From Tropicimonas sediminicola (GTDB lineage Bacteria; Pseudomonadota; Alphaproteobacteria; Rhodobacterales; Rhodobacteraceae), in contig NZ_FZOY01000001.1 of NCBI RefSeq assembly GCF_900188335.1, positions 62,001 through 126,000 of the forward strand: a DNA stretch of 64,000 nucleotides. Direction: 5' to 3'. Below, piece after piece: positions 1 through 64,000 of the stretch (positions are counted from its first letter, which is position 1; each line of letters starts with the position of its first letter). The position numbers were made by a program, and so were the translations under genes. The notes beneath the pieces are model-generated. The model was not told the DNA's origin, did no database searches, and saw nothing but the letters and a program-made list of their open reading frames with translations.

Positions 1-831
1 TACCGGCCGGTCGGAGCCACGATGGCGATCTTTGCCGATGGCGCGCGGGCGGGGACGCTGTCGTCGGGCTGCGTGGAATCCGACATCGCGCTGCACGGGC
101 TGGATACGCTGGAGCGGGGGCGGCCCACGGTGCTGCGCTACGGGCGCGGCTCGCCCTTCATCGACATCCAGCTTCCCTGCGGCGGCGGGCTCGACATCCT
201 GCTCCTGCCGCGGCCGGACCGCGAGGCGTTGGGTGATCTCGCGCAGCGGCGGGCGGCGCGGCAGCCCTGCACGCTGGAAGTGGCGGAGGAGACCGGCGCG
301 ATGGCGATCCGGGAGACCGGCGAGACCGGCCGCGACGCCGGCCTGTTCCGCCTGCGCTGCCTTCCGGAGCTGCGGTTCCTGGTGTTCGGCAAGGGACCCG
401 AGGCGAGCACGTTCGCCGCGCTGGTGAAGTCGGCAGGCTATCCCAACATGCTGCTCTCGCCCGACGCCGAGACGCTGGAGGAAGCCGCGCGCGCCGGGAG
501 CGAGACGCGGCACCTGGTGCGGCCATTCCTGCCGGAGGATGTGGCCGTCGATGCCTGGACGGCGATCGTTCTGTTCTTCCACGATCACGACTGGGAGCCG
601 CCGATCCTGGAGGGCGCGCTCGCGACGAAGGCGTTTTATATCGGCGCGCAGGGCAGCCAGCGGGCGCGGGATGCACGACTGCTGATGCTGGAAGGCATGG
701 GCGTGCCGGAGGACGCGCGGGCGCGGCTGCACGGGCCGGTGGGGCTGATTCCCTCCGCACGGGACGCGCGCACGCTTGCCGTCTCTGTCCTCGCCGAGAT
801 CCTCGCGGAGGCGCCCTGGGTGCGGGCATGA
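1..831 (+). CDS. xdhC: XdhC-family molybdenum hydroxylase maturation factor (5' partial)
   Basis: XdhC/CoxI-type proteins bind molybdenum cofactor and help insert it into xanthine-dehydrogenase-type or CO-dehydrogenase-type enzymes in the cytoplasm. The frame is already open at base 1 and reads YRPVGATMAIFADG, matching the N-terminal XdhC domain, so the true start lies upstream and the ATG at 22 is internal. The XdhC-like signature SSGCVESD follows. A Rossmann-like C-terminal domain begins around FLVFGKGPEAS and ends with the typical GAQGSQRARDARL and GPVGLIPSARD blocks. About 276 residues are visible of roughly 310-330 expected. It overlaps the next gene by 4 bases (ATGA), so the two are translationally coupled. 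The hydroxylase subunits themselves are presumably upstream, outside the window. Whether the partner is xanthine dehydrogenase or a Cox-type enzyme cannot be decided here. Confidence 0.88.
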   Translation, partial: YRPVGATMAIFADGARAGTLSSGCVESDIALHGLDTLERGRPTVLRYGRGSPFIDIQLPCGGGLDILLLPRPDREALGDLAQRRAARQPCTLEVAEETGAMAIRETGETGRDAGLFRLRCLPELRFLVFGKGPEASTFAALVKSAGYPNMLLSPDAETLEEAARAGSETRHLVRPFLPEDVAVDAWTAIVLFFHDHDWEPPILEGALATKAFYIGAQGSQRARDARLLMLEGMGVPEDARARLHGPVGLIPSARDARTLAVSVLAEILAEAPWVRA

Positions 832-1421
832 CACGGGTCGGGCTGGTCCTGGCGGCGGGCCGATCCGCGCGGTTCGGGCTGGAGAACAAGCTGCTGGCGC
901 CGTTCCGGGGCCGTCCCCTCGCGGCCTGGGCGGCCGAGGCCATGCGGGGTGTCGCGCTCGATCACCGGCTGGTCGTCACCTCCTCGGCGGAGGTCGCGGC
1001 CCTGTTCGAAGGGTTCGAGGTAGTGCCCGGCGCGGGCGAGATGGCCGGGCAGGCCGACAGCCTCCGGGCGGGCGTGGCGCGGGCCTGGGCGCTTGGTGCG
1101 GAGCGCCTGCTGATCGCGCTGGCCGATATGCCGCAGGTCGGGGCCGAGGTGATGGAGGCGGTGCTGGCCCGGTGCAGTGACACCTGCGCCAGCGCGGTGA
1201 CGGACGGCCGCCGCAGGATGCCCCCCGCCTGTTTCCCGAAATCCGATCTCGCCGCTCTGTCCGGGCTGCAGGGCGACCGCGGGGCCGGCGCGCTCCTGCG
1301 CGGCCTGCCCGCAACTGCGCTGGTGAGGGTGTCCGCGGATATGCTGGCCGATGTCGATACAGTGGCCGATCTCGCGGCGCTCGCTGCGTCCAACGGTCAC
1401 GAACCCGGCAACCGCCCATAG
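828..1421 (+). CDS. MobA/MocA-like nucleotidyltransferase (molybdenum cofactor)
   Basis: This 197-residue protein belongs to the MobA-like NTP transferase family, which attaches CMP or GMP to molybdopterin. The N-terminal nucleotide-binding signature LVLAAGRSARFG, followed by a Lys in the NKLLAPFRGRPL segment, is clear. Later family blocks are LIALADMPQV, the DRGAGALL segment and the C-terminal DVDTVADL, which fits the MocA/CTP:molybdopterin cytidylyltransferase subgroup better than MobA. It overlaps the XdhC-like gene by 4 bases. The pairing suggests that it makes the cytosine-dinucleotide cofactor used by xanthine-dehydrogenase-family enzymes. The exact nucleotide specificity is an inference. 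Confidence 0.82.
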   Translation: MTRVGLVLAAGRSARFGLENKLLAPFRGRPLAAWAAEAMRGVALDHRLVVTSSAEVAALFEGFEVVPGAGEMAGQADSLRAGVARAWALGAERLLIALADMPQVGAEVMEAVLARCSDTCASAVTDGRRRMPPACFPKSDLAALSGLQGDRGAGALLRGLPATALVRVSADMLADVDTVADLAALAASNGHEPGNRP

Positions 1422-1557
1422 AACATCCAGCTCCGTGCATGGAGCGGTCCTGCTGTCGTTACGGGAAGTGGAGGCCCGGCTTGCATCCATTTTGGTTTGG
1501 ATGTCTAACTTTGGGCATGTGCCCCGGAAGTGGGCAGATCTCGCAGGGAGACTACTT
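1422..1557 (+). promoter_or_regulatory. Leader/promoter region of the dpp operon
   Basis: This 136-base gap precedes a six-gene importer operon and must hold its promoter. Two inverted repeats are visible: CATCCA/TGGATG at 1484-1489 and 1498-1503 (8-base spacer) and GGGCA/TGCCC at 1513-1517 and 1520-1524 (2-base spacer). A ribosome binding site AGGGAG at 1545-1550 precedes dppA. I cannot name a regulator; the repeats may be an operator or 5' leader structure. Confidence 0.35.
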
Positions 1558-3150
1558 ATGAAACAGACGCGGACATTTACCGCAGCGCTCATGTGTGCCG
1601 GCGTGCTCGCCGGTGCGGCTTCGGCGCAGACACTCGTATATTGCTCCGAGGGTTCGCCCGAGGGCTTCGACCCGGCGCTCTACACCTCGGGCACGACCTT
1701 CGATGCCTCCGAGCACCCGATCTACGACAAGCTCGTGCTTTTCGAGACCGGCAGCACCAACGTGGTTCCGGGCCTCGCCGAGAGCTGGGAAGTGTCGGAG
1801 GACGGGCTGGAGTACACCTTCAACCTCCGTCAGGGCGTCAAGTTCCACAGCAACGACGCCTTCACGCCGACCCGCGACTTCAACGCCGACGACGTGATCT
1901 TCTCGTTCGAGCGTCAGTGGAAGGACGACAACCCCTACAAGGAAGTCTCCGGCGGCACCTGGGAATATTTCGACGGCATGTCGATGCCCGACCTGCTGAA
2001 GGAGATCGTCAAGGTCGACGACTACACGGTGAAATTCGTGCTGAACCGGCCCGAGGCGCCGATGATCGCGAACCTCGCCATGGGCTTCGCCACGATCGTC
2101 TCCAAGGAATACGCCGACGCGATGCTGGAGGCCGGCACGCCCGAGCAACTGAACCAGGCGCCGATCGGCACCGGTCCGTTCAAGTTCGTGGCCTACCAGA
2201 AGGATGCCGTCATCCGCTACGTGCGCAATGACGACTACTGGCGCGAGCCGGCGGCCATCGAGAACCTGGTCTTCGCGATCACGCCCGATGCCTCCGTGCG
2301 CTACCAGAAGCTGCAGGCCGGCGAATGCCACGTGATGCCCTATCCGAACCCGGCCGACATCCAGGCGATGAAGGACAACCCGGACATCAACGTGATGGAG
2401 CAGGAAGGCCTGAACGTGGGCTACCTCGCCTACAACACGACCCAGGCGCCCTTCGACAACCCGAAGGTCCGCAAGGCGCTCAACATGGCCATCGACAAGC
2501 AGGCCATCATCGACGTCGTGTTCCAGGGCTCCGGCCAGATCGCCAAGAACCCGATCCCGCCGACCATGTGGTCCTACAACGACGCGATCGAGGACGATGC
2601 GTTCGATCCGGAAGCCGCCAAGGCCGCACTCGAGGCCGAGGGCGTCACCGACCTCAGCATGAAGGTCTGGGCGATGCCTGTGCAGCGTCCGTACAACCCG
2701 AACGCCCGCCGCATGGCCGAGCTGATCCAGGCCGACATGGCCAACATCGGCGTCGACGTGGAGATCGTCTCCTACGAGTGGGGTGAGTATCTCAGCCGCT
2801 CGCGCGAACTCGACCGCGACGGTGCGATCCTGCTCGGCTGGACCGGCGACAACGGCGACCCGGACAATTTCCTCGCCGTTCTGCTCGGCTGCGACGGTGT
2901 CGAGAACTCCAACCGTGCCCAGTGGTGCTACGAGCCCTTCGAGGAAGTGATCCAGAAGGCCAAGATCACCACCGACGTCGCGGAGCGCACCGCGCTCTAC
3001 GAAGAGGCGCAGGTCATCTTCAAGGAGCAGGCGCCCTGGGCCACCATCGCCCACTCGGTCGTCTTCATGCCGATGCGTCCCGAAGTGGAGGGCTACAAGG
3101 TCCACCCGCTCGGTGGCCACATCTTCTACGGCGTCAGCATCGCCGAATGA
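1558..3150 (+). CDS. dppA: Dipeptide ABC transporter, periplasmic substrate-binding protein
   Basis: This 530-residue family-5 solute-binding protein captures dipeptides in the periplasm for the DppBCDF importer. The start at 1558 is chosen because it gives a clean Sec signal peptide (MKQTRTF, hydrophobic core, GAASAQ cleavage region) and has AGGGAG 7 bases upstream; the frame is open further upstream but without a signal. The mature N-terminus TLVYCSEGSPEGFDP is the hallmark of DppA. Further family blocks are GLAESWEVSEDG and LRQGVKFHSND. It is followed by a GC-rich hairpin and then the rest of the operon, a common arrangement that raises binding-protein mRNA relative to the permease genes. 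Confidence 0.95.
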   Translation: MKQTRTFTAALMCAGVLAGAASAQTLVYCSEGSPEGFDPALYTSGTTFDASEHPIYDKLVLFETGSTNVVPGLAESWEVSEDGLEYTFNLRQGVKFHSNDAFTPTRDFNADDVIFSFERQWKDDNPYKEVSGGTWEYFDGMSMPDLLKEIVKVDDYTVKFVLNRPEAPMIANLAMGFATIVSKEYADAMLEAGTPEQLNQAPIGTGPFKFVAYQKDAVIRYVRNDDYWREPAAIENLVFAITPDASVRYQKLQAGECHVMPYPNPADIQAMKDNPDINVMEQEGLNVGYLAYNTTQAPFDNPKVRKALNMAIDKQAIIDVVFQGSGQIAKNPIPPTMWSYNDAIEDDAFDPEAAKAALEAEGVTDLSMKVWAMPVQRPYNPNARRMAELIQADMANIGVDVEIVSYEWGEYLSRSRELDRDGAILLGWTGDNGDPDNFLAVLLGCDGVENSNRAQWCYEPFEEVIQKAKITTDVAERTALYEEAQVIFKEQAPWATIAHSVVFMPMRPEVEGYKVHPLGGHIFYGVSIAE

Positions 3151-3163
3151 TCTCAACCGTGGT

Positions 3164-3190
3164 CCGGGGCGCTCAGGCGCCCCGGTCCCT
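3164..3190 (+). terminator. Intercistronic stem-loop after dppA
   Basis: A 9-bp perfect stem (3164-3172 with 3177-3185) with loop TCAG is followed by a short pyrimidine run TCCCTCTTTC. It sits between dppA and the next gene of the same operon, so it probably acts as a partial terminator or as a 3' stabiliser of dppA mRNA rather than as a full stop. Confidence 0.6.
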
Positions 3191-3210
3191 CTTTCGGGTT
3201 CCCTGACAAT

Positions 3211-4302
3211 ATGGACCGCTACAGCGACTATCGCCGCATCGCACGCTCGCTTGGCGCGGATGCGGTCGCGCTCGTTCCGGGTGCGAATTTCGAGCGCCTT
3301 TTCAATGCCTCCTTCCACAGCCACGAACGACCGCTGGTCGTCGTGATCCCCGTCGAGGGCGCGCCGGCGGCCATCGTGCCGAACCTGGAGCTCCGGAGCT
3401 TCGAGCCGCTTGGCTTCGAGGGCGAGGTTTTCGACTGGCGCGACCAGGACGGCCATTCCGAAGCCTTTGCCGCGCTCGCCCGGCACCTGCCGCTGAAAAC
3501 GCTCGCGGTGGAGGGCCAGGTGATGCGGGTCTTTGTGCACCACGCGCTGGTCACGGCGATCCCGGGCCTGCAGGTGCTGGATGCCGAGCGCGAGATCTCG
3601 GCGCTGCGCCGCGTCAAGACCGCCGACGAGATCGCCACGATGGAATGCGCCATCGCCACCTCCGAGAAGGCGCTGGCCGAGGTCCTGGAGCAGGTGCGCA
3701 TCGGCCAGACCGAGGCCGAGGTGCAGAGCTTCCTCACCCAGGCGCTGTTCCGTCACGGGGCCGAGGATCACGCCTTCGGCCCGATCGTCGCAGGCGGCGA
3801 CAATTCCGCGCGCCCCCACGCCCATGCGCGCGTCGACTACGCGCTGCGCGACGGCGACTGCCTGCTGTTCGACTTCGGCGCCCGGATCGGCGGGCTCAAC
3901 GCCGACATCACGCGGACCTTCTTCGTGGGTCATGCGCCGGACGCGGCGCAGGAGGTCTATGAAACGGTGCTTTCCGCCAACCTGCGCGGGATCGAGGCGA
4001 CCCGGCCGGGCGTCACCGCCCACGACATCGACGACGCCACTACCTCGGTCCTCGAGGCCTCCCGCTTCGCCGACCGGATCCGCCACAAGACGGGCCACGG
4101 GCTTGGCCGGGCGGTGCACGAGGCGCCGCAGGTGATGCGCGGCAACCACGAGATCCTTGAACCCGGCATGGTCATCACCGTGGAGCCTGGGCTATACGCC
4201 ATCGGTGACCTCGGGATCCGGATCGAGGACGACGTCCTCGTCACGGACACCGGGTGCCGCTCGTTGACGACCTTTCCAAAGGACCTGACGGTAATCGGAT
4301 AA
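3211..4302 (+). CDS. M24-family metallopeptidase (Xaa-Pro aminopeptidase-like)
   Basis: This 363-residue cytoplasmic protein has a creatinase-type N-terminal domain (about 1-130) and an M24 pita-bread catalytic domain. All five metal ligands are visible: Asp221 (FDFGA), Asp232 (NADITR), His296 (TGHGLGR), Glu325 (TVEPGLY) and Glu339 (RIEDDV). It should therefore be an active dinuclear-metal peptidase, most likely removing an N-terminal residue before proline or splitting Xaa-Pro dipeptides. It lies between dppA and dppB, and its stop overlaps the dppB start by one base (TAATG). This argues that the imported peptides are processed by it. The precise specificity (PepP or PepQ type) is not resolved. 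Confidence 0.9.
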   Translation: MDRYSDYRRIARSLGADAVALVPGANFERLFNASFHSHERPLVVVIPVEGAPAAIVPNLELRSFEPLGFEGEVFDWRDQDGHSEAFAALARHLPLKTLAVEGQVMRVFVHHALVTAIPGLQVLDAEREISALRRVKTADEIATMECAIATSEKALAEVLEQVRIGQTEAEVQSFLTQALFRHGAEDHAFGPIVAGGDNSARPHAHARVDYALRDGDCLLFDFGARIGGLNADITRTFFVGHAPDAAQEVYETVLSANLRGIEATRPGVTAHDIDDATTSVLEASRFADRIRHKTGHGLGRAVHEAPQVMRGNHEILEPGMVITVEPGLYAIGDLGIRIEDDVLVTDTGCRSLTTFPKDLTVIG

Positions 4303-5309
4303 TGCTGAATTTCCTCCTGTCCCGCCTGCTCACCTTCGTCCCGACCTTCATCGGGGTGACGCTGATTTCCTTCTCCTTCATCCGCGTGCTGCCGGGCGAT
4401 CCGATCATCGTGATGGCCGGCGAGCGGGGCATGAGCGAGGAACGTTACGCGGAACTGCAGGCGCAGTTCGGCTTCGACAGGCCGCTCCTGGTCCAGTACT
4501 GGGATTACATGACCGGCGTGCTTCAGGGCGACCTCGGCAACAGCTTCGTCACCAAGAAACCGGTGTTCGACGAGTTCTTCGCATTGTTCCCGGCGACGCT
4601 GGAGCTGTCGATCTGTGCGATGATCTTCGCCGTGGTCCTCGGCCTGCCCGCCGGCGTCATCGCGGCGATCAACCGGGGCAAGCTGTTCGACCGGACGCTG
4701 ATGTCCACCGCGCTGGTCGGCTACTCGATGCCGATCTTCTGGTGGGCGCTGCTGATGATCATCGTCTTCTCCGGCTGGCTCGGCTGGACGCCGGTCTCGG
4801 GGCGGATCTCGCTGATCTATTTCTTCGACGACGTCACAGGCTTCATGCTGATCGACTCGCTGCTCTCGGGCCAGAAGGGCGCCTTCTCCTCGGCGGTGAA
4901 CCACCTGATCCTTCCGACGATCGTGCTGGGCACCATCCCGCTTGCGGTGATCGCCCGCCAGACCCGCTCGGCCATGCTGGAGGTGCTGAGCGAGGATTAC
5001 ATCCGCACTGCCCGCGCCAAGGGCCTGCCGCCCTCCCGCGTCACCTATATCCACGCGCTGCGCAACGCGCTGATCCCCGTGGTCACGGTGATCGGCCTGC
5101 TGGTCGGCACGCTGCTGGCCGGCGCCATCCTGACCGAGACGATCTTTTCCTGGCCGGGCATCGGCAAGTGGATGGTCGACTCGATCTATCGCCGCGATTA
5201 CCCGGTGGTGCAGGGCGGTCTGCTGCTGATCGCCGTGATGGTGATGATCGTGAACCTGACCGTCGACGTGCTCTACGGTTTCATCAACCCGAAGATCCGG
5301 AAGTCCTGA
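4302..5309 (+). CDS. dppB: Dipeptide ABC transporter permease
   Basis: This 335-residue inner-membrane permease forms the translocation channel with DppC. The start at 4302 begins MLNFLLSRLLTFVPTFIGV, the standard first membrane segment of DppB, and overlaps the upstream stop by one base. The conserved block GDLGNSF follows the periplasmic loop. The cytoplasmic EAA coupling region is SEDYIRTARAKGLPPSRV, followed by HALRNALIPVVTVIG. About six membrane segments are evident. An extra hydrophilic loop around residues 165-195 (SGRISLIYFFDDVTG region) is a little longer than in short homologues. Confidence 0.94.
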   Translation: MLNFLLSRLLTFVPTFIGVTLISFSFIRVLPGDPIIVMAGERGMSEERYAELQAQFGFDRPLLVQYWDYMTGVLQGDLGNSFVTKKPVFDEFFALFPATLELSICAMIFAVVLGLPAGVIAAINRGKLFDRTLMSTALVGYSMPIFWWALLMIIVFSGWLGWTPVSGRISLIYFFDDVTGFMLIDSLLSGQKGAFSSAVNHLILPTIVLGTIPLAVIARQTRSAMLEVLSEDYIRTARAKGLPPSRVTYIHALRNALIPVVTVIGLLVGTLLAGAILTETIFSWPGIGKWMVDSIYRRDYPVVQGGLLLIAVMVMIVNLTVDVLYGFINPKIRKS

Positions 5310-5310
5310 C

Positions 5311-6201
5311 ATGGCCGAGGCAACTGCAAACGTCGAGCGGCCGGGCCGCCTCAAGGAATTCTGGTTCTACTTCCGCGAGAACCGCGGCGCGGTGTTCGGG
5401 CTCTGGGTGTTCCTCGCCTTCCTCTTTGTCGCGATCTTCGCGCCGCTGATCGTTCCGCACGATCCCTCCGCGCAGTTCCGCGACCACCTGCTGCAGCCGC
5501 CGGCGTGGCAGGAGGGCGGCGACTGGTCCTTCGTGCTCGGCACCGACGCGCTCGGACGCGACCTGCTGTCCCGGCTGCTGATGGGCGCACGCTATTCCTT
5601 CTTCGTGGGGATTGTCGTCGTCGTCGTGGCGGCAACGGGGGGCATCACCGTGGGCCTTCTCGCCGGCTTCGCGCCGAAATGGCTCGACTCGATCATCATG
5701 CGGATCATGGACGTGATCCTCGCCTTCCCCTCGCTGCTGCTGGCGCTGGTCCTGGTCGCGATCCTAGGCCCGTCACTGCTCAATGCGATGATCGCCATCG
5801 CGATTGTGCTGCAGCCCCATTACGTGCGCCTGACACGGGCCTCGGTGATGTCGGAGCGCAACAAGGATTACGTTACCTCGGCCCGCGTGGCGGGTGCCGG
5901 GCGCTGGCGGATGATGTTCATCACCGTGCTCCCGAACTGCCTTGCCCCGATCATCGTGCAGGCGGCGCTGTCCTTCTCCACAGCGATCCTCGACGCGGCG
6001 GCGCTCGGCTTCCTCGGCATGGGCGCGCAGCCGCCGACACCGGAATGGGGCACCATGCTCGCAGAGGCGCGGGAGTTCATCCTGCGGGCCTGGTGGGTCG
6101 TCACCTTCCCCGGCCTTGCGATCCTGGTCACCGTGCTGGCCATCAACCTGATGGGCGACGGTCTGCGCGACGCGCTCGATCCCAAGCTGAAGAGGAGCTG
6201 A
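5311..6201 (+). CDS. dppC: Dipeptide ABC transporter permease
   Basis: This 296-residue partner permease starts one base after the dppB stop. An N-terminal cytoplasmic stretch leads into the first membrane segment (AVFGLWVFLAFLFVAIFAP). It then has the typical LGTDALGRDLLSRLL block of OppC/DppC proteins. The EAA-type coupling loop is NKDYVTSARVAGAGRWR, and the C-terminal end DALDPKLKRS is also typical. It heterodimerises with DppB and contacts the DppD/DppF ATPases. Confidence 0.94.
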   Translation: MAEATANVERPGRLKEFWFYFRENRGAVFGLWVFLAFLFVAIFAPLIVPHDPSAQFRDHLLQPPAWQEGGDWSFVLGTDALGRDLLSRLLMGARYSFFVGIVVVVVAATGGITVGLLAGFAPKWLDSIIMRIMDVILAFPSLLLALVLVAILGPSLLNAMIAIAIVLQPHYVRLTRASVMSERNKDYVTSARVAGAGRWRMMFITVLPNCLAPIIVQAALSFSTAILDAAALGFLGMGAQPPTPEWGTMLAEAREFILRAWWVVTFPGLAILVTVLAINLMGDGLRDALDPKLKRS

Positions 6202-6205
6202 CGAC

Positions 6206-7183
6206 ATGGCGCTTCTCGAAGTCCGCAACCTTTCGGTCGATTTCGCCACCACCTCGGGCACGTTCCGTGCGGTGGACGGGTTCGACCTGACGCTCGACAA
6301 GGGCGATATCACCGCGGTGGTCGGCGAATCCGGCTCCGGCAAGTCGGTGGCCTTCCTCGCGATGATGGGCCTGCTGCCCTGGACCGCGACGATCACCTCC
6401 GACCAGCTCACCTTCGACGGCAACGACCTGCGCGGCATCTCGCCCCGCAAGCGGCGCCAGATCATCGGCAAGGACATGTCGATGATCTTCCAGGAGCCGA
6501 TGACCTCGCTCAACCCGTGCTACACGGTCGGCTTCCAGATCAAGGAGGCGCTGCGGATCCACCTCGGGATGGACCGCAAGGAGCGCCACGCCCGTGCCAT
6601 CGAGCTGTTCGAGCAGGTTGGCATCCCGGCGCCCGAGACGCGGCTCTCGGCCTTCCCGCACCAGATGTCGGGCGGCATGAACCAGCGGGTGATGATCGCC
6701 ATGGCGATCGCCTGCAAGCCCAAGCTGCTGATCGCCGACGAGCCGACGACCGCGCTCGACGTCACGATCCAGGCGCAGATCCTGGAGCTTCTGACCTCGC
6801 TGCAGGAAGAAACCGGGATGGCGCTGGTCCTGATCACCCACGATATGGGCGTGGTGGCGGAGACCGCGGAGCGCGTGTCGGTTCAATATGCCGGTCAGAA
6901 GGTGGAGATGCAGGACGTGCGCTCGCTGTTTGCGACGCCGCATCATCCCTACACCGCCGCGCTGCTGGCCGCACTGCCGGAGCGCGCCACCACCAAGCAC
7001 CTGCCGACGATCCCCGGCGTGGTTCCGGGCCAGTTCGACCGCCCGGCCGGCTGCCTGTTCAGCCCGCGCTGCGCCCATGCCGACGAGCGTTGCCGCACCG
7101 TCGCGCCGCCCGTCGGCGGGCCGGAGCTCGGCTTCGCCCGCTGCCATTACCCGCTCAACGTGGCCCAAGAGGAAAGCGTATGA
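6206..7183 (+). CDS. dppD: Dipeptide ABC transporter ATP-binding protein
   Basis: This 325-residue ATPase has Walker A GESGSGKS (residues 40-47), signature MSGGMNQR and Walker [13 protein letters not shown]. The C-terminal oligopeptide-transporter domain contains four cysteines (GCLFSPRC, then the CRT and RCHYPL segments). In characterised DppD/OppD proteins these cysteines can hold a 4Fe-4S cluster. It forms the motor with DppF and overlaps it by four bases (ATGA). Confidence 0.95.
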
Positions 7184-8133
7184 CCGAGCCAGTCCTCATC
7201 GCCGAGAACCTGACGCAGGAATACGTCCTGAAAGGCGGCCTGTTCGGTCAGGACCGCATCGTGCGCGCGCTGACCGGCGCGTCCTTTTCCCTCGAGGCGG
7301 GCAAGACACTCGCTGTGGTTGGCGAATCCGGCTGCGGGAAGTCGACGCTGGCGCGCTGCATCACCATGATCGAGGAGCCGGTCGCGGGCAGCTTTGTGCT
7401 CGACGGGACGAAAGCCGGGCCGGACACCCACGACAAGCTGCGCACCACCGTTCAGATCGTCTTCCAGGACCCCTACGGCTCGCTCAACCCGCGGCAGCGC
7501 TGCGGCCAGATCCTCGAGGAGCCGCTGGTGATCAACCGCCCCGAGATGTCCGCCGAGGAGCGGACGCGGCGGGCGCGGGAGATGCTGGAACTCGTGGGCC
7601 TGCGGCCCGAGCATTTCGACCGCTACCCGCACATGTTCTCGGGTGGCCAGCGGCAGCGGATCGCCGTGGGCCGGGCGCTGATGCTGGAGCCCAAGGTGCT
7701 GGTGCTCGACGAGCCGGTCTCGGCGCTCGACCTGTCGATCCAGAGCCAGATCCTGAACCTGCTGGTCGACCTGCAGGAGCGGCTGGGGCTTGCCTACCTT
7801 TTCATCAGCCACGACCTGTCGGTGGTGAAGCACGTCGCCGACGATGTCATCGTGATGTACCTCGGCCGGCCGGTCGAAGTGGGCAGCAAGGAGGCGATCT
7901 TCAGCCACCAGCGGCATCCCTACACCAAGGCGCTGCTCTCGGCGACGCCGATTGCCGACCCGACCCTGCGCAAGGAGCGGATCAAGCTGGTGGGCGAATT
8001 GCCGTCGCCGGTGAACATCCCGCCCGGCTGCCCGTTCAGCCCGCGCTGCTGGAAGGCCACCGACAAGTGCCGGACCGAGCGTCCGGAACTGGAAGGCCAG
8101 CCGCACGCCGTGGCCTGCCACTTCCCGGAGTGA
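7180..8133 (+). CDS. dppF: Dipeptide ABC transporter ATP-binding protein
   Basis: This 317-residue second ATPase of the importer starts at the ATG overlapping the dppD stop. It carries Walker A GESGCGKST (48-56), signature FSGGQRQR, Walker B VLVLDEPVSALD and the H-loop region FISHDLSVV. The C-terminal cysteine set (GCPFSPRC, then KCRTERP and ACHFPE) parallels DppD. It is the last gene of the operon. No obvious rho-independent terminator follows in the 102 bases before the next gene, so some readthrough into it is possible. Confidence 0.95.
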   Translation: MTEPVLIAENLTQEYVLKGGLFGQDRIVRALTGASFSLEAGKTLAVVGESGCGKSTLARCITMIEEPVAGSFVLDGTKAGPDTHDKLRTTVQIVFQDPYGSLNPRQRCGQILEEPLVINRPEMSAEERTRRAREMLELVGLRPEHFDRYPHMFSGGQRQRIAVGRALMLEPKVLVLDEPVSALDLSIQSQILNLLVDLQERLGLAYLFISHDLSVVKHVADDVIVMYLGRPVEVGSKEAIFSHQRHPYTKALLSATPIADPTLRKERIKLVGELPSPVNIPPGCPFSPRCWKATDKCRTERPELEGQPHAVACHFPE

Positions 8134-8235
8134 TCGTCGGGTCGCGGTGTGATCTTGCGGAATCTCGCCGCAGTGCAGAATTGTTGAAGGGCTGGCCAAG
8201 GGCTTCTACACTTCGCCTGCGGCCCCCGCCGAGCG

Positions 8236-9531
8236 GTGCGGACACAGCCAAAGGAGGTCCCGATCATTTCCGGTCGGCCCATATCGACTTTGTCCAGGTC
8301 GGCGCGTGCCCGGGATTTCGTGGCCGCGTTCGATCTTTGGTGGCAGGATCCCGGCGCCGAGGGGTTTCCCTTCGGTTCCGCCGTCGATGCCAGCCATGAG
8401 GTTGGCAAGCAGTTCCTGCCTGAAGAAATGATCGGCTGCCTTGCCCGGTTGCGCGAGGCGCGGTCCCGCGTTGGTGGGGGCGCCGAGGCGCAGCGGTTGC
8501 TCGACGGCTTCCTCGACTGCGCGCTGGACAAGCACGAGGGCCGCTACGACTACGCCACCTATTGCGCCCTGAAGGTTCTCGACTTCCCGGACGACGGTAC
8601 CGGTTTCCACGATCCCGCAGGGGTGCTCGAACAGCGCGATCTCGGTCTGCTCGCGCTGATGGGCGATTTGCTCGGCTTTGAACTCGACGCGCTGGAAGGC
8701 CGGGCGGAGATCCTGCCGCTGATGCGCCCCGGGGCGGAGCTTGGGCGGCGCCGACTGCGCCTGACACGGGCGGCGCTGCGCCCGTCGCTCGACCGGGCCG
8801 GGCTGGCGATCCGCTCGGACGAGCCAGAGGACGCGGCGCGGAAAGTGCTCGAGGCGATCGGACCACGGGTTTCGCAGCAGATGCGGCGCCGGCTCGCCGC
8901 CAGCATGCTGCCGGTTCACGTCGTGCACGACGAATACCTGTTCCTGCGGGTGCTGCAGGGCTTCGAACTGAGCTTTGCCTGGATCGCCGTCTCGCTCCGG
9001 CAGGCCATCGACGCCATGCCATCTGCGCCCGCGGCGTCGCTCGGCTGGCTGCACCTCGCAAACCAGCTCCTGCGGGAGGTGTCCCGGCTCTTTCCGCTGA
9101 TCGGCTCGATGCAGCCCGCGGCCTTTCACGAGTTCCGCCGCTATACCGAGGGCGCCAGCGCCATCCAGTCGGCCGGCTACAAGACGGTCGAGGCGCTGTG
9201 CCGCCGGCCCGATGCGGAGCGGCTGGACTCGCCCGCCTACCGCTCGGTGCCGGAGGTGCAGGCCGCCGTGCAGGAAGGCCTGCCCACGCTGGAGGATGCG
9301 CTGGCGGCGATGAACGAGGATCCCGAAGCGGATGTTGCCCTGCGCGGGGAGATCGAGGCGGAGCTTGCCGCCTTTGCCCGCCAGTTGCTCCGCTGGCGGC
9401 AGGCGCATTACCAGATCGCCCGCCGTTTTCTCGGCAACCGCTCCGGCACGGGCTATACCGAGGGGCTTCCCTATCTCGACAAGGGCCGGTCCGTCCCTGT
9501 GTTTCGCGCCGCCAGCCTCCGCGAGACCTGA
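8236..9531 (+). CDS. Divergent tryptophan 2,3-dioxygenase-superfamily heme protein
   Basis: This 431-residue protein (from the GTG) has an unrecognised alpha-helical N-terminal half of about 200 residues. Its C-terminal half aligns by eye to the canonical KynA encoded 2 kb downstream. Corresponding residues are HDEYLF (231-236) to HDEMLF, Arg301 (FHEFRR) to the substrate-carboxylate arginine, His391 (RQAHYQ) to the heme-ligating histidine, and Thr405 (SGTGYT) to the substrate-binding threonine. The spacing His391-Thr405 is exactly the 14 residues seen in KynA. The distal histidine of true dioxygenases is Leu240 here. The family also contains PrnB-, MarE- and SfmD-type enzymes with other chemistries, so the reaction is unknown but heme binding is likely. 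It converges on the kinase gene with 13 bases between the stops. The start is uncertain: GTG 8236 or non-canonical ATT 8266. Confidence 0.75.
   Translation: MRTQPKEVPIISGRPISTLSRSARARDFVAAFDLWWQDPGAEGFPFGSAVDASHEVGKQFLPEEMIGCLARLREARSRVGGGAEAQRLLDGFLDCALDKHEGRYDYATYCALKVLDFPDDGTGFHDPAGVLEQRDLGLLALMGDLLGFELDALEGRAEILPLMRPGAELGRRRLRLTRAALRPSLDRAGLAIRSDEPEDAARKVLEAIGPRVSQQMRRRLAASMLPVHVVHDEYLFLRVLQGFELSFAWIAVSLRQAIDAMPSAPAASLGWLHLANQLLREVSRLFPLIGSMQPAAFHEFRRYTEGASAIQSAGYKTVEALCRRPDAERLDSPAYRSVPEVQAAVQEGLPTLEDALAAMNEDPEADVALRGEIEAELAAFARQLLRWRQAHYQIARRFLGNRSGTGYTEGLPYLDKGRSVPVFRAASLRET
8251..8257 (+). promoter_or_regulatory. Strong ribosome binding site inside the annotated 5' end of the TDO-like gene
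   Basis: AAGGAGG is a near-perfect anti-Shine-Dalgarno match but lies 15 bases inside the only GTG-initiated version of the downstream frame. Eight bases after it is an in-frame ATT (8266), preceded by an in-frame ATC (8263). No ATG, and no suitably spaced GTG or TTG, follows. Either the start is a rare ATT/ATC codon or the match is fortuitous. Confidence 0.4.
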
Positions 9532-9544
9532 GCCGGGCGCCACC

Positions 9545-10162
9545 TCAGAAAATTCGGTCGCAGGCCCCGATGGCGGCGTTAATCCGGCTCGCATTGGCGA
9601 GGTCGTTGGAGCGGGCCCGGGCCTCCGCCGCATCGGGGGGCAGGCCATGATCCAGCCAGCGGCGGATCAGCCGTTCCAGCAGGACATCCTCGCCGACCTT
9701 CAGGAAGCAGCTGAAATCCCAAAGGGGTGCGAGCTTGTCCCAGGGACTTTCGGCGAAACACAGGTAATTGCCCTCGACCACGGCGATCCGGTCCTGCGGG
9801 CCGATCTCGACCGCACCGGCGATGGATATGTCGCGCTCGCGGTCGAAGGTGGGCAGGATGACCTGCGGTTCCTCGCGCAGGCGCCGGACGGCATGGACAA
9901 AGCCCTCGCCGTCGAAGGTCTCCGGCGCGCCCTTCCGGTGCAGCAAGCCGCGGGCGGTGAGCAGGGCGTTGTCGAGGTGGAACCCGTCCATCGGCACCAG
10001 GACCGCCGCCGCGCCGTGCTGGTTCAGCCTGTCGGTGAGGCGGGCGGCAAGCGTGGATTTGCCGGAGGCGGGCGGGCCCGCGATGGCGATAAGGCTGCGC
10101 ACCCCGCTTGGCCGGACCGACAGCGCGATTTCCGCTAGCTCCGTCAGCCGATCCTCGTCCAT
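9545..10162 (-). CDS. FrcK-like nucleoside/sugar kinase (PRK/uridine kinase fold)
   Basis: This 205-residue P-loop kinase has Walker A GPPASGKST at residues 29-37, and the substrate-side segment MDGFHLDN at about 59-66. The conserved downstream blocks are DREHD-like TFDRERD and VVEGNYLC. This pattern belongs to the pantothenate/uridine-kinase-like group that includes FrcK, the kinase of the rhizobial fructose transport locus. The gene is transcribed divergently from a ROK regulator, as expected for a sugar locus, but no sugar transporter genes are present here. The substrate is inferred only. Confidence 0.75.
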   Translation of the reverse strand: MDEDRLTELAEIALSVRPSGVRSLIAIAGPPASGKSTLAARLTDRLNQHGAAAVLVPMDGFHLDNALLTARGLLHRKGAPETFDGEGFVHAVRRLREEPQVILPTFDRERDISIAGAVEIGPQDRIAVVEGNYLCFAESPWDKLAPLWDFSCFLKVGEDVLLERLIRRWLDHGLPPDAAEARARSNDLANASRINAAIGACDRIF

Positions 10163-10311
10163 CGCGCATTCTCCTCCCGGTCAGGCCGGCTCTTCCCGGC
10201 TTCAGGACACAGGGAATCCGGATGCCTTGTCAAGCCAAGTGAAACCCCGTTAGCTTTTCTGACCGGGGTTCGGAGAAGGCCCTGTTCCCCGGTGCAACCG
10301 GAGGACCAGAC
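10163..10311 (+). promoter_or_regulatory. Divergent kinase / ROK regulator promoter region
   Basis: This 149-base divergent region contains a plausible sigma70 promoter towards the ROK gene: TTGTCA at 10227-10232, an 18-base spacer and TAGCTT at 10251-10256. An inverted repeat ACCGGGG/CCCCGGT spans 10262-10291 and could be a leader hairpin or operator. GGAGGA at 10300-10305 is the ribosome binding site of the ROK gene. Confidence 0.4.
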
Positions 10312-11532
10312 GTGGTGACGACACCGGAACAGCCGGCCTCTCGCAATTGGACAAGTTCGGTGCGCGGCTCGAACCAGAGCGGCTTGCGGGCGCATAACGA
10401 ACGTCTCGTGCTGTCGCTGTTGCGCCGCGAGGGACCGATGGCAAAGGCGGAGATCGCGCGGGTCTCCGGGCTGTCGGCGCAAACCATCTCCGGCATCATG
10501 CGACGGCTGGAGGAGGACGGGCTGCTGAAACGGGGCGAGCCGATCCGCGGCAAAGTCGGCCAACCTTCGATGCCGATGCACCTCGCTCACGATGGCGCCT
10601 ATTTCCTCGGGCTGAAGATCGGTCGCCGCTCGGTCGACCTGATCCTGATCGACTTTCTCGGCAAGGTGCTGGGGCGGGTCCACCGGACCCATCCCTATCC
10701 GACCCCGGACGCCGTCATGGGCTTTGCGCTCGAGGCGCTCGGAGAACTGCAGGCCAAGCTTCCGCCAGAGAAGCGGCCGCGTATCGCGGGTCTGGGCATC
10801 GCCATGCCGTTCCGGCTCTGGGACTGGGCGGTCTCGATCGGTGCGCCGCTGGACGACATGGAAGCCTGGCGCGACCGGGATATCCGCACCGAACTGGCCG
10901 ACCGCCTCGATTTCCCGGTCTACCTTTGCAATGACGCCTCCGCGGCCTGCGGGGCGGAGCTGGTGTTCGGTACGGGAGAGCGGCCGCAGGTGTTTCTGCA
11001 TTTCTTCATCGGCTATTTCATCGGCGGCGGGCTGGTTCTGAACGGCAATCTCTATACCGGGCGGACCGGCAATGCCGCGGCGCTTGGGTCTCTGCCGATC
11101 CCGGGGCCGGCAGGCACCTATGCGCAGCTCGTCGATGTCGCCTCGCTTTGCGTGCTGGAGCAGGAGGTCCGCGCCGCAGGCAGGCCGACGGAAAGCCTCT
11201 GGAACCCGCCCGAGGGCTGGGACGTGCCGCCCGCGATCCTCGACACCTGGATCAGCGAGGCCTCCGCGAGCCTGGCTTATGCCATCGCCGCCGCGGCTTC
11301 GGTCATCGATTCCGAGGTGGTGATGATCGACGGCTGGCTTCCGGTCGACGTGCGCCGCAGGCTGGTGGAAGGCACCGACCGTGTCCTGCAGGACCTCGAC
11401 GTCGGCGGCATCGAGAAGCCGAACGTGCGCCCCGGCACCATCGGACAGGACGCAAGGTCCCTCGGCGCGGCGAGCCTGCCGCTGTCCGATCGGTACCTGC
11501 TCGACCTCAACGCGATGATGCTTCCCTCCTGA
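10312..11532 (+). CDS. ROK-family transcriptional regulator (FrcR-like)
   Basis: This 406-residue protein has an N-terminal winged helix-turn-helix (about 24-80, including MAKAEIARVSGLSAQTISG) joined to a ROK sugar-kinase-like domain. The ROK fold is recognisable from LGLKIGRRSVDLIL, CNDASAACGAE and YFIGGGLVLNG. The zinc-binding Cys cluster of many ROK proteins is absent; the equivalent stretch reads LPIPGPAGTYAQL. Such regulators typically sense sugars. A second GTG three bases downstream (10315) is an equally good start. It is divergent to the FrcK-like kinase, which is its most likely target. Confidence 0.85.
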   Translation: MVTTPEQPASRNWTSSVRGSNQSGLRAHNERLVLSLLRREGPMAKAEIARVSGLSAQTISGIMRRLEEDGLLKRGEPIRGKVGQPSMPMHLAHDGAYFLGLKIGRRSVDLILIDFLGKVLGRVHRTHPYPTPDAVMGFALEALGELQAKLPPEKRPRIAGLGIAMPFRLWDWAVSIGAPLDDMEAWRDRDIRTELADRLDFPVYLCNDASAACGAELVFGTGERPQVFLHFFIGYFIGGGLVLNGNLYTGRTGNAAALGSLPIPGPAGTYAQLVDVASLCVLEQEVRAAGRPTESLWNPPEGWDVPPAILDTWISEASASLAYAIAAAASVIDSEVVMIDGWLPVDVRRRLVEGTDRVLQDLDVGGIEKPNVRPGTIGQDARSLGAASLPLSDRYLLDLNAMMLPS

Positions 11533-11615
11533 TGGCCGGCATTGATGCCCGCGCCGCCGCCCGTTAGCGTGGCCCACGGCCGGCCCGCAACGCCGCCCCA
11601 TCCGAAAGAGGTCCC

Positions 11616-12410
11616 ATGTCGAGCGGCGAGGATTTCAGCTACGTCAGCCATCTTGCGCTGGACCGCCTGCTGTCGGCGCAGCAGCCGGTGTCGGGCAGGC
11701 ATGACGAGATGCTCTTCATCATCCAGCACCAGACCAGCGAACTCTGGATGCGGCTGGTCATTGCCGAGCTGGAGGCCGCCCGGTCCGGGCTGCGCGCCCG
11801 CGACCTGCGCCGAGCGCTCAAGGCGCTCGGGCGGACGGGCGTGGTGTTCGATCAGCTTGTCAGCAGTTGGGACGTGCTGCGCACCCTGACCCCGGTGGAT
11901 TTCGCGAGCTTCCGCGGCGAACTCGGCACGGCGTCGGGCTTCCAGTCCTTTCAATACCGGATGATCGAGTTCATGCTGGGCAACCGGTCGGTCGAGATGC
12001 TGGAGCCGCATCTTGGCGACCCGGCCGTCGCCGACACGCTGAACGCCGAACTGGCGCGCCCCTCGGTCTACCAGGAGGCGCTCGGGTGCCTCGGTGCGGA
12101 ACTGGGCGTCGACCTGTCGGGGGCCTGTATCCCTCGCAGCGATGCCCACGCGCCCGACCCGGACGTGCTGCGGGCCTGGGGCGCTGTCTATGCCGACCCC
12201 GACCGATACCCCGCGCTCTTCGACCTCGCCGAGGCGCTGGTCGGGATCGAGGACCGGTTCCGGTGCTGGCGGTTCAACCATGTGACAACGGTGGAGCGGG
12301 TGATCGGCTTCAAGCGCGGCACCGGCGGGACGAGCGGCGTGAGCTACCTGCGCCGGATGCTCGACGTGGAGCTTTTCCCCGAGCTTTGGCAGGTGCGGAC
12401 GACGATCTGA
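11616..12410 (+). CDS. kynA: Tryptophan 2,3-dioxygenase
   Basis: This 264-residue cytoplasmic heme dioxygenase opens the indole ring of L-tryptophan to N-formylkynurenine. It has HDEMLFIIQHQTSELW with Phe34 and distal His38, the carboxylate-binding Arg100 (FASFRGELG) and the SGFQSFQYR block. The proximal heme ligand is His222 (RFNHVTTVERVIG), and Thr236 lies in KRGTGG. All correspond to the characterised Xanthomonas enzyme. AAAGAGG precedes the ATG. Kynureninase and kynurenine formamidase genes, often adjacent, are not in this window. Confidence 0.95.
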   Translation: MSSGEDFSYVSHLALDRLLSAQQPVSGRHDEMLFIIQHQTSELWMRLVIAELEAARSGLRARDLRRALKALGRTGVVFDQLVSSWDVLRTLTPVDFASFRGELGTASGFQSFQYRMIEFMLGNRSVEMLEPHLGDPAVADTLNAELARPSVYQEALGCLGAELGVDLSGACIPRSDAHAPDPDVLRAWGAVYADPDRYPALFDLAEALVGIEDRFRCWRFNHVTTVERVIGFKRGTGGTSGVSYLRRMLDVELFPELWQVRTTI

Positions 12411-12413
12411 CAC

Positions 12414-12432
12414 GGGGCAGGTCTGCCCCCTT
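12414..12432 (+). terminator. Weak terminator-like hairpin after kynA
   Basis: GGGGCA/TGCCCC (12414-12419 with 12424-12429) with loop GGTC is followed by CTTTC. The stem is short and the T-run interrupted, so termination is probably partial. Confidence 0.4.
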
Positions 12433-12509
12433 TCAATGTGATGGGCACTCACCTAGCCTTGCCGCGCAGGCACCGATCCGGGTGTCCGGGAAAAGGGGGC
12501 AATGTCCTG

Positions 12510-13070
12510 ATGAAACTGAAGATCCTGCTTGCAGCTTCGACGCTGCTGTTCGCCGCCGGCTGTGGCATGATGAACCGTGACACGAGCTATGCCGAGCGGA
12601 GCGAAACCGTGACGCTGACCGGCACCATCGAGGAGGTGGACCTAGAAAGCCGCCTGTTCAAGGTGCGCGACGGCAGAACCGCGGTCGTGTTCCGCGCCGG
12701 TCCGCAGGTGCAGAACCTCGACCAGGTGATGGTCGGAGACCAGGTGACGCTCGACTATTACGAGTCGGTTGCGGTCGGCATGGCCGATCCGGACGATCCC
12801 GGCACGGCGGTCGGCGAGGTGATTGGTGGCGTGGCCGCGCCCGGCGAACGGCCCGCGGCCGGCGTGATCGGCTCGGTGACCGGCGTGGTCGAGTTCGTGT
12901 CCTACGACCCCGATACGCAGATCGCGACCGTGAAGCTGCAGGACGGCACCCTGGAGACCGCCCGCGTTCAGCCGGAGATGCAGGCCTTCGCAGCCGCGCG
13001 CGTGCCGGGGGACCGCATCGTCGTGGTGATCGACCGTGCCGTTGCCATCGCCGTGACCGCCGCGGAATGA
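12510..13070 (+). CDS. Putative lipoprotein with two related beta-rich modules
   Basis: This 186-residue product starts at 12510, where a lipoprotein signal is evident: MKLKILLAASTLLF with lipobox FAAGC (Cys at about 18). The mature part seems to contain an internal duplication. The first unit runs from GTIEEVDLESRLFKV to VGDQVTLDYYESVAV. The second runs from GVVEFVSYDPDTQIATV to PGDRIVVVIDRAVAI. The two are joined by a Gly/Pro/Ala-rich linker. The pattern suggests two small OB-like beta barrels tethered to the outer membrane. I do not recognise a function. A strong terminator follows. Confidence 0.75.
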   Translation: MKLKILLAASTLLFAAGCGMMNRDTSYAERSETVTLTGTIEEVDLESRLFKVRDGRTAVVFRAGPQVQNLDQVMVGDQVTLDYYESVAVGMADPDDPGTAVGEVIGGVAAPGERPAAGVIGSVTGVVEFVSYDPDTQIATVKLQDGTLETARVQPEMQAFAAARVPGDRIVVVIDRAVAIAVTAAE

Positions 13071-13106
13071 GCTTCGCTCCCTTGAGGGGAGCGGTCTCAC
13101 AATAAT

Positions 13107-13137
13107 ACGCCCCGCCGGGATGCCGGCGGGGCGTTTG
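13107..13137 (+). terminator. Rho-independent terminator
   Basis: An 11-bp GC stem (13108-13118 with 13123-13133), loop GATG, followed by TTT. A smaller hairpin (GCTCCC 13076-13081 with GGGAGC 13087-13092) precedes it. The pair ends transcription of the lipoprotein gene. Confidence 0.85.
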
Positions 13138-13253
13138 CCGTTGTGAGGGCTGTCGGACCGAATGATCCGCCGTAGGTCAGCATGCCCTGCCTTTGCTGCC
13201 GGCGCCTGGGTACTGCGGTGAGCGACAAAGGGCCAGGCTGAGCGGACTGAAGG

Positions 13254-13649
13254 CTAGTGCGGTTTCTGCTTGCTGGCCTCCAGCCGGTTCTTGAACAGGA
13301 ACATCGGCAGGAGGATGTTGGCGATCAGCGCGCCGAGCCAGACGAGGAGCGTCGCTGCGAGCCATGTCGCGAGCCCGTCCATCGACATGTTGGACACGAT
13401 GGCGTTGGTGATGCCGAGGCCCACGAAGGTCGTCACCAGCGCCACGCCGCCCTTGAGCGCCGGCACGTTCTTGTCCGAAAGCTTGGTGATGATCGGCGCG
13501 GCGATGGCCTCGACCAGCGACAGCAGCAGCGTCGCGACCAGGAAGCCGGTGAAGCTCAGCGTCAGCCCATCGAGCAGCAGGGCTGCAACCAGGAGCCCGA
13601 CGCCGTTCGCGAGGATATAGAAGAGAACCGATATCAGCGTACGCATCAT
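13254..13649 (-). CDS. Small four-helix membrane protein, phage-holin-4-like
   Basis: This 131-residue product has four hydrophobic segments (about 5-27, 30-54, 66-88 and 95-119) and a basic C-terminal tail KNRLEASKQKPH. The pattern, including LTLSFTGFLVATLLLSLVEAI and PIITKL, resembles the superfamily IV four-TM holin family (PF04020). That family is widespread in chromosomes and not evidence of a prophage. The start at 13649 is chosen because GGAGGG lies 7 bases upstream; a longer open frame upstream lacks such a site. It is divergent from the ion channel gene. Confidence 0.65.
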   Translation of the reverse strand: MMRTLISVLFYILANGVGLLVAALLLDGLTLSFTGFLVATLLLSLVEAIAAPIITKLSDKNVPALKGGVALVTTFVGLGITNAIVSNMSMDGLATWLAATLLVWLGALIANILLPMFLFKNRLEASKQKPH

Positions 13650-13848
13650 GGAATTCGCCCTCCGCATAGGATTTACCCCTCGATTCCTAGCCAAGTCCCG
13701 CTCTTCGGACAACAATCCCCGCTGTAGCTTACGCTGGGGCACTCTGCGCTTGCTGCTGTTCAAGGCGCATCGATCTGCCTAACCTCAAGGGTGTCGGACA
13801 CCTGCGCGCCATCGGTCTGGCCGGGGCCGCAGCAGACAGGAGGCCCGA

Positions 13849-14232
13849 ATGCCCGCCAGACCCACCGGCAAGAACTCCCGCACCATCGGTCGGGGTTTCA
13901 TCGAGGCGATCAATGACCCCGGGGTCCGCATCCTTCTGGCTTTGACGGCGACGGTGATCCTCGGCGGGGCGCTGGTCTATTCCCTGCTCGAGGGCTGGGG
14001 CTTCGTCGACTCGATCTACTTCGCGACGGTCACCCTGGCCACGGTCGGCTATGGGGATCTTGCGCCGCAGACGACATTGGGGCGGTTGTTCACCGTGGGC
14101 TACATCATCCTCGGGATCGGCCTTTTCGTGGCCCTTGCAAGCGCCATGGCGGATCACCTGATCCGGCGCGCCAAGCAAGACCACGGCTACAACGACGGCT
14201 CCGACAGGGATGACCCGCCTCCCTCAGGCTGA
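13849..14232 (+). CDS. Two-helix potassium channel
   Basis: This 127-residue minimal ion channel of the Ion_trans_2 type has an outer helix (about 27-47), a pore helix, the selectivity filter TVGYGD (about 65-70) and an inner helix with Gly hinges (VGYIILGIGLFVALASA). No regulatory RCK domain is attached; a short charged tail follows. Four copies should assemble into a K+ pore. AGGAGG precedes the ATG. Confidence 0.9.
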   Translation: MPARPTGKNSRTIGRGFIEAINDPGVRILLALTATVILGGALVYSLLEGWGFVDSIYFATVTLATVGYGDLAPQTTLGRLFTVGYIILGIGLFVALASAMADHLIRRAKQDHGYNDGSDRDDPPPSG

Positions 14233-14430
14233 CCTCGGACAGAGGGAACGATTTGCGGGAGCGCAGCCGTCGCTTGAACCGGAAGACCGGTGGTGGTCCC
14301 GGACCGCCCGGATCCTGTTGAGTCTCCGCTGTCAGGCACGTATCTCTTCGACAAGGACGTGTGCCTCTGGCCGGATCGTCCAGGCTGCTGCGGTTCCGGC
14401 GAAGCGCCGGTCCAGGAAGGGAGGGCGACA

Positions 14431-15687
14431 GTGACCCAGATCGATACCCCGGACGCCCTGCTGCGCGCCCTGTTCGCGCGGGCGGTGGAAGTCGCCGACC
14501 CGATGGCGGTGATCCCGCACCAACTTCCATCGAAACCCGCCGGTCGGGTCGTCGTTGTCGGTGCGGGCAAGGCCTCGGCGCGGATGGCGGAGGCCGTGGA
14601 GAGCCAGTGGGGGCCCTGCGAGGGGCTGGTGATCACGCGCTACGGCTATGCCCGGCCCTGCGCCGGGATCGAGATCGTCGAGGCGGCGCATCCGGTTCCG
14701 GACGCCGCGGGGCTCGAGGCCACCGCACGCATGCTCGCCCTGCTGGACAGCCTCGGGCCGGAGGATTACGTGCTGGCGCTGATCTCGGGCGGCGCATCGG
14801 CGCTGCTGGTGCAGCCTGCCGGCAAGATCACGCTGGAGGAAAAGCAGTCGGTCAACGCGGCCTTGCTCGCCTCCGGCGCGCCCATCGACAAGATGAACAC
14901 CGTGCGCAAGCACCTCAGCCGCGTGAAGGGCGGCCAGCTCGCCGCGGCGGCGCATCCGGCGCGGATGCTGGCGCTGATGATCTCGGACGTGCCGGGCGAC
15001 GATCCGGCCTTCATCGGCTCCGGGCCGACCGTTGGCGACGCCACCACCGCGGGTGATGCGCTGGCGATCCTGCAGCAATGGAGCGTGCCGATGCCCGAGT
15101 CGGTCTACGGCGCGCTCGACGAGCAAACCGGCGTGATCCCTCCGGGCGATCCACGGCTGTCGCTGGTGGAGAACCGTGTCGTCGCCGCGCCGTCGCTTTC
15201 GCTCGCAGCGGCCGAGGAGAAGGCCCGTGCCGCCGGTTGCGAGGTGGTCATGCTCGGCGGTGACGTCGAGGGCGAAGCGCGTCTGGTGGCGCGCCAGCAG
15301 GCGCGCGCGGCCCTGGCGGCGCGAGGGGAACGTCCCGTCCTGTTGCTGTCGGGCGGCGAGTTGACCGTCACCCGGCGCGGCGACGGCGTCGGCGGCCCGA
15401 ATGCCGAGTTCGCGCTGGCTCTGGCGATCGAGCTGGCCGGCGCGCCGGGCATCCACGCCATCGCCTGCGACACCGACGGTGTCGACGGGGCGGCGGAGGT
15501 CGCCGGCGCGATCATCGACCCGTCGACATTGACGCGGGCGGCCGAGCTGGGCTGGGATCCGCGGATTGCGTTGGAACGTAACGACGCCCACAGCTTCTTT
15601 GCTGCGCTGTCCGACCAGGTGATCACCGGGCCGACGCTGACCAACGTCAACGACTTCAGGGCGATCCTCGTCGAACCGGCTTCGTGA
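14431..15687 (+). CDS. Glycerate 2-kinase (MOFRL/GckA family)
   Basis: This 418-residue enzyme phosphorylates D-glycerate to 2-phosphoglycerate and serves glyoxylate/serine-cycle or sugar-acid metabolism. GTG at 14431 is chosen because of the AGGAAGGGAGGG sequence immediately upstream; the frame is open earlier but non-homologous. Family blocks are VVVGAGKASARMA, HPVPDAAG, ALISGGASALL, NTVRKHLSRVKGGQLA and the C-terminal MOFRL stretch GGELTVTRRGDGVGGPNAEFALA. Older databases call this family hydroxypyruvate reductase (TtuD). Confidence 0.92.
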   Translation: MTQIDTPDALLRALFARAVEVADPMAVIPHQLPSKPAGRVVVVGAGKASARMAEAVESQWGPCEGLVITRYGYARPCAGIEIVEAAHPVPDAAGLEATARMLALLDSLGPEDYVLALISGGASALLVQPAGKITLEEKQSVNAALLASGAPIDKMNTVRKHLSRVKGGQLAAAAHPARMLALMISDVPGDDPAFIGSGPTVGDATTAGDALAILQQWSVPMPESVYGALDEQTGVIPPGDPRLSLVENRVVAAPSLSLAAAEEKARAAGCEVVMLGGDVEGEARLVARQQARAALAARGERPVLLLSGGELTVTRRGDGVGGPNAEFALALAIELAGAPGIHAIACDTDGVDGAAEVAGAIIDPSTLTRAAELGWDPRIALERNDAHSFFAALSDQVITGPTLTNVNDFRAILVEPAS

Positions 15688-15783
15688 CATTGGGGGCACG
15701 GAGGTAGGGCAGTTCTGCAACAGGTGTGCGGCATACAGGTCCCGTCCTTGTCGCTCCCCATACCGGCACCTAGATCAGGGTGC

Positions 15784-16578
15784 ATGATGCGCGCCCTGCC
15801 GTTCCTGAACAGGAATCCACTGGTATCTGTCATCCGTCTGGACGGCCTGATCGTGGCTGGCCAGCGCGGATTGAACAATGCCGGCACCGGCGCGATGATC
15901 GAACGCGCTTTCACGCGCGGCAAGCCGAAGGCGGTGGCGCTGGTCATCAACTCGCCCGGCGGCTCGCCGAGCCAGTCCTCGCTGATCGCCGCCCGCATCC
16001 GGCGTCTTTCCGAGGAAAAGAACATCCCCGTCACGGCTTTCGTCGAGGACGCGGCGGCGTCGGGCGGTTACTGGCTGGCCTGCGCCGCGGATGACATCAT
16101 CGTCGACGAGAATTCCATTGTCGGCTCGATTGGGGTGATCTCGGCCTCTTTCGGACTGCAGGAATTCATCGCCCGTTTCGGTGTCGAGCGGCGGGTCCAT
16201 ACGGCCGGGGAAAGCAAGAGCTTCCTTGATCCTTTCCAGCCGGAAAAAGCCGAGGACGTGGCGCGGTTGAAGGACTTGCAGGAGCAGATCCACGGCAATT
16301 TCATCGCCCACGTCCAGACTCGGCGGGGCGACAAGCTCGACAAGGAAACACGTTTGTTCACCGGCGATGTCTGGGTCGGGCGCAAGGCTGTCGAGGTCGG
16401 TCTGGCGGACGAGGTGGGTCATCTGGTGCCGGTGATGAAACGACGCTACGGCGACAAGACGAAATTCGCGGTGCACGGGCCGCGGCGCAGCCTGCTTCGG
16501 CGCCTCGGCATTTCTGCCGGGGCCGAGGTTGTCGCCGGGCTGGAGGAGCGGGCGCTTTGGGCAAGGTACGGACTCTGA
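15784..16578 (+). CDS. S49-family (SppA-like) serine protease
   Basis: This is a short 264-residue SppA-type signal-peptide peptidase. The catalytic Ser93 lies in AAASGGYW and the Lys general base is Lys145 in AGESKSFLDPF. The oxyanion/GGS block INSPGGSPSQSS and the SIVGSIGVI block are typical. There is no clear N-terminal membrane anchor, so it may be cytoplasmic or peripherally bound. MM at 15784/15787 fits homologues; an upstream extension to 15724 is possible but unlikely. The next gene starts two bases after its stop, making an apparent operon with the zinc-ribbon peptide and the antiporter. Confidence 0.88.
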   Translation: MMRALPFLNRNPLVSVIRLDGLIVAGQRGLNNAGTGAMIERAFTRGKPKAVALVINSPGGSPSQSSLIAARIRRLSEEKNIPVTAFVEDAAASGGYWLACAADDIIVDENSIVGSIGVISASFGLQEFIARFGVERRVHTAGESKSFLDPFQPEKAEDVARLKDLQEQIHGNFIAHVQTRRGDKLDKETRLFTGDVWVGRKAVEVGLADEVGHLVPVMKRRYGDKTKFAVHGPRRSLLRRLGISAGAEVVAGLEERALWARYGL

Positions 16579-16579
16579 C

Positions 16580-16771
16580 GTGCTGGTAAAGGTCGTCACC
16601 TTTTTCCTGATCGGCATGGCCGTGATGGCGATGTTCGGCCGGCTGCGCTGGCCGGGCGGGGCACGACGGATCGGCCGGAAAGACCCGCGACCTGCAAAAC
16701 CTGCAAAATGCAAGGCATGCGGCGCCTTTATCATCGGCGATGGCCCATGCCCCTGCCAGAAGGATAAGTGA
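16580..16771 (+). CDS. Small membrane protein with C-terminal zinc ribbon
   Basis: This 63-residue protein starts at GTG 16580, two bases after the protease stop. An N-terminal hydrophobic helix (3-19, VKVVTFFLIGMAVMAMF) is followed by a basic linker and a cysteine motif CKAC (44-47) with CPC (57-59). This is consistent with a single zinc ribbon facing the cytoplasm. Its TGA directly abuts the ATG of the antiporter gene. No function is known to me. Confidence 0.8.
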   Translation: MLVKVVTFFLIGMAVMAMFGRLRWPGGARRIGRKDPRPAKPAKCKACGAFIIGDGPCPCQKDK

Positions 16772-17767
16772 ATGCTGATCGATGTTGCCCTGGCCGGGCT
16801 GGGGCTTGTGATCCTCCTTCTGGCGGGGGACGCACTGGTGAAAGGCGCGGTGAACCTCGCGCTGCGTATCGGCATTCCGGCCCTGCTCGTCTCGTTGACG
16901 ATCGTGGCCTTCGGCACCTCGGCACCGGAACTTCTTGTCTCGATCCAGGCCATCCTGATGGACGCGCCGGGCATCGCGCTTGGCAACGTCATCGGATCCA
17001 ACATCGCGAACGTTCTGATGGTGCTCGGCGTACCCGCGATCCTGACCGGGCTGCACACCTCAGGCTGCGACACCCGCAAGACCTATGTGATGATGATCGT
17101 CGCGACGGTCGTTTTCATCGGGCTCGCCTATACCGACCTGTTCAACTGGGTCGACGGGACAGTGCTGCTGTTCATGCTGGCCTTGATGCTGGGCGACGCC
17201 TTCCGCACCGCCTACCTGCATCGCCGCGAAGTGCGCAGTGCGGAGGCCGCGGCAAAGCTGGCGGCTGAGTCCTGCAGCCTGAACGGCGACGAGGAGGAGG
17301 TCGAAGGCGCCGATCCCTCGCTGCCGATGTGGAAGATCCTGGTCTTTCTCGGCCTCGGGCTGATCGGCTTGCCGCTCGGGGCGGATATCCTCGTCGACTC
17401 CGCGGTTCGCATCGCCGAGGCGCTGGATGTTCCCGAAACGGTGATCGGCCTGACGCTCGTGGCCATCGGGACCTCGCTCCCGGAACTGGCGACAACGGTC
17501 ATGGCCGCATTGCGCGGGCAGACCGAGATCGCCATGGGCAACGTCATCGGCTCGAACCTGTTCAACATGCTGGCGATCATCGGCATCGCGAGCTTCGTGG
17601 GGCCGATCCCGGTCGATCCGAACACCCTGCGCTTCGATGTCTGGGCGATGCTCGCCTCGTCGCTGCTCCTCGTCCCATTCGTCTTCATGAAGCGCGACAT
17701 CACCCGCGTCTGGGGCGGGCTGTTCACGGCGCTCTATGTTGGCTACCTTCTGGTGGTGATTGCCTGA
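16772..17767 (+). CDS. Calcium/sodium (cation/H+) antiporter, CaxA/YrbG type
   Basis: This 331-residue inner-membrane exchanger is built from two inverted five-helix halves. The alpha-repeats are TIVAFGTSAPELLVS with GNVIGSNIANVLMVLG, and TLVAIGTSLPELATT with GNVIGSNLFNMLAIIG; each holds the acidic ion-binding residue of the K+-dependent Na+/Ca2+ exchanger family. The central acidic loop (GDEEEVEGADPS) is cytoplasmic. The start codon follows the previous stop with no gap. It probably exports Ca2+. Confidence 0.92.
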   Translation: MLIDVALAGLGLVILLLAGDALVKGAVNLALRIGIPALLVSLTIVAFGTSAPELLVSIQAILMDAPGIALGNVIGSNIANVLMVLGVPAILTGLHTSGCDTRKTYVMMIVATVVFIGLAYTDLFNWVDGTVLLFMLALMLGDAFRTAYLHRREVRSAEAAAKLAAESCSLNGDEEEVEGADPSLPMWKILVFLGLGLIGLPLGADILVDSAVRIAEALDVPETVIGLTLVAIGTSLPELATTVMAALRGQTEIAMGNVIGSNLFNMLAIIGIASFVGPIPVDPNTLRFDVWAMLASSLLLVPFVFMKRDITRVWGGLFTALYVGYLLVVIA

Positions 17768-17786
17768 TACAGCCGAAGGGACGGGA

Positions 17787-18572
17787 ATGACCGAGAAACG
17801 TGCGTTGGTGACGGGCGGCGCGCGTCGGCTGGGCCGCTCCATGGCGCTGTACCTGGCCGACCGCGGGCATGACGTCGCCGTCCATTACAACGGCTCGGCC
17901 GAGGAGGCCGCAACGGTGGTGGAGGAGATCCGGCACCGTGGCCGCGCGGCAGTGGCCGTCCGGGCGGACCTGACGGACGAGGCGGCGATGCAGGCGCTTG
18001 TGCCAGCCGCGGCGGAGGCGCTCGGCGGGCCATTGAACCTGCTGGTGAACAACGCCTCGATCTTCGACTACGACACCATCGCGACCGCGACGCGTGAGAG
18101 CTGGGACCGTCACATCGAATCCAACCTCCGCGCGCCGGTCGTGCTGACCCAGCGGTTCGCCGAGCAGGCGCCAAGGGCGATCCTCGACCACAACCACGAG
18201 CCGCTGCCCCAATCGCTCGTCGTCAACATGATCGACCAGCGGGTGCGCAAGCTGACGCCGGCCTTCATGAGCTATACCATCGCCAAGATGGGCCTCTGGG
18301 CGTTTACGCGGACGTCGGCACAGGCGCTGGCACCCCACGTGCGGGTCAACGCGATCGGTCCCGGCCCGACGCTCATCGGCGAGCGGCAGACCGACGATCA
18401 CTTCGCCCGGCAGCGGCGCGCGACCATCCTGGAGCGTGGCGCCAACCCCGAGGACATCACCGCCGCGCTCGGATATCTGATCGATGCGCCGGGCGTCACG
18501 GGGCAGCTTCTCTGTGTCGACGGGGGGCAGCATCTGGGGTGGAAGACGCCGGATGTGCTTGGTCCGGAGTAG
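17787..18572 (+). CDS. SDR-family oxidoreductase, pteridine-reductase-like
   Basis: This 261-residue short-chain dehydrogenase has a cofactor motif reading TGGARRLGR (9-17), the TGxxxRxG variant typical of pteridine reductases (FolM/PTR1). Other SDRs usually have TGxxxGxG. The NNAS motif follows at 88-91 and the catalytic Tyr163-x3-Lys167 lies in SYTIAKMG. It likely reduces dihydropterins with NADPH. The start at 17787 follows a GGGAC-like site; it begins 19 bases after the antiporter stop. Confidence 0.85.
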   Translation: MTEKRALVTGGARRLGRSMALYLADRGHDVAVHYNGSAEEAATVVEEIRHRGRAAVAVRADLTDEAAMQALVPAAAEALGGPLNLLVNNASIFDYDTIATATRESWDRHIESNLRAPVVLTQRFAEQAPRAILDHNHEPLPQSLVVNMIDQRVRKLTPAFMSYTIAKMGLWAFTRTSAQALAPHVRVNAIGPGPTLIGERQTDDHFARQRRATILERGANPEDITAALGYLIDAPGVTGQLLCVDGGQHLGWKTPDVLGPE

Positions 18573-18878
18573 CAGTATTGCAGCGCCCTCACGTCACTTA
18601 TGCACGTTTGGCAAGCGCTTCACAAATCCGTTAGGAAACCTTTATAAAAATCAAGCAATTGGCCGAAGCCCCTTAAAATTTCATTCAAAAACAATGCCTT
18701 ATTTTTCCGCCCAAAAATTAGGCATATTAATCAATCGCTGAAAAAACAACGAGAATTTCCGGACGTCGAAGGGTTATCCAACGGGTTATCCACAGAAATC
18801 GTGGACATGTTTCCAGTTGCCCTTGCCGTCGCTACGTTGCAGCGGATCGAAGGAATCGAAAGTTAACGGGAGGTTAGA
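18573..18878 (+). promoter_or_regulatory. AT-rich intergenic region with tandem DnaA boxes upstream of uvrC
   Basis: This 306-base gap has an AT-rich core (about 18606-18760, with runs such as CCTTTATAAAAATC and CTTATTTTTCC) that stands out sharply from the GC-rich surroundings. At its right edge are TTATCCAAC (18774-18782) and the perfect DnaA box TTATCCACA (18786-18794), both preceded by GGG and 12 bases apart in the same orientation. GGGAGG at 18868-18873 is the uvrC ribosome binding site. The layout fits a DnaA-responsive promoter or a DNA-unwinding/replication-related site; no coding signal is seen. Confidence 0.55.
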
Positions 18879-20774
18879 GTGACACCGGCCGACAACCAGG
18901 AGGCGAATGGCGATCAGGCGCCGGCGGAAACGCTCACAGGCCACCGCCGTATCCACGCCTACCTGAAGACGCTGGAGAGCTCGCCCGGCGTCTACCGGAT
19001 GCTCGATGCCGAGAGCCGGGTTCTCTATGTCGGCAAGGCGCGCAACCTCAAGGCACGGGTCTCGAGCTATGCGCGCCCGACAGGGCACAGCCCGCGCATC
19101 GCCCGGATGATCTCGGAAACGGCCTCGATGATGTTCCTCACCACGAGGACCGAGGCCGAGGCGCTGCTGCTGGAGCAGAACCTCATCAAGCAGCTCAAGC
19201 CGCGCTACAACGTGCTGCTGCGGGACGACAAGTCTTTCCCGAACATCCTCGTGGCCAAGGACCACGCCTTTCCGCAGATCAAGAAGCACCGCGGCGCCAA
19301 GAAGGAGAAGGGCGCCTATTATGGCCCCTTCGCCAGCGCGGGCGCAGTGAACCGGACGCTGAACCAGTTGCAAAAGGTGTTTCTGCTGCGCAACTGCACC
19401 GATGCGACGCTGGAGAGCCGCACGCGGCCCTGCCTGCTCTACCAGATCAAGCGCTGCTGCGCGCCCTGCGTCGGCCATGTGACCGAAGAGGAATACGCGG
19501 CCCTGGTGCAGGACGCCGAGATGTTCCTGCAGGGCCGGTCGACCAATATCCAGGCGGAACTGGCCGAGCAGATGCAGGCCGCGTCCGACGCGATGGAGTT
19601 CGAGCGGGCGGCGGCCCTGCGCGACCGGATCCGGGCGCTGACCCAGGTGCAGTCGGCCCAGGGCATCAACCCGCGCGGCGTGGCGGAGGCCGATGTGATC
19701 GGGCTGCACATGGAGGGAGGGCAGGCCTGCGTGCAGGTGTTCTTCATCCGCGCCAACCAGAACTGGGGCAACCACGATTACTATCCCCGCACCGGCGGCA
19801 CGCAGTCGGTGGGCGAGGTCATGCGCTCCTTCCTCGGTCAGTTCTACGACGGCAAGGAGCCGCCGCGGCAGCTCATCCTGTCGCACGACATCGAGGACCG
19901 GGAATTGCTGGTCGAGATCCTGTCGGAGCGCGCCGGGCGCAAGGTGGAGATCCTCGTGCCGCAGCGGGGCGAGAAGGCGGAACTGGTGGTCGGCGCGGTG
20001 CGCAATGCGCGGGAGTCGCTGGCGCGGAAGATGTCGGAATCGGCGGCGCAGTCGCGGCTGCTGGCGGGCCTTGGCGAGGCGTTCGATCTCGGCGGACCGC
20101 CGGGCCGGATCGAGGTCTATGACAACTCCCACATCCAGGGCACCAACGCCGTCGGCGCGATGATCGTGGCCGGGGCGGAGGGCTTCGTGAAGAGCCAGTA
20201 CCGCAAGTTCAACATCCGTGGCGAGGACCTGACGCCGGGCGACGATTTCGGCATGATGAAGGAGGTCCTGATGCGGCGCTTCCAGCGTCTGCTGAAGGAG
20301 GACCCGGACCGCCAGTCCGAAGCTTGGCCGGACCTGCTGCTGATCGACGGCGGCGCGGGACAGGTGAGCGCGGTGGCCGAGATCATGGCCGAGCTTGGCG
20401 TGGAAGACGTGCCCTTCGTCGGCGTGGCCAAGGGCTTGGACCGCGATGCCGGCAAGGAGGAATTCCACCGCCCCGGACAGCGCCCCTTCGCGCTGCGCCA
20501 CAACGACCCCGTGCTCTATTTCATCCAGCGCTTGCGCGACGAGGCACACCGGTTCGCCATCGGGGCGCACCGCCAGAAGCGGGCGAAGGCCGTGGGGGCG
20601 ACGCCTCTGGAGGAGATCCCCGGTGTCGGCGCGACCCGCAAGCGTGCGTTGCTGGCGCATTTCGGCTCCGCCAAGGCCGTGAGCCGGGCCAACCTTGCGG
20701 ACCTCAAGGCCGTGGACGGCATCAGCGAAGGGCTGGCGGAGCGGATCTACGACCATTTCAACGAGGGCGGCTGA
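18879..20774 (+). CDS. uvrC: Excinuclease ABC subunit C
   Basis: This 631-residue nucleotide-excision-repair nuclease incises on both sides of a lesion in the UvrB-DNA complex. In order it has a GIY-YIG domain (about 32-110; [28 protein letters not shown]), a UVR helical hairpin for UvrB contact (about 220-255), the RNase-H-like C-terminal nuclease (VYDNSHIQG and [10 protein letters not shown] blocks) and a terminal helix-hairpin-helix pair ([18 protein letters not shown]). GTG at 18879 has GGGAGG six bases upstream. Its 5' region carries two DnaA boxes. Confidence 0.97.
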
Positions 20775-20888
20775 GACTCCCGGCGACCGGAGTGTCGCGC
20801 GAAGTTCACATGTGTTTCGTGATGCTTACACCTGCCTGTCACGGTTCGGCAGGAGGAACGGGGCGGTTCTAGCTCACGGAGATTTGCC

Positions 20889-22199
20889 ATGACCCGCCTG
20901 GCTTCCCTTGCCACCTTCCTCCTCGCCTCCGCATCGGCCGCGACGCTCGCCGCCGCCGAGCCGCAGGTCTTCACCGCGACCCTGCGCGCCCATGCGGAGC
21001 TGCCCGGCCCGTCCTTCCTCGTCGCGCCCGCCGATGCGCCCGAGATGTTCGACATGTCCGGCCGTTTCACCGATGGCGAACGCGTCGAAACGCTCTACGG
21101 TATCTTCGACGAGAAGACCGGCCTCTCGCGTCCCTTTCCCGGCCAGCCGCTGCAGGGCTTTTCGGGCATCCGCTCGCTGGGCGACGACCGCTTTCTCGTG
21201 CTCACCGACAATGGGTTCGGCTCCAAGGCGAACTCCGCCGACGTGCTGCTGATGTTCAACGTGATCGAGGTCGACTGGGAGACTGGCCGCGTGATGGTCG
21301 AGAAGACCACCTGGCTCTCCGATCCCGACCGGATCGTGCCCTTTCCGATCGTCAACGAGGCGACCGAGAGTCGTTTCCTGACCGGTGCTGATTTCGACAT
21401 CGAGTCGATCCAGCCTGTGGGAGACCATTTCTGGATCGGGGACGAGTTCGGCCCCTGGCTCTTCGAGGTCGACGCCGAGGGCCGCATCCTGCAGGTGCTG
21501 GCCACCGAGCCGGGCGGCGTGCTCCACCGTTCGCCCGACAACGCCTTTGTCGCCACCCCGAATGCCGGCGGTGCGGCGGCCGAGGAGATGGTCGCCATGC
21601 GATCCGGCGGCTACGAGGGCATGGCCCTGTCCGAGGACGGCAAGACGCTCTACCCGCTGCTCGAGAAACTCGTCTGGGACGCCGGGGCCGGCGCGCCCGA
21701 GACCGTCTCCGACAAGCCCGTGCTGCGGATGTTCGAGTTCGACACCGAGGCCGGCGCCTGGGGCGACACGATCCGCTATTACCCGCTCGAGGCCGCCAAT
21801 CACGCCATTGGCGACTTCAACATCATCGGCGGCACCCGCGCGCTGATCATCGAGCGCGATGGCGGGCAGGGCGGCGACTGGTCGGAGAAACCGGCCATGT
21901 TCAAGCGGATCTACCTGGTGGATCTCGACCGTGCCGACGAGAACGGCGTGCTGGAGAAGATCGCCTATATCGACCTGATGGACATCGCGGATCCCGACGG
22001 CGTCGCGCCGCGCGGCACCACGGACAGGGTGTTCACCTTCCCGTTCGTGACCATCGAGGACGTGGACCGCGTCGACGAGACGACCATCGTGGTCGCCAAC
22101 GACAACAACTTCCCTTTCTCGGTCGGCCGTGAAGAGGGGCGCGCCGACGACAACGAGTTCATCCTGCTCGACGTCGCCGACTTCCTCAACGCGGAGTGA
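20889..22199 (+). CDS. Secreted esterase-like/phytase-like beta-propeller protein
   Basis: This 436-residue exported protein has a signal peptide MTRLASLATFLLASASAATLAAAEP. It matches the 'esterase-like activity of phytase' family (PF13449): GFSGIRSLGDDRFLVLTDNGFGSKAN, FWIGDEFGPWLFEVD, GYEGMALSEDGKTLYPLLE and the C-terminal NDNNFPFSVGR. A periplasmic phosphoesterase role is plausible but unproven for most members. It sits between uvrC and pgsA, which are adjacent in many proteobacteria. A GC-rich hairpin follows. Confidence 0.85.
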   Translation: MTRLASLATFLLASASAATLAAAEPQVFTATLRAHAELPGPSFLVAPADAPEMFDMSGRFTDGERVETLYGIFDEKTGLSRPFPGQPLQGFSGIRSLGDDRFLVLTDNGFGSKANSADVLLMFNVIEVDWETGRVMVEKTTWLSDPDRIVPFPIVNEATESRFLTGADFDIESIQPVGDHFWIGDEFGPWLFEVDAEGRILQVLATEPGGVLHRSPDNAFVATPNAGGAAAEEMVAMRSGGYEGMALSEDGKTLYPLLEKLVWDAGAGAPETVSDKPVLRMFEFDTEAGAWGDTIRYYPLEAANHAIGDFNIIGGTRALIIERDGGQGGDWSEKPAMFKRIYLVDLDRADENGVLEKIAYIDLMDIADPDGVAPRGTTDRVFTFPFVTIEDVDRVDETTIVVANDNNFPFSVGREEGRADDNEFILLDVADFLNAE

Positions 22200-22209
22200 T
22201 CCCGCGGCG

Positions 22210-22242
22210 CCGCTTGCCGGTTCCCGGCCGGCAAGCGGTTGC
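22210..22242 (+). terminator. Hairpin after the phytase-like gene
   Basis: An 11-bp perfect stem (22210-22220 with 22228-22238) with a 7-base loop is followed only by TTGC, so termination without a T-run may be incomplete. Confidence 0.5.
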
Positions 22243-22285
22243 ATCGGCTCTTTCCAGTCTCCGCCCGGAGCGGTAGACCGGTGCC

Positions 22286-22945
22286 ATGACGTGGACCTTT
22301 CCGAATATCCTCACAGTCGCCCGGTTGGTGGCCGCACCCTTCGTGCTGCTGATCTTCGTGCTGCTGCCGCGTCCGCTGTCGGACTGGGTGGCGCTGCTGC
22401 TCTTCGTCGGCGCGTCGGTGACGGATTGGTTCGACGGCTATCTCGCCCGTGCCTGGAAACTGCAAACCAAGCTCGGCGCGATGCTCGACCCCATCGCCGA
22501 CAAGGCGATGGTGGTCATCGCCCTCGCTGCGCTGGTCGGCCTGATGGGGTTCTCCCCGCTGGTCGTGGTCCCGGTGGCGCTGATCCTGCTGCGCGAGGTC
22601 TTCGTTTCCGGATTGCGGGAATTCCTCGGTGACACCGCCGGCACGCTCAAGGTGACCAAACTCGCCAAGTGGAAGACCACGGTGCAGATGTTGGCAATCT
22701 CGGTGCTCCTGGCCTTTGGCGGGCTGGTGAGCGGGATCGAGGCGAACACGGCCGGCATGGATTCGCAGGTCGCAACGGCGATCCTCGACGGCGAGGCCGC
22801 GGATCACTTCGGCCTGCGCTGGAAGGCCGCCGCCGCCTCGGTCTGCTTCGTCACGGGGATCGTGCTGCTCTGGGCCGCGGCGGCGCTGACGGCCATCACC
22901 GGCTGGGACTATTTCAACAAGGCCCGGCCCTATCTGAAGGACTGA
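22286..22945 (+). CDS. pgsA: CDP-diacylglycerol--glycerol-3-phosphate 3-phosphatidyltransferase
   Basis: This 219-residue inner-membrane enzyme makes phosphatidylglycerophosphate, the first committed step to phosphatidylglycerol. The N-terminal PNILTVARLV and the CDP-alcohol phosphotransferase motif DWFDGYLARAWKLQTKLGAM continuing into LDPIADK (D-x2-DG-x2-AR-x8-G-x3-D-x3-D) are intact. There are about five membrane segments. A non-conserved stretch around residues 150-175 (GLVSGIEANTAGMDS region) looks inserted relative to short homologues. Its stop overlaps the moaD start (TGATG). Confidence 0.95.
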   Translation: MTWTFPNILTVARLVAAPFVLLIFVLLPRPLSDWVALLLFVGASVTDWFDGYLARAWKLQTKLGAMLDPIADKAMVVIALAALVGLMGFSPLVVVPVALILLREVFVSGLREFLGDTAGTLKVTKLAKWKTTVQMLAISVLLAFGGLVSGIEANTAGMDSQVATAILDGEAADHFGLRWKAAAASVCFVTGIVLLWAAAALTAITGWDYFNKARPYLKD

Positions 22946-23199
22946 TGCGCGTGATCGACGTTCTCTATTTTGCCTGGGTTCGCGAGCGGGTCGGCCTGCC
23001 GAAGGAGCGGGTCGAGACGGAGGCCGAAACGGTCGCACAGCTTGTCGAGGAACTGCGCGGCCGCGAGGAGCGGTATGCGCTGGCCTTTTCCGATCTCTCC
23101 GCGCTCCGCGTCGCCGTCGACCAGGAGCTGACCGATTTCGACGCCCCGCTTGCCGGTGCCCGCGAGGTTGCGTTCTTCCCGCCGATGACGGGGGGCTGA
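22945..23199 (+). CDS. moaD: Molybdopterin synthase small subunit
   Basis: This 84-residue ubiquitin-like sulfur carrier ends in the obligatory Gly-Gly (FFPPMTGG) that is thiocarboxylated before sulfur transfer to precursor Z. The start overlaps the pgsA stop by one base, and its own stop abuts the moaE ATG, so pgsA-moaD-moaE form a coupled unit. Confidence 0.93.
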   Translation: MRVIDVLYFAWVRERVGLPKERVETEAETVAQLVEELRGREERYALAFSDLSALRVAVDQELTDFDAPLAGAREVAFFPPMTGG

Positions 23200-23640
23200 A
23201 TGGAGATCCGGGTCCAGAGCGAAACCTTTCTGCCGGGCGAGGAGCTGGACGCCTTCACCGCGCGCGTCGACGGGGCAGGGGCCGTCGTGAGCTTCACGGG
23301 GATCGTCCGCGACGACAGCGGTGCACTGGCGGAGATGGTGATCGAGCATTACCCCGGCATGACCGAGCGGGCGTTGGAGAAGATCGCTGCCGAGGCCTGC
23401 GAGCGCTGGAGCCTCGCCGATGTGCTGGTGATTCACCGTTTCGGCCCGCTTGCGCCGAACGAGCAGATCATGATGGTCGCCACGGCTTCCCGCCACCGGA
23501 AGGACGCCTTCGATGCGGCCGAGTTCCTGATGGATTACCTCAAGTCCCGCGCGCCTTTCTGGAAGAAGGAGCGCAGCCGCAACGGCGAAAGCTGGGTCGC
23601 GGCGAAGGACAGCGACGAGGACGCGCTGACCCGCTGGTAG
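23200..23640 (+). CDS. moaE: Molybdopterin synthase catalytic subunit
   Basis: This 146-residue large subunit converts cyclic pyranopterin monophosphate to molybdopterin together with MoaD. Recognisable blocks are GAVVSFTGIVRDD, the LEHYPGM-like IEHYPGMTERALEKI, HRFGPLAPNEQIMMVATASRH, and the catalytic-lysine region KSRAPFWKKE followed by GESWVAAKDSD. It completes the molybdopterin synthase pair and converges on the coiled-coil gene 16 bases downstream. Confidence 0.96.
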   Translation: MEIRVQSETFLPGEELDAFTARVDGAGAVVSFTGIVRDDSGALAEMVIEHYPGMTERALEKIAAEACERWSLADVLVIHRFGPLAPNEQIMMVATASRHRKDAFDAAEFLMDYLKSRAPFWKKERSRNGESWVAAKDSDEDALTRW

Positions 23641-23656
23641 CTCCTGGTGCGGCGGC

Positions 23657-23986
23657 TCAGGCCGCGCCGCCGAGCCGGTCCACCTCGGAACGCAGCTCCT
23701 CGGCCTCGCGCCGGGCGTCCCGAAGCCCTTCCATCGCCGCCTGCAGTTCCGCCTCGGTCTGGGTCAGCTGGTTGGACAGCTCCGCCTCGCGCTGCTGCAG
23801 ATAGGTGATCGCCTGGTCGCGGGTCTCCTCCGCGTCGTGGAGCTCCTGCGCCATGCGGTCCAGCTCGCCCATCTCGGACTGGGTCACCCGGGTCACCCGA
23901 TGGATCAGCCAGGAGGCGAACCAGCCGAGCAGGAACGCGACGAACAGGACCGCGGCGGTGGCGATGATGAATTCGGAACGGTTCAC
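23657..23986 (-). CDS. Single-span membrane protein with long coiled coil
   Basis: This 109-residue product has one N-terminal membrane helix (about 6-28, with Trp at the interface) followed by a long heptad-rich, highly charged helix from about 36 to 105. It begins four bases inside the end of the OmpA-type gene (ATGA overlap) and is therefore translationally coupled to it. It is likely anchored in the inner membrane. No family function is known to me; the context suggests a structural partner of the OmpA-like protein. Confidence 0.75.
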   Translation of the reverse strand: MNRSEFIIATAAVLFVAFLLGWFASWLIHRVTRVTQSEMGELDRMAQELHDAEETRDQAITYLQQREAELSNQLTQTEAELQAAMEGLRDARREAEELRSEVDRLGGAA

Positions 23987-26028
23987 TGGGTATCCTCCGT
24001 GTCGCCGTCGCCGCTGTCGTCGGCCGGCTGGTCGTCTGCTTCTTCGTTGCTCGCGGGAGCGGCGCCCGAGGTGGCGTCGAGTTCCTCGGCCTCGCCTTCG
24101 GCCTCGGGCGCGTCCGCCTCGTCCGTCTCGGCACCCTCTTCAGGCTGCTCCGCGTCTTCGGCGGCTTCGTCGGAGCCTTCCTCCGCCTCGGCGCTGTCCT
24201 CGTCCTCGGTCACCAGCCGGAACTCGATCCGGCGGTTGGCCTCGCGGCCCTCTTCGATGTCGTTGTCGGCGATCGGTTCGCTTTCGCCATAGCCGCGGGC
24301 GGTGATGCCGGAGGTCAGCACCCGCCGGGCGATCAGCGCCTGCAGCACCGAGTCGGCCCGTGCCTGGGACAGGTCGAGGTTCATCTCCTCGCGGCCCTGG
24401 CTGTCGGTATGCCCGGCGATCTCGATCTCCATCTCGACGTCGCGGCAGGATTTCAGGATGTCCGCGATCTGGGAGATCAGGCGGATCGCCGAACCCGCCA
24501 CCTCGGTCGAGCCGGGCTCGAAAGAGATCTTCTCCTGCGCCTGCACGGCAATCACGCGGGCGATGCATTCCTCGGGCGTCGGCAGTTCGACCACCGGATC
24601 GAGAGATTCGTCATAGGTGACGTCGATCGCGTATTTCTGCGAGTTGCCGAGCTTCTCCTCCAGCGTCCGGGCGACGGCGGCCTGGCTGTCGGCGTTGCCG
24701 GAGGTGCCGCGCACATCGACGAAATCGGCGGTGACGGTGACCGAGCCGTGTTCCAGCTCGGTGAGCGCCTCGAGCCCGGCCAGCACGCGCACCGGCCATT
24801 CCTCCGGCAGACCGTCGTCGATCCGCGTGGCGGTGTAGACGGTGCCGACGCCGAACCGCGCCTTGGCGTAGCTCTCCACGGTGTTGCGCACGAGGGGGTT
24901 GTTGAGCCGGCCGCGCAGCTGCACCTGGCCCTCGGGACTGCGGGTGGCCGAGAATTCCGGCGGAGCGGCCTCTGCCTCGTCATCCTCCGGCGTGGCGGGC
25001 TCCGGCAGGACGGAATGCAGCGAAAAGACGTCCGGCAGGTTGGATTCCAGCTCGCCGACGATCCGGTCGAATACCGCCTGCGGTGTCTCTTCCGGTGCGA
25101 TAAGCGTGACATCGGCGTCGGCATAGGTGATCGAGCCGCCGCCCAGTTCGGAGACGGCCTTGATGCCGAGGATGGTCGCGTTGGTCCAGTCCGGGCTCGG
25201 GACGCCAAGCGCCAGCGTACAGTCCAGGCCCTCGGTCAGGCCGGCCTCGGCGGCGGCCTGCAGGATGCGGCCCTGGTTGCGCTCGGTGTCGACCGAGCAG
25301 GCATCGAACCGCGGCTGGCCGTCGTCGATCAGGAAACGCAGGGTGAACGGGGTCACCACGGGCCGGGGCGCCGTGATGTTGACGCGGACGTTGACGCTGG
25401 AGGGAACCCGCCGGTTGATGAGGGTCTCGAAGGATTGCTTCTGTTCCTCGGAATCGGCGATCGCGTCGATCGTGACCCTGCCGGACGAGATCGAGACCTT
25501 TGACCGCGGCAGCCGCGACAGCGCCGTCAGCCCGTATTGCACCGACGCGTCCCAGCCGCGCGGCTCGGGGTAGCTGGCGACCTCGAGCAGGTCCGTGACC
25601 TGGGCGCCGCTGGCCATCTCGGTGATGGTCTTGACCGTCGCCTCGCGGTCGAAGCTTTCGGGGACGAGGCCGATCAGGGTCACGCCCTCGTCGTTGCGCA
25701 TGATCTCGATGGAGAACTTCGGGGGGGCGAGCGGCTCGGTCGGGGTCACGGTCGTTCCGTCGACGATCCGGGTCGCCTCGACCATGGTGCCGGCGATGTG
25801 CAGCGCGTTGAAGCGCTGCGCCTCGGTCGGGGCAATGCCGCCGATGTGAACCTGCAGGCCGTCGGTGTTGACATCGGCCCATTCATGGCCGGCTTCGATC
25901 AGCGCGATGCGGACCGCATCCCCGGACCGGGTCTCGATCGTGTTCGCCGCGAGGGTGGCGACGATCCAGCACCCGATGGCTGCAAGGAAGAGCGAGACGG
26001 CGGAGATGATCTTCGGACCCAGGCGCAT
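23983..26028 (-). CDS. OmpA-domain envelope protein with BON-like repeats and acidic tail
   Basis: This 681-residue protein has an N-terminal signal anchor (about 8-30). Several repeated alpha/beta modules reminiscent of BON/ArfA-type domains follow (for example GLQVHIGGIAPTEAQRFNAL and GVTLIGLVPESFDREATV). An OmpA-like peptidoglycan-binding domain lies at about 510-606 (ISFEPGSTEVAG, IAGHTDSQG, NLDLSQARADSVLQAL, GYGESEPIADN, NRRIEFRL). It then has a 75-residue tail (607-681) with 34 Asp/Glu and no Lys/Arg. The protein should link the inner membrane to peptidoglycan. GAGGAAG precedes the ATG. The tail after the OmpA domain is unusual. Confidence 0.85.
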   Translation of the reverse strand: MRLGPKIISAVSLFLAAIGCWIVATLAANTIETRSGDAVRIALIEAGHEWADVNTDGLQVHIGGIAPTEAQRFNALHIAGTMVEATRIVDGTTVTPTEPLAPPKFSIEIMRNDEGVTLIGLVPESFDREATVKTITEMASGAQVTDLLEVASYPEPRGWDASVQYGLTALSRLPRSKVSISSGRVTIDAIADSEEQKQSFETLINRRVPSSVNVRVNITAPRPVVTPFTLRFLIDDGQPRFDACSVDTERNQGRILQAAAEAGLTEGLDCTLALGVPSPDWTNATILGIKAVSELGGGSITYADADVTLIAPEETPQAVFDRIVGELESNLPDVFSLHSVLPEPATPEDDEAEAAPPEFSATRSPEGQVQLRGRLNNPLVRNTVESYAKARFGVGTVYTATRIDDGLPEEWPVRVLAGLEALTELEHGSVTVTADFVDVRGTSGNADSQAAVARTLEEKLGNSQKYAIDVTYDESLDPVVELPTPEECIARVIAVQAQEKISFEPGSTEVAGSAIRLISQIADILKSCRDVEMEIEIAGHTDSQGREEMNLDLSQARADSVLQALIARRVLTSGITARGYGESEPIADNDIEEGREANRRIEFRLVTEDEDSAEAEEGSDEAAEDAEQPEEGAETDEADAPEAEGEAEELDATSGAAPASNEEADDQPADDSGDGDTEDTQ

Positions 26029-26155
26029 GCGTTCACTTCTTCCTCATTCCCTGTCCGGTTGTCTTAGTGGGCCAAGGCATTGGGATCAATCGCCGCGACC
26101 CCCGCCAGACAGGCGGGGAGCCGCCGATTCACGACCGCGTGAGATCGTCCGGGCG

Positions 26156-27148
26156 TCAGACGAGAAGCGCCAGCAGGAACGCCGCGACCAGGATCATCCC
26201 GGTCTGCGTGAGCGCGCGGAAGGTCGAGAGGCACGACGCTGGGTCGGAGATGTCGAGCCGGGCGGTCTGCCAGGTCATGTGCAGACCCATCCCCCAGGCC
26301 CCGACAAGCGCGATGGCGAGCGCCAGCGGATTGCCCGCCGGGGCGAAGGCAAGGATCACGCCGACGGTCATCATCAGCACCGTGCTCATCATGAACAGCC
26401 GCAGCCAGCCGGGCGTCTCGTCGCCGAACAGCCGCGCGGTGGATTTCACGCCGATCAGCGTGTCGTCCTCGATGTCCTGGTGGGCGTAGATCGTGTCGTA
26501 GTAGAGCGTCCAGAAGACCCCGCCGAAGAACAGGAACAGCGGCGCGAGGCTGATCTCGCCGGTATGGGCCGCCCAGGCGACCAGCACACCCCAGTTCAGG
26601 TTCAGGCCGAGAATCAGCTGCGGCCACCAGGTGAAGCGCTTGCCGAACGGGTAGAGCGCCACGAGGCCGAGCGAGGCGATGCCGATCCAGATCGCGGTGG
26701 CGTTGAAGGTGAGCAGGATCAGGAAAGCCAGCAGAAGCTGGATTCCCATCCAGATCATCGCGTTCTTCACGGTCACCTGGCCTGAGGGCAGGGGGCGCGA
26801 CTTGGTGCGTTCCACCCGCGCGTCGATCTCGCGGTCGGTGATGTCGTTCCAGGTGCAGCCCGCGCCGCGCATCAGCACCGCGCCGAGCACGACCGCGATG
26901 GCGATCCACCAGTCGACGGCCCGCCAGCCCGTGGCCGCGGCGGCGGCCAGCAGCCCCCACCAGCTCGGGATGATCAGCGTCCAGAACCCCACCGGACGGT
27001 CGGCCCGCGACAGGCGCAGGTAGGGGCGCAGCACCGGTGGCGAAACGCCGTCGACCCAGTTGCCGGCGACGGCATCCGAGACCGCGCCCGGAACCGGGGC
27101 TGGGGAGGTTTCGGGGGTGCTCTCTGGCGTCTTTGGCAAGTCGGTCAT
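26156..27148 (-). CDS. ubiA: 4-hydroxybenzoate polyprenyltransferase
   Basis: This 330-residue inner-membrane enzyme joins the polyprenyl chain to 4-hydroxybenzoate in ubiquinone synthesis. The first Asp-rich motif is NDITDREID and the second YAHQDIEDD; both bind Mg-diphosphate. The substrate stretch LRLSRADRPVGFW is typical. The first about 40 residues are Pro/Thr-rich and probably disordered, longer than in E. coli UbiA. The start is 31 bases from the divergent rsmE start. The chain-making enzyme IspB is encoded in the same window. Confidence 0.95.
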   Translation of the reverse strand: MTDLPKTPESTPETSPAPVPGAVSDAVAGNWVDGVSPPVLRPYLRLSRADRPVGFWTLIIPSWWGLLAAAAATGWRAVDWWIAIAVVLGAVLMRGAGCTWNDITDREIDARVERTKSRPLPSGQVTVKNAMIWMGIQLLLAFLILLTFNATAIWIGIASLGLVALYPFGKRFTWWPQLILGLNLNWGVLVAWAAHTGEISLAPLFLFFGGVFWTLYYDTIYAHQDIEDDTLIGVKSTARLFGDETPGWLRLFMMSTVLMMTVGVILAFAPAGNPLALAIALVGAWGMGLHMTWQTARLDISDPASCLSTFRALTQTGMILVAAFLLALLV

Positions 27149-27179
27149 ATGGTCCGCCCGGAAATTGGGAACAGGGTCG

Positions 27180-27893
27180 ATGGCTAAGGTCCGTCTGTAT
27201 GTAGAACAAAGCCTCCGTCAGGGGGAAGGCGTTTCACTGACGCGGGAGCAGGCGCATTACCTGTTCGGCGTGATGCGGCTCGGCGTGGGGGACGAGGTCC
27301 TGCTCTTCGATGGCCGTTCGGGCGAGTTCCGGGCCGAGGTGGGCGAGGCCGGCAAGCGCGGCGGAACGCTGCTCTGCGCCGAACAGACGAGGCCGCTCCA
27401 GACCCCGCCGGACCTGTGGCTGATGTTCGCGCCGATCAAGAAGGCGCGCACCGACTTCATCGTGGAGAAGGCCGCCGAGATGGGCGCGGCGCGGATCTGC
27501 CCGGTGCAGACCGAATTCACCAATTCCGAGCGAATCCGCCGCGACCGGCTGCAGGCGCACGCCGTCGAGGCGGCCGAGCAATGCGGCGGAACCTTCGTGC
27601 CGGAGGTCGCCGAGCTTGCCCGGCTCGACCGGGTGCTGGCGGACTGGCCGGAGGAGCGCCGGCTGATGTTCTGCGACGAGACGCTGGTAGGTGCCGGCGA
27701 GGCGCTGGCCGGCGCGCCCGGCCCCTGGGCGATCCTGATCGGGCCGGAGGGCGGCTTTTCGGAATCCGAGCGGGTGCGGCTACGTGCCATGCCGCAGGCG
27801 GTTGCCGTGAGCCTCGGGCCGCGTATCCTGAGAGCGGACACCGCTGCTGTCGCGGCGATGACGCTGTGGCAGAGCCACCTGGGAGACTGGTGA
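27180..27893 (+). CDS. rsmE: 16S rRNA (uracil1498-N3)-methyltransferase
   Basis: This 237-residue SPOUT-class methyltransferase modifies U1498 in 16S rRNA. An N-terminal PUA-like domain (about 1-70) is followed by the trefoil-knot domain. Characteristic blocks are FAPIKKARTDFIVEKAAEMG, the AVEAAEQCGG stretch and the SAM-binding ILIGPEGGFSESE and LGPRILRADTAAVAA. The start at 27180 begins MAKVRLYVEQ; earlier open frame overlaps ubiA and is not homologous. It overlaps the next gene by one base (TGATG). Confidence 0.95.
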   Translation: MAKVRLYVEQSLRQGEGVSLTREQAHYLFGVMRLGVGDEVLLFDGRSGEFRAEVGEAGKRGGTLLCAEQTRPLQTPPDLWLMFAPIKKARTDFIVEKAAEMGAARICPVQTEFTNSERIRRDRLQAHAVEAAEQCGGTFVPEVAELARLDRVLADWPEERRLMFCDETLVGAGEALAGAPGPWAILIGPEGGFSESERVRLRAMPQAVAVSLGPRILRADTAAVAAMTLWQSHLGDW

Positions 27894-28756
27894 TGGAATT
27901 CCGTCCCGCAACCCTCCACGATACCGCTTCGATCGACACTTTCCTGCGTGCGCGATCCGACACCTCGATGTTCCTGCGCTCCAACCTGCGCGCCTTTGGC
28001 CCCTGCGGCGGCAAGGCGCCCCACGCCACGCGGATGTGGCTTCAGTCGGAGGCCGGTGGAGCGCTCTGCGGCGTCTTGGGGATCAGCACGGCGGGTTTCG
28101 TCCTCGTGCAGCTCCCCGGCGGCGCCGAGCCCGTCGAGTTGCGGCGCGTCCTCTGCGGCGCGGAGATCAAGGGCATCCTCGGGGCCAGTGACCAGGCCCG
28201 CGCGGTGCAGCAGGCGCTTGCGCTCGGCGCCGCGCCGGCCAAGCTCGACGACGACGAGCCGCTCTATTCGCTCGATCTCGATCACCTCTGGGTGCCGCCC
28301 GGCGAGACCAGGCTCCGCCGCGCGCTGCCGTCCGACCGCGATCTGCTGATCAACTGGCGCGAGGAATACCTCGTCGAGACGATCCATTTCTCGCCAGAGG
28401 AGGCGATCGAGACCGCGCCCGGCGATATCGACGGCATGATGGAGCGCGGCGCACTGATGCTGTTGCAGGACACCAGCGGCACGCCCTGCGCGATGACCTC
28501 GTTCAATGCGATCCTGCCCGACATGGTGCAGATCGGGAACGTCTTCACACCGGACGAGAAGCGCGGGCAGGGCCATGCCCGCCGCGCCGTGGCGCTGCAT
28601 CTCGAACGGGCCCGTGCGGCCGGCGTGGAACGCGCCATGCTTTTTGCCTCCGGTCCGGCGGCCTCCCGGGCCTACGAGGCGATCGGCTTCGACCGCATCG
28701 GCCGCTTCACGCTGCTCATTTTCGAGCAGCCGCAGACGATCTGCGCCGCGGCATGA
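27893..28756 (+). CDS. GNAT-family acetyltransferase with two GNAT-like halves
   Basis: This 287-residue protein has a C-terminal GNAT domain (about 140-280) with the acetyl-CoA loop VFTPDEKRGQGHARRAV and the terminal AYEAIGFDRIGRF motif. The N-terminal half (1-130) looks like a degenerate GNAT-type domain lacking the acetyl-CoA loop, as in other two-domain acetyltransferases. Its substrate is unknown. It lies between rsmE and a membrane protein with overlaps on both sides, forming a three-gene unit. Confidence 0.8.
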   Translation: MEFRPATLHDTASIDTFLRARSDTSMFLRSNLRAFGPCGGKAPHATRMWLQSEAGGALCGVLGISTAGFVLVQLPGGAEPVELRRVLCGAEIKGILGASDQARAVQQALALGAAPAKLDDDEPLYSLDLDHLWVPPGETRLRRALPSDRDLLINWREEYLVETIHFSPEEAIETAPGDIDGMMERGALMLLQDTSGTPCAMTSFNAILPDMVQIGNVFTPDEKRGQGHARRAVALHLERARAAGVERAMLFASGPAASRAYEAIGFDRIGRFTLLIFEQPQTICAAA

Positions 28757-29280
28757 GCTTCATCCGTCCCGAACTTGCGCGCGCCGCCGCCCGCTGGCGC
28801 GAGGTTCTGGCCGCACTGGCCGGCGCGCTCGCAGGGATCTGGCTCGCCCGGCTCGGCGGCCCGGCGATGTTCGTGCTTGGCGGGATCGTCACCCTGGCCT
28901 CGCTGGCGCTCGCGGTGCTGGCATGGCGGCGGGCGCGGTTTCGGCTCGAGGTCGACGCGCCCGGCGTGGTCAAGGTCGACGAGGGCCGGATCTTCTACAT
29001 GGGGCCGGTGACCGGCGGGGCGGTCGACCTGTCGGAACTGGTCGAGCTTTCGATTCTGGATGTCGCGGGCGGCCGCCGCTGCTGGCTGCTGCGCCAGGCC
29101 GATGGACACGCGCTGCTGGTGCCACTGGCAGCCGCCGGAGCCGAGATGCTCTACGATCAATTTGCCGTGTTGCCGGGCATCGAGAATGCCGCCCTGATGT
29201 CGGCGCTGGAGGGCGATGCGACACAGGCCCGGCGCATCTGGACGCGCTCCGGCCCGGTGCAGGAACTGCTGACCGACTGA
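28753..29280 (+). CDS. Hypothetical two-helix membrane protein
   Basis: This 175-residue protein overlaps the acetyltransferase gene by four bases. Two N-terminal membrane helices (about 17-35 and 39-58) precede a soluble domain containing VDLSELVELSILD and CWLLRQADGHALLVPLAAAG, a beta-rich pattern similar to bacterial PH-like domains. No close functional assignment is possible. Confidence 0.7.
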   Translation: MSFIRPELARAAARWREVLAALAGALAGIWLARLGGPAMFVLGGIVTLASLALAVLAWRRARFRLEVDAPGVVKVDEGRIFYMGPVTGGAVDLSELVELSILDVAGGRRCWLLRQADGHALLVPLAAAGAEMLYDQFAVLPGIENAALMSALEGDATQARRIWTRSGPVQELLTD

Positions 29281-29423
29281 CGCCGCCCGCCCGTGCGGGC
29301 CGGTTTCGCCGCGCTGGCGCGCGTCGACCGGCGGGGCGCCTCGCTTCGCTCGGCGCCCCTTGACTTGTCGCTCCACGCGTCGCACCTAACCCCGAACGCG
29401 CGATTGCCCGGAGACCCTACCCG

Positions 29424-30794
29424 ATGTCCATCCCCCAGTCCGGCGGCGGCCCGATCGAACGGTACGAACAACTCGTCGAATACCTCGAAAGCGGCTGCAA
29501 GCCCAAGGACCAGTGGCGGATCGGCACCGAACATGAGAAGTTCGGCTATTGCCGCGACACGCTCCTGCCGCTGCCCTACGATGGCCCGCGCTCGATCAAG
29601 GCGATGCTGGAAGGGCTGCGCGACCGCTACGGCTGGGAGCCGATCTTCGAGCAGGACAATATCATCGGGCTGGAGCTGAACGGGGCCAATATCAGCCTCG
29701 AGCCCGGCGGGCAGCTTGAGCTTTCCGGCGCGCCGCTCCGGTCGATCCACGAGACCTGCGACGAGGTGAACGAGCACCTGCGTGAGGTGAAGACCGTGGC
29801 CGACGAGATCGGCGCCGGTTTCATCGGCCTCGGTGCGGCGCCCACCTGGACCCACGCGCAGATGCCCCAGATGCCCAAGGGGCGCTATCGGCTGATGACC
29901 GATTACATGGACAGCGTCGGCGAGCTGGGCAAGCAGATGATGTACCGCACCTGCACCGTGCAGGTGAACCTAGACTTCGCCTCCGAGGCCGACATGGTCG
30001 AGAAGCTGCGGGTCGCGCTCGCGCTGCAGCCGGTCGCCACCGCGCTCTTCGCCAACTCGCCGTTCCTCGAGGGCAAGCCCAACGGCCACAAGTCCTGGCG
30101 CTCACGCATCTGGCGCAACCTCGATGATGCCCGCACCGGGATGCTGCCCTTCGTCTTCGAGGAGGGGTTCGGCTTCGAGCAATGGGTCGATTACGCGCTC
30201 GATGTGCCGATGTATTTCGTCTACCGGGACGGCAAGTACATCAACGCGCTCGGCCAGTCCTTCCGTGACTTCCTGAAGGGCGAGCTGCCGGCGCTGCCCG
30301 GCGAGACGCCCACGCTGTCGGACTGGGCCGATCACCTGACGACGATCTTCCCCGAGGCGCGGATCAAGAAATACATGGAGATGCGCGGCGCCGATGGCGG
30401 CCCCTGGCGGCGGCTCTGCGCGCTGCCCGCGTTCTGGGTCGGCCTGCTTTACGACCAGGGCGCGATGGACGCCGCATGGGACCTGGTGAAAGGGCTCGAT
30501 GCCGAAACCCGCGAGGGTCTGCGCGTGGGCGCTTCGATCCATGGCTTGCAGGGCGAAAGCAACGGCGTGCGCCTGCAGGACCTCGCCCGCGAGTCGGTGG
30601 CGATCGCCATGTCCGGCCTGAAGGCCCGCGCGATCCCCGGTGCCGGCGGCTTGGTGCCCGACGAAACCCATTTCCTCAACGCCCTGCAGGACAGCGTCGA
30701 AACCGGCCGCGTGCCGGCGGACGAGCTGCTGGAGCATTTCCACGGTGACTGGGGCGGCGACCTGAACCGCGTCTTCGCCGAATATTCCTACTGA
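29424..30794 (+). CDS. gshA: Glutamate--cysteine ligase (plant/alphaproteobacterial type)
   Basis: This 456-residue cytoplasmic enzyme performs the first step of glutathione synthesis, ATP-dependent gamma-glutamylcysteine formation. The GCS2-type pattern is clear: WRIGTEHEKFGY, the LEPGGQLELSGAPL substrate block, GLGAAPTWTHAQMPQMPKGRY and FANSPFLEGKPNGHKSWRS. Length and motifs match the alphaproteobacterial/plant class rather than E. coli GshA. The 143-base leader upstream contains no gene; it holds a GC-rich hairpin near 29283-29302. Confidence 0.95.
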   Translation: MSIPQSGGGPIERYEQLVEYLESGCKPKDQWRIGTEHEKFGYCRDTLLPLPYDGPRSIKAMLEGLRDRYGWEPIFEQDNIIGLELNGANISLEPGGQLELSGAPLRSIHETCDEVNEHLREVKTVADEIGAGFIGLGAAPTWTHAQMPQMPKGRYRLMTDYMDSVGELGKQMMYRTCTVQVNLDFASEADMVEKLRVALALQPVATALFANSPFLEGKPNGHKSWRSRIWRNLDDARTGMLPFVFEEGFGFEQWVDYALDVPMYFVYRDGKYINALGQSFRDFLKGELPALPGETPTLSDWADHLTTIFPEARIKKYMEMRGADGGPWRRLCALPAFWVGLLYDQGAMDAAWDLVKGLDAETREGLRVGASIHGLQGESNGVRLQDLARESVAIAMSGLKARAIPGAGGLVPDETHFLNALQDSVETGRVPADELLEHFHGDWGGDLNRVFAEYSY

Positions 30795-30830
30795 ACGTTC
30801 GGGGCGCCGGTCCTGGCCCGGCGCTCCCAA

Positions 30831-31196
30831 CTACACGACGACGCGCGGCTCCGGGCCATACTGGTTTGGCCCCCGCGTGCCGGGCTGGATGAGCCAGTAG
30901 ATCAGCAACAGCGTCCCCAGGATCGGGATCAGGGCGATCAGCAGCCACCATCCCGATTTGTCGAGGTCATGCAGCCGTCGCACGCCCACCGCGATCGACG
31001 GCACCAGCAGGGCCAGCCCCCAGATCACGCCCAAAACGCCCATGTCGGGGCCAAAGACCATGCGGTCGAGCGACTGTGTCACCGCCGATCCGATCAGGTT
31101 GAACAAGGCGAACCACCAGTATTCGGGGCGCCGCGCCCGCCCGCTGAAAACCGCGTACTTGTTGAGACATGTGCGAACCGCGTCCTGGAATTTCAT
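30831..31196 (-). CDS. DUF805 membrane protein
   Basis: This 121-residue membrane protein of the DUF805 family has the YAVFSGRARRPEYWWFALFN start motif, the VRRLHDLDKSGWW block and LIYWLIQPGTRGPNQYGP at the end. There are about three or four hydrophobic segments. The function of the family is unknown. It lies downstream of plsY on the same strand, 55 bases away, and converges on gshA. Confidence 0.9.
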   Translation of the reverse strand: MKFQDAVRTCLNKYAVFSGRARRPEYWWFALFNLIGSAVTQSLDRMVFGPDMGVLGVIWGLALLVPSIAVGVRRLHDLDKSGWWLLIALIPILGTLLLIYWLIQPGTRGPNQYGPEPRVVV

Positions 31197-31251
31197 CGGG
31201 ACTCTCCGGGTAACTGCAACGACCTCAGGCTAGCCGTCGCCCGCTGGTCTG

Positions 31252-31854
31252 TCAGCCCCCGATGCGCGATTCCTCTCCGCGCCGCAGCCGGCGGATGTTC
31301 TCGGCATGCCGCACATAGACCAGCGATCCCAGAAGCAGGGCCAGCACGACCATCTGTGCCTGCCCGAACACCAGCATCCAGATCACCGAAAGCGCCGCCG
31401 CCACCAGGGCCGAGAGCGAGGAATAGCGGGTCACGACGGCCACCAGGAGCCAGGTCGCACAGCAGGCGAGCCCGACGCGCCAGTCGAGCGCCAGCAGCAC
31501 CCCGAGGAAGGTCGCGACGCCCTTGCCGCCCCGGAACCCCAGCCAGACCGGGTAGAGATGGCCGAGAAACGCGAAGAGCCCCGCCACCTGTGCCGCGTCC
31601 TCTCCCACGAGCGCCCGCGCGATCAGGACGGCAACACCGCCCTTGGCGGCATCGAAAACCAGGGTGAGGAAGGCCGCCAGCTTGTTGCCCGTCCTGAGCA
31701 CGTTGGTCGCCCCGATATTGCCCGAGCCGATCGCGCGCAGGTCTCCCAGCCCGAACAGTCGCGCCATCACGATCCCGAACGGGACCGAGCCGAGCAGATA
31801 GGCAAGCAGCGCGGTGGCGATCAGCGCGAGGCCGCCGGATTCGAGCGGTGGCAT
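31252..31854 (-). CDS. plsY: Acyl-phosphate:glycerol-3-phosphate acyltransferase
   Basis: This 200-residue inner-membrane enzyme acylates glycerol-3-phosphate from acyl-phosphate, the first step of phospholipid synthesis. The three PlsY motifs are present: GSGNIGATN, GFRGGKGVATFLG and the C-terminal VRHAENIRRL. There are five predicted membrane helices. AGGAG precedes the ATG. It follows pyrX on the same strand after a 190-base gap. Confidence 0.95.
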   Translation of the reverse strand: MPPLESGGLALIATALLAYLLGSVPFGIVMARLFGLGDLRAIGSGNIGATNVLRTGNKLAAFLTLVFDAAKGGVAVLIARALVGEDAAQVAGLFAFLGHLYPVWLGFRGGKGVATFLGVLLALDWRVGLACCATWLLVAVVTRYSSLSALVAAALSVIWMLVFGQAQMVVLALLLGSLVYVRHAENIRRLRRGEESRIGG

Positions 31855-31860
31855 GGCAAC

Positions 31861-31899
31861 TCCTGTCTTCTTCTGTCTTCAAATATCCCCGCCGGAGGC
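31861..31899. repeat. Rhodobacteraceae-type intergenic repeat, copy 1
   Basis: TCTTC-rich stretch followed by AAATATCCCCGCCGGAGGC. The AAATA(C/T)CCCC...GCCGGAGGC part matches copy 2 at 58505-58537 nearly exactly. It lies just upstream of plsY, in the pyrX-plsY gap. The rest of that 190-base gap is GC-rich and holds further GC-rich inverted repeats but no gene that I can support. Confidence 0.55.
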
Positions 31900-32044
31900 A
31901 TCCAAGTCCATGCGCGCGGCGCCCGTCGCCGCAGCCGCATGCGTATTGCGCCAGACCGGCCACAGGCTGCCGCCCGAAGGGCGGCGCGGCCCAACCCCGA
32001 GCCGGCGCGCAAGCGCCGGACGAGGGGGCGGGAGCGCCCCGGCG

Positions 32045-33322
32045 TCATTCCTCTCCGCCGAAGACCTCCACGCCGCCGACCCAGGTTCTCAGAACCTTGC
32101 CTTCCATGCGGTGCCCGTCGAACGGCGTGTTCTTGGATTTCGAGCGCAGCCGGAACCGGTCCAGCACGAAGGGGGCGTCGGGATCGAAGAGCACCAGATC
32201 AGCCGGCGCTCCCGCCGCCAGCTGCCCGCAGGGCAGGCCCAGCCGTTTCGCCGGGTTGAGCGAGATCGCACGGAAGATCTGCGGCAGGCTCAGAAGGTCG
32301 GCGTGATAGAGCCGCATCGCCGCCGGCAGGAAGGTCTCCAGGCCCACGGCGCCGGAGGCCGCCTCCTCGAAAGGCAGCCGCTTGCTTTCCTCGTCCTGCG
32401 GCGTGTGGAAGGAGGAGATCGTGTCGATCACCCCCGAGGCCACCGCTTCCACCACCGCCAGCCGGTCGGTCTCCGACCGCAGCGGCGGCTTGATCTTGAA
32501 GAAGGTCCGGTAGTCTCCCACGTCGAGCTGGTTCAGCGTCAGGTGGTGGATCGAGGTGCCGGCGGTGATGTCGAACCCGTTGGCCTTGGCGCGCTCCAAT
32601 GCGGGCAGGGCGCGCCGCGTGGTGATCTGGTCGGCGTGGTAGCGCACGCCTGTCATCTCGACCAGCGCGATGTCCCGGTCGAGCCCCATCCGCTCGGCCA
32701 TCGGCGAGACCGCCGGCAGGCCGCGGAGCGAGGCGAACTTGCCCGAGGTCACCGCCGCACCCTTCGACAGCCCCGGCTCCTGCGGGTGGGCGATCACCAG
32801 CGCGCCGAGCGACCGGGCATAGGTGAAGGCGCGGGAGAGCACCTTGGTATCCGTCGTCACCGCGTCGCCATCGGAGAAGGCCACCGCCCCGGCATCGAGC
32901 AGGAAGCCGATCTCCACCATCTCGCGCCCGGCGCGTTCCTTGGTCAGGGCGGCCATCGGCGCGATGCGCACGAGGCTGTCCTGCGCGGCACGGCGGGTGA
33001 CGAATTCGAGCGTCTCCGGCGTATCGATCGCGGGCAGCGTGTCGGCACGGGTGACCATCGTGGTGACACCGCCCGCCGCCGCGGCGCGCCCGGCCGAGCG
33101 GAAACTCTCCTTGTGGCGCTCGCCCGGCTCGCAGACCTTCACGCCAAGATCGACGATCCCCGGCGCAAGGTACTTGCCGCCGCAATCCACCGACCCCGGC
33201 GCGTCCGTCCGGCCGCCAGTGATCGTCTCGATCTTCCCGTCGCGGATCGTCAGCGTGCCGAGGGTTTCGGTGCCGGCCTCCGGGTCGATCAGCCGTGCGT
33301 TGGTCAGTACCAGTTCAGTCAT
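32045..33322 (-). CDS. pyrX: Dihydroorotase homologue lacking metal ligands (PyrX/PyrC'-type)
   Basis: This 425-residue amidohydrolase-fold protein resembles dihydroorotase throughout (APGIVDLG, FKIKPPLRSETDR, GAVGLETFLPA, NPAKRLGL) but its active site is gone. The HxH pair is Gly60/Lys62 (DLGVKVCEPG) and the neighbouring substrate Arg is Cys64. The second metal His is Gln232 (HADQITT), and the catalytic Asp of TDHAPH is Phe305 (SSFHTPQ); His179 remains. In Pseudomonas an inactive homologue (PyrC'/PyrX) is needed to assemble aspartate carbamoyltransferase. The operon with pyrB supports that role here. A genuine dihydroorotase should be encoded elsewhere. Confidence 0.88.
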   Translation of the reverse strand: MTELVLTNARLIDPEAGTETLGTLTIRDGKIETITGGRTDAPGSVDCGGKYLAPGIVDLGVKVCEPGERHKESFRSAGRAAAAGGVTTMVTRADTLPAIDTPETLEFVTRRAAQDSLVRIAPMAALTKERAGREMVEIGFLLDAGAVAFSDGDAVTTDTKVLSRAFTYARSLGALVIAHPQEPGLSKGAAVTSGKFASLRGLPAVSPMAERMGLDRDIALVEMTGVRYHADQITTRRALPALERAKANGFDITAGTSIHHLTLNQLDVGDYRTFFKIKPPLRSETDRLAVVEAVASGVIDTISSFHTPQDEESKRLPFEEAASGAVGLETFLPAAMRLYHADLLSLPQIFRAISLNPAKRLGLPCGQLAAGAPADLVLFDPDAPFVLDRFRLRSKSKNTPFDGHRMEGKVLRTWVGGVEVFGGEE

Positions 33323-33873
33323 GAGGCTCCCCTCTGGACCTGGCGCATGAGGCTCAACACCTCGCGCCCGTCCTCTATCATTTCGAACCCGATGCGCCGG
33401 CCCCCGGCGAAGCGACGGCCGCTATCAGCGAACAGCACGCTCGCCGGCGGGCCTTCGACCAGATCGATCACGGTCCGCGGCGTGATCGGCCAGTCCTGCA
33501 GGGCACGTTTTCCGAAGAGTTCGGTCGCGATCAGCGCCCTCCGGCTGGTCAGCGTGTACCAGCTGTGCCGCCGGACATAGGCCTGCCAAAGGCGCTCGCC
33601 GCCGGCGAGCTTTGCGCCCTGGAACACGAAGAACGCCCCCGCAAGCGGCGCGACCAGGCGCATCGGCAAGGGCGCGCCGGCACCCAGGCCCATCGACTTC
33701 GTTGTCCAGATCAACGCGACGCAGAGGAACGCGATGCCGAAGATCGTGCGTCGCGGATCGAGCCCGGCAAAGATGACCTTTCCCGAGGGCCGCCCCTGCC
33801 AGAGCACGCGCTCACCCGGCTGCAGGATGCCCTCCCAGCCGGCGGGTGCGGGGGCGCCAGCGCCTGCCGTCAT
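33319..33873 (-). CDS. Membrane protein with PH-like domain, in pyr operon
   Basis: This 184-residue protein starts at ATG 33873, which overlaps the upstream gene's stop by four bases; its own stop overlaps the pyrX start by four bases. The N-terminal LQPGERVLWQGRPSGKVIF is typical of bacterial PH-domain membrane proteins. Two hydrophobic segments (about 43-60 and 70-88) are followed by a soluble YTLTSRRALIATELFGK-type PH segment. Function unknown. The tight coupling to pyrB and pyrX is notable. Confidence 0.75.
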   Translation of the reverse strand: MTAGAGAPAPAGWEGILQPGERVLWQGRPSGKVIFAGLDPRRTIFGIAFLCVALIWTTKSMGLGAGAPLPMRLVAPLAGAFFVFQGAKLAGGERLWQAYVRRHSWYTLTSRRALIATELFGKRALQDWPITPRTVIDLVEGPPASVLFADSGRRFAGGRRIGFEMIEDGREVLSLMRQVQRGAS

Positions 33874-34266
33874 GCCGTTTCCACGCCCGCGGCCGCGGCG
33901 ATGCGGGAACGGGCGGCTTCGGGATCGGTCAGGTGCTTCATCAGGTGTTTGTCGCCGCCGCGTGTCACCACCTGCACCGCCGTGCCGATGGTCCGGACGC
34001 GTTCCACGTCCCGAAGGGCGATCCGCTTGCCGAAGGAACTCGAGAGCGTCGTCTCGGTCAGCTCCCAGCGAACGCCGATCTCTTCGGAGGCGAGGTAGAA
34101 ACCCCGCACCCCGAGCGCCAGCACCACGCCCACCGGTCCAACCCACGGGGTCGGGTTGCCCATGACGACCAGCACCGCTGCCGCGGCGACCGAACAGATC
34201 GCCGCGAGCGTCACGCTGCCCCGGACATAGGTTGCCTTGTCGGAGGTCCAGCTGGCGAGAACGGGC

Positions 34267-34274
<8 letters not shown>
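33870..34274 (-). CDS. Small membrane protein with PH-like domain, in pyr operon
   Basis: This 134-residue protein has two hydrophobic segments (about 18-38 and 42-60). A PH-like beta region follows ([30 protein letters not shown]) and then a His/Asp-containing end. The ATG at 34274 lies 8 bases inside the pyrB coding end, and its stop overlaps the next gene by four bases. Together with its neighbour it looks like a paralogous or complementary pair. Function unknown. Confidence 0.75.
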
Positions 34275-35211
<937 letters not shown>

Positions 35212-35330
35212 GGGGCCCTCCGGGTGGTCTGGCGCGGTTATAGCAGAGGTGCGGGGGTGGGCAACGGCATGGGGTGCCGCTGATGTCGCGGCGGCTTTCC
35301 GACTCTGCGGGGATCGGCTAGCAAGGCTTC

Positions 35331-36152
35331 ATGGCCCAGGACATGTCCTATCACGCGATGCTTGCCGCCCTCGATTTCCAGGTCGAGTTGGGCGCGGATT
35401 ACTGCATCTCGGAAGAGCCGCTCGACCGGTACGCGCAGGCCGAGGCCGAGGCGGAGCGGCGCCGCGAGGCCGCCGCCGCAGCGGCACCCGCGTCCAGCAT
35501 CTCCATGCCCAAGGCCGCGCCGCCGCCGGTGCAGGTGGTCCAGGTCGACCCTATCAGCGATGCCCGCAGGGCGGCCGATGCCGCCGGCACGCTCGAGGAG
35601 CTGCACGAGGCGATCGCCGCCTACGATCATTGCGAGCTCAAGAAGGGCGCGCGCAGCCTCGTCTTCTCGGACGGACGCCCGGAGGCGCGGGTGATGATCA
35701 TCGGCGAGGCGCCGGGCCGCGACGAGGACATGCAGGGCAAGCCCTTCGTCGGCCGTGCGGGGCAGTTGCTCGACCGGATGTTCGGGGCAATCGGCCTGTC
35801 GCGCACCGCGCCGGAGCCGGACGGCGCCTTCTACATCACCAACATCCTGCCCTGGCGGCCGCCGCAGAACCGCGATCCCAAGCCGGAGGAGATCGCGATG
35901 ATGAAACCCTTCGTGGAGCGCCATGTCGCGCTGGCCAAACCCGACCTGCTGGTGCTGATGGGCAATATCTCCTGTCAGGCCATGCTCGGCCGGCGCGGCA
36001 TCACCCGGCTGCGCGGCACCTGGGCCGAGACGCTCGGCCTGCCGGCGCTGCCGATGTTCCACCCCGCCTACCTGCTGCGCAATCCTTCCGCCAAGCGGGA
36101 GGCCTGGGCCGACATGCTGGAGCTGTCCGCCCGCCTGCGCAGCCTCGGATGA
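35331..36152 (+). CDS. Uracil-DNA glycosylase, family-4-like without iron-sulfur cysteines
   Basis: This 273-residue protein keeps the catalytic motif GEAPGRDEDMQGKPFVGRAG (about 125-144) and the second motif HPAYLLRNPSAKR (244-256) of family-4 uracil-DNA glycosylases. Of the four cysteines that bind 4Fe-4S in that family only Cys101 is retained. The expected partners are Tyr98, Trp175 (WRPPQNR) and Met191. Cluster-less members with broad substrate range are known from Bradyrhizobium. An Ala/Glu-rich linker (about 35-70) separates an N-terminal helical region. It should excise uracil from DNA. Confidence 0.88.
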   Translation: MAQDMSYHAMLAALDFQVELGADYCISEEPLDRYAQAEAEAERRREAAAAAAPASSISMPKAAPPPVQVVQVDPISDARRAADAAGTLEELHEAIAAYDHCELKKGARSLVFSDGRPEARVMIIGEAPGRDEDMQGKPFVGRAGQLLDRMFGAIGLSRTAPEPDGAFYITNILPWRPPQNRDPKPEEIAMMKPFVERHVALAKPDLLVLMGNISCQAMLGRRGITRLRGTWAETLGLPALPMFHPAYLLRNPSAKREAWADMLELSARLRSLG

Positions 36153-36163
36153 AAGGACCCTGA

Positions 36164-36706
36164 ATGAGCCGTATCGACGAGACCAAGGAGTTCATCCCGG
36201 TCCGAATCGCCGTGCTGACCGTCTCCGACAGCCGTGGCCTCGAGGAGGACCGTTCCGGTGCCGTGCTGGTGGGCCGGATCGAGGCGGCCGGGCACGTCGT
36301 GGCGGACCGCAAGATCCTGCGCGACGAACGCGCCGAGATCGCCGCGCAGCTCAACGCCTGGTGCGACGATCCCGGGATCGACGTCGTGATCTCGACCGGC
36401 GGCACCGGGCTGACCGGCCGCGACGTGACGGTCGAGGCGCATCGGGACGTCTATGAAAAGGAGATCGAGGCCTTCGGGACCGTGTTCACCATCGTCTCGA
36501 TGCAGAAGATCGGGACCTCGGCGGTTCAGTCCCGCGCCACCGGCGGCGTGGCCCGTGGCACCTACCTTTTCGCGCTGCCCGGCAGCCCCGGGGCCTGCAA
36601 GGACGCCTGGGACGAGATCCTCGCGGCGCAGCTCGACTATCGCCACATGCCCTGCAATTTCGTCGAGATCCTGCCCCGGCTGGACGAGCATCGGCGCAGG
36701 AAGTAG
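36164..36706 (+). CDS. moaB: Molybdenum cofactor biosynthesis protein B
   Basis: This 180-residue MogA/MoaB-fold protein adenylylates molybdopterin before metal insertion (MogA-type activity) or plays a related role. The signature VLTVSDSRG near the N-terminus and the ISTGGTGLTGRDVT substrate loop are intact, followed by FALPGSPGACKDAWDEIL. It begins 11 bases after the glycosylase gene. It joins moaD and moaE and the XdhC/MocA-like genes as a molybdenum-cofactor function in this window. Confidence 0.93.
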   Translation: MSRIDETKEFIPVRIAVLTVSDSRGLEEDRSGAVLVGRIEAAGHVVADRKILRDERAEIAAQLNAWCDDPGIDVVISTGGTGLTGRDVTVEAHRDVYEKEIEAFGTVFTIVSMQKIGTSAVQSRATGGVARGTYLFALPGSPGACKDAWDEILAAQLDYRHMPCNFVEILPRLDEHRRRK

Positions 36707-36832
36707 CGGAAATGTGAAATACGAAGGTGACGGAAAAGCGCCCGTCGCCCGTAACACCCATGTGGCTTTGCCGTTTCCGACTTTCGGCTTAGGCTCTTGA
36801 GGGCCGCGGCATATTTCGAGAAGGGCACCCTG

Positions 36833-38305
36833 ATGCAGTTTCTTCGCAGGTCCCTTATGGGGATCTTTCTGCTGTCCCTGACGGTCGGTCTTCTCGCCTA
36901 TGGCGGGCGGATGTTCTACGAGGCCGTCCAGGAACGCATCAATCGCGAGGTGAACCGCACCCCCGCGAGCGAGCGGGTGCTCGCGGTCAATTCCGTGGAG
37001 ATCGCTCCGACGGACGTGGTTCCGGTTATGGTGGCCTTTGGCGAGATTCAGAGCCGCCGCACGCTGGAGATCCGCGCCGGCGCCGCGGGCCGGATCGTCG
37101 AGATGGCCGAGAGCATGGAAGCGGGCGGGCTGGTTCAGGCAGGCGAACTGCTCGCAAGGATCGACCCGACCGAGGCCGAGGCGGCGCTGGCCGTCGCCCG
37201 GACCGGGGTGGCCGAGGCCGAGGCGGAGCTCCGCGAGGCCGAACGCAATCTGCAACTCGTCCGTGACGAACTGGTCGCCGCGCAGGCCCAGGCCGACTTG
37301 CGCACCCAGGCGCTGAAGCGTCAGCAGGACCTTGCCACGCGCGGTGTCGGAACCGAGGCGGCCATCGAGACCGCGGCGCTGGCCGAGGCGAGCGCGAACC
37401 AGGCGGTCGTGAGCCGCCGGATGGCCGAGGCGGCGGCCGAAAACAGGCTCGACAACGCCGGCAACATCCTCGCGCGGGCCCGGATTTCGCTCGACGAGGC
37501 GCAGCGCGACCTCGCCGACACCGAGGTGCGCGCCGCGTTCACCGGCACGCTGGCCGATGTGACGGTGGTCGAGGGCGGGCTGGTGACGCAGAACGAGCGA
37601 CTCGCCACGCTGATCGACCCGGAGGCGCTCGAGGTCGCCTTTCGCCTGTCGACGACGCAATACGCCCGGCTGCTCGACGAGTCCGGCCGACTGATCGACG
37701 CGCCGGTGCGCGTCACGCTCGACGTGCTCGGGCTCGATCTGGAGGCGGCGGGCCGCATCTCGCGGGTCGATGCCTCGGTGGGTGAGGGCCAGACCGGCCG
37801 CCAGCTCTTTGCCGGCCTGGACCGTTTCGCCGGCTTCCGTCCCGGGGATTTCGTCTCGGTCCATGTCGAGGAGCCGGAGCTCACCGGCGTGGCGCTGTTG
37901 CCCGCGACTGCCGTGGACGCGGCGAACACCGTTCTCGCGATAACCGACGCCTCGCGCCTCGAAGTGCTGCCGGTGTCCGTGCTGCGCCGGCAGGGCGACG
38001 ACGTGATCATCGACGCCGCGGGAATCGCGGGCCGCCGGGTCGTGGCCGAAAGGACCCCGCTGCTTGGCCCGGGCATCCGCGTGCGCGATCTGACCGCCGA
38101 ACGCACCGAGGCGGTCGCGGATAGCCCGGAGCCGGAGGACGAGACGATCTCGCTCTCCCCGGAACGGCGCGCGGCCCTGATCGCCGCCGTGGAGGCCAAT
38201 GGCCGGATGCCTGCCGAGGCCAAGGAACGGATCCTGTCGCAACTGCGCGAGGATCGCGTGCCGATGCAGATGGTCGAGCGCATCGAAAGCCGGATGGGAG
38301 GCTGA
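36833..38305 (+). CDS. RND efflux periplasmic adaptor subunit
   Basis: This 490-residue membrane fusion protein has an N-terminal anchor (about 7-27), a lipoyl half-motif (EIRAGAAGRIVEMAES), a long alpha-helical hairpin (about 110-235), a second lipoyl half (TEVRAAFTGTLADVTVVEGGLV) and beta-barrel/membrane-proximal domains. A charged C-terminal extension after about 430 (SPEPEDETISLSPERR onward) forms an extra helical tail. It is longer than the usual 350-400 residues. Only four bases separate it from the pump gene. Confidence 0.9.
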   Translation: MQFLRRSLMGIFLLSLTVGLLAYGGRMFYEAVQERINREVNRTPASERVLAVNSVEIAPTDVVPVMVAFGEIQSRRTLEIRAGAAGRIVEMAESMEAGGLVQAGELLARIDPTEAEAALAVARTGVAEAEAELREAERNLQLVRDELVAAQAQADLRTQALKRQQDLATRGVGTEAAIETAALAEASANQAVVSRRMAEAAAENRLDNAGNILARARISLDEAQRDLADTEVRAAFTGTLADVTVVEGGLVTQNERLATLIDPEALEVAFRLSTTQYARLLDESGRLIDAPVRVTLDVLGLDLEAAGRISRVDASVGEGQTGRQLFAGLDRFAGFRPGDFVSVHVEEPELTGVALLPATAVDAANTVLAITDASRLEVLPVSVLRRQGDDVIIDAAGIAGRRVVAERTPLLGPGIRVRDLTAERTEAVADSPEPEDETISLSPERRAALIAAVEANGRMPAEAKERILSQLREDRVPMQMVERIESRMGG

Positions 38306-38309
38306 GCGC

Positions 38310-41300
38310 ATGGAGACGAATGTCCCCGATCCCCGGCACCGCGGTCTGCTCTCGTATTTCACGCGCCACGGGACGGCGGCGAACCTTCTTCTCGTCGTGC
38401 TCATCGTCGCCGGTCTGGCCGCCTTTCCACGGATGCGGGCGCAATATTTCCCGGACGTGGTGCTCGATACGGTCACCGTGAACGTCAACTGGGACGGCGC
38501 CGGCGCGGAAGACATCGACCGCGCCATCGTCGATACGCTGGAACCGGCGCTGCTCGCGGTCTACGGCGTCAGTGCCTCCAGCTCCACCGCGCGGGAGGGG
38601 AACGCCTCGATCCGGCTGGAGTTCGAGCCCGGCTACGACATGGGGCGCGCCAGCGAGGACGTTCAGCAGGCGGTCGATTCCATCACCACCTTTCCCGAGG
38701 ACGCCGACGACCCGCGGGTGATCCGCGACGAATGGCGTGACCGGGTCTCGGATGTGGTGATCGCGGGGCCGGTCGGAGTGGACCTGCTTGGGCGGTTCAC
38801 CGACGAATTCATCGCCCGGCTTTACGCCGAGGGCGTGACCCGCACCACGATCCGCGGGCTGGCCGCGCCACAGGTCATCGTCGAGGTGCCGACGCTGGCG
38901 CTCGTACGCAACAACGTGACAATGGCCGACATCGCGGAGGCCATCGCGGGCGAGGTCGACGCCTCCCCGGCCGGCGACGTGGCCGGCGCCAACGCGCGGG
39001 TTCGGACCGGCACGGAAAAGCGCTCCGCCGACGAAATCGCCGGCATCGCCCTGCGCTCCAATCGCGACGGCTCGCGGCTGACGATCGGCGACGTGGCGAC
39101 GATCCGGGTCGAGGGCGTGGACCGCAACCGCACCTATTTCGTCGGCCCCAACCCGGCAATCTCGGTTCGGGTGGACCGCTCGACCCAGGGCGACGCGCTG
39201 GAGATCCAGGCCACGGTGGAGCGGGTCGCGGCCGAGATGCTCGAGGGGCTGCCAGAGGGCGTGACCATAGACCTGATCCGCACCCGGTCGGAGTCAATCT
39301 CCAGCCGTCTCAACGTGCTGCTCGAGAACGCGGCGATGGGGCTCGTGCTGGTTGTGGGCCTGCTGTTCCTGTTCCTGAACGCGCGCACCGCGCTCTGGGT
39401 TGCCGCCGGTATCCCCGTCGCCATGCTCACGGCGATTGCGCTGATGTGGGCGGCGGGGCTGACGCTCAACATGATCTCGCTCTTCGCACTGCTGATCACG
39501 CTCGGCATCATCGTGGACGATGCGATCGTCGTGGGCGAACACGCGGATTTCCGGGTGCGGCGGCTCGGCGAGCATCCGGTCAACGCTTCGGAAAACGCGG
39601 CGCGCCGGATGGTGGCGCCGGTCTTCTCCGCGACCATCACCACCGTCATCGCCTTTGCAGGGCTGACCGCGATCGAGGGGCGGTTCGGCGATCTCATCGC
39701 CGACATTCCCTTTACCGTCATCGTGGTGTTGATCGCCTCGCTGGTCGAATGCTTCCTGATTCTGCCCAGCCACCTCGCGCATTCGCTGCATGCCTCGGCC
39801 AAGGCGGATGCCTGGTACGACTGGCCGTCGCGCATGGTGAACCGCGGCTTCGGCTGGTTTCGCCACACCCTGTTCCGCCCCTTCGTCGCACTGGTCCTGC
39901 GGTTCCGTTACCCGGTGATCGCGGGCCTGATCGTGCTGCTGTCGAGCCAGGTGGTGCTTCTGGTGCGGGGCGACGTGCAGTGGCGTTTCTTCTCGGCCCC
40001 CGAAGAGGGCTCCGTCTCCGGCAACTTCGCCATGGCGCCGGGGGCGACGCGTGCGGACTCGCTGGAACAGATGCGCGCCTTCCAGGCTGCGGTGGACGAG
40101 CTCGGGGCCGAATACGCCGAGACCTATGGCACCAACCCGGTGACCTACGCGCTGGCCGAGATCGGCGGCAACACCGGGCGCGGGCTGTCGGGAACGGATG
40201 GCAAGGATCCCGATCAGCTCGGCTCCATCGCGGTGGAGCTGATCGACCCGGACCTGCGGCCCTATTCCAGCTTCCAGTTCGTCAGCGACCTGCAGGACCG
40301 CGTCGAGCGGCACCCGCTGGTGGAGACGATCAGCTTCCGCGGCTGGCGGTCGGGGCCGGGGGGCGATGCGCTCGACGTGCAGTTCTTCGGCGCGAGTGCC
40401 GACACGTTGAAGGCCGCCGCGGAACGGCTCAAGCGAGAGGTCTCGCGGTTCGGCGAGGTCTCGGCGGTGGAGGACGACCTTGCCTATGATAAGGAGGAGC
40501 TGATCCTCGACCTGACGCCGCAGGGGGCCGCCCTGGGCTTCACCATCGACGAGCTGGGCCGGGTGCTGCGCAACCGGCTGAACGGGATCGAGGCGGCGAC
40601 CTACCCAATGGGCGTGCGCAGTGCCGAGATCCGGGTCGAGCTGCCGGAGAGCGAGCTGACCGCCGATTTCATGAGCCGCACCCAGCTTCGGACGCCGAGC
40701 GGCGCCTACGTGCCGCTGGCCGATATCGTGGAGGTCAGCCGGCGCGACGGCTTCTCCACCATCCGCCGCGAGAACGGCATCCGGGTGGTCAGCGTGACCG
40801 GCGACATTGCCGAGGACGACCCGGCGCGTGCGCAGCAGATCGTGGAGACCCTGCGCACCGATATCCTGCCGCGGATCGAGGAGGAGATGGGCGTTTCCTA
40901 CCGGCTGTCCGGGCTTGCCGAGCAGGAGCAGGATTTCCTCAACGACGCCATGGTCGGCTTCGGTTTCTGCCTTATGGGCATCTACATCACCCTTGCCTGG
41001 GTGTTTTCAAGCTGGACGCGGCCGCTGCTGATCATGGCGGTCATCCCGTTCGGGCTGATCGGCACGATCTACGGTCACGCGTCCTGGGGCATGCCGCTCT
41101 CGATGTTCACCGTGGTCGGGCTGATCGGCATGTCCGGCATCATCATCAACGATTCCATCGTGCTGGTGACGACGGTCGACGAGTATTCCCGCGACCGGGG
41201 CCTGTTCCCGGCGATCGTGGACGCCACGTCGGACCGCCTGCGGCCGGTTCTGCTGACGACGATGACCACCGTGATCGGCCTCGCGCCGCTGCTCTACGAG

Positions 41301-41756
41301 CCTTCGCGGCAGGCGCAGTTCCTGAAGCCCACGGTGATCACCATGGTCTACGGGCTCGGCTTCGGCGTGGTGCTGGTGTTGCTGATCGTGCCGTCGCTGC
41401 TGGCGATCCAGCAGGACGTGATCCGCCAGTGGGATGCGCTGCGGCGGGCATTGCGGCACCGGGGCAGGGCGCGCGCCATCTCCTGGCTGACGATCTGCGC
41501 GGCGCTGCTGGTGGCCGGCGTGTTTGCGATGACCATGGGCCATGTCGCGCTGACGGGTGAAATCTGGCCGCCCCTGGCCGCGGCGCTCGGCCTGCCGGAG
41601 CTGCGGCCGATCGTGGTGCTGGGTCTCTTCGCGGCGAGTGCCTTCGCGATCCTGATGGCGGTCTTCGTCGTGGGGGCGCTTGGACTGCTTCTCACGCGGA
41701 CGCGGGGAGCGCGGACGGATGGCGGGTTCGGTCAGGAGAACGAGCCCGCGGCCTGA
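38310..41756 (+). CDS. RND-family efflux pump with C-terminal two-helix extension
   Basis: This 1148-residue proton-driven inner-membrane transporter has two large periplasmic loops after TM1 and TM7. The TM4 proton-relay acidic pair is in GIIVDDAIVVGEH, and the matching TM10 block is GIIINDSIVLVTT. It is close to the HAE1/MdtC-like group. Typical members end soon after TM12 (here VLLIVPSLLAIQ, about residue 1033). This one continues for about 110 residues with two further hydrophobic helices. The substrate is unknown. No outer-membrane channel gene is adjacent. Confidence 0.92.
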   Translation: METNVPDPRHRGLLSYFTRHGTAANLLLVVLIVAGLAAFPRMRAQYFPDVVLDTVTVNVNWDGAGAEDIDRAIVDTLEPALLAVYGVSASSSTAREGNASIRLEFEPGYDMGRASEDVQQAVDSITTFPEDADDPRVIRDEWRDRVSDVVIAGPVGVDLLGRFTDEFIARLYAEGVTRTTIRGLAAPQVIVEVPTLALVRNNVTMADIAEAIAGEVDASPAGDVAGANARVRTGTEKRSADEIAGIALRSNRDGSRLTIGDVATIRVEGVDRNRTYFVGPNPAISVRVDRSTQGDALEIQATVERVAAEMLEGLPEGVTIDLIRTRSESISSRLNVLLENAAMGLVLVVGLLFLFLNARTALWVAAGIPVAMLTAIALMWAAGLTLNMISLFALLITLGIIVDDAIVVGEHADFRVRRLGEHPVNASENAARRMVAPVFSATITTVIAFAGLTAIEGRFGDLIADIPFTVIVVLIASLVECFLILPSHLAHSLHASAKADAWYDWPSRMVNRGFGWFRHTLFRPFVALVLRFRYPVIAGLIVLLSSQVVLLVRGDVQWRFFSAPEEGSVSGNFAMAPGATRADSLEQMRAFQAAVDELGAEYAETYGTNPVTYALAEIGGNTGRGLSGTDGKDPDQLGSIAVELIDPDLRPYSSFQFVSDLQDRVERHPLVETISFRGWRSGPGGDALDVQFFGASADTLKAAAERLKREVSRFGEVSAVEDDLAYDKEELILDLTPQGAALGFTIDELGRVLRNRLNGIEAATYPMGVRSAEIRVELPESELTADFMSRTQLRTPSGAYVPLADIVEVSRRDGFSTIRRENGIRVVSVTGDIAEDDPARAQQIVETLRTDILPRIEEEMGVSYRLSGLAEQEQDFLNDAMVGFGFCLMGIYITLAWVFSSWTRPLLIMAVIPFGLIGTIYGHASWGMPLSMFTVVGLIGMSGIIINDSIVLVTTVDEYSRDRGLFPAIVDATSDRLRPVLLTTMTTVIGLAPLLYEPSRQAQFLKPTVITMVYGLGFGVVLVLLIVPSLLAIQQDVIRQWDALRRALRHRGRARAISWLTICAALLVAGVFAMTMGHVALTGEIWPPLAAALGLPELRPIVVLGLFAASAFAILMAVFVVGALGLLLTRTRGARTDGGFGQENEPAA

Positions 41757-41791
41757 AGCCGCGGCGCGGTCTTCCGGCTCGCCAGAGGCGG

Positions 41792-42610
41792 TCAGCGGGT
41801 GGTGCAGCCGCGGATGTCGACCGCGGAATGCGCGCCGATCACGGTGAAGCGCAGCGCGCTGCGGTCGAGCGCCACCGGCATGCCCGAGGGCGGTACCAGT
41901 TCCGCGACCACGCGCAGGTCGTCGCCATTGCGCTCTGTCTGAGGCTCGGAAACCCAGATCCGCGGATCGTTGGTCTCCACCACGGCCACTTCCCCGCCCG
42001 TGAGGCGCGGCATCCGGATCGTGGCGTCGATCTTCAGCCCGTCGCTGATAGGCGCGATGTCGCAGTCGACATCCGACACCCCGGCGCGTTGCGCGGAGAC
42101 CGGGCGCTCTGCCAGCGCCGCGTGAATCGCCATGTCGGATGCGCCCTTGCCCGACAGTTCGGCTTCGAAGGACAGATGCGCCGGTACGCAGATCGTCTCG
42201 CAGACGCCGAGTTCCATCGCGCCGCGAAGGCGGATCGGCGCGGCGGGATCGGTGGGGTGCAGCTCGATGGGAAGGATCAGTTCCTTCTTGTAGCCGATTG
42301 TGCGCAGGCCGTAGGAATCGAACACCTCCGGGCTCGGCCAGTGATAGACCACGGCCTTGAGATTGTCCGACCCGGCCCAGGAGAAATTCGGCGGGATGCC
42401 GGTGTCGCCCGGCGCGCGCCAGTAGGTCTTCCAGCCGGGCGCCAGCGTCAGGCGGAGCGCCGACATGCGGGTTCCCGAATCCGTCACCCAGCCACTCAGA
42501 ACCTCGCCCCGCACCACATCGGCGGGAACTTCGCCGGCTGCATCGGCGGCAGGTGCCAGCGCACAAAGCGCGGCGATGGCGAGGGCGGGAACAAGGCGGG
42601 TTGTGAACAT
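41792..42610 (-). CDS. Stand-alone DsbD N-terminal-domain protein
   Basis: This 272-residue exported protein has a signal peptide ending APAADAAG. Its PF11412-type domain matches the periplasmic N-terminal domain of DsbD/ScsB: LAPGWKTYWRAPGDTGIPP and the redox pair Cys136/Cys140 (GVCETICVP). It lacks the membrane and thioredoxin parts, so it must receive electrons from a separate CcdA/DsbD-like carrier. It converges on the RND pump gene 35 bases away. Confidence 0.85.
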   Translation of the reverse strand: MFTTRLVPALAIAALCALAPAADAAGEVPADVVRGEVLSGWVTDSGTRMSALRLTLAPGWKTYWRAPGDTGIPPNFSWAGSDNLKAVVYHWPSPEVFDSYGLRTIGYKKELILPIELHPTDPAAPIRLRGAMELGVCETICVPAHLSFEAELSGKGASDMAIHAALAERPVSAQRAGVSDVDCDIAPISDGLKIDATIRMPRLTGGEVAVVETNDPRIWVSEPQTERNGDDLRVVAELVPPSGMPVALDRSALRFTVIGAHSAVDIRGCTTR

Positions 42611-42725
42611 GGTGGCAACAGTAGTCAGAGCCGGTGAAATGGGAAATCACATAGTGGCGACGGAAACGTGGGCGTGGCCTCACGGCCTCTTGTAAGCACC
42701 CGGCAGGCGTCGCATTGTTCGGGCA

Positions 42726-43295
42726 ATGACCGATTTCACGATGGATCTCTCAGGCAAGCTCCTGATCGCAATGCCGGGCATGGGCGACCCCCGCTTCGAC
42801 AAGTCGGTGGTCTTCATCTGTGCCCATTCCGAAGAAGGGGCGATGGGGCTGATCATCAACCAGCCGGCGCCGGACCTCGATTTCGCCGATCTGCTCGAAC
42901 AGTTGAAGATCGAGGTCGCCGATCCCGATCTGCCGACTCAGATCCACATCGGCGGGCCGGTGGAGCACGGGCGGGGATTCGTGCTGCATTCCGGCGAGTA
43001 TGACATCGCCGATTCGACGTTGCGGGTAGACGAGCGTTTCGCGATGACCGCGACGCTGGAGATCCTGGAGGACATGGCGCGCCATCGCGGCCCGCGGGAC
43101 GCGCTGCTGGCGCTCGGTTATTCCGGCTGGGCACCCGGTCAGCTGGAGAGCGAGATCGCCCAGAATGGCTGGCTGACCTGCGATGCCTCGCGCGAGATCG
43201 TGTTTTCCCGTGACAATGCCCAGAAATGGGAACTGGCCCTTGCCACGCTCGGAGTCGACCCGCTGACGCTCAGCGCCAGCGCCGGCCGCGCCTGA
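42726..43295 (+). CDS. YqgE/AlgH family protein
   Basis: This 189-residue protein carries the family pattern LLIAMPGMGDPRFDKSVVFICAH, GLIINQPAP, the IGGPVEHGRGFVLH block and a WAPGQLESEIAQNGWL motif. The family is broadly conserved and its biochemical role is not settled; links to transcription regulation and redox have been proposed. It is a monocistronic gene flanked by converging neighbours. Confidence 0.93.
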   Translation: MTDFTMDLSGKLLIAMPGMGDPRFDKSVVFICAHSEEGAMGLIINQPAPDLDFADLLEQLKIEVADPDLPTQIHIGGPVEHGRGFVLHSGEYDIADSTLRVDERFAMTATLEILEDMARHRGPRDALLALGYSGWAPGQLESEIAQNGWLTCDASREIVFSRDNAQKWELALATLGVDPLTLSASAGRA

Positions 43296-43351
43296 CACCG
43301 GCCTTCGCCGCTCAACCCTGATGAACGCGCCCGGCAGTTGCGGCGCGCATT

Positions 43352-43379
43352 GGGTATTTTGGCCAAGAAGAGGGGGGGG
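43352..43379. repeat. Rhodobacteraceae-type intergenic repeat, copy 3 (inverted)
   Basis: GGGTATTTTGGCCAAGAAGA followed by a run of eight G. Its reverse complement TCTTCTTGGCCAAAATACCC matches copy 2 at 58505-58537 in 18 of 20 positions. It lies between two converging genes. Confidence 0.6.
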
Positions 43380-44333
43380 TCAGCCGCGCGGTGCGGCGGC
43401 GCGGGTGAGGCGGTCGTTGATGGCCCGGCCGAGGCCGTGATCGGGGATCGGCGAGACCGCGATCGGTCCGGAGCCTTCGGCATCCATCTTTCGCAGATAG
43501 GCGAAGAGGTTGGCGGCGGCTTCCACCAGGTCGCCCGAATGCGAGAGGTTCAGCGCGGCGTCCCTGACATCCGGGCCGAAGCCGAGCAGCCGCTCGCCCG
43601 GGCGGGTTTCCGTTGCGTTCAGCCGGATCGGCGCGTCGGGCGCGTAATGCGAGGGCAGTTGGCCGGGAGCGTTCGGGCTGTCGCTGGTCGGGGCATGGGC
43701 GAGCGGACGGCCGAGCGCGGTTTCGATGGCCTCGGCGGGTAACCCGCCGGGACGCAGCAGGCGGGGATGGTCGAAGCAGCCGATGATGGTCGATTCGATG
43801 CCCACATCGGCCGGGCCTCCGTCGAGCACCGCCGCGATCCGGCCCTCGAGCCCTTCGAGCACGTGATCGGCCGTGGTCGGGCTGACCTTGCCCGATGGAT
43901 TGGCCGAAGGGGCGGCGACCGGTCCGCCGAAGCTGCGCAGAAGGCTCTGTGCAACCTCGCCCGCCGGTACCCGGATGCCGACCGTCCGCAACCCGGCGGT
44001 GACCAGTTCAGTGATGCCGGAGCCGTCACGCAGCGGCAGCACCAGCGTCAGCGGGCCGGGCCAGAAGGCATCCGCGAGGGCGTGGGCATCGGCGTCGAAA
44101 ATGGCGATCGCCTCGGCCGCGGCCAGGTCGGCCACGTGCACGATCAGCGGGTTGAACTGCGGGCGCCCCTTGGCCGCGAAGATCGCTGCCACCGCCCGCG
44201 ACTGGCGGGCATCGGCGCCGAGGCCGTAGACCGTCTCGGTCGGAAAGGCGACGCAGTCGCCCCGGGCGAGAAGGGCGGCGGCGCGGTCCAGTCCCGCGGA
44301 ATCCGGTTCGAGACGTTCGGTAACGGTGGTCAT
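43380..44333 (-). CDS. L-threonylcarbamoyladenylate synthase (Sua5/TsaC type)
   Basis: This 317-residue enzyme makes threonylcarbamoyl-AMP for t6A37 tRNA modification. The catalytic YrdC domain (about 1-200) shows VAFPTETVYGLGADA, KGRPQFNPLIVH and the SANPSGKVSPTTADHV block. It is followed by a linker and a Sua5 C-terminal domain (about 225-317; LPSHYAPDAP). ATG 44333 begins MTTVTERLEP; a short extension to 44378 is possible but unlikely. Confidence 0.92.
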   Translation of the reverse strand: MTTVTERLEPDSAGLDRAAALLARGDCVAFPTETVYGLGADARQSRAVAAIFAAKGRPQFNPLIVHVADLAAAEAIAIFDADAHALADAFWPGPLTLVLPLRDGSGITELVTAGLRTVGIRVPAGEVAQSLLRSFGGPVAAPSANPSGKVSPTTADHVLEGLEGRIAAVLDGGPADVGIESTIIGCFDHPRLLRPGGLPAEAIETALGRPLAHAPTSDSPNAPGQLPSHYAPDAPIRLNATETRPGERLLGFGPDVRDAALNLSHSGDLVEAAANLFAYLRKMDAEGSGPIAVSPIPDHGLGRAINDRLTRAAAPRG

Positions 44334-44458
44334 GCGCTTTCGTGACGCTGCGTTGCGCTTTGTGCCGCAACGGTGCAATCGTTAGTTTTCCTTTGGGGCT
44401 CGGTGATACGCCGGCGGCTCCGCCATGCCAAGGCCGCAGATACGAGGGTACCTCCCCC

Positions 44459-46168
44459 ATGACTTACCGCGCTCCGATCGCCGATCTCCGCTTCCTGCTG
44501 GAGCATGTGGTGGACTTCGGCAAACTCCGCTCGACCGAGCTGTTCTCCGAAGCCGGCGAGGACGTGACGGATGCGATCCTGACGGAAGCCGGGAAACTCT
44601 GCGAGGAAGTCATCGCGCCGGTGAACCGCCCTGGCGACGAGACCCCCTCGACGCTCGAGAATGGCCAGGTGCGCTCGGCCCCCGGCTACGCCGAGGCCTA
44701 CAGGGCCATTGCCGAGGGCGGCTGGGTTTGTGTTTCGGCCCCTGCGGACTATGGCGGGATGGGCTTGCCGGTGACGCTGCAGACGGCGATCAACGACATG
44801 ATGTCGTCGGCCTGCCTGTCGCTGCAGCTCAACCCGCTGCTCACCCAGGGGCAGATCGAGGCGCTGGCCGCCCATGCGAGCGACGAGATCAAGGCGCTCT
44901 ACCTGCCCAAGCTGATCTCGGGCGAATGGTCGGGCACGATGAACCTGACCGAGCCCGCGGCAGGCTCCGACGTCGGCGCGCTGACCTCGAAGGCCGAGCC
45001 GAACGGCGACGGTACCTACGCCGTGACGGGCCAGAAGATCTATATCACCTGGGGGGACGCCGATTTCGTGGACAACGTCTGTCATCTGGTGCTGGCGCGG
45101 CTGCCCGATGGCAAGCCGGGCACCAAGGGGATCAGCCTGTTCATGGTGCCGCGCAACCTGCCGGATGCCGACGGGGCACCGGGTGTCGCCAACAGCCTCA
45201 AGGTCGTCAGCCTAGAGCACAAGCTGGGCATTCATGGCTCGCCGACCTGCGTGATGGAGTTCGACGGGGCCACCGGCTGGCTGGTCGGCGAAGAGCATGG
45301 TGGCATGGCGGCGATGTTCACCATGATGAACAACGCCCGTCTAGGGGTTGGGTGCCAGGGCATCGGCATCGCCGAGGCGGCCACCCAGAAGGCGCTTGCC
45401 TATGCCCTGGAGCGCAAGCAGGGCAAGGTCGGGGGCACCGGCGCGATCATCGAGCACGCGGACGTGCGGCGGATGGTGACGACGATGAAGGCCGAGACCT
45501 TTGCCGTGCGCGCCATCGCGCTGGCCAATGCGGTCGCGATCGACATGGGCGAGGCGACCGGCGAAGAGGACTGGAAGGCGCGCGCCGCGCTGCTGACGCC
45601 GATCTCGAAGGCTCACGGGACGGATATCGGGCACGAAATGGCGCAGCTCGGCATCCAGGTGCACGGCGGGATGGGGTTCATCGAGGAGACCGGCGCCGCC
45701 CAGTTCGCCCGCGACGTGCGCGTGACACAGATCTACGAGGGCACGAACGGCATCCAGGCGATGGACCTGGTGGCCCGCAAGATGATGGACGGCGGCGCGG
45801 CGGCCTATGCCCTGCTCGACGAGGTCGAGGCGGCGGCGGAGGCCGCGCGGGAGACGCTGCCGGACCTTGCCCAGCCGATCTTCAACGCGGCGGAGAATTT
45901 CCGCGAGGCGACCGAATGGCTGGTGGAGCAGGAGATGCAGGACCGGTTCGCAGGCTGCGTCGCCTATCTGCGGGCCTTTGCCCGGGTGCTCGGCGCGCAT
46001 TACCACCTGCTGGCGGCGATGGCGGAGGGCGGCAGCGGACCGCGAACCGGCCTGGCGCGGTTCTTCATCAAGCGGATCCTGCCCGAGCACGAGTCGCTGA
46101 TCGCCCAGGTGCGGGAAGGGGCCGAGGGGCTCTATGACCTGAGCGTCGAAGAGCTGCAGGCCGTGTGA
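44459..46168 (+). CDS. Acyl-CoA dehydrogenase, long DmdC-like type
   Basis: This 569-residue FAD enzyme is one of the long acyl-CoA dehydrogenases with an extra C-terminal helical domain. The start MTYRAPIADLRFLLEHVV is characteristic of the group that includes DmdC (3-methylmercaptopropionyl-CoA dehydrogenase). Core blocks are MNLTEPAAGSDVG (FAD), GQKIYITWGD, LEHKLGIHGSPTC, QVHGGMGFIEE and the catalytic-glutamate segment QIYEGTNGIQAMDL. The substrate could be methylmercaptopropionyl-CoA or a fatty acyl-CoA; sequence alone does not decide. Its stop overlaps the GTG of the MBL-fold gene. Confidence 0.9.
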   Translation: MTYRAPIADLRFLLEHVVDFGKLRSTELFSEAGEDVTDAILTEAGKLCEEVIAPVNRPGDETPSTLENGQVRSAPGYAEAYRAIAEGGWVCVSAPADYGGMGLPVTLQTAINDMMSSACLSLQLNPLLTQGQIEALAAHASDEIKALYLPKLISGEWSGTMNLTEPAAGSDVGALTSKAEPNGDGTYAVTGQKIYITWGDADFVDNVCHLVLARLPDGKPGTKGISLFMVPRNLPDADGAPGVANSLKVVSLEHKLGIHGSPTCVMEFDGATGWLVGEEHGGMAAMFTMMNNARLGVGCQGIGIAEAATQKALAYALERKQGKVGGTGAIIEHADVRRMVTTMKAETFAVRAIALANAVAIDMGEATGEEDWKARAALLTPISKAHGTDIGHEMAQLGIQVHGGMGFIEETGAAQFARDVRVTQIYEGTNGIQAMDLVARKMMDGGAAAYALLDEVEAAAEAARETLPDLAQPIFNAAENFREATEWLVEQEMQDRFAGCVAYLRAFARVLGAHYHLLAAMAEGGSGPRTGLARFFIKRILPEHESLIAQVREGAEGLYDLSVEELQAV

Positions 46169-47226
46169 CCGTGGACGGCGCCGGTCGCAGCCCGATTCGC
46201 TATCCCCACCCGACGCCGCCGGCCGAGGGCGAGGCGGTGGAGCTGGCCGAGGGCGTGCTCTGGATGCGCCTGCCGCTGCCGATGGCGCTCGACCACGTCA
46301 ATATCTATGCCTTCGACGAGGGCGACGGCTGGACCATCATCGACGCCGGGATCAGCAGCCGGCGGGTCCGTGCGCTCTGGGAAAGCCTTATGCAGACCGG
46401 TCCGCTGGCGGGCAAGCCGGTGCGCCGGGTGATCCTTACCCATCACCATCCCGACCACGTCGGCCTCGCCGGCTGGTTCCAGGCGGAACACGGGGCCGAG
46501 CTGGTGGCGAGCCGCACCGCCTGGCTTTATGCGCGGATGCTGACGCTCGACGTGCAGGAGAGCTGGCCGAAGGAGACGCTCGATTTCTACCGCGCGGCCG
46601 GGATGGACCCGGCGATCTTTGCCGAACGCGCGGCGGGGCGGCCGTTCAACTTCGCCGACACGGTCTGGCCGATGCCGCTCGGTTTCAGCCGGATCTCGGA
46701 GGGCGATACGATCCGCCTCGGCGGTCGGACCTGGGACGTGCGGATGGGCAATGGCCATGCCGCCGAACACGCCACCTTCTGGAGCCGGGACGACAGCCTC
46801 GTGCTCGGGGGCGATCAGCTCCTGCCCTCGATCTCGCCCAACCTCGGGGTCTATCCGACAGAGCCGGAGGCCGACCCGGTGGGCGACTGGCTGGAGAGCT
46901 GCGAGCGCCTGTCGGTCCATGCGCGGGACGACCAGCTTGTGATGCCGGGGCACAAGCTGCCATTCTACGGGCTGCCGACCCGCCTGCGCCAGCTCATCGA
47001 CAACCACCACGGCGCACTGGACCGGCTGCTCGAGCATCTGGCGGAGCCACGCACCGCGCATGATTGCTTCCCCGCGCTCTATCGGCGGCAGATCGGCGCC
47101 GGAGAATACGGTCTGGCCCTTGTGGAATCCGTCGGGCACCTCAATCATCTGTACCACTCCGGCAAGGTCACCCGCCGGCGCCGCGAGGATGGCGCCTGGC
47201 TGTGGCAGCGGTCGGGGGACGGATAG
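46165..47226 (+). CDS. MBL-fold metallo-hydrolase
   Basis: This 353-residue metallo-beta-lactamase-fold hydrolase has the dinuclear site motif THHHPDHVG (about 92-100). Later His ligands are in NGHAAEHA, GGDQLLPS and PGHKLPF. The GTG start overlaps the acyl-CoA dehydrogenase stop by four bases, so the two are co-translated. A thioesterase or lactonase acting on a CoA pathway product is plausible but not shown. Confidence 0.88.
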   Translation: MTVDGAGRSPIRYPHPTPPAEGEAVELAEGVLWMRLPLPMALDHVNIYAFDEGDGWTIIDAGISSRRVRALWESLMQTGPLAGKPVRRVILTHHHPDHVGLAGWFQAEHGAELVASRTAWLYARMLTLDVQESWPKETLDFYRAAGMDPAIFAERAAGRPFNFADTVWPMPLGFSRISEGDTIRLGGRTWDVRMGNGHAAEHATFWSRDDSLVLGGDQLLPSISPNLGVYPTEPEADPVGDWLESCERLSVHARDDQLVMPGHKLPFYGLPTRLRQLIDNHHGALDRLLEHLAEPRTAHDCFPALYRRQIGAGEYGLALVESVGHLNHLYHSGKVTRRRREDGAWLWQRSGDG

Positions 47227-47247
47227 GACACAGCCGGGGAGCGCGCG

Positions 47248-47703
47248 ATGGACAGCAGGGAAACCGAGGACACCCACCAGCATCTGCCGCGCGCGCGCGC
47301 GATTCACGCCGACCCGGAGGCGCCACACACGGTCGAGTGCCAGCCGCTGCCCGATATCGCGCGGACCCCACCGTCCCAGAAGAGCCCGGCGAAATGGGCC
47401 TACGAGCGGCTGATCCTCTACATCAAGAATTTCGAGGAGCTGCTGGACGCCGACCACGAGGTCGCCATGGGCTTCACCGGTGCCAGCGCCGGCGTTCTGC
47501 GGATCGAGGGAATCGGCTATTTCGACCCCGACATCGTGACCTTCTACGGCTCGGATGCGGACGGCACGCGCACCCAGCTCATCCAGCATGTCAGCCAGCT
47601 CAACGTGATCCTGCGGGCGCTTCCCAAGCGGCCGGAGGCCGCAGAACCGCGCCGCATCGGCTTTCGTCTCGCCGAAGGCCTGGCCGGCGAGGCGCAATCC
47701 TGA
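47248..47703 (+). CDS. DUF6173-like small protein
   Basis: This 151-residue soluble protein has no signal or membrane helix. A Pro-rich N-terminal region of about 45 residues precedes a compact domain with KWAYERLILYIKNFEELLDADHEVAMGF and IEGIGYFDPDIVTFYG. The domain is conserved in Rhodobacteraceae and I believe it corresponds to DUF6173. Function unknown. Confidence 0.7.
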   Translation: MDSRETEDTHQHLPRARAIHADPEAPHTVECQPLPDIARTPPSQKSPAKWAYERLILYIKNFEELLDADHEVAMGFTGASAGVLRIEGIGYFDPDIVTFYGSDADGTRTQLIQHVSQLNVILRALPKRPEAAEPRRIGFRLAEGLAGEAQS

Positions 47704-47798
47704 CGCGGGTTGCGCAAAATCGACAGACGTGGCCTTAACAGCCCCGAACAACTGAGCTAAGCAAGGCAAGCGACGGGACATCGACGAGGAGACAGGAC

Positions 47799-47939
47799 GT
47801 GTCGGGAGAAAGCCACAAGCACGGCAGCATGGATATTTCCACGCAGGAAAAGACCTTTGACGGCTTCATCAAGATGGTGGTCCGGACCTCGATCCTCTGC
47901 ATCGTGGTGCTGATCTTCATCGCGCTGGTCAACGGCTGA
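47799..47939 (+). CDS. aa3-type cytochrome c oxidase subunit IV (46 aa)
   Basis: This very short gene starts at GTG 47799 with GAGGAGA upstream. The product MSGESHKHGSMDISTQEKTF continues into GFIKMVVRTS and a single membrane helix (ILCIVVLIFIALVNG). The MDISTQEKTF-G-F motif and size match the bacterial aa3 oxidase subunit IV family (PF07835), a single-helix accessory subunit of the terminal oxidase. The catalytic cox genes are not nearby, as is usual for this subunit. Confidence 0.88.
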   Translation: MSGESHKHGSMDISTQEKTFDGFIKMVVRTSILCIVVLIFIALVNG

Positions 47940-47968
47940 CATCTTTCGGGAAAGAACGGGGAAGGCGG

Positions 47969-48649
47969 ATGAGAGCCATTCTTCTGGCGGTTTTTCTGCC
48001 TTTTCTTCTGAGCGCATGCACCGAGCCCGGCCCATGGGCGACGGAGCAGGAGATCCAGGCGGCGGCGGTCCGCGATGACGGGCCGCCCACCATCACGCTG
48101 TTCACGATGATCAACAACCGCACCGGCGACGGGGCCCACAGCGGGCTGATGGTCAGCGGTTCGCAGCGGATCATCTTCGACCCGGCGGGCACCTTCTACC
48201 ACCCCTATGCGCCGCAGCGCGCCGATGTGCATTATGGCATCACCGACCGGATGGTGGATTTCTACATCGATTACCACGCCCGGATTACGTACCACGTCGT
48301 CCGGCAGGACGTAGTCGTCACCCCGGAGCAGGCCGAGATCGCCCTGCAACGCGCGCAGCAATACGGGGCCGTGTCCAAGGCGTTCTGCACGACGTCGATC
48401 CACCGGATCCTGCGCGGTGTGCCGGGCTTCGAGGATATTCCCGCCTCGCCGCGCCCCAAGCGCATCATGCGGGCCTTCGACGAGATCCCGGGCGTGCGGA
48501 TCCGGCGCTACTACGACGATAGCCCGGATGACCGCTCCGACCTGATCACCGACAGCCCTGCCGCGCGCGAGGACATCCGCGTGCTCGAAGGGCCGGAGCC
48601 GACGACCCGCGCGGGCCGCGCGGCGGCGCTTCAGCTACCCGCCAACTAG
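47969..48649 (+). CDS. Putative lipoprotein, possible permuted NlpC/P60-like fold
   Basis: This 226-residue product has a lipoprotein signal (MRAILLAVFLPFLLSAC, lipobox LSAC at about 14-17). The conserved-looking pair His57 (GDGAHSGLMV) and Cys140 (SKAFCTTSIHRIL) comes in the His-then-Cys order of circularly permuted NlpC/P60 cysteine peptidases such as YiiX, but I cannot confirm that family. The last 15 bases overlap the end of the convergent azlD gene. Confidence 0.7.
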   Translation: MRAILLAVFLPFLLSACTEPGPWATEQEIQAAAVRDDGPPTITLFTMINNRTGDGAHSGLMVSGSQRIIFDPAGTFYHPYAPQRADVHYGITDRMVDFYIDYHARITYHVVRQDVVVTPEQAEIALQRAQQYGAVSKAFCTTSIHRILRGVPGFEDIPASPRPKRIMRAFDEIPGVRIRRYYDDSPDDRSDLITDSPAAREDIRVLEGPEPTTRAGRAAALQLPAN

Positions 48650-48967
48650 GGCAAGCCCGACGTAGAGCGTGACCATCCCCGACAGGATGGACAGGAACAC
48701 GTTGCGGGTAAGATAGCCGGCAATCGCGGTCACCGCGGCTGCCGCCATCCGGGCCGGGTCCGGCGTGCCGCCAGTGGCATCGGGCCAGACCACCAGCGGT
48801 GCGATCAGCCCCGGAATCACGGCGACGGGCGTGTAGCGCAGGTGGCGCAGCACCCAGTCCGGCAACTTGCGGTCACCGATCAGTCCAAGAAACGAAAACC
48901 GGATCAGGAACGTGCATATGCCGAGGGCGATGATCAGGCCCCAGATCGTGGCGTCGGAATAGCTCAT
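48635..48967 (-). CDS. azlD: Branched-chain amino acid exporter small subunit
   Basis: This 110-residue protein has four hydrophobic segments and the AzlD/YgaH pattern (GICTFLIRFSF, LRYTPVAVIPGLIAP, YLTRNVFLSILSGM). It forms the export complex for branched-chain amino acids with AzlC. Its ATG overlaps the azlC stop by four bases. Confidence 0.92.
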   Translation of the reverse strand: MSYSDATIWGLIIALGICTFLIRFSFLGLIGDRKLPDWVLRHLRYTPVAVIPGLIAPLVVWPDATGGTPDPARMAAAAVTAIAGYLTRNVFLSILSGMVTLYVGLALVGG

Positions 48968-49677
48968 GGCAGGCCTCCGGGGTAGAGCCGTCGTTCGACC
49001 TCCGCGCCGGCGGCCAGCGCCGCCACCGCGGCGATCAGCAAGCCGAAATTGTAGGGAAGCCCGGCCAGCGCCAGCCCGAGCGTCACGGAGACCAGAGCCG
49101 CCGCCAGGTGCGCCGGCGTTCGCACGGCGGGGCCGATGATCGCGATGAAGGTTATCGGCAGGGCGAAGTCGAGGGCGAATTCGGGCGGGATGCCGCGCCC
49201 GATCACCGTGCCGATGAAGGTGAAGGCGATCCAGACCGGCAGAAGCGGCGTGGAGGCGCCGAAGTAATAGGCCACGCGCTGTTGCATCGGCATGTCGCGC
49301 TCCATCTCGTAGCGGGAGAGCGCGGTGGCGAAGTTCTGATCGAAGAGCATGTATGCGACCAGCGCCCGCTGCCACATCGGCGCGGAGCCGAGATGCGGCG
49401 TGAGGGAGGCAGAGTACATAGCCATCCGCAGGTTCACCGCCAGCGCCGACACCAGGATGATAATCGCCGGCGCGTGGTCGTTCATGAGCTGCAGCGCGGT
49501 GAACTGCGCCGCCCCGGCCACCACCACGGAGGTGAAGGCCATCACCTGCAGGACGTCCAGGCCGGTCTCGGTCGCCACCACACCGAAGAGCAGGGCGAAG
49601 GGGGCCACCACGAGGAGGAACGGCGCGCTGGCGCGGCAGCCCGCGAGATAGGCGGATTTCGTGGTGGAGAAGGGCAC
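48964..49677 (-). CDS. azlC: Branched-chain amino acid exporter large subunit
   Basis: This 237-residue AzlC/YgaZ protein starts with GTG at 49677. The family blocks GCRASAPFLLVVAPFALLFGV, VVAGAAQFTALQLM and VNLRMAMYSASLTPHL are present, with about six to seven membrane helices. It pairs with AzlD to export leucine, isoleucine or valine (or analogues). Confidence 0.92.
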   Translation of the reverse strand: MPFSTTKSAYLAGCRASAPFLLVVAPFALLFGVVATETGLDVLQVMAFTSVVVAGAAQFTALQLMNDHAPAIIILVSALAVNLRMAMYSASLTPHLGSAPMWQRALVAYMLFDQNFATALSRYEMERDMPMQQRVAYYFGASTPLLPVWIAFTFIGTVIGRGIPPEFALDFALPITFIAIIGPAVRTPAHLAAALVSVTLGLALAGLPYNFGLLIAAVAALAAGAEVERRLYPGGLP

Positions 49678-49791
49678 GCGGGACCTCTAGGCTGTACCCA
49701 TTGGCGCTTAGGCGATGCGGGGACCACATGCAATCCGGCAGGGCAGGGAATTCCCAAGCCAGCCTATACGGTTGGCAGTATTGAGGCAGGC

Positions 49792-50415
49792 ATGGGCAAC
49801 CGGGCGGCATCCGCTGAAACGCGCGCCATGAGGATCGTGCGCGGCTTCCCCGACGAGCGGCGCGACGAGGTGGCAGCGCTGTTCTGGCAGGCCTTCTCGG
49901 GCAAGCTCGGCCGGGTGATGGCACCCGAACGGCGGGCGCTCGATTTCATAACGCACGCCCTGCGCCCGGCCCACGCCTTCTCGGCGGAGACGGACGACGG
50001 GCGGCTGCTCGGCGTCGTCGGTTTCAAGACCCAGAAAGGGGGACTCGTGGCCGGCGGGTTCTCGGATCTCGCGCGCAGCTACGGCTGGTTCGGCGCGCTC
50101 TGGCGCGGCCCGCTGCTCGATCTGATGGAGCGGCCGCTCGCGGAGGGCGAGATGCTGATGGACGGGATTTTCGTCGATGCAGAGGCGCGCGGCGAGGGGG
50201 TCGGCTCGGCGCTGATCCGCACCGTGATCGCGGAGGCGCGGGCGCTTGGCATGAAAGAGGTGCGGCTGGACGTGATCGACATCAACCTGCGCGCCCGGGC
50301 GCTCTACGAACGGCACGGGTTCCGAGCCGCGGGGCGGATCGAGTCGGGGCTGCTCTCGGTGCTCTACGGGTTCCATCACGCCACGACCATGCGGCTGGAG
50401 CTGTCGTCGCGCTGA
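49792..50415 (+). CDS. GNAT-family acetyltransferase
   Basis: This 207-residue enzyme has the acetyl-CoA-binding loop IFVDAEARGEGVGSALIRTV (about 124-143) and the terminal GNAT motif NLRARALYERHGFRAAGR. The substrate is unknown. ATG 49792 has GAGGCAGG upstream; ATG 49828 is an alternative that would shorten it by 12 residues. The gene faces the coiled-coil membrane protein tail to tail. Confidence 0.85.
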   Translation: MGNRAASAETRAMRIVRGFPDERRDEVAALFWQAFSGKLGRVMAPERRALDFITHALRPAHAFSAETDDGRLLGVVGFKTQKGGLVAGGFSDLARSYGWFGALWRGPLLDLMERPLAEGEMLMDGIFVDAEARGEGVGSALIRTVIAEARALGMKEVRLDVIDINLRARALYERHGFRAAGRIESGLLSVLYGFHHATTMRLELSSR

Positions 50416-50418
50416 GGC

Positions 50419-51459
50419 TCAGTCGAAGGTGCCCGAGACGCGGCCGAGCAGCATGAAGGCGCGGGCGCTGCGGGTCTCGGCGAAGGCCGCGACCTCGGCG
50501 TCGGTGGCTTCCTTCTCGAAGCTTGCGAAGGTCGAGTCGAAGCGGCGCAGGAAATGGTGCGCGCTGTCGCGGAACACCGGGTCCTGCCGCATCCGTCCTG
50601 CGGTCAGCGCCAGGCTGGAACGGTCTCGCACGCCGCCAAGCGCCGCCACCGCGCGGCCGCGTTCGCCCTGCGCGAACTTGCGCCAGATCTCCGGGCGGGC
50701 CCGGTCGGGGGCGAGATCGTCCATGTAGATGCGGTCTTCGGCCAAGAGAGTCAGCACGTCCTGCGCAGAGCGCACCAGCGGCCCGGCCATCGGGTCCTTC
50801 AGCGCCATCCGCAGGGCCCGGAAGCCTTCCTTGTCGGATTCGGTCTCGGGGAAGTTCAGCGCCTTGATGAAATCCGCGGCGGTAAGGGGCGGGGCGTTCT
50901 CCTCCGGCACCGAGCCGAGCGCCAGCGAGGGCTGGTCCAGCTCCGGCTTGCCGGTTGGTTTCTTCGGCCCGCTCAGCGCCTCGCGCTCGCCGGAGCCGGC
51001 AAGGCTCGCGGCGGTCATGCGGGCGTTCACCGCGGTCAGATGCGCCAGCGCCGCCTCGGTCTTCTTCTGGACCCGGACGATCTCGTCGAGCTTCTGCTCC
51101 AGCGGCTGTCGGATGCCGTTGGGCTGGCGCTCGGCCTGGTCGACATAGGCATGGCGCATCGCGTCGATCGCCGCCTGCAGCCGGGCGCTTTCCTCGCGCA
51201 TGAGCCGTGCGCTCTTGGCCGCTGCGGCGCCGACAAGGATCAGCGCCACCGGCAGGAAGATCGCGAGCACCGTCATGATGATCCGGACCGGGTCCGCGCC
51301 CGGCGTTTCCGGCTGCGGCAGCACGAGGAAGAACACCCCGGCCCCGAACAGCCACAGGGCGCTCAGGCCAAGTGCGATCCAGTCGGCACTGTCGAGCCCC
51401 TCGCTGTTCGCGGCGGTCCCGGCCTTGTTGGAGCGTTTCGGAGGCAACCTCGAGTTCAT
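50419..51459 (-). CDS. Membrane protein with coiled coil, function unknown
   Basis: This 346-residue protein has two N-terminal membrane helices (about 27-47 and 57-80), a coiled-coil stretch (about 85-150, KSARLMREESARLQAAIDAM) and a Pro-rich linker. A C-terminal soluble helical domain (about 190-346) contains TAADFIKALNFPETESDKEGFRALRMAL. I do not recognise a characterised family. It lies 18 bases downstream of greA on the same strand and may be cotranscribed with it. Confidence 0.75.
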   Translation of the reverse strand: MNSRLPPKRSNKAGTAANSEGLDSADWIALGLSALWLFGAGVFFLVLPQPETPGADPVRIIMTVLAIFLPVALILVGAAAAKSARLMREESARLQAAIDAMRHAYVDQAERQPNGIRQPLEQKLDEIVRVQKKTEAALAHLTAVNARMTAASLAGSGEREALSGPKKPTGKPELDQPSLALGSVPEENAPPLTAADFIKALNFPETESDKEGFRALRMALKDPMAGPLVRSAQDVLTLLAEDRIYMDDLAPDRARPEIWRKFAQGERGRAVAALGGVRDRSSLALTAGRMRQDPVFRDSAHHFLRRFDSTFASFEKEATDAEVAAFAETRSARAFMLLGRVSGTFD

Positions 51460-51477
51460 CAGCAGGAACTATCCGAC

Positions 51478-51948
51478 TCAGACATACTTGATGCTGAGTA
51501 CCTCATAGCTCTTTTCGCCGCCCGGTGTGCGAACTTCGATGGAATCGCCCGCTTCCTTTCCGATCAGGGCACGCGCGATGGGCGACTTGATGTTCAGAAG
51601 GCCCTTTTCCAGGTCGGCTTCGGGCTCGCCCACGATCTGGTAGGTCTTCTCCTCGTCGGTGTCCTCGTCGACGATGGTCACCGTGGCCCCGAACTTGATC
51701 GGGCCGGAGAGCGTCGACGGGTCGATCACGTTGGCCAGCGAGATGATGCCCTCGAGTTCCTTGATCCGGCCCTCGATGAAGCTCTGTTTCTCGCGTGCCG
51801 AATGGTACTCGGCATTCTCCGAAAGATCGCCGTGCTCGCGGGCCTCGGCGATCGCGCGAATGATCGCGGGACGATCGACGCTCTTGAGTGTCTTCAGTTC
51901 GCTGTCCAGCGCGGCATAGCCCGCGCGGGTCATAGGTATCTTTTCCAT
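51478..51948 (-). CDS. greA: Transcription elongation factor GreA
   Basis: This 156-residue factor rescues backtracked RNA polymerase by stimulating transcript cleavage. The N-terminal antiparallel coiled coil carries the tip signature [15 protein letters not shown], with Asp and Glu at the catalytic tip. The C-terminal domain has [23 protein letters not shown] and [14 protein letters not shown]. All GreA hallmarks are intact. Confidence 0.96.
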
Positions 51949-52138
51949 TCTTTCCCTGCACGGCTTGGATTGTGGGGATTGGGCTAATGGCCCTTAACCC
52001 AAGCGGCCTGTCGAAAGTCAAGAGCGGATGCAGGTCGCAACGGGCTGCGCAGGACCCGCTTGACCCGTGGCGCGCCAGCGATTCTCTTGGTACGGGCAAG
52101 CCGATAACCTGTGCGAAAGAGCTCCCGAAGAGGCCGTG

Positions 52139-53254
52139 GTGACGAAGACCGACCATCCCTACAGATCTCAGCCACCCAAGGCGTTCTGGAAACGCACGGT
52201 CTCCGGCGTGCATCCGCTCGATGTGGAGGGCTGGTACAGCAAGAAATTCTCCATCGACAAGATGCGTGTCGCGACCGCTGGAAGCTGCTTCGCGCAGCAT
52301 ATCGGCCGGAACCTGCGGGCGCGGGGTTTCTCGGTGGTCGACACCGAACCCGCCCCCGAGGCGCTCTCGGCGGATCGGCACCTCGACTACGGCTACGGGA
52401 TGTATTCGGCGCGCTACGGCAACGTCTATACCTCGCGCCAGTTGCTGCAGTTGTTTCAGCGCGCCCTCGGACAATGGAAGCCTGCCGAGCCTGCCTGGGT
52501 AAAGGGCGACGGCGTCGTGGACCCGTTCCGCCCGACGATCGAGCCGGAACCGTTCGGCTCGGTCGCCGAAATGGAGGCGCTGCGAGCCAGCCACCTGGAA
52601 TGCGTGGCCGAGATCCTTCGGAAATCCGACCTCTTTATCTTCACGATGGGCCTCACGGAGACCTGGCTGTCGAAGGAGGACGGCGCGGCCTTCCCGCTGT
52701 GCCCGGGCACGGCCGGCGGCACCTTCTCCGAGGATCGCCACGTCTTTCACAACCTCAGCCCCGGGGAAATCCACAGGGACATGCAGGAGTTCATCAAGCT
52801 GGTGCGGTCAGTGAACCCGAAGATGCGGTTCATCCTGACGGTCAGCCCGGTGCCCCTGATGGCCACCGCCACCAACGACAATGTCGCCGTGGCCACCATG
52901 TACTCCAAATCCGCGCTCAGAGCGGCGGCGGGCAGGTTGGCGGGCGGCATGAAATTCGTGGATTACTTCCCGTCTTACGAGATCATCTCCTCGCCCTTCA
53001 TGCGGGGACAGTTCTTCAACCCCGACATGCGGGAGGTGTCCGCTCACGGCGTGAACCATGTCATGGACATCTTCTTTGCCGAGCACGCCCCGCTTTCGGC
53101 TCGCAACGCGGCGCGAACCGCCGGCGCAGGGACACCGGGCGAGCCGGAGGCGTCGGGCAAGGCCAGCGGGGAGCCGATGAGCGAGGAAGAGCGGTTGGAA
53201 CGCATCCTCTGCGACGAGGAACTGCTGGCGGAATTCGGCGAGGCGAAAAAGTGA
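52139..53254 (+). CDS. GSCFA-domain protein
   Basis: This 371-residue protein (GTG at 52139, GAAGAGG upstream; GTG 52136 is equivalent) contains the name-giving motif GSCFAQ at 48-53. Further GSCFA (PF08885) blocks are FTMGLTETWL and ILTVSPVPLMAT. The motif resembles a GDS-type nucleophile elbow, and the family is related to SGNH hydrolases. The C-terminal about 60 residues are low complexity (Ala/Gly/Glu). It overlaps the next gene, itself an SGNH hydrolase, by four bases (GTGA). The role is probably in surface polysaccharide or glycan acyl modification, by inference only. Confidence 0.8.
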   Translation: MTKTDHPYRSQPPKAFWKRTVSGVHPLDVEGWYSKKFSIDKMRVATAGSCFAQHIGRNLRARGFSVVDTEPAPEALSADRHLDYGYGMYSARYGNVYTSRQLLQLFQRALGQWKPAEPAWVKGDGVVDPFRPTIEPEPFGSVAEMEALRASHLECVAEILRKSDLFIFTMGLTETWLSKEDGAAFPLCPGTAGGTFSEDRHVFHNLSPGEIHRDMQEFIKLVRSVNPKMRFILTVSPVPLMATATNDNVAVATMYSKSALRAAAGRLAGGMKFVDYFPSYEIISSPFMRGQFFNPDMREVSAHGVNHVMDIFFAEHAPLSARNAARTAGAGTPGEPEASGKASGEPMSEEERLERILCDEELLAEFGEAKK

Positions 53255-53982
53255 AGGTCCTGATACTTGGCGACTCGCACACCCGGCGCCTGTCGGCAGG
53301 GCTTCGCAGCCTGCAGGACGAGTGGGCCGTGGATGACGGTCTGCACATCAAGGTGCAGGGCCTCGGCACGGGCCGCCTCCTGGCCACCCGCTTCTTCCGC
53401 CCCATGGACGGCTACGCCGAGGTCGTGGAGCCGGAGTTCCGCGAGTACATGGAGCGCATCCCGCCGGAAACCGGTGTCTACGACGCCATCGGCCTATCGA
53501 TGCTGTTCCACCCGTCTCGCATCATGCGCTCGATCCTGCGGGGCGGATATTGCGTCGGGGATTTCATTCCGGGACGGCAGGCGATTTCGGACGCCCTGTT
53601 CCGCGAACTGTCCCGCCAGGACCAGACGTACGTCCTGCAACTGTGCGACCTCCTGCTTTCGGCCGGCTACAGGGTCTTCGTGATCTCGGCCCCCGGGACC
53701 TTCGCGGACAACCCGCTGGTTTCGGAGCTGGGGGCCGCGCAGGCGATGCGGATCGAACGCCTGCATCGTTCCGAGGTTCTGGACCAGCTCGACCGGCGGG
53801 GTATCGAGGCGGTGGACCTCCCGGCAGATTGCCGCGACGCGGACGGCTTCATGAAACAGGAGTTTCGGGCGGAACGGGCCGATGACGCGCATCATGGCAA
53901 CGCCGCCTTCGGCAAGCTGATGATGCAGCATGTCCTGGAACTGCTGCGGTCACCGCCCCCCGGGGACCCCACGCGGGAGTGA
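53251..53982 (+). CDS. SGNH/GDSL-type hydrolase
   Basis: This 243-residue protein starts with GTG at 53251. Block I is LILGDSHTRRL with nucleophile Ser9. A candidate block V Asp-His pair lies at 211-215 (DDAHHGN), giving a plausible Ser-His-Asp triad. There is no signal peptide. Together with the preceding GSCFA protein it forms a translationally coupled acyl-hydrolase pair. The substrate is unknown. Confidence 0.78.
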   Translation: MKVLILGDSHTRRLSAGLRSLQDEWAVDDGLHIKVQGLGTGRLLATRFFRPMDGYAEVVEPEFREYMERIPPETGVYDAIGLSMLFHPSRIMRSILRGGYCVGDFIPGRQAISDALFRELSRQDQTYVLQLCDLLLSAGYRVFVISAPGTFADNPLVSELGAAQAMRIERLHRSEVLDQLDRRGIEAVDLPADCRDADGFMKQEFRAERADDAHHGNAAFGKLMMQHVLELLRSPPPGDPTRE

Positions 53983-54069
53983 GGCGCGGACGGATCGCAC
54001 GGGCGCGGGCGCAGGGATGTGACGCAGCGGTCCTTCGCTGCCCTGCGGCAATGTGATGCCGCGTTTCAA

Positions 54070-54099
54070 TTGACGGCGAAGTTTCCTGTCCGCTACGCA
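54070..54099 (+). promoter_or_regulatory. Candidate sigma70 promoter of the ETF-QO gene
   Basis: TTGACG (54070-54075), an 18-base spacer and TACGCA (54094-54099) lie 50 bases upstream of the ETF-QO start in a 166-base gap without genes. The -10 is a poor match, so confidence is low. Confidence 0.35.
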
Positions 54100-54148
54100 T
54101 GGCGGACACCAGATTTCAAGCGAACCAGAGCCAGAAGCGGGAAGAGAC

Positions 54149-55801
54149 ATGAGCGAAATCGAACGCGAAGCGATGGACTACGATGTCGTTATCGTGGGCG
54201 CGGGGCCCTCGGGATTGTCTGCCGCGATTCGTCTGAAGCAGCTGGATCCGGAGCTGAACGTCGTGGTGCTGGAGAAGGGCTCGGAGGTCGGGGCGCATAT
54301 CGTCTCCGGCGCCGTTATGGACCCGGCCGGGCTGGAGGCGCTCATTCCCGACTGGAAGGAACGCGGCGCGCCGCTTCGGACCAAGGTGAAACGCGACGAA
54401 TTCTACGTGTTGGGCGAGGGCGGAGGAATCCGGCTGCCCAACATGATGATGCCGCCGCTGATGGACAACCATCACTGCTACATCGTCAGCCTTGCCAATG
54501 TCTGCCGCTGGATGGCCGAGCAGGCGGAGGAGCTGGGCGTCGAGATCTTCCCCGGCATGGCCTGCTCCGAGCTGGTCTATGGCGAGAACGGCGAGGTCCG
54601 GGGCGTCGTCGCCGGCGAGTTCGGCAAGAACGCCGACGGAACCCCGGGGCCGGGCTACGAGCCGGGCATGGTGCTCAACGGCAAATACGTGTTCATCTCC
54701 GAGGGCGTGCGTGGCTCGCTGGCCAAGGAGATCATCGCGAAATACGCGCTCGATGCGGATTGCGACGTGCCGAAGTTCGGCCTCGGCATGAAGGAGATCT
54801 GGGAGATCGACCCTGCCAAGCACCGCGAGGGAACCGTCACCCACACGATGGGCTGGCCGCTTGGCTCCAACGCCGGTGGCGGGTCGTTCATCTACCACAT
54901 GGAAAAAAACCAGGTCTGCGTCGGCTTCGTCGTGCACCTGAACTACGCCAACCCGTATCTCTTCCCCTACATGGAATTCCAGCGGTTCAAACACCACCCG
55001 ATGGTGGCCGACCTGCTGAAAGGCGGAAAGCGCGTGGCCTATGGTGCGCGGGCGATCTCCGAGGGCGGCTTCCAGTCGATCCCGAAAAGCGCCTTCCCCG
55101 GCGGCGTTCTGCTGGGCTGTTCCGCCGGTCTGATCAACGTGCCGCGGATCAAGGGCATCCATAATGCCATGCATTCGGGCAAGGCGGCGGCCGAAGCGGC
55201 CTTCGCGGCGATCGGCGCGGGCCGCGGGGGCGATGAGCTGGCCGATTATGACGACGCGCTACGGACCGGCCCGGTGGGGCAGGACCTGAAGCCGGTGCGC
55301 AACGTGAAGCCGCTCTGGTCGAAATTCGGTCTCGTCGGTGGCCTGACGCTTGGCGGGCTCGACATGTGGCTCGGCTCCAAGACCGGCTGGAACCCGTTCG
55401 GCACCATGTCGCACGGCAAGACCGACGCGGCCGCCACCCGCGACGCCCGGGAATTCCGGCCGATCGACTATCCCAAGCCCGACGGCGTACTCTCCTTCGA
55501 TCGACTGACGAACGTCTCCTTCGCGATGACCAACCACGAGGAAAGCCAGCCCTGCCACCTGAAGCTCGCCGATCCCGACGTGCCGGTGAAGGTGGACCTC
55601 GGAAAGTACGCAGGCCCTTCGGCCCGCTATTGCCCGGCCGGCGTCTACGAGTTCGTCGAGGAAGAGGGCAAGCAGCCGCGCTTCGTCATCAATTTCCAGA
55701 ACTGCGTGCACTGCAAGACCTGCGACATCAAGGACCCGGCCCAGAACATCACCTGGACGGTCCCGCAGGGCGGCGACGGGCCGAATTATCCCAACATGTG
55801 A
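54149..55801 (+). CDS. Electron transfer flavoprotein-ubiquinone oxidoreductase
   Basis: This 550-residue membrane-associated FAD/4Fe-4S enzyme passes electrons from reduced ETF (fed by acyl-CoA dehydrogenases) to ubiquinone. The FAD-binding YDVVIVGAGPSGLSAAIRL lies near residue 10, and HIVSGAVMDPAGLEAL and GCSAGLINVPRIKGIHNAMHSG are family blocks. The C-terminal cluster ligands include CPAGVYEF and NCVHCKTCDIKDP. It complements the acyl-CoA dehydrogenase at 44459. Confidence 0.97.
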   Translation: MSEIEREAMDYDVVIVGAGPSGLSAAIRLKQLDPELNVVVLEKGSEVGAHIVSGAVMDPAGLEALIPDWKERGAPLRTKVKRDEFYVLGEGGGIRLPNMMMPPLMDNHHCYIVSLANVCRWMAEQAEELGVEIFPGMACSELVYGENGEVRGVVAGEFGKNADGTPGPGYEPGMVLNGKYVFISEGVRGSLAKEIIAKYALDADCDVPKFGLGMKEIWEIDPAKHREGTVTHTMGWPLGSNAGGGSFIYHMEKNQVCVGFVVHLNYANPYLFPYMEFQRFKHHPMVADLLKGGKRVAYGARAISEGGFQSIPKSAFPGGVLLGCSAGLINVPRIKGIHNAMHSGKAAAEAAFAAIGAGRGGDELADYDDALRTGPVGQDLKPVRNVKPLWSKFGLVGGLTLGGLDMWLGSKTGWNPFGTMSHGKTDAAATRDAREFRPIDYPKPDGVLSFDRLTNVSFAMTNHEESQPCHLKLADPDVPVKVDLGKYAGPSARYCPAGVYEFVEEEGKQPRFVINFQNCVHCKTCDIKDPAQNITWTVPQGGDGPNYPNM

Positions 55802-55809
55802 GCCTCGCG

Positions 55810-55900
55810 TCGGCGCCTTTCCGGGCGCCGAGCGCGAAATGCCGCTCACGATGCCGTCAGGCAAGGGGAATGCGGGGGTAGGAGGCGCTGCCCCCGTATT
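55810..55900 (+). terminator. Tandem hairpins after the ETF-QO gene
   Basis: The first hairpin, TCGGCGCC/GGCGCCGA (55810-55817 with 55824-55831), follows the stop codon. The second, CGGGGGTA/TGCCCCCG (55873-55880 with 55889-55896), is followed by TATTGTTT and resembles a rho-independent terminator. Confidence 0.65.
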
Positions 55901-55939
55901 GTTTCATCCCACGGGCGCGGGTAGGCTTCGTCTTACCCA

Positions 55940-57673
55940 ATGAACATGAGGCCGCTCTTGCCCCTGCTCCGTCCCCTTTGCCTGTCGCTCGCTCTTGGTC
56001 TGACCGCTTCGCTGCCGCAGACCGCCGGTGCGGAAACCCTCGGAAGCGGGTTTGCCGGATCCTATCTCGCCGCGCGGCACGCGAGCTACAACAGCGACTA
56101 CACCGCGGCCGCGGACTACTACACCCGCGCCCTTGCCAGGGACCGGAACAACCCCGCGCTGCAGGAGAACGCGCTGCTGGCCTTTACCGGCCTCGGCCGG
56201 ATCGACGCGGCCGTGACCATCGCGCGGCAGATGCGGGAACTCGGTCTCGACAGCCAGATGGCCAGCATGGTGCTGATGGCCGAGCTGCTGGGCGATGCGC
56301 GCTACCGGGACGTGATCGACGGCGTCTCGGACGAACTCTCCGTGGGCCCGCTCGTGGACGGGCTGGTGAAGGCCTGGAGCCTGATGGGAGAGGGCGAGGC
56401 GGAGGCCGCGATGGCCGAATTCGACGCCGCCGCCGAGACCACCGGGCTCGATGCCTTCGCGCTCTATCACAAGGCGCTGGCGCTTGCCCTGGCCGGGGAT
56501 TTCGAGAAGGCGGAAGTGATCTTTTCCGGCGCCGCCGGCGCGCCGCTTCGGCTCACCCGCCGCGGCGCCTTCGCCCATGCGCAGGTGCTGAGCCAGCTTG
56601 ACCGCAACAGCGCAGCCCTCGAGCTGATCGAGGTGGGCTTTGGCAGCGATCTGGATCCGGGCCTCGAGAAGCTGGTCGAACAGCTGGAGGCGGGCGAGAC
56701 CGTGCCTTTCACCCAGGTCCGCAGCGTGCGCGACGGGCTGGCCGAGGTGTTCTACACCGTTGCCGGCGCGCTGGAGGGCGAGGCGGCCGACAGCTACACG
56801 CTTCTCTACACCCGGATCGCAGAGTACCTGCGCCCCGATCACGTCGATGCCATCCTGCTGAGCGCCAACCTGCTGGAATCCCAGGGTCAGTACGAGCTTG
56901 CGACCAAGGCGTACAACCGGGTTTCGAGCGACGATGCCGGCTTCCACGTGGCGGAGATCGGCCGCGCCGACGCGCTGCGCCGCTCCGGGCGCGCCGACGA
57001 GGCGATCGAGGTACTGCAGCAGCTCGCGGAGGCCCGCGGCAACCTGCCGATCGTGCATGTCACCCTCGGCGATGCGCTGCGCGGCGAGGAACGGTACGAC
57101 GAGGCGAGCAAGGCCTACGATGCGGCGATCGCGCTGTTTGAGGGGGACGAAGCCGGTCAGTGGATCGTCTATTACGCCCGCGGCATCACCCACGAGCGGG
57201 AGAAACGCTGGGAGCTGGCCGAAGCGGATTTCCGCAAGGCGCTGGAACTCAACCCCGGCCAGCCTCAGGTGCTGAACTATCTCGGCTATTCCTTCGTGGA
57301 GATGCAGACCAACCTCGACGAGGCGCTGGAGATGATCGAGGAAGCCGTCGCGGCTGAGCCGGGCAGCGGCTACATCATCGATTCTCTCGGTTGGGTGCTC
57401 TACCGGTTCGGCCAATACGAAGAAGCGGTGATCCATCTCGAACGCGCCGCCGAGCTGATGGCGGTGGACCCGATCGTCAACGACCACCTCGGCGATGCCT
57501 ATTGGGCCGTCGGCCGCCGTATCGAGGCCCGGTTCCAGTGGCACCGGGCGCTGTCCTTCGAGCCGGAGCCGGAGGAGGCCGAGCGCATCCGCCGCAAGCT
57601 CGAGGTGGGGCTGGACGCTGTCCTGGCGGAGGAAGGCGCAGAGCCGCTGTCCGTCGCAAATGAAGACGGTTGA
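55940..57673 (+). CDS. Exported tetratricopeptide-repeat protein
   Basis: This 577-residue protein has a signal peptide ([21 protein letters not shown]) and helical repeats for most of its length. Clear TPR units include [63 protein letters not shown] and the terminal [20 protein letters not shown]. It is probably a periplasmic or outer-membrane-associated scaffold; no catalytic domain is seen. Its last 14 bases overlap the start of ispE. Confidence 0.88.
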
Positions 57674-58496
57674 GGAAGCCGCCCGCGCCAAGGTCAACCT
57701 CGCCCTTCACGTCACCGGCCGCCGCGCGGACGGCTATCACACGCTCGACAGCCTCGTTGTCTTCGCCGATCATGGCGATCGCGTCACAGTCCGGCCCGCA
57801 AAGGCGCTGACCTTCAACGTCACCGGCCCCCGCGCCGAGGGCGTTCCGACGGACAGCTCGAACCTCGTGCTGCGCGCCGCGGCGCTTTTCGACGACCTGG
57901 CCGCCGAAATCACCCTGGACAAGCACCTGCCCGCCGCGTCCGGAATCGGGGGCGGCTCGGCCGACGCGGCAGCGACGCTGCGGGCGTTGCAGCGCCTGAC
58001 CGGCCAGCCCCTGCCGACACCGGAGGCGATCCTCGGCCTTGGCGCCGATGTGCCGGTCTGCCTCGAAGGCCGCCCGGTTCGCATGGAAGGCATCGGTGAA
58101 AGCCTCTCGCCGGTCCCTGAGCTGCCGCCGCTGCCCGCGGTTCTGGTCAACCCCGGCGTCGGCGTCGCCACCCCGGCGGTCTTCGCCGCCCTCGAGCGCC
58201 GCGAGAACCCGGCCATGGAGGCCATCCCGTCCGGCCTCCGAACGCCCGGCGACCTCGCCGGATGGCTGCGGACGCAACGCAATGATCTCGAACCACCCGC
58301 GATGGCCCTTCAGCCCCGGATCGCGACTGTCCTGTCAGCGCTCCGTCAACTCGATGGATGCCTGATCGCCCGGATGTCCGGCTCGGGCGCCACCTGTTTC
58401 GCGATCTTCCCCGATGCCGCCGCCGCCCGCGCCGCCGCGACGCAGCTTCGCGCCCGTCATCCGAATTGGTGGACGGCCGATTGCACACTCGCCTGA
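57660..58496 (+). CDS. ispE: 4-diphosphocytidyl-2-C-methyl-D-erythritol kinase
   Basis: This 278-residue GHMP kinase of the MEP isoprenoid pathway phosphorylates CDP-methylerythritol. The N-terminal [24 protein letters not shown], the ATP loop [16 protein letters not shown] and the C-terminal [12 protein letters not shown] are intact. The ATG lies 14 bases inside the TPR gene, so translation is coupled. It faces ispB, which uses the pathway's end products, tail to tail. Confidence 0.95.
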
Positions 58497-58504
58497 TCGG
58501 TTTC

Positions 58505-58560
58505 ATCTTCTTGGTGAAAATACCCCCCGCCGGAGGCGCGGCCCGCAGGGCCGGAGGCGC
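58505..58560. repeat. Rhodobacteraceae-type intergenic repeat, copy 2, plus GC-rich palindrome
   Basis: TCTTCTTGGTGAAAATACCC continues into CCCGCCGGAGGC (to about 58537) and then GC-rich repeats of GCCGGAGGCGC. The element shares its AT-rich half with the inverted copy at 43352 and its GCCGGAGGC half with the copy at 31861. It lies between the converging ispE and ispB genes, where it may double as a bidirectional terminator. Confidence 0.6.
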
Positions 58561-59562
58561 TCAGCGGACCCGAGCGACGACGTAATCGGCCAGGTCCAAC
58601 AGCATCTCGCGCAGATCGCTCTCGGGGAACAGCGCCAGCGCCTGCTTGGCCTCTTCCGCCCAGCGAAGCGCCTCCTGCCGGGTTTCCTCCAGCGTCTCGT
58701 GGCGGGCGAGCAGCGCCAGCGCCTGTTCCAGGTCGCCGTCTTCCTGGCGGCCCTTCTCGATCACCCGCACCCAGAAGGCGCGTTCCTCGGCATCGGCCTT
58801 CGCCACCGCCTTGATGACCGGCATCGTCAGCTTGCGCTCGCGGAAATCGTCGCCCACGTTCTTGCCGGTCGTGGAGCTGTCGCCGTCGTAATCCAGCAGG
58901 TCGTCGACGATCTGGAAGCTGATCCCGAGCGCGTCGCCATAGGCCCGCAGCGCCGCGATCTTCTCCTCTTCGACGCCGGCAGTCACCCCGCCGACCTCGC
59001 AGGCCGCGGCAAAGAGCGCCGCGGTCTTGCCACGGATCACCTGCAGGTAGACGTTTTCGTCGGTCGCCAGGTTCTGCGCGGCGGTCAGCTGCAGCACCTC
59101 GCCCTCGGCGATGGTGGCGGAGGCGTCGGCGAGGATGTCCATCACCCGCAGGCTGTCGGTCTCGACCATCAACTGGAAGGACCGGGCGAACAGGTAGTCG
59201 CCGACCAGCACCGAGGACTTGTTGTCCCAAAGCAGGTTCGCTGTTGGCCGGCCGCGCCGCTGGGCGCTTTCGTCGACCACGTCGTCATGCAGCAGCGTGG
59301 CGGTGTGGATGAACTCCACGGTGGCCGCCAGCTTCACATGGTTCTCGCCGGAATACCCGCACATCCGCGCTGCCGCGAGCGTCAGCATCGGGCGCAGCCG
59401 CTTGCCGCCGGCCTCGACCAGGTGCGCCGTGACTTCCGGAATGCGTGGGGCGTGCTCGGAGGCCATCCGGGCCCGGATCAGCGCGTTCACGCGCTCCATG
59501 TCGTCGGCCAGCACCCGGGCAAGCCGGTCGTGCGGTTTCTGGGAGGCGTCGTCCAGGCTCAT
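58561..59562 (-). CDS. ispB: Polyprenyl (octa/decaprenyl) diphosphate synthase
   Basis: This 333-residue trans-prenyltransferase makes the isoprenoid side chain for ubiquinone. The first Asp-rich motif LHDDVVDESAQRRG and the second QIVDDLLDYDGD are intact, as is GGKRLRP near the N-terminus. Chain length (likely C50 in this group) cannot be read off directly. ATG 59562 is preceded in frame by a GTG at 59565. UbiA in the same window uses its product. Confidence 0.93.
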   Translation of the reverse strand: MSLDDASQKPHDRLARVLADDMERVNALIRARMASEHAPRIPEVTAHLVEAGGKRLRPMLTLAAARMCGYSGENHVKLAATVEFIHTATLLHDDVVDESAQRRGRPTANLLWDNKSSVLVGDYLFARSFQLMVETDSLRVMDILADASATIAEGEVLQLTAAQNLATDENVYLQVIRGKTAALFAAACEVGGVTAGVEEEKIAALRAYGDALGISFQIVDDLLDYDGDSSTTGKNVGDDFRERKLTMPVIKAVAKADAEERAFWVRVIEKGRQEDGDLEQALALLARHETLEETRQEALRWAEEAKQALALFPESDLREMLLDLADYVVARVR

Positions 59563-59618
59563 CACGGTCTCGTCACCCCGTCTCGACAGCCGGAGGGGGC
59601 TTTGCTTAAGTCCATTTC

Positions 59619-59840
59619 ATGAAAGAGGTTTTACGCACCACCGACCCGACTGTCATCGCGCTGGCGAAATCCCTCCTCGATGGGGAGGATATAGACTGGT
59701 TCGAAATGGACGTCCATATGAGCGTCCTTGAAGGGTCCATCGGGATTCTGCCCCGCAGGCTGATGGTTCTGGACAGCGATCTCTTCATGGCGCGGGCGGT
59801 GCTTCGGGACAACGAATTGCCCGTCACCGAGGATCGCTGA
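59619..59840 (+). CDS. DUF2007 small protein
   Basis: This 73-residue soluble protein begins MKEVLRTTDPTVIALAKSLL and matches the DUF2007 'putative signal transducing protein' family, which is built like a minimal PII/ACT-type sandwich. It is followed after one base by the methyltransferase gene. Function unknown. Confidence 0.85.
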   Translation: MKEVLRTTDPTVIALAKSLLDGEDIDWFEMDVHMSVLEGSIGILPRRLMVLDSDLFMARAVLRDNELPVTEDR

Positions 59841-59841
59841 G

Positions 59842-60606
59842 GTGGACGAGGCGCTGACCTGCGACGCCTATCTCGGCGGTCGGCTCTCCATTTCTCAACC
59901 GAAAAAGGGCTATCGGGCCGGGATCGACCCGGTATTGCTGGCCGCTGCCTGCCCGGCAAGGGCGGGCGAGACTGTGCTGGAGCTGGGGTGCGGCGTCGGA
60001 ACGGCCTCGCTCTGCCTTGCCGTGCGGGTGCCCGGCCTGCAGCTCACCGGCGTCGAGCGGCAGCCGGACATCGCCGAGATCGCCCGCCTGAACGCCCGTG
60101 CGGCCTCCGCCTCTCTCGACATCGTGACCGCGGACCTGGCCGACCTGCCAGCCTCGCTACGGCAACGCGGGTTCGACCACGTCATCGCCAACCCGCCTTA
60201 TTTCCTGCGCAGCGACTCCCATGCTTCGGGCCATGCCGCGCGGGAGGCGGCGATGGGGGAGGAAACCCCGCTGGAGACCTGGCTGGACGTCGCTGCGCGC
60301 CGACTGGTGCCGGGCGGATCGCTCACCATGATCCACCGCGCCGAACGCCTGGGCGATCTTCTGTCGGGATTGCGAGGGCTCGGCTCCGTCCAGATCCAGC
60401 CGCTTTCACCGAGGCGCGGCCGGGACGCGCGCCTGCTGTTGATGCGCGCGCGGAAGGGCGGGCGGACGCCGCTGAGGCTTCATGCGCCGCTGGTCGTTCA
60501 CGAAGGGGCCGAGCATCAGCGGGATGGAGAGGATTACACTCCGGCGCTCACCGCAGTTCTGCGTGATGGCGCTGCCCTTCCAGGGTTCGGAGAGACTGCC
60601 ATATAG
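59842..60606 (+). CDS. tRNA1(Val) adenine-N6 methyltransferase-like (TrmN6/YfiC)
   Basis: This 254-residue class-I SAM methyltransferase starts with GTG. The SAM loop is VLELGCGVGTASLCLA (about 46-61) and the amino-methyltransferase catalytic motif is NPPY (about 116-119). The N-terminal LGGRLSISQPKKGYRAGIDPVLLAA is typical of the TrmN6 group that methylates A37 of tRNA-Val. It is probably cotranscribed with the DUF2007 gene. Confidence 0.9.
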   Translation: MDEALTCDAYLGGRLSISQPKKGYRAGIDPVLLAAACPARAGETVLELGCGVGTASLCLAVRVPGLQLTGVERQPDIAEIARLNARAASASLDIVTADLADLPASLRQRGFDHVIANPPYFLRSDSHASGHAAREAAMGEETPLETWLDVAARRLVPGGSLTMIHRAERLGDLLSGLRGLGSVQIQPLSPRRGRDARLLLMRARKGGRTPLRLHAPLVVHEGAEHQRDGEDYTPALTAVLRDGAALPGFGETAI

Positions 60607-60732
60607 GCATTGTCGTCTGATCGTTACAGAGGCGTCTCAAAATATTTTCATTCAGTGCCAGTTCGGCGTGACAACCGAAATGTTTCGTGCTGCACTTGAG
60701 TCCTGACCTTAGCTTCAGAGGAGAAATCGACC

Positions 60733-60900
60733 ATGCCCGAATCCGCCCGCGTTGCGGAACTTCGCAAGAAGCACGCCGCACTTTCGGCCAAGGTGGAACA
60801 AGTTCAGCAGTCTCCCGGCTCCGACGACCTCGAAATCGTAGAACTGAAGAAGCAGAAACTCCGAATCAAGGAAGAGATCACGCGGCTGAGCGCTGTGTGA
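60733..60900 (+). CDS. DUF465 (YdcH-like) small helical protein, 55 aa
   Basis: This short gene has AGAGGAG upstream. The product MPESARVAELRKKHAALSAK continues as an almost entirely helical, charged chain ending IKEEITRLSAV. The KKHAALSAKVEQ and ELKKQKLRIKEEI pattern is that of the DUF465/YdcH family of small helical-hairpin proteins, whose function is unknown. Its last 23 bases overlap the end of the convergent transporter gene. The 126-base region upstream looks AT-richer than its surroundings and probably holds its own promoter. Confidence 0.88.
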   Translation: MPESARVAELRKKHAALSAKVEQVQQSPGSDDLEIVELKKQKLRIKEEITRLSAV

Positions 60901-61771
60901 CGTCCTTATCGGCGCGGCGGCTGGCCATCGCGGCCAGCACCGCGCCCCCTGTGATCAGTGCCGCCGCCACCAGAAGTTTTGGCGTCGGCGCAGCCAGACC
61001 GGCAAGCACCAGCGCCAGGGTCGAGAGCAGCGGCGCGGCATAGCTCGCAACTCCCAGAAGCTGGATATCCCCACGCTTCACCCCGATATCCCAGACATAG
61101 AACGCCAGACCGACCGGCCCGAGGCCGAGGGCGATGACGCTTGCCCAGGCGAGCGGCGTGGCGGGCAGGACCGTCTCCTCCAGCGCAAGATGCGCCATGC
61201 CGGAGAGCAGCGCGGTCGCCAGGCAGAAGACCGCGACCGTCTCGGTTGGCGCGTCTCCGATCCGCCGCGACAAGACCGAGTAGCCGGACCAGAAGAAGGC
61301 GCAGAGCAGCGCCATACCATACCCGGGCAAGGCCGTGCCGCTGAGGCCGGCGCCGTCTCCGAGGATGATCAGCGCTGCGCCTGCGAACCCGAGTGCACCG
61401 CCGAGGAGATGCCCCGCGCGCAGCCGTTCGCCGGGCAGCAGTCCGGACATCAGCACGATCAGCAAGGGCCAGAGATAGGCGATCAGCCCGGCCTGCGCCG
61501 GCGGGGCCAGCCGCAGGGCGGAGAAGTAGAACAGATGATAGCCGAAGAGCCCGGTGGTGCCGAAGGCATAGACCTTCCAGCTTACGCCGCGCAGCCGGTG
61601 CAGCCCGCCCGCCGCAAGGGTCCAGACCACGCCGATCGCCCCACCGATGGCAAAGCTCATCGCGGTGAGCTGCAACGGCGGGACCGGCGCGCTGCCCACG
61701 GTGAACAATGCGAGGAGCGCCCAGAGCAGGACGGCGACGAAACCGATGGCGGTGGCGTTGGCGCGGGTCAT
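60878..61771 (-). CDS. EamA/DMT-family transporter
   Basis: This 297-residue inner-membrane transporter has ten hydrophobic segments arranged as two EamA repeats. The first starts IGFVAVLLWALLALFTVG; the second starts GYGMALLCAFFWSGYSVLSRR. Members export or import amino acids and small metabolites; the substrate is unknown. ATG 61771 is chosen because AGGAGG lies five bases upstream; a longer frame to 61798 is less likely. Confidence 0.88.
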   Translation of the reverse strand: MTRANATAIGFVAVLLWALLALFTVGSAPVPPLQLTAMSFAIGGAIGVVWTLAAGGLHRLRGVSWKVYAFGTTGLFGYHLFYFSALRLAPPAQAGLIAYLWPLLIVLMSGLLPGERLRAGHLLGGALGFAGAALIILGDGAGLSGTALPGYGMALLCAFFWSGYSVLSRRIGDAPTETVAVFCLATALLSGMAHLALEETVLPATPLAWASVIALGLGPVGLAFYVWDIGVKRGDIQLLGVASYAAPLLSTLALVLAGLAAPTPKLLVAAALITGGAVLAAMASRRADKDVTQRSAA

Positions 61772-61825
61772 GGCGCCTCCTGCGGGATCGACGCGCATGC
61801 GTCAAGCATGGTGATGCCGGAAATG

Positions 61826-61858
61826 AAAAGCCCTCCGCCGGGCTGGCCGGCGGAGGGC
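61826..61858 (-). terminator. Rho-independent terminator of phaB (minus strand)
   Basis: A 12-bp perfect GC stem (61830-61841 with 61847-61858), loop of five, is followed on the minus strand by TTTT (AAAA at 61826-61829). It lies 22 bases after the phaB stop. Confidence 0.88.
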
Positions 61859-61880
61859 GTTGTTCCCGGGCCTGAACCGA

Positions 61881-62606
61881 TCAGACGAAGAACTGGCCGC
61901 CGTTGGCGGACAGGGTCGAGCCGGTGATGAAGCCGGCGTCCTCGGAGGCGAGGAACACCACGGCGCGGGCGATCTCTTCGGGCTCGCCGAGGCGGCCGAC
62001 GGGGATCTGCGGGATGATCTTCTCGTTCAGGATCTTCTCGTCGATGGCCTTCACCATCTCGGTCGCGATGTAGCCCGGGCAGATCGCGTTGACGGTCACG
62101 CCGAAGCGCGCGCCTTCCTGGGCCAGCGCCTTGGTGAAGCCGAGGTCACCGGCCTTGGAGGCGGAGTAGTTGGTCTGCCCGGCCTGGCCCTTCTGGCCGT
62201 TGATCGAGGAGATGTTGATGATCCGCCCCCACTTGCGCTCGCGCATGCCGGGATAGACCGGGTGGGTCATGTTGAAGACGCCGTGAAGGTTGGTGTCGAT
62301 CACGTCGTTCCACTGCTGCACCGTCATCCGGTGGAACATGGCGTCCCGGGTGATGCCGGCGTTGTTGACAAGAATGTCGACCGGGCCGAGATCGGCCTCG
62401 ACCTGCTTGATGCCGTTCTCGCAGCCCTCGTAGTCTGCGACCGACCACTTGTAGGTCTTGATGCCCGTCTCCTCGGAGAACTTGGCGGCGGCTTCCTCGT
62501 TGCCGCCGAAATTCGCGGCGACGAGGTATCCGGCGTCTTTCAGCCCTTTCGAGATCGCGGCTCCAATTCCGCGAGTCCCCCCGGTGACGACTGCAACTCT
62601 TGCCAT
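61881..62606 (-). CDS. phaB: Acetoacetyl-CoA reductase
   Basis: This 241-residue SDR reduces acetoacetyl-CoA to (R)-3-hydroxybutyryl-CoA for polyhydroxybutyrate. ATG 62606 has GGAGGG upstream and gives MARVAVVTGGTRGIGAAIS, the standard N-terminus; the frame is open further upstream without homology. NNAGITRDAMFHRM and the catalytic SSINGQKGQAGQTNYSASK are diagnostic for PhaB. It follows phaA on the same strand with a terminator-like hairpin between them. Confidence 0.95.
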   Translation of the reverse strand: MARVAVVTGGTRGIGAAISKGLKDAGYLVAANFGGNEEAAAKFSEETGIKTYKWSVADYEGCENGIKQVEADLGPVDILVNNAGITRDAMFHRMTVQQWNDVIDTNLHGVFNMTHPVYPGMRERKWGRIINISSINGQKGQAGQTNYSASKAGDLGFTKALAQEGARFGVTVNAICPGYIATEMVKAIDEKILNEKIIPQIPVGRLGEPEEIARAVVFLASEDAGFITGSTLSANGGQFFV

Positions 62607-62723
62607 GGTTCCCTCCACTCTGGCGTAAATATCTTGTAACACTGCGAATTGCGCAGGCTCTCCCTGAGCAACAATGTTGCGCACGGTGCCCGCCGCATCA
62701 AGGGGTGATCGGCGGGCGTCAGA

Positions 62724-62750
62724 AGAAAGGGGCGCCACGGCGGCGCCCCT
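62724..62750 (-). terminator. Hairpin between phaA and phaB (minus strand)
   Basis: A 9-bp stem (62728-62736 with 62742-62750) with a 5-base loop is followed on the minus strand by TTTCTTCT. It resembles a rho-independent terminator and lies 30 bases after the phaA stop, ahead of phaB. Confidence 0.75.
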
Positions 62751-62779
62751 CGACTCTCGTGTTCAGCGGGGCGGAAAGG

Positions 62780-63955
62780 TCAGGGGCGTTCGACGCAGAG
62801 CGCCACGCCCATGCCGCCGCCGATGCAGAGCGTGGCGAGGCCCTTCTTGGCGTCGCGGCGCTTCATCTCGAACAGCAGGGTGTTCAGAACGCGGCAGCCC
62901 GATGCGCCGATCGGGTGGCCGATGGCGATGGCGCCGCCGTTCACGTTCACGATCGACGGATCCCAGCCCATGTCCTTGTTCACCGCACAGGCCTGCGCGG
63001 CGAAGGCCTCGTTGGCTTCCACGAGATCGAGATCGGAGACCGACCATCCGGCCTTTTCCAGCGCCTTGCGCGAGGCATAGATCGGCCCGACGCCCATGAT
63101 CGACGGGTCGAGCCCGGCGGTGGCGTAGGAGGCGATGCGGGCGAGCGGCTCGATGCCGCGCTTCTCCGCTTCGTCGGCGGACATGCACAGCACGGCGGCG
63201 GCGCCGTCGTTGATGCCCGACGCGTTGGCGGCGGTCACGGTGCCGTCCTTGATGAAGGCGGGACGCAGCTTCTGCATCGCCTCGATCGTGGCGCCCTTGC
63301 GGATGTATTCATCACTGTCGACGACGATGTCGCCCTTGCGGGTCTTCACCGTGAAGGGAACGATCTCGTCGGCAAACTTGCCGGCGGCCTGGGCGGCCTC
63401 GGCCTTGTTCTGCGAGGCGACGGCGAATTCGTCCTGCATGTCGCGGGAGATCTGCCACTTCTCGGCGACGTTCTCGGCCGTCTGGCCCATGTGGTAGCCG
63501 TTGAAGGCATCCCAAAGGCCGTCCTTGATCATGGTGTCGATGTACTTCATGTCGCCCATCTTCTGGCCCTGGCGCAGCGGCGCGGCATGGGGGCTGAGCG
63601 ACATGCTTTCCTGTCCGCCGGCGGCAACGATCGAGGCATCGCCGAGCATGATGTGCTGGGCGGCGAGCGCCACGGTGCGCAGGCCCGAGCCGCAGACCTG
63701 GTTGATGCCCCAGGCGGCCGATTCCTGCGGGAAGCCGGCGTTGATATGGGCCTGGCGGGCCGGGTTCTGACCCTGAGCTGCGGTCAGGACCTGCCCGAGA
63801 ATGGTCTCGGAGACCTCCGAGGGATCCACCCCGGCGCGCTCGACAACGGCCTTCAGGACAGTGGCTCCGAGGTCATGGGCTGGCGTGTTGGCAAAAGACC
63901 CCAGAAAACTTCCGACGGCAGTGCGGCCGGCCGATGCGATAACGACGTTGGTCAT
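62780..63955 (-). CDS. phaA: Acetyl-CoA C-acetyltransferase (beta-ketothiolase)
   Basis: This 391-residue biosynthetic thiolase condenses two acetyl-CoA to acetoacetyl-CoA, which phaB then reduces. The nucleophile Cys88 lies in [10 protein letters not shown]. The C-terminal catalytic blocks [12 protein letters not shown] (His) and [13 protein letters not shown] (Cys) are intact. ATG 63955 ([15 protein letters not shown]) has AGAGGAG upstream; a start at 63976 would add seven non-homologous residues. The 45 bases upstream to the window edge hold only the leader. Confidence 0.96.
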
Positions 63956-64000
63956 GATGGCTCCTCTTAAAGTCATCCTCTCGGGGTCGGACGGCCGTGC

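Follow-up and report, generated by a model that had tools for sequence, protein, structure and literature searches.

A long tryptophan dioxygenase-like heme protein of Tropicimonas sediminicola belongs to a distinct subfamily whose genes are often paired with short TDO/MarE-type genes

The window, i.e. the whole stretch of 64,000 nucleotides of Tropicimonas sediminicola DNA that was analysed, carries a gene for a long heme protein of the tryptophan 2,3-dioxygenase (TDO)/MarE superfamily, in which the axial heme ligand and the carboxylate-binding arginine are conserved. The protein belongs to a distinct subfamily with an N-terminal domain that database searches do not recognize, and the long genes of this subfamily are often paired with a short TDO/MarE-type gene. 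The long protein may be a histidine-ligated heme oxygenase whose substrate is the tryptophan-derived amino acid of its short partner and which oxygenates it a second time, a reading that we place just short of an even chance and for which the reaction is inferred. A pathway link between the long protein and its partner is given a probability of a little under one half, and any named reaction less. The gene and its two domains are as follows, with residue numbers of the long protein counted from the GTG at 8236 here and below:

8236..9531, + strand, gene of the long TDO-like heme protein: open reading frame of 431 amino acids counted from the GTG, Pfam PF03301
8317..8904, + strand, N-terminal domain, residues about 28-223: conserved motifs, no significant Pfam or PDB match
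8911..9504, + strand, TDO-like heme domain, residues about 226-423: Pfam, PDB and profile matches

The membership of the TDO superfamily that had been proposed in the first-pass annotation was borne out by profile searches. Pfam PF03301 (Trp_dioxygenase) matched the long protein with 52.1 bits (E 8.7e-14), over the curated cut-off of 34.9, and was the only family matched in a Pfam search up to E 10. The TDO equivalog model TIGR03036 of NCBIfam gave 61.3 bits, which is 329 bits short of its cut-off of 390.7. In sequence searches of the PDB, TDO was found at E 9.7e-7 with the long protein alone; with a 37-row profile of the long family TDO was found at 7.4e-27 and MarE at 1.6e-4 (the 37-row alignments and profiles, A3 and A4, leave out L124, L087 and L013). 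The reading frame 8236-9531 was the sole match at E <= 0.001 in its own 5.17-Mb genome. In the named database records inspected, genes of the long type bear the label 'tryptophan 2,3-dioxygenase family protein' or 'hypothetical protein'.

The residues of the heme domain are listed with their occurrence in 40 aligned homologues, which came from the window genus, the Streptomyces family, Micromonospora and Nonomuraea and included L087, a sequence on a very long branch:

8941..8943, + strand, Phe236 (TDO/MarE Phe51): 40/40
8953..8955, + strand, Leu240, position of the distal His: Leu in 31, Ile in 8 and Val in 1 of 40
9136..9138, + strand, Arg301 (MarE Arg118), the carboxylate Arg: 40/40
9145..9147, + strand, Thr304, position of the pocket Leu (MarE Leu121): 40/40
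9406..9408, + strand, His391, position of the axial heme ligand: 40/40
9448..9450, + strand, Thr405 of the GTGYT loop: Thr in 32 and Ser in 8 of 40

HMM alignments placed the segment HDEYLFLRVLQGFEL without a gap on HxEMLFIxQHQTxEL, and because of this Leu240 occupies the position of the distal His, as had been claimed earlier. The residue was Leu, Ile or Val in all 40 homologues, and Leu (seven) or Ile (one) in eight further long sequences. An aliphatic residue in place of the distal His is thus, in the sequences compared, a fixed trait of the subfamily. In the same alignments the TDO positions were occupied by Phe236, Arg301, Ser308, His391 and Thr405, whose first-pass numbering from GTG 8236 proved right. 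His391 and Thr405 are separated by 14 positions in the long protein as well as in the KynA of the window, the identity of spacing that had been noted before. Invariant in the 40 long sequences were Phe236, Arg238, Gln241, Glu244, Arg301, Thr304, Gly306, Ala309, Ser312, Glu319 and His391, and Ser308 was conserved in 38/40. Thr304 and Ala309 correspond to Leu120 and to Gly125 of TDO, the latter being the Gly of the distal loop. In MarE it is Leu121 that lines the indole pocket (PMC11904535), at the place where the long family has Thr304. As both the aliphatic residue at 240 and Thr304 are conserved, the pocket would consistently be without an indole-NH partner and would have an added polar group. 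Such a pocket speaks for a substrate that differs from tryptophan with a free indole NH. That the axial His, the carboxylate Arg and the loop Thr are conserved speaks for an active oxygenase with an amino acid as substrate. Behind the axial His, the long family has a loop that reads GTGYT, GTGGT, GSG or other variants; according to PMC12312684, this loop can shift MarE and TDO between mono- and dioxygenation.

From the lost distal His the first-pass annotation had deduced a heme enzyme that acts on an amino-acid-like substrate with chemistry other than plain ring cleavage. The retained axial His, carboxylate Arg and loop Thr favour the first part of this claim, but the argument from the distal His is weaker than had been assumed. 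Thr is present at this position (FLVTTQ or FLITTQ) in 7/7 other PF03301 proteins retrieved from Streptomyces-family genomes (L091-L095, L103, L104), and therefore not every bacterial member of the TDO family has the distal His. Besides, the H55A variant of MarE is described as giving more product than its parent despite an about 20-fold weaker binding (PMC11904535). Because of these two observations, changed chemistry cannot be read from the missing distal His alone. Stronger arguments for altered chemistry are the new invariant residues, the unmatched N-terminal domain and the pairing with TDO/MarE-type genes. These data also bear on the view that the long protein is a stand-alone 2,3-dioxygenase of tryptophan (or of tryptophan peptides) that works with the aliphatic distal residue, the pairing then reflecting a shared regulon only. 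In IDO a serine (Ser167) serves as the distal residue, which makes it like the long protein in having a residue other than His there. The residues of the heme domain are as in TDO, PF03301 proteins with a distal Thr exist and MarE H55A is active (PMC11904535), yet a second plain dioxygenase beside KynA would be redundant, Thr304 and Ala309 are invariant changes and the protein lies 329 bits below the TDO cut-off. A stand-alone dioxygenase is regarded as improbable.

The about 200 extra N-terminal residues reported in the first-pass annotation were confirmed ahead of the HDE motif. They form a conserved domain with GKxF, LDK and YxxY motifs, Asp144 (40/40) and Arg173 (37/37). A search of 37 members against Pfam gave no significant match (eight families each matched one member, with a best E of 0.037), and the PDB gave no match to the domain up to E 10. 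Two AlphaFold2 models, of the window lead and of a Streptomyces lead, each built from five sequences, had a mean pLDDT of 69.9 and 70.7 and a pTM of 0.74 and 0.75, respectively. The core of the heme domain was modelled with confidence and much of the N-terminal domain and the C-terminus with low confidence. Structure prediction had been named earlier as a check of the fold, and in Foldseek searches of the PDB the TDO chains were the top matches of both models, with modest best E values of 1.9e-3 and 3.8e-5 and TM-scores of about 0.4 by query length and about 0.6 by target length. MarE came after TDO in both lists; IDO chains and PrnB (2v7i) appeared in that of the first model only. The outcome that had been named as refuting the claim, a predicted structure lacking a TDO-like helical bundle, was thus not obtained.

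TDO is therefore the best PDB match of the long protein by sequence and by model, and shares with it the fold of the heme domain, Phe51, the carboxylate Arg, the axial His and the Thr of the GTG loop. The long protein differs from TDO (KynA) in its distal Leu/Ile/Val, the pocket Thr for Leu, the distal-loop Ala for Gly, the additional N-terminal domain and the low equivalog score. MarE, a 2-oxindole-forming monooxygenase (PDB 8vyy, 9ca3), shares the superfamily; however, the long protein lacks the distal His55 and the DATG and SLGGR loops that are the MarE motifs (PMC11904535) and has Leu240, EGASA, GTGYT and the N-terminal domain instead. In four loci a MarE-like protein is encoded by the short partner gene and not by the long gene. 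IDO1 and PrnB resemble the long protein in their longer chain with an extra N-terminal part, but it does not match their own Pfam families, the structural match is weaker than that to TDO, and PrnB was matched in sequence only at E 2.2 with profile A1. With regard to closure of the pocket in cis by an N-terminal small domain, as in IDO/PrnB, the N-terminal domain was modelled with low confidence and had no PDB match up to E 10. TyrH and SfmD are histidine-ligated heme hydroxylases of amino acids from natural-product pathways (PMC11791213), and in this they resemble the enzyme proposed here; no such chain was among the PDB profile matches listed up to E 10.

As judged by sequence, the long proteins are a distinct subfamily of the TDO superfamily, with their own N-terminal domain and their own invariant residues. 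A scan of the genome collection yielded orthologues in Tropicimonas and Aliiruegeria and one Streptomyces homologue. The profile search of the own family (E 1e-12) gave matches in 5/394 genomes, of which two, both from the window genus, had the long gene and the other three TDO-size matches only, and that of the family of Streptomyces sp. AP-93 (E 1e-15) in 46/394 genomes; 21 of the latter matches reached E 2.6e-90 or better. At class level, 1/385 alphaproteobacterial genomes (G000 only) was matched at E 1e-40 and 10/394 genomes of the Streptomyces class at E 1e-60. Four records of the plasmid collection covered at least 80% of the long query, and no relative of the long protein was found in the viral-contig collection scanned. 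Among the sampled alphaproteobacteria the long gene occurred only in the window genus, in 6/9 of its genomes. In the tree, the alphaproteobacterial long proteins formed one clade (100/100) inside a mostly actinobacterial paired clade, nearest to a Streptomyces-family sequence, a join that is weak (85/78); several other clades also have moderate support. Because the window gene nests among actinobacterial sequences and is confined to the window genus among the alphaproteobacteria sampled, the simplest reading is that it was probably transferred from actinobacteria. The literature searches listed no paper that describes the long subfamily or its pairing with a short gene.

A short TDO-type gene was located near the long gene in 24 of 49 distinct loci and the other 25 were without a partner, as scored within flanks of mostly 9-10 kb a side and with simple ORF calls in unannotated loci (flanks were shorter in L146, under 1 kb on one side, L142, 4.35 kb in total, and L078, 5.4 kb on one side; weaker Streptomyces-family matches below G653, E 1.5e-26 and higher, are left out). 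Divided by clade, pairing was observed in 20/21 loci of the clade of the window (support 95/92), in 4/4 of the MarE-type clade and in 0/24 elsewhere. L087 and its relative L146, both unpaired, are in the locus count and were not placed in the tree. The unpaired exception in the clade of the window was L145 (genome G775), which has a long branch and an unsure placement; pairing there is therefore not absolute. The long gene of G459 was also unpaired. Seven loci were added after the pairing hypothesis had been set, and 3/3 in the clade of the window were paired and 4/4 outside it unpaired. Two of the three new pairs have identical heme domains, so that they represent nearer two independent cases. 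The distal His was kept in 24/24 short partners. The pairing argues for a tryptophan-derived substrate of the long protein.

In some loci the long gene has a 4-base overlap with the short gene or with the PLP enzyme gene, and in G008 the spacing is 17 bases. Streptomyces sp. NBC_01006 and NBC_01343 have a short PF03301 gene beside the long one with 4-base overlaps. Six Streptomyces-family loci and a Nonomuraea cassette combine the short gene, a class-V PLP enzyme, the long gene, an FAD monooxygenase, a class-IV aminotransferase and a PF04199 cyclase. In two different genomes (L138 and L139) the long heme domains are identical over 204 columns and accompanied by the same short-PLP-long-cyclase set, which suggests a recent transfer of the cassette. 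A plasmid of Micromonospora zamorensis (L122, 12422-20679) carries in order genes for a nitric oxide synthase (NOS), a globin, the short protein, a PLP enzyme, the long protein and an MFS protein; no P450 was present among the 40 annotated features listed for this plasmid, whose gene table is incomplete. The NOS and globin genes beside this cassette might point to a NO-using heme pathway. In four NRPS-like clusters the partner was MarE-like, as found for two by PDB search (E 8e-77 and 3e-81) and for two by similarity to those.

The unpaired long genes of L086 and L090 lie in a cluster with three ATP-grasp-type genes and radical SAM and amidohydrolase genes, two of the three ATP-grasp-type proteins of L086 being L-amino-acid ligases by Pfam. 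LysW-type argC and aminoadipate kinase genes are near the long genes of L084, L089 and L121. If the family as a whole oxygenated a non-indole amino acid (derived from tyrosine, lysine or another source), with the TDO link particular to some clades, this would agree with the ligase and radical SAM, LysW-type argC/kinase or NRPS-like genes near unpaired long genes that have no TDO gene within the stretch examined. However, the window gene belongs to a mostly paired clade, and apart from a general peptide importer nothing observed in its surroundings points to a different amino acid. A family-wide non-indole substrate is considered distinctly improbable.

The surroundings of the long gene in the window are as follows:

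1558..8133, + strand, dipeptide importer region upstream of the long gene: dppA (about 1558-3150), M24 peptidase (3211-4302), dppB, dppC, dppD and dppF (about 7180-8133)
9545..10162, - strand, nucleoside/nucleotide-kinase-like protein, between the long gene and kynA
10312..11532, + strand, ROK/NagC-type regulator, between the long gene and kynA
11616..12410, + strand, short partner, a diverged KynA of 264 amino acids: distal His kept, TDO equivalog score below the cut-off, His at the XcTDO Tyr27 position

The order dppA-M24-dppBCDF-long-...-kynA was conserved in 5/6 genus loci compared, and the sixth, G001, has long-kinase-kynA without dpp; kynA is also present in a seventh genome, L013. The KynA of the window, 2.1 kb downstream of the long gene, and two paired orthologues scored 334.7, 288.9 and 323.7 bits with TIGR03036 (cut-off 390.7). 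The unpaired KynA of G004, a genome without the long gene, scored 394.6 bits, over the cut-off, and adjoins a kynureninase. The position of XcTDO Tyr27 (YxxHL) was occupied by His in 7/7 paired alphaproteobacterial KynAs and by Tyr in 4/4 unpaired ones. Between species (window versus L057-L060), identity to the window was 50-55% for the long protein, 61-67% for KynA, 80-91% for the Dpp proteins, 73-79% for the M24 peptidase and 61-74% for the ROK regulator. Thus long and kynA diverge faster than dpp and M24, and the ROK regulator about as fast as kynA. A non-catalytic role of the long protein as a heme or amino-acid sensor might be read from the nearby regulator genes (ROK in the window, a GbdR-like AraC-type regulator upstream in L060); against the conservation of the active site in 40/40 homologues and the biosynthetic contexts, such a role is highly improbable.

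Kynureninase was encoded on another contig in the six genus members with the long gene. In nine genus members only weak matches to kynurenine formamidase were obtained (4/9, none over the cut-off). 3-HAO was not found in 9/9 genus genomes, with a model that detects one in G535 (1/15 searched; 0/14 control genomes). From the distant kynureninase, the weak formamidase and the absence of 3-HAO it follows that no pathway is linked on paper. Replacement of kynurenine 3-hydroxylase by the long protein, feeding NAD synthesis, is unsupported in the window genus as 3-HAO is absent in 9/9. Kynureninase does not track the pair, as it is present in 9/9 genus members, including two without a PF03301 match. 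The long protein is not a 'MarF' of maremycin either, marF being a methyltransferase gene according to PMC8398661. The pathway link in the window is also weakened by the separation of the pair by the opposite-strand kinase gene and the regulator gene.

In TDO, the pocket of one subunit is completed by the N-terminal helices of another. Long and short protein could likewise be one enzyme, a hetero-oligomer to which the long chain may contribute a structural domain or a lid. The 4-base gene overlap and the 20/21 pairing in the clade are in line with this. So is the derived His that the alphaproteobacterial partners have in place of Tyr27, since the MarE residue at this position belongs to the adjacent subunit and reaches the pocket (PMC11904535). 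On the other hand, the long chain keeps the full set of heme and carboxylate residues, the position-27 His is not common to the actinobacterial partners and 25/49 long genes have no nearby partner, so that the fold does not need one. Supply of the distal His in trans by the N-terminal helix of the partner is not general for the same reason, the position-27 His being found only in alphaproteobacterial partners. Moreover, the partners are of different lineage: in their tree the actinobacterial and MarE-like partners grouped together (98/98), and the alphaproteobacterial ones with alphaproteobacterial TDOs in the other half. An AU test rejected shortAlpha and shortA as one clade (p-AU 0.025) and did not reject all partners together (0.07). 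A hetero-oligomer is thus considered unlikely. As the partners come from at least two lineages, it is doubtful that all pairs carry out one and the same reaction.

In the preferred reading, that of a second oxygenation, the long protein would be a TDO/MarE (HDAO) superfamily heme oxygenase acting on an amino acid. O2 would bind on the His391 heme, the occupancy of which we infer, Arg301 would hold the substrate carboxylate and the GTGYT loop the backbone end. In the pocket the indole-NH partner (His55) would have given way to an aliphatic residue and the hydrophobic Leu to Thr304. The substrate would be tryptophan-derived and handled by the short TDO/MarE-type partner (in the window KynA, 11616-12410). 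It might undergo a second, non-ring-cleaving oxygenation, e.g. hydroxylation of a 2-oxindole- or kynurenine-type amino acid, after, or beside, the step of the partner, the order of steps being presumed. In the window organism it may enter as a peptide via the linked Dpp importer and M24 peptidase. This second oxygenation is proposed because of the conserved heme and carboxylate residues in combination with the changed pocket and the partner, the loss of the distal His alone not being decisive. If it is true, the long proteins would form a branch of their own within a small superfamily of heme oxygenases, with their own domain and pocket and often paired with TDO/MarE-type enzymes. How two histidine-ligated hemes share a single tryptophan would then be open to direct test, and so would the choice between mono- and dioxygenation, which PMC12312684 presents as a live question for MarE and TDO. 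The long genes also point to biosynthetic clusters that are unexplored, among them one that includes a nitric oxide synthase, and they warn that a KynA gene need not be catabolic.

A bolder version is conceivable, in which a short His-bearing and a long His-less protein with a new N-terminal domain constitute a two-enzyme heme cassette. Tryptophan would be oxidized in two consecutive single steps, for instance to 2-oxindolylalanine and then to dioxindolylalanine, and not in one ring-cleaving dioxygenation. The cassette would have its origin in the biosynthesis of actinobacteria and would have passed from them to a marine alphaproteobacterium, in which the long gene would operate with a diverged alphaproteobacterial KynA copy behind a peptide importer; in Micromonospora, next to the NOS gene, the same heme may use NO for nitration. 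As a whole this is fairly unlikely.

Two further features concern the start of the long gene:

8250..8258, + strand, Shine-Dalgarno sequence AAAGGAGGT: perfect, inside the GTG-start reading frame, in the same place in relatives
8263..8268, + strand, probable real start, ATC 8263 or ATT 8266: Shine-Dalgarno sequence upstream and aligned relatives

Because a perfect Shine-Dalgarno sequence lies within the GTG-start reading frame and the relatives L006, L012 and L013 have a GTG at the place aligned with 8263/8266 of the window, the true start is probably ATC 8263 or ATT 8266 and not GTG 8236. At the shared start position the orthologues have GTG, ATC or GTC; the start codon of the long gene therefore seems to drift toward weak codons.
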